Source: Candidatus Desantisbacteria bacterium CG1_02_49_89 (GTDB lineage: Bacteria > Desantisbacteria > UBA1551). From it: a stretch of 10,431 nucleotides of DNA. The DNA lies in NCBI GenBank assembly GCA_001871075.1, contig MNUP01000088.1, forward strand, positions 4,166-14,596. The letters run 5' to 3'. Shown piece after piece: positions 1-10,431 of the stretch; positions within the stretch are counted from its first letter, which is position 1; each line of letters opens with the position of its first letter. The notes below the pieces were generated by a model. The model worked only from the letters and a program-made list of their open reading frames with translations, had not been told where the DNA came from and ran no database searches. The position numbers and the translations under genes are program-made.

Positions 1-53
1 AACAAGTTGGGGCACCCAACCCGAACAAGTTCGGGCATCCAGCTGGGGCACCC
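1..53. repeat. Short palindromic repeat cluster upstream of the PHP gene
   Basis: The first 53 bases are built from related units. AACAAGTT plus GGGGCACCC (1-17) recurs as AACAAGTT plus CGGGCATCC (24-40), and a partial AGCT plus GGGGCACCC follows (41-53). Two inverted repeats are embedded: GTTGGG/CCCAAC (6-11 and 15-20, 3-nt spacer) and CCCGAAC/GTTCGGG (20-26 and 29-35, 2-nt spacer). The left edge is cut by the window, so the full element is not visible. The segment is open in the frame of the following gene but looks non-coding, because a ribosome binding site and ATG come after it. Confidence 0.75.
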
Positions 54-63
54 TGAGGAAAAA

Positions 64-750
64 ATGCTGAAAGTTGATATGCACGTCCACACAAAATATT
101 CCGCTGACAGCGCGCTTGCGGTTGAAAGGCTCTTCAGTGCATGCGTTGACAAGGGAATAAACTGCGTCGTGGTAACAGATCACGATACCATTGAGGGCGC
201 TCTTAAGGCAGGGGAAACAGCGCCGCCGGATTTTAAGGTTATAATAGGCCAGGAGATAAGGACGCTTGACGGGGAAATAACAGGGCTTTTCATGAAAGAG
301 CCGGTTCCGCCCAACCTGACAGCCGAGGAAACGATCAGAAGGATCAAGGCGCAGGGAGGGCTTGTTTCCATTCCCCATCCATTCAGTTTTTTCCGCAGGG
401 AGTCCATATACAAGAAGAAGCTTTACGAACTCTACGGGCAGGTGGATATAATAGAATGCTACAACGCCAGGAACTTCCTGTTTTTTGAGAATATGCGCGC
501 GATAAAATTCGCAAAAGAAAGAAACCTTATTATGGGCGCCGGCAGCGATGCGCACCACCAGTGCGAAATAGGCAATATGTACGTTGAAATGGACGATTTC
601 GCCACTAAGGAAGAATTCCTGGCGAACCTGAAGAAGGGCAGGATAGTTATGACGGACTACTCCAGGCGCGTAGGAAGTTTTATGATAGAAGCGTTCCTCT
701 TCCTTGCCTGGGTGAAGATATATAACTTATTCAGGAAAAAATATACTTAG
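64..750 (+). CDS. PHP-domain metal-dependent phosphoesterase
   Basis: This encodes a 228-residue PHP-superfamily protein, whose members are metal-dependent phosphoesterases related to histidinol phosphatase and the polymerase PHP domain. The metal-binding signature is complete: H7-x-H9 near the N-terminus, T38-D-H-D41, E64 (GQE), H105 (IPHPF), E131 (IIECYN) and S161-D-A-H164. The frame is open back to TTG at 7, but that part is repeat DNA. I chose ATG 64 because GAGG lies at 55-58 and the HxH motif then falls at the usual distance from the start. About 24 C-terminal residues, from roughly 205, are hydrophobic and aromatic and end in a basic RKK cluster. This suggests an amphipathic helix touching the membrane, which is inference. 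The gene ends 12 nt before birA, so co-transcription is likely. Family assignment is firm, while the substrate (nucleotide, phosphodiester or other) cannot be read from the sequence. Confidence 0.9.
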   Translation: MLKVDMHVHTKYSADSALAVERLFSACVDKGINCVVVTDHDTIEGALKAGETAPPDFKVIIGQEIRTLDGEITGLFMKEPVPPNLTAEETIRRIKAQGGLVSIPHPFSFFRRESIYKKKLYELYGQVDIIECYNARNFLFFENMRAIKFAKERNLIMGAGSDAHHQCEIGNMYVEMDDFATKEEFLANLKKGRIVMTDYSRRVGSFMIEAFLFLAWVKIYNLFRKKYT

Positions 751-762
751 GCCGAACGTAAA

Positions 763-1524
763 GTGATAAACCTGGATGTCAGCTGGGTAAAAAACATAAA
801 TTGTTTTCAGGAACTGCCTTCCACCCAGGACCTCGCGCTCCAGCTTGCTAAAGAAGGCGCGGAGGAAGGGACCCTTGTCGTAAGCGAAGCGCAGAATTCG
901 GGCAGGGGAAGAAGGGGCAATTCCTGGTTCTCCCCGAAAGGTGGGCTGTGGTTTTCGTTCGTCCTCAGGCCCGCTGCAGGTATCGAAGGATCTGTTGCCG
1001 CGTTTAATCTCGGAATAGGCCTTTCGGTCATACGGGCGGTAAAAAAGATCGCGGGGATCGGTGCGCTTATCAAGTGGCCCAACGATATTCTATGCGGCGG
1101 GAAGAAGCTAGGCGGGATAATCGCGGACGCGGGGACCGGAAAAGAAGGCCCGGCGTATGTTGTGGCAGGCATAGGGATAAATACGAATGTTCCTGCGGAT
1201 GCTTTTCCTCCGCAGATCCGGGACACCGCGGTTTCTTTGCAGGGCCTTGGGCGCAGTGTGGATAACCTTGAGCTCATGGGCAGGATACTTGAAGAGACCG
1301 GAAGGATGTATAGGGTTTTTACCAGGGACGGTTTCAGTCCGATCCTTGCGGAAGTAAAAAAGAGCTGTTATACTATCGGGAAGAAGATCAGGGTGTTCGG
1401 CGCTGGTAATTATGGGACGGTGACAGGAAGGGCTGTGGACATCAGCAGGAAAGGCGGGCTTGTCCTGAAGACAGATGCGGGGGAGGTCATAGAGATCTTT
1501 TCGGGGAACGTGGAAATGATTTAA
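763..1524 (+). CDS. birA: Biotin--[acetyl-CoA-carboxylase] ligase, without HTH domain
   Basis: This 253-residue biotin-protein ligase activates biotin with ATP to biotinyl-5'-AMP and transfers it to the carrier lysine of biotin-dependent carboxylases. Visible motifs are P19-S-T21 at the start of the catalytic domain, the biotinyl-AMP loop G47-R-G-R-R-G52, K104-W-P-N-D108, a GGKKLGG segment soon after it, and GIGIN. The small C-terminal beta-barrel domain of the family spans roughly residues 200-253. There is no N-terminal winged-helix domain, so this is the short ligase-only type and should not repress biotin genes as E. coli BirA does. The start is GTG 763, the only in-frame start before the catalytic core. 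No clear ribosome binding site precedes it, which fits translation coupled to the PHP gene 12 nt upstream. The neighbouring coaX is also a cofactor gene. Confidence 0.95.
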   Translation: MINLDVSWVKNINCFQELPSTQDLALQLAKEGAEEGTLVVSEAQNSGRGRRGNSWFSPKGGLWFSFVLRPAAGIEGSVAAFNLGIGLSVIRAVKKIAGIGALIKWPNDILCGGKKLGGIIADAGTGKEGPAYVVAGIGINTNVPADAFPPQIRDTAVSLQGLGRSVDNLELMGRILEETGRMYRVFTRDGFSPILAEVKKSCYTIGKKIRVFGAGNYGTVTGRAVDISRKGGLVLKTDAGEVIEIFSGNVEMI

Positions 1525-1531
1525 TACTAAA

Positions 1532-1597
1532 GCGTGTCAACGTGTCCCGCCCAGCAAGATTGGCGGGCAGGCGCCGTGTCAGCGTATCAGAGTTTAA
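1532..1597 (+). repeat. Octamer tandem array interrupted by a palindrome
   Basis: Octamer units gcgtgtca (1532-1539) and acgtgtc (1540-1546) are followed by a palindromic element. The array then resumes with ccgtgtca (1574-1581), gcgtatca (1582-1589) and the degenerate gagtttaa (1590-1597). The palindrome has a 6-bp stem, CCCGCC (1546-1551) and GGCGGG (1562-1567), with a 10-nt loop. The same octamer family occurs again around 9182-9322. The array fills much of the birA-coaX gap. The coaX frame is open through it, but this is taken as chance read-through. Confidence 0.75.
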
Positions 1598-1626
1598 TAA
1601 TTAACTGTGACAGTGCATGGCGGGAG

Positions 1627-2400
1627 ATGAAAAAAAATAAGAGTAAAATATTACTTGCGGTGGATATGGGCAATACGGCTGTCACTGCGGGTATTTTCAG
1701 GGGCAGGACGCTTGTCGAAGACAGAATATCGGCGGATATAAAAAATTTCAGGAAGGAACTGGCGCGCCTTCTGAAGACCGTAAACGGCGCAAAAGCAGGC
1801 GCGGTATACGTTTCTTCAGTTGTGCCCTGCAGGGATATTCTACTTGCCGGGATCCTTCGAAAAGCAACGGGATTAAACCCGCATTTTATAAAACTGAAAG
1901 ACGCCGGGATCCCGGTGCTCTGCGACAGGCCTTTTGAGGTTGGGACAGACCGCATACTGAATGCTGTTGCGGCTCACCGGTTGTCCACAAGAGAGGCCAT
2001 AGTCGTTGATTGCGGCACAGCCACAACATTTGACGCGGTTTCAAGGAAGGGAGAATACCTCGGAGGCGCGATAACAGCCGGTATAGGTATATCATCAGAA
2101 GCGCTTTGGACCAGATGCGCGAAACTACGTCGTAGATTCTCACTTAAAACGCCGGGCAGGATCCTGGGCAGGAATACCGTTGACGCGATGCGTTCCGGCA
2201 TTATAAACGGTCATACTTCAATGATAGAAGGTATGGTCGCAAGGCTTAAAAAGGAATTGAGGTCCGATCCTGTTGTCATAGGAACGGGCGGATATATATC
2301 GCTGGTGGCAAGATCAACAAAGATCTTCGACATTATCGACCCGGACCTGACACTGAAGGGCATCTGGCTTGTCTGGCAGAAGAAGCAAGTTAAAAGTTGA
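1627..2400 (+). CDS. coaX: Type III pantothenate kinase
   Basis: This 257-residue CoaX-type kinase catalyses ATP-dependent phosphorylation of pantothenate, the first step of CoA synthesis. The ASKHA-fold motifs of the family are all present: D13-M-G-N-T17 (phosphate-binding loop), V105-G-T-D-R109, V126-V-D-C-G-T-A-T-T-F-D136 with the second catalytic Asp at 128, and the LGGAITAG segment after it. Length matches the family norm of about 255-260. I chose ATG 1627, where the typical short lead into the DxGNT strand begins. The frame is open upstream to GTG 1534, but only through octamer-repeat DNA with no family homology expected. GGGAG abuts the ATG, so the ribosome binding site is poorly spaced. 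The last residues (QVKS) and the TGA stop are encoded inside a heptamer array that starts at 2387. The gene follows birA by 102 nt, and both are cofactor genes. Confidence 0.94.
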   Translation: MKKNKSKILLAVDMGNTAVTAGIFRGRTLVEDRISADIKNFRKELARLLKTVNGAKAGAVYVSSVVPCRDILLAGILRKATGLNPHFIKLKDAGIPVLCDRPFEVGTDRILNAVAAHRLSTREAIVVDCGTATTFDAVSRKGEYLGGAITAGIGISSEALWTRCAKLRRRFSLKTPGRILGRNTVDAMRSGIINGHTSMIEGMVARLKKELRSDPVVIGTGGYISLVARSTKIFDIIDPDLTLKGIWLVWQKKQVKS

Positions 2401-2421
2401 AGGTTGAAAGTTTAAAGTACA
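2387..2421 (+). repeat. AAGTTGA-type heptamer array overlapping the coaX stop
   Basis: Five 7-nt units lie in tandem: aagttaa, aagttga, aggttga, aagttta and aagtaca (2387-2421). The second unit supplies the TGA stop codon of coaX at 2398-2400, so the array begins in coding sequence and runs into the gap. A related heptamer, aagtcaa, occurs at 7931-7947. Confidence 0.8.
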
Positions 2422-2428
2422 AGATTTC

Positions 2429-2462
2429 CACGAAATCACGAAAGTATCACGAAAACACGAAA
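2429..2462 (+). repeat. CACGAAA repeat array
   Basis: Four copies of CACGAAA start at 2429, 2437, 2448 and 2456, giving spacings of 8, 11 and 8 nt. The array lies directly after the AAGTTGA array and uses an unrelated unit. No promoter or terminator is recognisable within it. Confidence 0.75.
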
Positions 2463-2494
2463 ATTTCTTATCTTGCTAATGACTGTTTTAAAAA

Positions 2495-2526
2495 CACCGT
2501 AATCTCTTTTAGAAATCACCGTAATC
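2495..2526 (+). repeat. CACCGTAATC direct repeat before the first dehydrogenase
   Basis: The 10-mer CACCGTAATC occurs at 2495-2504 and again at 2517-2526, two helical turns apart (22 nt), just upstream of the ribosome binding site at 2534. The spacing could suit a dimeric regulator. Given the repeat-rich gap it may equally be another degenerate tandem array, so the function is unassigned. Confidence 0.5.
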
Positions 2527-2533
2527 AAAAAAT

Positions 2534-2539
2534 GGAGGT
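2534..2539 (+). promoter_or_regulatory. Ribosome binding site GGAGGT
   Basis: This strong Shine-Dalgarno match sits four bases (counted after GGAGG) ahead of ATG 2543 and fixes the start of the first dehydrogenase. The adjoining TATAAT overlaps the start codon and is therefore not a promoter for this gene. Confidence 0.8.
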
Positions 2540-2542
2540 ATA

Positions 2543-3577
2543 ATGAGGGCGGCTGTATATCTGGGAAAAGAATCGATCGAAGTAAAGGACGTTGATAAGC
2601 CGAAGGTTGGAGACGGCGAGGTACTGGTCAAGGTGGAATCATGCGCTATATGCGGCACGGACATACGCACATATTTCCATGGTCACCACGCTATCAAGCC
2701 CCCGCACATACTGGGTCACGAAGTTGCGGGGACGATAGCGGAAACCGGAGCCGGGGTTGAGGGTTACAAGACCGGCCAGAAGGTCCACATGGTCACTGAA
2801 GTAGGGTGCGGAAGGTGCGGTTTCTGCAGGCAGGGAAGGCACAACCTCTGCCCTGACCTGAGGGCAATGGCATACTATTACCAGGGCGGTTTTGCGGAAT
2901 ACATACTTATCCCAAAGGAAGGCGTGATGCAGGGCAACCTTCTTGATATACCGGCTGGCCTTTCTTATGATGAGGCAACTCTTGCCGAGCCGCTTTCCTG
3001 CTGTATTAACGCGCAGGAATACCTGGGTATAACTTTCGGGGATATGGTCCTCGTTATCGGCGCAGGGCCTATCGGTTGTTTCCACGTTGAACTTGCAAGG
3101 CTTTCAGGCGCGACAAAGATCGTGCTTGCCGACATTTCCGAGGAAAGGCTCGCACTGGCAAAGAAATTCGGGGTCACAGCTCTGGTGAACAGCGCCAAGG
3201 AAGACCTGGTCGGAAGGATAAAGGAAATGACCGCGGGCTGCGGCGCGAATGTCATAATCACTGCCTGCCCGGACCCCAAAGCCCAGGAACAGGCCCTGCA
3301 GATGATAGCCCCAAGGGGAAGGATATGTTTCTTCGGAGGCCTGCCAGGCGGAAAGACTATTACCATAGAGAGTAACATCATACATTATAAGGAGTTATCC
3401 GTATTCGGGGCGTTCGCTTCATCCGCGCCCCAGTACAGGCAGGCGCTTGAGCTGCTGGCAGGCAGGAGCATAAAAGGCGCAGACATGATAACACACAAGT
3501 TCCCCCTTGAGAAGATCAGGGAGGCGCTGGAAACCGCCAGGAGCGGGAAGGGGCTTAAAGTAATAATAAATCCTTAA
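2543..3577 (+). CDS. Zinc-dependent medium-chain dehydrogenase (alcohol/sugar-alcohol type)
   Basis: This 344-residue member of the zinc-containing medium-chain dehydrogenase/reductase superfamily is closest in look to the threonine/sorbitol/galactitol-phosphate dehydrogenase branch. Such enzymes oxidise a secondary alcohol with NAD(P)+. The catalytic zinc site is intact: C37 (CxxCGTD), H59 and E60 (GHE) and E149 (AEPLSC). The structural zinc lobe has C89, C92, C95 and C103. The Rossmann motif is G173-A-G-P-I-G178, and D197 at the end of the second strand favours NAD+ over NADP+. The length is normal and the ribosome binding site is strong. Repeat-filled gaps separate it from coaX (142 nt) and from the Ig-like gene (88 nt). 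A paralogue lies at 9338-10345. The substrate cannot be told from sequence, so no gene symbol is given. Confidence 0.9.
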   Translation: MRAAVYLGKESIEVKDVDKPKVGDGEVLVKVESCAICGTDIRTYFHGHHAIKPPHILGHEVAGTIAETGAGVEGYKTGQKVHMVTEVGCGRCGFCRQGRHNLCPDLRAMAYYYQGGFAEYILIPKEGVMQGNLLDIPAGLSYDEATLAEPLSCCINAQEYLGITFGDMVLVIGAGPIGCFHVELARLSGATKIVLADISEERLALAKKFGVTALVNSAKEDLVGRIKEMTAGCGANVIITACPDPKAQEQALQMIAPRGRICFFGGLPGGKTITIESNIIHYKELSVFGAFASSAPQYRQALELLAGRSIKGADMITHKFPLEKIREALETARSGKGLKVIINP

Positions 3578-3580
3578 ATG

Positions 3581-3615
3581 CAGTGTCCAGTTGCCAGTGT
3601 CCAGTGTCCAGTTTT
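3581..3615 (+). repeat. CAGTGTC heptamer array
   Basis: Five 7-nt units run in tandem from 3581: cagtgtc, cagttgc, cagtgtc, cagtgtc and cagtttt. The array starts 3 nt after the stop codon of the first dehydrogenase. An AT-rich stretch (3616-3650) separates it from the next ribosome binding site. No convincing promoter or hairpin terminator is seen. Confidence 0.8.
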
Positions 3616-3665
3616 TCATGTATTGTAAAATTCATTAAATTTACCGATGATAAAGAGGCAGCAAA

Positions 3666-5135
3666 ATGTCTATGTGCAAGAGTGTCAAAGTTTTAAATTC
3701 ATTGAAGATCCTGCTGCTGACAGCAGTTATCGCACTTTCAGCGTTCCCTGACAATGCGATGGGGAAGATCGGACTGAGCGTTGAACCGGACAGGATAGAA
3801 ATCACGGGCCGCACGGGAAAAGCCTCAAAACTTATAAGGTTAACCAACACCGGCGATGAAGTGCTCAGCGTCACTCTAACCGTAAAGGAAATAGCTCAGA
3901 ACCTGAACGGGGCGTTCATTTTTTCCGACGTGCGTTTTCCCAGGTCCGCAGCCGCGTTCATCAGGCTGAACACGAATGTAGTGGAACTGTGGCCGGACCA
4001 GATCCATGAGGTTAATATCGATGTGGACGTGCCCGGTAACACGCCCGATGGCGGCCTATACGCCGCGGTCCTTGTAAACTACAAAACGATCTCAAAAGGC
4101 GAGGAAAGCGAGACCGTGATCCCGGTGATGATGGTTCTCCCGGGCAGACAGATAGTCAAGGGCGAGATATCGGAAGTATTTCTGAAGCAGTCGGCAAAGG
4201 GAGAGCCGATAGAGGTCACTACCATATTCAAGAATTCGGGAAACGTCCACTTCGCGGTTGCCGGGAAGATCAGGGTTAAGGACCAGCATGAAAAGGAGAT
4301 AGCCGCTGTCCCGGTCGAATCCGGCATCATACTTCCCGGTTACTCGGTTCAGTTGAAGGCCATCCTCAACCCCGACATGTTTTACGTGGGTTCTTACACG
4401 GCAGAAAGCGTTCTGCAGTCAGGTGCATTTTCAAATTCCAGAAGGAAGGTTTTTCAGATACTGCAGCCGCTTGAGATGGCGCAGCCCAGGATAAGCCTTG
4501 CGGAGCTTAGGGTGGCCAACGTTGAAAAATTCAAGCCGATAACATTCCAGTTCAACGTTGTAAATGAAGGCAACATGGGCCTTTTCGCCGAAAAGGGCGA
4601 CATTTCAATAACAGATAAGGCAACGGGAATTGTTGCTGCGTCCACGTCTTTCAAGGGCGGAGCAGTGCCGGTAAAAACCAGCAAGAAATACGGCGGTTCA
4701 TTCCCCGGAGGGCTCCCCACCGGAGAATATTCGATAATAGCAAAAGTGGACTGCGGCATGGGAGACCCGGCTGTCACGGAGACAACCTTTAAGGTCTATG
4801 AATTTACTCCCGTGGTTAAGGGCGAGATAACAGGTTTCAGCGTGGATATAGATGCAACAGGAATTGTTCCTTCCTTTGAAAGCAAGCTGACTTTTAAAAA
4901 TTCCGGTAACATGCCGATATATCTTGAGGGAATGATAGAGGTGAAAGATTCCACGGATGCCGTAGTTGACAAAATAAGGATAGCCAGGACAGAGTTCGGG
5001 GCAGGCATTGCGAAGGTCCTTGTTTCCAAATGGGAGTCCAACCTGCCCAGGGGCATTTACAGCGCAGGCCTGAGCGTGGCCTTTGACGAGAAGAACACCG
5101 CGAATGCGAACACGACAATAGTGGTGAATCCCTGA
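3666..5135 (+). CDS. Secreted four-domain Ig-like (beta-sandwich) protein
   Basis: This 489-residue exported protein has a basic N-terminus, a hydrophobic core at about 15-27 and a possible signal-peptidase site near residue 33. The mature part reads as four beta-sandwich domains. The first (about 34-155) resembles the N-terminal Ig-like domain of DUF916/COG1470-type surface proteins, with an opening of the form SVEPDRIEI and a later GLYAAVLVNY strand. Three further domains share an N-x-G-N turn followed by a glycine and an acidic I-x-V/I-K/T-D strand: F188-KNSGN, V299-NEGN and F410-KNSGN, about 111 residues apart. There is no C-terminal anchor, LPxTG or enzymatic motif. ATG 3666 has GAGG 7 nt upstream. 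Such folds usually mediate adhesion or protein binding at the envelope. It likely shares a transcript with the kinase gene 43 nt downstream. The domain-family assignment is by pattern, so the exact role is unknown. Confidence 0.75.
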   Translation: MSMCKSVKVLNSLKILLLTAVIALSAFPDNAMGKIGLSVEPDRIEITGRTGKASKLIRLTNTGDEVLSVTLTVKEIAQNLNGAFIFSDVRFPRSAAAFIRLNTNVVELWPDQIHEVNIDVDVPGNTPDGGLYAAVLVNYKTISKGEESETVIPVMMVLPGRQIVKGEISEVFLKQSAKGEPIEVTTIFKNSGNVHFAVAGKIRVKDQHEKEIAAVPVESGIILPGYSVQLKAILNPDMFYVGSYTAESVLQSGAFSNSRRKVFQILQPLEMAQPRISLAELRVANVEKFKPITFQFNVVNEGNMGLFAEKGDISITDKATGIVAASTSFKGGAVPVKTSKKYGGSFPGGLPTGEYSIIAKVDCGMGDPAVTETTFKVYEFTPVVKGEITGFSVDIDATGIVPSFESKLTFKNSGNMPIYLEGMIEVKDSTDAVVDKIRIARTEFGAGIAKVLVSKWESNLPRGIYSAGLSVAFDEKNTANANTTIVVNP

Positions 5136-5142
5136 TTCGTAA

Positions 5143-5168
5143 CATCGTTCATCGTGCATCGTTCATCG
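5143..5168 (+). repeat. CATCGTT heptamer array before the kinase gene
   Basis: The 7-nt units catcgtt, catcgtg, catcgtt and a partial catcg run from 5143 to 5168. They fill most of the 43-nt gap and end 4 nt before the kinase ribosome binding site. The array leaves no room for a typical promoter, which supports read-through from the Ig-like gene. Confidence 0.75.
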
Positions 5169-5178
5169 CAAAGAGGAT

Positions 5179-7914
5179 ATGATGAAAAAGATATTGATAA
5201 TTTTCTTGTTAATATCGGCAGTTGTGGGGCTGCAGCATAATATCCTGGCACAGTCGGATTTCGATGCCTGGATAAAAGGCAACGACCTGCTTGATAAGAA
5301 CAAGCCCAAGGAAGCCCTGGTATACCTTAAAAGAGCCGTTGATATCAAGCCCAATAGCGCGGATAACCAGTATTCGCTGGGGCTTTGTTATTTTACGCTG
5401 GAGGACTATGGGAAATCGCTTGAGCATTTTGAAAAAGCCGCAAGGATAGACCCGCGCGGGACGGACTACTACCTTGGCCAGTGCAGCTTGAAACTTGACA
5501 GGATAAGCGAGGCAAAGACCTACTTCAAACAGGGCCTTTCCAGGGAGGAGAAGCCTGAGCGGGTGAAGGAGATGGAGCAGCTCATCTCCAAAATAGACTC
5601 TTACAGGTCAGTGGTATCGCAGGCAATGGTCCACCTGGATGAGAAGAAATATGACCTGGCCAAGAAGGAATTCAGGCACGCCCTGACCTACCTTAAGACC
5701 AAGGAGGCCGAAGACGGCCTGGCCAGTGCGGCCAAACTTGGGGCTGAGAAGAGCAAATGGCTGGTTATAATACTGATCATTTCGGCCGTAGGTGCTGCCG
5801 GGACCGCGGTATTTTTCGTGATATTGATGCAGAAAAAGAAGAGGGAGTTCATTGAAAAGGTCCTTCCGAAAAAAATAAAGGCGGCGGTGCAGGCAAAGAA
5901 TTTTACCGAGGCGGCGGCGTCCCTTAAAAAATTGCTGGATTCCGGGGGCAAAATAACGGTCTTAAGCCCTCTTGAAGCGCTTACGCTGTACAGGGGATTG
6001 AAAGAATTTGACAGACTTTTTGAAATGGAGTTCCCCACTAACTATTTCCAGCAGTTTGTCAGGGAGCTGATAAAACTCGGAGAGCTTGCGGACGCGCGCA
6101 GGATGTATGAAAAACACAAGGCCGCAGGCGGCAAAGCGCAGGATTTCTCGGCAGGCGATTTTATGAAGATGTTCGCCGGACTGAAAGCCCTTGACGACAT
6201 GATGCAGGAGGGCGTGCCCAGCGCGTGGCTTATGGGGTACGCGGAAAAGTTTGCGGAGGAAGGCGACTATGAGAATGCCTTTAAGATGCTCAAGAATGGC
6301 ACTGTTATTAAGGACCAGGATTTCTACAAGGGCGATCCTTCCTCCAAGGACGCGCCGGTGTATAAGATAGTCGGTATTTATGAGCTCGCGGGCATGACCC
6401 CGGAAATACTGAAAATACTTTATGAGAACCCGGAAGGTTTCGCTTCATATTATTCCCAGATCGCGGAATTTATGCTCGAGAAACAAAAGTTCAGTGAAGC
6501 AGGCGACGTGCTGGATAAGAAAATAGCCTATCAGATCTCCTCCAAAAAAGACATACAGGATGTGGATTACAAATTGATGTTCTCAATCTACGAAAAACTC
6601 GGCAGGCTTGACGAGATGCAGCCCACGAAAGTCCCTGAAAAATACAGGATGAAAATAATAGAGGCTAAGCAGCAGAAGGGCAAGTTCATGGAAGCACTTG
6701 ACATGATGATGGAAAAACCCCGTTCCGAATGGAAGGAAAAGGAATTCGGGATCTGCCTGAAACTCTATGAAGGCCTTGACATGCACGACAACGTCTTCGA
6801 TCTTTACAAGCAATTCCGCGAAAGGGTGAAGCTCCTGGAATCAAAAGATGTTTACTACGAATTCGCCACGTTCTTCGAGAAGGAAGGGAAGATCAGGGAA
6901 GCGGTGGCGATATATGAGGCGTTTGTAAATGAAAAGATACTATACAGGGACGTGGACGCGCGCCTCGCGAACCTCAGGAAATCACCTGCTGAAAGGATAA
7001 CCGCTGTTTCGAAAGAACAGGTATCGGCGGTTACCGCAAAATCAATAGAGCAGGCAGCGCATGTTTCAGCCCCGGCAGGCGGAGTGGTTGAGATTACCGG
7101 AAAGATCGGCGAGATCGGGAAGGGCAGGTTCAGGGTGGGCAAGGAGATCGCGCGCAGTTTTACCGCCATGGTCTACGAGGGCCAGGGCACGCAGACGAAC
7201 AGGAAATACGCCATAAAGAAAATGAGGTTTGAGATTGCCGATGACAAGAAGGGATTCGAGAAATTTCTGGCAGAGGCAAAAATCGTGTCGAAGTTCGACC
7301 ACCCCAACATAGTGAGTCTTGTGGATGTCCTTATGGAAGGGCAGTCCTGCTTCCTTGTCTACGAATATGTGGACGGCTACACGCTTGACAAGATGATGAA
7401 GGGAAGGATGAAACTCGGGGAAACGTGGAGGATACTGGAATATGTCAGCAGCGCGGTATTTTACGCACACATTCACAACGTGGTCCACGGCGACCTTAAG
7501 CCTTCCAATATACTGATACCGAAGGGGACCAAGGCGGACACAGATCCGGACGAGACCAAGGTAATGGATTTCGGGGTGTCTTATATTGCCAAGGACATAC
7601 TGATGCTTGCCACGGGAGAGATGCCGGATAAGCCTGTTTACATGGCTCCGGAACAGCACCTGGGGTTCAACGACAGGCGCTCAGACATATTTTCTCTGGG
7701 AGTCATCCTGTACGAAATGCTTACCGGCAAAGTCCCGTTTGAAGGCCCGGATTACCTGCCGCAGAAGGAGAAGATGGCGTTCAAACCCGTAATTGACCTT
7801 GCGCCAGGCCTTCCTGACAGGATGGACAATGTTATGCAGAAGTGCCTGCAGGCAGATCCGTCGAAAAGATACGCAACGATCGAAGATTTCATGGAAGAGA
7901 TGAGGAAGGTGTAG
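5179..7914 (+). CDS. Transmembrane Ser/Thr protein kinase with N-terminal and central TPR-like repeats
   Basis: This 911-residue protein starts with a signal sequence (1-24, cleavage likely after ILA). About three TPRs follow (28-130) and a further helical region reaches 190. One membrane helix spans W194-M217, followed by the basic stretch KKKRE, so the C-terminal part should be cytoplasmic. Residues 220-600 are all-helical TPR-like repeats, then comes an Ala/Ser/Val-rich linker (about 601-645). A Hanks-type kinase domain (650-911) ends the protein: K680 (YAIKK), E699 (alpha-C), H770-G-D-L-K-P-S-N777 catalytic loop, D797-F-G, A823-P-E, SDIFSLG and a late RYAT. The glycine loop is degenerate (A658-R-S-F-T-A-M-V665) and the HRD Arg is Gly. 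ATP-dependent phosphorylation of Ser/Thr is expected. ATG 5182 is better spaced from GAGG (5173-5176) than ATG 5179. The WD40 gene follows after 3 nt. Confidence 0.9.
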   Translation: MMKKILIIFLLISAVVGLQHNILAQSDFDAWIKGNDLLDKNKPKEALVYLKRAVDIKPNSADNQYSLGLCYFTLEDYGKSLEHFEKAARIDPRGTDYYLGQCSLKLDRISEAKTYFKQGLSREEKPERVKEMEQLISKIDSYRSVVSQAMVHLDEKKYDLAKKEFRHALTYLKTKEAEDGLASAAKLGAEKSKWLVIILIISAVGAAGTAVFFVILMQKKKREFIEKVLPKKIKAAVQAKNFTEAAASLKKLLDSGGKITVLSPLEALTLYRGLKEFDRLFEMEFPTNYFQQFVRELIKLGELADARRMYEKHKAAGGKAQDFSAGDFMKMFAGLKALDDMMQEGVPSAWLMGYAEKFAEEGDYENAFKMLKNGTVIKDQDFYKGDPSSKDAPVYKIVGIYELAGMTPEILKILYENPEGFASYYSQIAEFMLEKQKFSEAGDVLDKKIAYQISSKKDIQDVDYKLMFSIYEKLGRLDEMQPTKVPEKYRMKIIEAKQQKGKFMEALDMMMEKPRSEWKEKEFGICLKLYEGLDMHDNVFDLYKQFRERVKLLESKDVYYEFATFFEKEGKIREAVAIYEAFVNEKILYRDVDARLANLRKSPAERITAVSKEQVSAVTAKSIEQAAHVSAPAGGVVEITGKIGEIGKGRFRVGKEIARSFTAMVYEGQGTQTNRKYAIKKMRFEIADDKKGFEKFLAEAKIVSKFDHPNIVSLVDVLMEGQSCFLVYEYVDGYTLDKMMKGRMKLGETWRILEYVSSAVFYAHIHNVVHGDLKPSNILIPKGTKADTDPDETKVMDFGVSYIAKDILMLATGEMPDKPVYMAPEQHLGFNDRRSDIFSLGVILYEMLTGKVPFEGPDYLPQKEKMAFKPVIDLAPGLPDRMDNVMQKCLQADPSKRYATIEDFMEEMRKV

Positions 7915-7917
7915 CAA

Positions 7918-9180
7918 ATGAAGATAATAAAAGTCAAAAGTCAAAAGGCTCCGCCCGTCTTTTCAGCGGGCGAGACCTCGCCCAATCGTATGGATTGGGC
8001 GGGAAATTGCAAATTGTCCCAAAGGGATCCCTTCGGGACAAAACTTAAAATCCTTGTTTTAATTTGCGTTGTTTTGTGCGTATGCGCGCAGGCGCCTGCG
8101 GTCGCGCAACTGAACACATTCAGGCACAGCGGTTGGGTGGAATCACTGGATTTCTCCCCGGATTCTAAATATATTATTTCTGCGAGTAACGACAGGACCG
8201 CGAAGGTCTGGCGCGTGAGCGACGGCCAGCGCGTCGGTAACATAACCGGCCACATCGGACCTGTTTATTCGGCGGTTTATTCTCCGAATGGTTCTTTGAT
8301 GGCAACCGGCGGATACGACAAAACGATCAAAATATGGAGCGCGGACAGCGGTCAGTGCCTGAAAAACATAAAGGCGCACACCGCCTGGGTCCAGGCATTG
8401 AAATTTTCCCGTGACGGCAAGATGCTTGTTTCCGGAAGCGGGGACAAGACGGTGAAGGTGCGCAGGGCAAGCGACGGGGAAAATATAAAGTCATTCCATG
8501 GGCACCAGGCAAGCGTGTATTCGGTTGATTTTTCACCCGACGGCAAACTGGTTATTTCTTCGGGGGCGGACAGAACTATAAAGGTATGGAAGATAAGCGA
8601 TGGCTCCTGCGCAGCGACTCTTCAAGGCCACACGGGTAACGTTTATTCGGCGCAGTTTTCCCCGGACGGCAAGACTATAGTTTCCGGAAGCGGGGACAAG
8701 ACGATCAGGATCTGGCGCGCAAGCGACGGCTTGTGCCTGAAGACCCTGCCGGGGCATACAGGCAGCGTTTACTGCGTCAGCTGTTCGCCCGACGGTAAAT
8801 ATATAATTTCAGCAAGCGCGGATAAAACTGCCAGGATCTGGCGCACGGACACCGGTGAATGCGTAAAGACGGTACAGGGGCAGGCGGGGAAGGTTTACGC
8901 GGCGTGTTTCTCGCCTGATGGAAAATACCTTGCAACAGGCGGAGAGGACGAAATAGTAAGGGTGTGGAACACACCCTGGGCAGAAGAGGAGCGTGAAGCG
9001 CTTTTCCAGAAATATTATAATTCAGGTCTGAGATACCTTTCGTCCGCAGGCAGCAACCGGGATAACTATTTAAAGGCTATAGAGGAATTCAGAAGGGCAC
9101 TGAACTACAAGGACAGCAGTGAGGTGAGGCAGAAGATTTCCAGGGCGCAGGAAGAATACAAGCGCAGCTTCAGAAGATAA
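7918..9180 (+). CDS. Exported seven-bladed WD40 protein with TPR-like tail
   Basis: This is a 420-residue protein. Residues 65-362 hold seven WD40 repeats of 42 residues, with blade starts near 65, 111, 153, 195, 237, 279 and 321, most with GH, an FSPDGK turn and a D-K-T-x-K-I/V-W strand. This is enough for a closed seven-bladed propeller, a protein-interaction platform. The tail (about 365-420) is helical and TPR-like. A signal peptide hydrophobic core lies at 44-56 with likely cleavage after AVA63, so the propeller should be extracytoplasmic. The n-region ahead of it is unusually long, and residues about 6-40 are encoded by heptamer and palindrome repeats. ATG 7918 is preceded by GGAAGG at 7904-7909 inside the end of the kinase gene. 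ATG 7990 is a possible alternative without a ribosome binding site. The 3-nt gap to the kinase gene implies co-translation and a shared role. Confidence 0.9.
   Translation: MKIIKVKSQKAPPVFSAGETSPNRMDWAGNCKLSQRDPFGTKLKILVLICVVLCVCAQAPAVAQLNTFRHSGWVESLDFSPDSKYIISASNDRTAKVWRVSDGQRVGNITGHIGPVYSAVYSPNGSLMATGGYDKTIKIWSADSGQCLKNIKAHTAWVQALKFSRDGKMLVSGSGDKTVKVRRASDGENIKSFHGHQASVYSVDFSPDGKLVISSGADRTIKVWKISDGSCAATLQGHTGNVYSAQFSPDGKTIVSGSGDKTIRIWRASDGLCLKTLPGHTGSVYCVSCSPDGKYIISASADKTARIWRTDTGECVKTVQGQAGKVYAACFSPDGKYLATGGEDEIVRVWNTPWAEEEREALFQKYYNSGLRYLSSAGSNRDNYLKAIEEFRRALNYKDSSEVRQKISRAQEEYKRSFRR
7931..8041. repeat. In-frame heptamer and palindrome cluster inside the WD40 gene
   Basis: AAGTCAA heptamers (7931-7947) run into a chain of inverted repeats. 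These are CGCCCG/CGGGCG (7952-7957, 7967-7972), GGGCGAG/CTCGCCC (7968-7974, 7977-7983), CGCCCAATC/GATTGGGCG (7979-7987, 7993-8001, 5-nt loop) and TTGTCCC/GGGACAA (8014-8020, 8035-8041). The last encloses the 12-base palindrome AAGGGATCCCTT (8022-8033). The whole cluster is open in the WD40 frame and is translated if ATG 7918 is used. Overlapping arms mean that alternative hairpins compete. Confidence 0.85.
8428..8703 (+). repeat. Near-recent duplication between WD40 blades 3 and 5
   Basis: A 24-base stretch at 8428-8451 recurs identically at 8680-8703, exactly 252 nt (two 126-nt blade units) apart. It encodes VSGSGDKT in both blades. Exact identity at synonymous positions points to duplication in two-blade steps or to gene conversion. 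Confidence 0.7.
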
Positions 9181-9181
9181 A

Positions 9182-9322
9182 TCGTGTCAGAGTGTCAACG
9201 TGTCAACGTGTCAACGCAAATGCATAAGGATTTTTTATTTAAAGTTGTTGAACTGCTTAATTTTCAAGTAAGCTTACAATAATTCCATGTTGTTGCGTTG
9301 ACACGCTGATACGTTGATACGC
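9182..9322. repeat. Two octamer arrays in inverted orientation
   Basis: The left array (9182-9213) has tcgtgtca, gagtgtca, acgtgtca and acgtgtca and ends in acgcaa. The right array (9291-9322) carries the same family on the minus strand (gcgtatca, acgtatca, gcgtgtca, acgcaaca). They share a perfect 13-bp inverted repeat, CGTGTCAACGCAA at 9207-9219 and its complement at 9293-9305, with a longer imperfect match. The 73-nt AT-rich spacer (9220-9292) contains TACAAT at 9275-9280 as a possible -10 box, but I see no matching -35 at normal spacing. The region lies between the WD40 stop codon and the second dehydrogenase. Confidence 0.8.
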
Positions 9323-9326
9323 TTTT

Positions 9327-9332
9327 GGAGGG
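9327..9332 (+). promoter_or_regulatory. Ribosome binding site GGAGGG fixing a GTG start
   Basis: A strong Shine-Dalgarno match 5 nt before GTG 9338. It decides this start over the earlier in-frame TTG at 9314, which lies within the octamer array. Confidence 0.8.
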
Positions 9333-9337
9333 TATTC

Positions 9338-10345
9338 GTGCAGGCGGTCGTTTTTGAAGCACCCGGTAAAATAAACATTAAAGACATACCTGAGCCGCAG
9401 GCCGGAAAGGAAGATATTCTTGTAAAGGTAAAGGCCGCGGGGCTTTGCGGCACGGACCTGCACGTTTACAAAGGTGATTTCATAGCCTCTTATCCCATAG
9501 TCCCGGGGCACGAGTTCAGCGGGGAGATAATCAGCGCCGGCGCTGACGTGGAAGGATTCAAGCCGGGGGACAGGGTGTGCGTGGACCCCTGTGTTTACTG
9601 CGGGAAATGCGATTTTTGTAAATCGGACCGGGAAAATTTCTGCAGGGATTTCCGGGCGTACGGCCTGCATTTCAACGGCGGTTTTGAAGAGCTTGTCTCG
9701 GTCAGCTACAGGAACGCCTACCAGATAGGGAGCCTTTCATTTGAGGAAGGCGCGATGATCGAGCCTCTTTCCTGCGCCATACACGGGATAAAGAGGATAG
9801 GCCTGCGGGCAGGCGATGAAGTCCTGATATTCGGCTGCGGCCCCATAGGCCTGATGCTGATGCAGGTGTGCAAAAAAAGCGGTGCGTCCAGGGTCATAAT
9901 GGCGGATGTCTCGCGGAAGAAGCTCGAAACGGCCGAAAGGCTTGGAGCCGGCGCAGCGCTTTTGAATAACGGCGGTTTTGAAGCCGGTTTAAAGAAACTT
10001 TTTCCTTTCGGGGCGGACGTTGTAATAGATGCCACAGGTATTCCGCAGGTTGTGCAGAATATGTCCGCGCACGTGAAAGACGCGGGCAAGCTCCTTTTCT
10101 TCGGGGTCTGCCCGCCTGATTCCAGGATAAGCATAAATCCTTACGAGGTTTACAAGAGGGAGCTTACGATCTACGGAACCTTCAGCCTACTCCACGATTT
10201 CCCGTCTGCCATCAAACTCCTACAATCCGGTTCGATCGACGTCAGGTCTCTTGCCTCCCACCAGTTCAGCCTCAGCGAGTTTATGCAGGGTTTCAACCTC
10301 ATGCTGGAACACGGCGATTTCCTTAAGATCCTTATCAAACCATAA
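9338..10345 (+). CDS. Zinc-dependent medium-chain dehydrogenase (second paralogue)
   Basis: This 335-residue zinc-containing medium-chain dehydrogenase is of the same class as the gene at 2543-3577. Catalytic zinc site: C37 (LCGTD), H58 and E59 (GHE) and E142 (IEPLSC). Structural zinc lobe: C88, C91, C94 and C102. The Rossmann motif is G166-C-G-P-I-G171, with D190 after the second strand suggesting NAD+. The protein begins MQAVVFEAPGK, typical of the family, which together with the ribosome binding site supports GTG 9338. Oxidation of a polyol or amino-alcohol such as a sorbitol- or threonine-like substrate is plausible but not shown. The gene is separated from the WD40 gene by 157 nt of inverted octamer arrays, so it may be a separate transcription unit. 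No sugar kinase, transporter or regulator is visible nearby to indicate a pathway. Confidence 0.9.
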   Translation: MQAVVFEAPGKINIKDIPEPQAGKEDILVKVKAAGLCGTDLHVYKGDFIASYPIVPGHEFSGEIISAGADVEGFKPGDRVCVDPCVYCGKCDFCKSDRENFCRDFRAYGLHFNGGFEELVSVSYRNAYQIGSLSFEEGAMIEPLSCAIHGIKRIGLRAGDEVLIFGCGPIGLMLMQVCKKSGASRVIMADVSRKKLETAERLGAGAALLNNGGFEAGLKKLFPFGADVVIDATGIPQVVQNMSAHVKDAGKLLFFGVCPPDSRISINPYEVYKRELTIYGTFSLLHDFPSAIKLLQSGSIDVRSLASHQFSLSEFMQGFNLMLEHGDFLKILIKP

Positions 10346-10374
10346 AACAGATTGAGATTCAAATAAAAATATAC

Positions 10375-10390
10375 CACAGAGTGCACAGAG
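10375..10390 (+). repeat. CACAGAG repeat pair
   Basis: Two CACAGAG copies (10375-10381 and 10384-10390), 9 nt apart, lie in the AT-rich tail after the second dehydrogenase. This looks like a short array with yet another unit. The remaining bases to 10431 end with an ATG at 10419 that lacks a ribosome binding site. Confidence 0.5.
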
Positions 10391-10431
10391 ATTTGCGGGT
10401 ATATTAAATTCAAATACAATGAAAGCTCCGT

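Follow-up and report, generated by a model that had tools for sequence, protein, structure and literature searches.

Candidatus Desantisbacteria bacterium CG1_02_49_89 carries three adjacent genes for an Ig-like protein, a membrane kinase and a WD40 protein, and the question is whether their products act together in the cell envelope or whether the genes are neighbors by chance. We analyzed the whole stretch of 10,431 nucleotides in which they lie (the window; contig positions 4166-14596), taken from a metagenome-type assembly of 2.48 Mb that is 93.5% complete. The reading we tentatively prefer is that the trio encodes an extracytoplasmic-sensor kinase split over separate proteins; what we infer here is their physical interaction, in which direction the signal runs, what the ligand is and which substrate the kinase acts on.

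Gene order and genomic setting

The ORF calls place the gene of the Ig-like protein at 3666-5135 (489 aa), the kinase gene at 5179-7914 (911 aa) and the gene of the WD40 protein at 7918-9180 (420 aa), all on the + strand and with gaps of 43 nt and 3 nt, which bears out the adjacency, lengths and spacing described in an earlier sequence-only reading of this DNA. Every gene of the window lies on this strand, in the order PHP-domain protein, BirA, CoaX, alcohol dehydrogenase, the trio and a second alcohol dehydrogenase. Because the trio is thus part of a longer + strand run which includes BirA, CoaX and two alcohol dehydrogenases, the mere fact that its genes are adjacent says little in favor of a three-gene unit. 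The repeats found in each gap further indicate that the spacing is not tightly maintained. Both observations count against a split kinase.

It is quite possible that the neighborhood arose by chance. The kinase could be complete in itself, as a TPR receptor of the PknS type, with the exported WD40 and Ig-like proteins being unrelated envelope proteins encoded in the same run, whose strand and spacing are common to the metabolic genes. Two observations on the genome point towards a split kinase instead. Hydropathy analysis finds an N-terminal hydrophobic segment in all three proteins (residues 9-27 of the Ig-like protein, 5-23 of the kinase and 45-63 of the WD40 protein), compared to none of the other window genes. 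Furthermore, the genome has a single WD40 gene and just two Pkinase genes, and the WD40 gene lies next to one of these; that it adjoins a kinase predicted to face the same compartment is an argument against mere chance.

The surroundings of the trio show some features of their own. BirA is directly followed by the type III pantothenate kinase CoaX (763-2400), a pairing which is also known as a fusion (NF009862). The two alcohol dehydrogenases on both sides of the trio (2543-3577 and 9314-10345) are threonine/sorbitol-dehydrogenase-like and share 32% identity. Nearly every gap around the trio holds short micro-repeats, tandem or inverted (3581-3614, 5140-5168, 9183-9219, 9289-9325); as an example, CGTGTCAA units form the arms of an inverted repeat 3' of the WD40 gene.

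Domain organization and predicted topology

The kinase is organized as a receptor-type Ser/Thr kinase, with a predicted signal peptide (5-23), TPRs (~30-185), a transmembrane helix (197-215), helical repeats (~220-640) and the kinase domain (644-911). The TPR domain (residues 25-196; 5251-5766, + strand) is matched by TPR_2 in four stretches with an E-value of 1.2e-19 and may hold up to four TPR units, the Pfam TPRs lying at about 33-118. The transmembrane helix (5767-5823, + strand) has a hydropathy of 2.6, and the 20 residues that follow it carry a net charge of +6. Following the positive-inside rule, this charge places residues ~25-196 outside and the remainder of the protein inside in the predicted topology. 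The sequence-only reading had described a membrane kinase with extracytoplasmic TPRs and a cytoplasmic kinase domain, and the profile matches, the helix and the charge are in agreement with it. A TPR domain outside combined with a kinase inside also speaks for a split kinase.

Regarding the kinase domain (7108-7911, + strand), the Pkinase profile matches residues 662-899 with an E-value of 1.8e-41 and 142.8 bits, well above the curated cut-off of 31.7, so that it can be counted as a Hanks-type Ser/Thr kinase. The catalytic set is complete and comprises the Lys (AIKK 678), the alphaC Glu (AEAK 698), HGDLKPSN 770 with its Asn, DFG 797 and APE 823. The glycine-rich loop GxGxxG is replaced by EIARSFTAMVY (A-R-S-F-T-A), with the small residues A and S, and the HRD position reads HGD, which makes the kinase non-RD. 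A degenerate glycine loop is atypical, though known in some active kinases. Activity of this non-RD kinase with its unusual loop is likely. The nearest solved structures to the kinase domain are PknA (E 1e-33), StkP and PknB. In a profile search residues 220-640 gave weak matches of the TPR/HAT type. Structure models computed without an alignment reached a pLDDT of 36 and 39 for the Ig-like protein and the kinase, and the confidence of both was too low for a fold search.

The Ig-like protein consists of a signal peptide (~9-27), an N-terminal domain (~35-158) and three diverged Ig-like repeats (~161-489). By sequence it appears to contain four all-beta domains, which together with the hydrophobic segment fits the secreted multi-Ig-like protein claimed before. 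Domains 2 to 4 are diverged copies of one repeat; domains 2 and 4 share 39% identity (E 8e-7), and the similarity of domains 2 and 3 is weak (E 0.015). The low-confidence model is mostly beta besides the signal helix. The protein is otherwise mostly undescribed: DUF7507 reaches 30.9 bits compared to a cut-off of 27 bits, with no single significant stretch in Pfam, and a PDB search returned no match.

Distant homologues of the Ig-like protein with 25-30% identity were found in four of 191 other genomes (L101-L104), two of them with a sub-threshold match to WxLIP_PGBD, a domain proposed to bind peptidoglycan (PMC10599100). As a lead only, the N-terminal domain (~35-158) may be distantly similar to this domain; Pfam gives no WxLIP_PGBD match in the window protein itself. 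The WxLIP family (DUF916/DUF3324, PMC10599100) likewise has extracytoplasmic Ig-like domains, its WxLIP_PGBD being followed by HBD and a transmembrane helix and its genes adjoining WxL genes, whereas the window protein has no WxL proteins nearby and no C-terminal transmembrane helix. In one of the other genomes two WxLIP-like Ig proteins, two secretin-type genes and small exported proteins form one gene run (L101:5682-13333).

These homologues adjoin envelope genes, namely secretin genes (L101) or CHU_C/OmpA-type genes (L103), and thereby lend some weight to another explanation, which we consider unlikely. The Ig-like protein and the WD40 protein with its tail could act as a periplasmic scaffold or chaperone of a surface or secretion structure, with the kinase regulating its assembly. 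There is a precedent in PorE (PG1058) of Porphyromonas gingivalis, a periplasmic TPR and propeller scaffold of the T9SS (PMC5053529). As an exported TPR and beta-propeller protein PorE resembles the WD40 protein with its putatively TPR-like tail, but it is a lipoprotein with an OmpA-like domain that serves the T9SS without a kinase. A further hint is the only FHA protein of the genome, an FHA-TM protein with a TPR-like C-terminus, which is encoded on another contig beside T2SSF/Tad-like genes (L236:3878-4759). On the other hand, the window contains no secretion or pilus genes, and the Ig-like homology is distant. The FHA protein is a candidate phosphopeptide reader and no more; a match to PP2C_2 phosphatases is absent from the genome.

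The WD40 protein combines a predicted signal peptide with an extended n-region, seven blades (residues 62-355) and a helical tail (356-420). Pfam finds WD40 in seven stretches (E 4.4e-88), and each blade is exactly 42 aa long with a mean pairwise identity of 41%, in agreement with a seven-bladed propeller. The tail of 65 residues shows TPR similarity below threshold only. The earlier description as an exported WD40 protein with a TPR-like tail therefore stands for the propeller and the hydrophobic segment, and is left in doubt for the tail. Homology of the tail to the kinase TPRs was considered and rejected, as the similarity comprises 24 residues (E 0.006) and reflects a generic TPR-like motif only. 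A cytoplasmic location of the protein is disfavored by the hydrophobic core with its A-V-A cleavage-like motif.

The extended n-region coincides with a dispersed palindromic repeat without strand assignment (7938-8051), which has about 40 partial copies genome-wide, those inspected being mostly intergenic, and encodes WD40 residues ~8-45 in frame. It appears to have been inserted there, because the flanking parts MKIIKVK and LKILVLICVVLCVCAQAPAVAQ would form a standard signal peptide if joined. Given these repeat-derived residues, the gap of 3 nt between the kinase and WD40 genes is partly deceptive. A Shine-Dalgarno-like AGGAAGG (7900-7910, + strand) lies in the last kinase codons 5' of ATG 7918, and all other in-frame start codons 5' of the hydrophobic core are inside the repeat. 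For these reasons translation probably starts at 7918 and is coupled to the kinase. A WD40 start whose putative Shine-Dalgarno sequence lies within the 3' end of the kinase gene would favor a split kinase, and the co-translation it suggests speaks against chance neighbors.

The repeat also raises the question of decay. About 38 repeat-derived residues separate the basic start MKIIKVK from the hydrophobic core, and this might have disabled export or expression of the WD40 protein and left the kinase without its partner. We consider this very improbable, since the insertion preserves the reading frame, the ORF is unbroken and the seven blades have kept their exact spacing of 42 aa. Long n-regions of signal peptides can still permit export.

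Occurrence in other genomes

The trio turned up in no other genome of the collections searched, which is an argument against a split kinase and in favor of chance neighbors. In the genome collection searched the phylum is represented by one other species only, and close relatives are absent from the collections. From this sole relative (G001, 87% complete) the helical region of the kinase, the Ig-like protein and any WD40 match are missing. With the transmembrane and helical region of the kinase as query there was no match in 385 other genomes at an E-value of 1e-6, the protein itself being the only match among 386, so these genomes include no true orthologue of it. Of two contig scans with kinase queries, one had no matches and the other found mostly Firmicutes PASTA-type kinases and no trio.

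Kinases of about 650-900 aa in other genomes (L041-L057) align with the end of the helical region and the kinase domain. Their neighbors vary and include genes for RuvB, LipA-like, pentapeptide and PP2C proteins, so comparable kinases elsewhere adjoin unrelated genes, as expected for a chance neighborhood. At none of 18 kinase loci checked in other genomes was a WD40 gene found as neighbor, which counts against a split kinase. Near helical-repeat kinases of two genomes we noticed long genes (L044:5391-7163 and L045:5116-6840) that possibly represent a recurrent pair; pentapeptide repeats were confirmed in the L045 gene, and the L044 gene has a similar-looking start only.

Of 38 solo WD40 genes with at least five blades in 40 foreign loci, 24 have a hydrophobic segment 5' of the propeller. 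A single one of the 38, whose product is not exported, has a kinase gene no more than three genes away. It is thus nothing unusual for a solo WD40 protein to be exported, usually away from kinases, and a kinase partner nearby is no general rule. These counts weigh against a widespread system and leave a lineage-specific one unaffected.

Putative mechanism and comparison with known systems

Returning to a receptor kinase split over adjacent genes, one may picture the following mechanism. The exported WD40 propeller would sense or scaffold something in the envelope, and the Ig-like protein, if bound to the cell wall, would perhaps share this role. The exported partner would dock on the outward TPR domain of the kinase, which could alter the oligomeric state across the single transmembrane helix and thereby switch the inward non-RD Hanks-type kinase, while the helical repeats of the kinase might present substrates. 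The narrower version, in which a diffusible exported WD40 protein is the ligand or co-receptor of the TPR receptor kinase and the wall-bound Ig-like protein the third part, is rather doubtful. The ligand/receptor/kinase arrangement suggested by the sequence-only reading is reasonable by analogy, but no second genome in the collections searched bears it out.

Few binding targets are known for the TPR and WD40 domains that bacterial kinases expose outside the cytoplasm. If the split kinase is true, a version with adjacent genes would supply a receptor kinase with candidate partners that are small and soluble, and hence permit a direct binding test. If the three proteins do not interact, what remains is an ordinary receptor kinase with two undescribed envelope proteins next to it.

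Some known systems are related to the trio through the kinase domain only. Anti-phage kinase systems (MADS, PD-T4-6) were rejected, as the match is to a generic kinase domain and MADS or other partner genes are absent from the window. Kinases of the PASTA type such as PknA, PknB and StkP are the nearest kinase-domain sequences with a solved structure, but the window kinase has no PASTA repeats; PknB_PASTA_kin gives 216.1 bits compared to a cut-off of 450, with the kinase part alone matched.

Closer analogues are found among single-chain kinases. The sequence-only reading had contrasted the separate WD40 protein with fusions of WD40 domains and kinases in one cytoplasmic chain. In this trio the two are indeed separate ORFs, but the contrast is wrong in general: in five of eight kinase-WD40 fusions in the fetched loci (L122, L124, L143, L164, L198) a transmembrane segment lies between both parts, in the order kinase-TM-WD40, and for membrane Ser/Thr kinases of Planctomycetota a survey predicts mostly periplasmic WD40 and TPR parts, with the kinases in the cytoplasm (PMC11032199). 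The latter are like the trio in having WD40/TPR outside and the kinase inside, and differ in that their WD40 array extends the kinase chain at its C-terminus, compared to a separate exported propeller and N-terminal TPRs here. Another single chain of 1438 aa (L050:7672-11988) has an N-terminal propeller outside, a transmembrane helix, TPRs and a C-terminal kinase as in the trio, but its propeller is of the FG-GAP/PQQ type and part of the chain, whereas that of the trio is a separate WD40 protein. By analogy these single chains, which join an outside propeller to an inside kinase, would support a split kinase.

PknS of Xanthomonas citri, in which the periplasmic TPR-containing region was shown experimentally to be functionally required (PMC13147305), would support it likewise. 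A cytoplasmic Hanks-type kinase, one transmembrane helix and extracytoplasmic TPRs are common to PknS and, by predicted topology, to the window kinase. The order in PknS is kinase-TM-TPR, with an N-terminal kinase, a C-terminal TPR region and its own sigma-factor target (ECF43); here it is reversed to TPR-TM-helical repeats-kinase, with exported neighbors and no sigma-factor gene in the window. In view of the five fusions, the Planctomycetota kinases, PknS and the L050 protein, a propeller or TPR domain outside with a kinase inside is a known kind of receptor, and a separate exported WD40 protein beside a TPR kinase is a variant of it.
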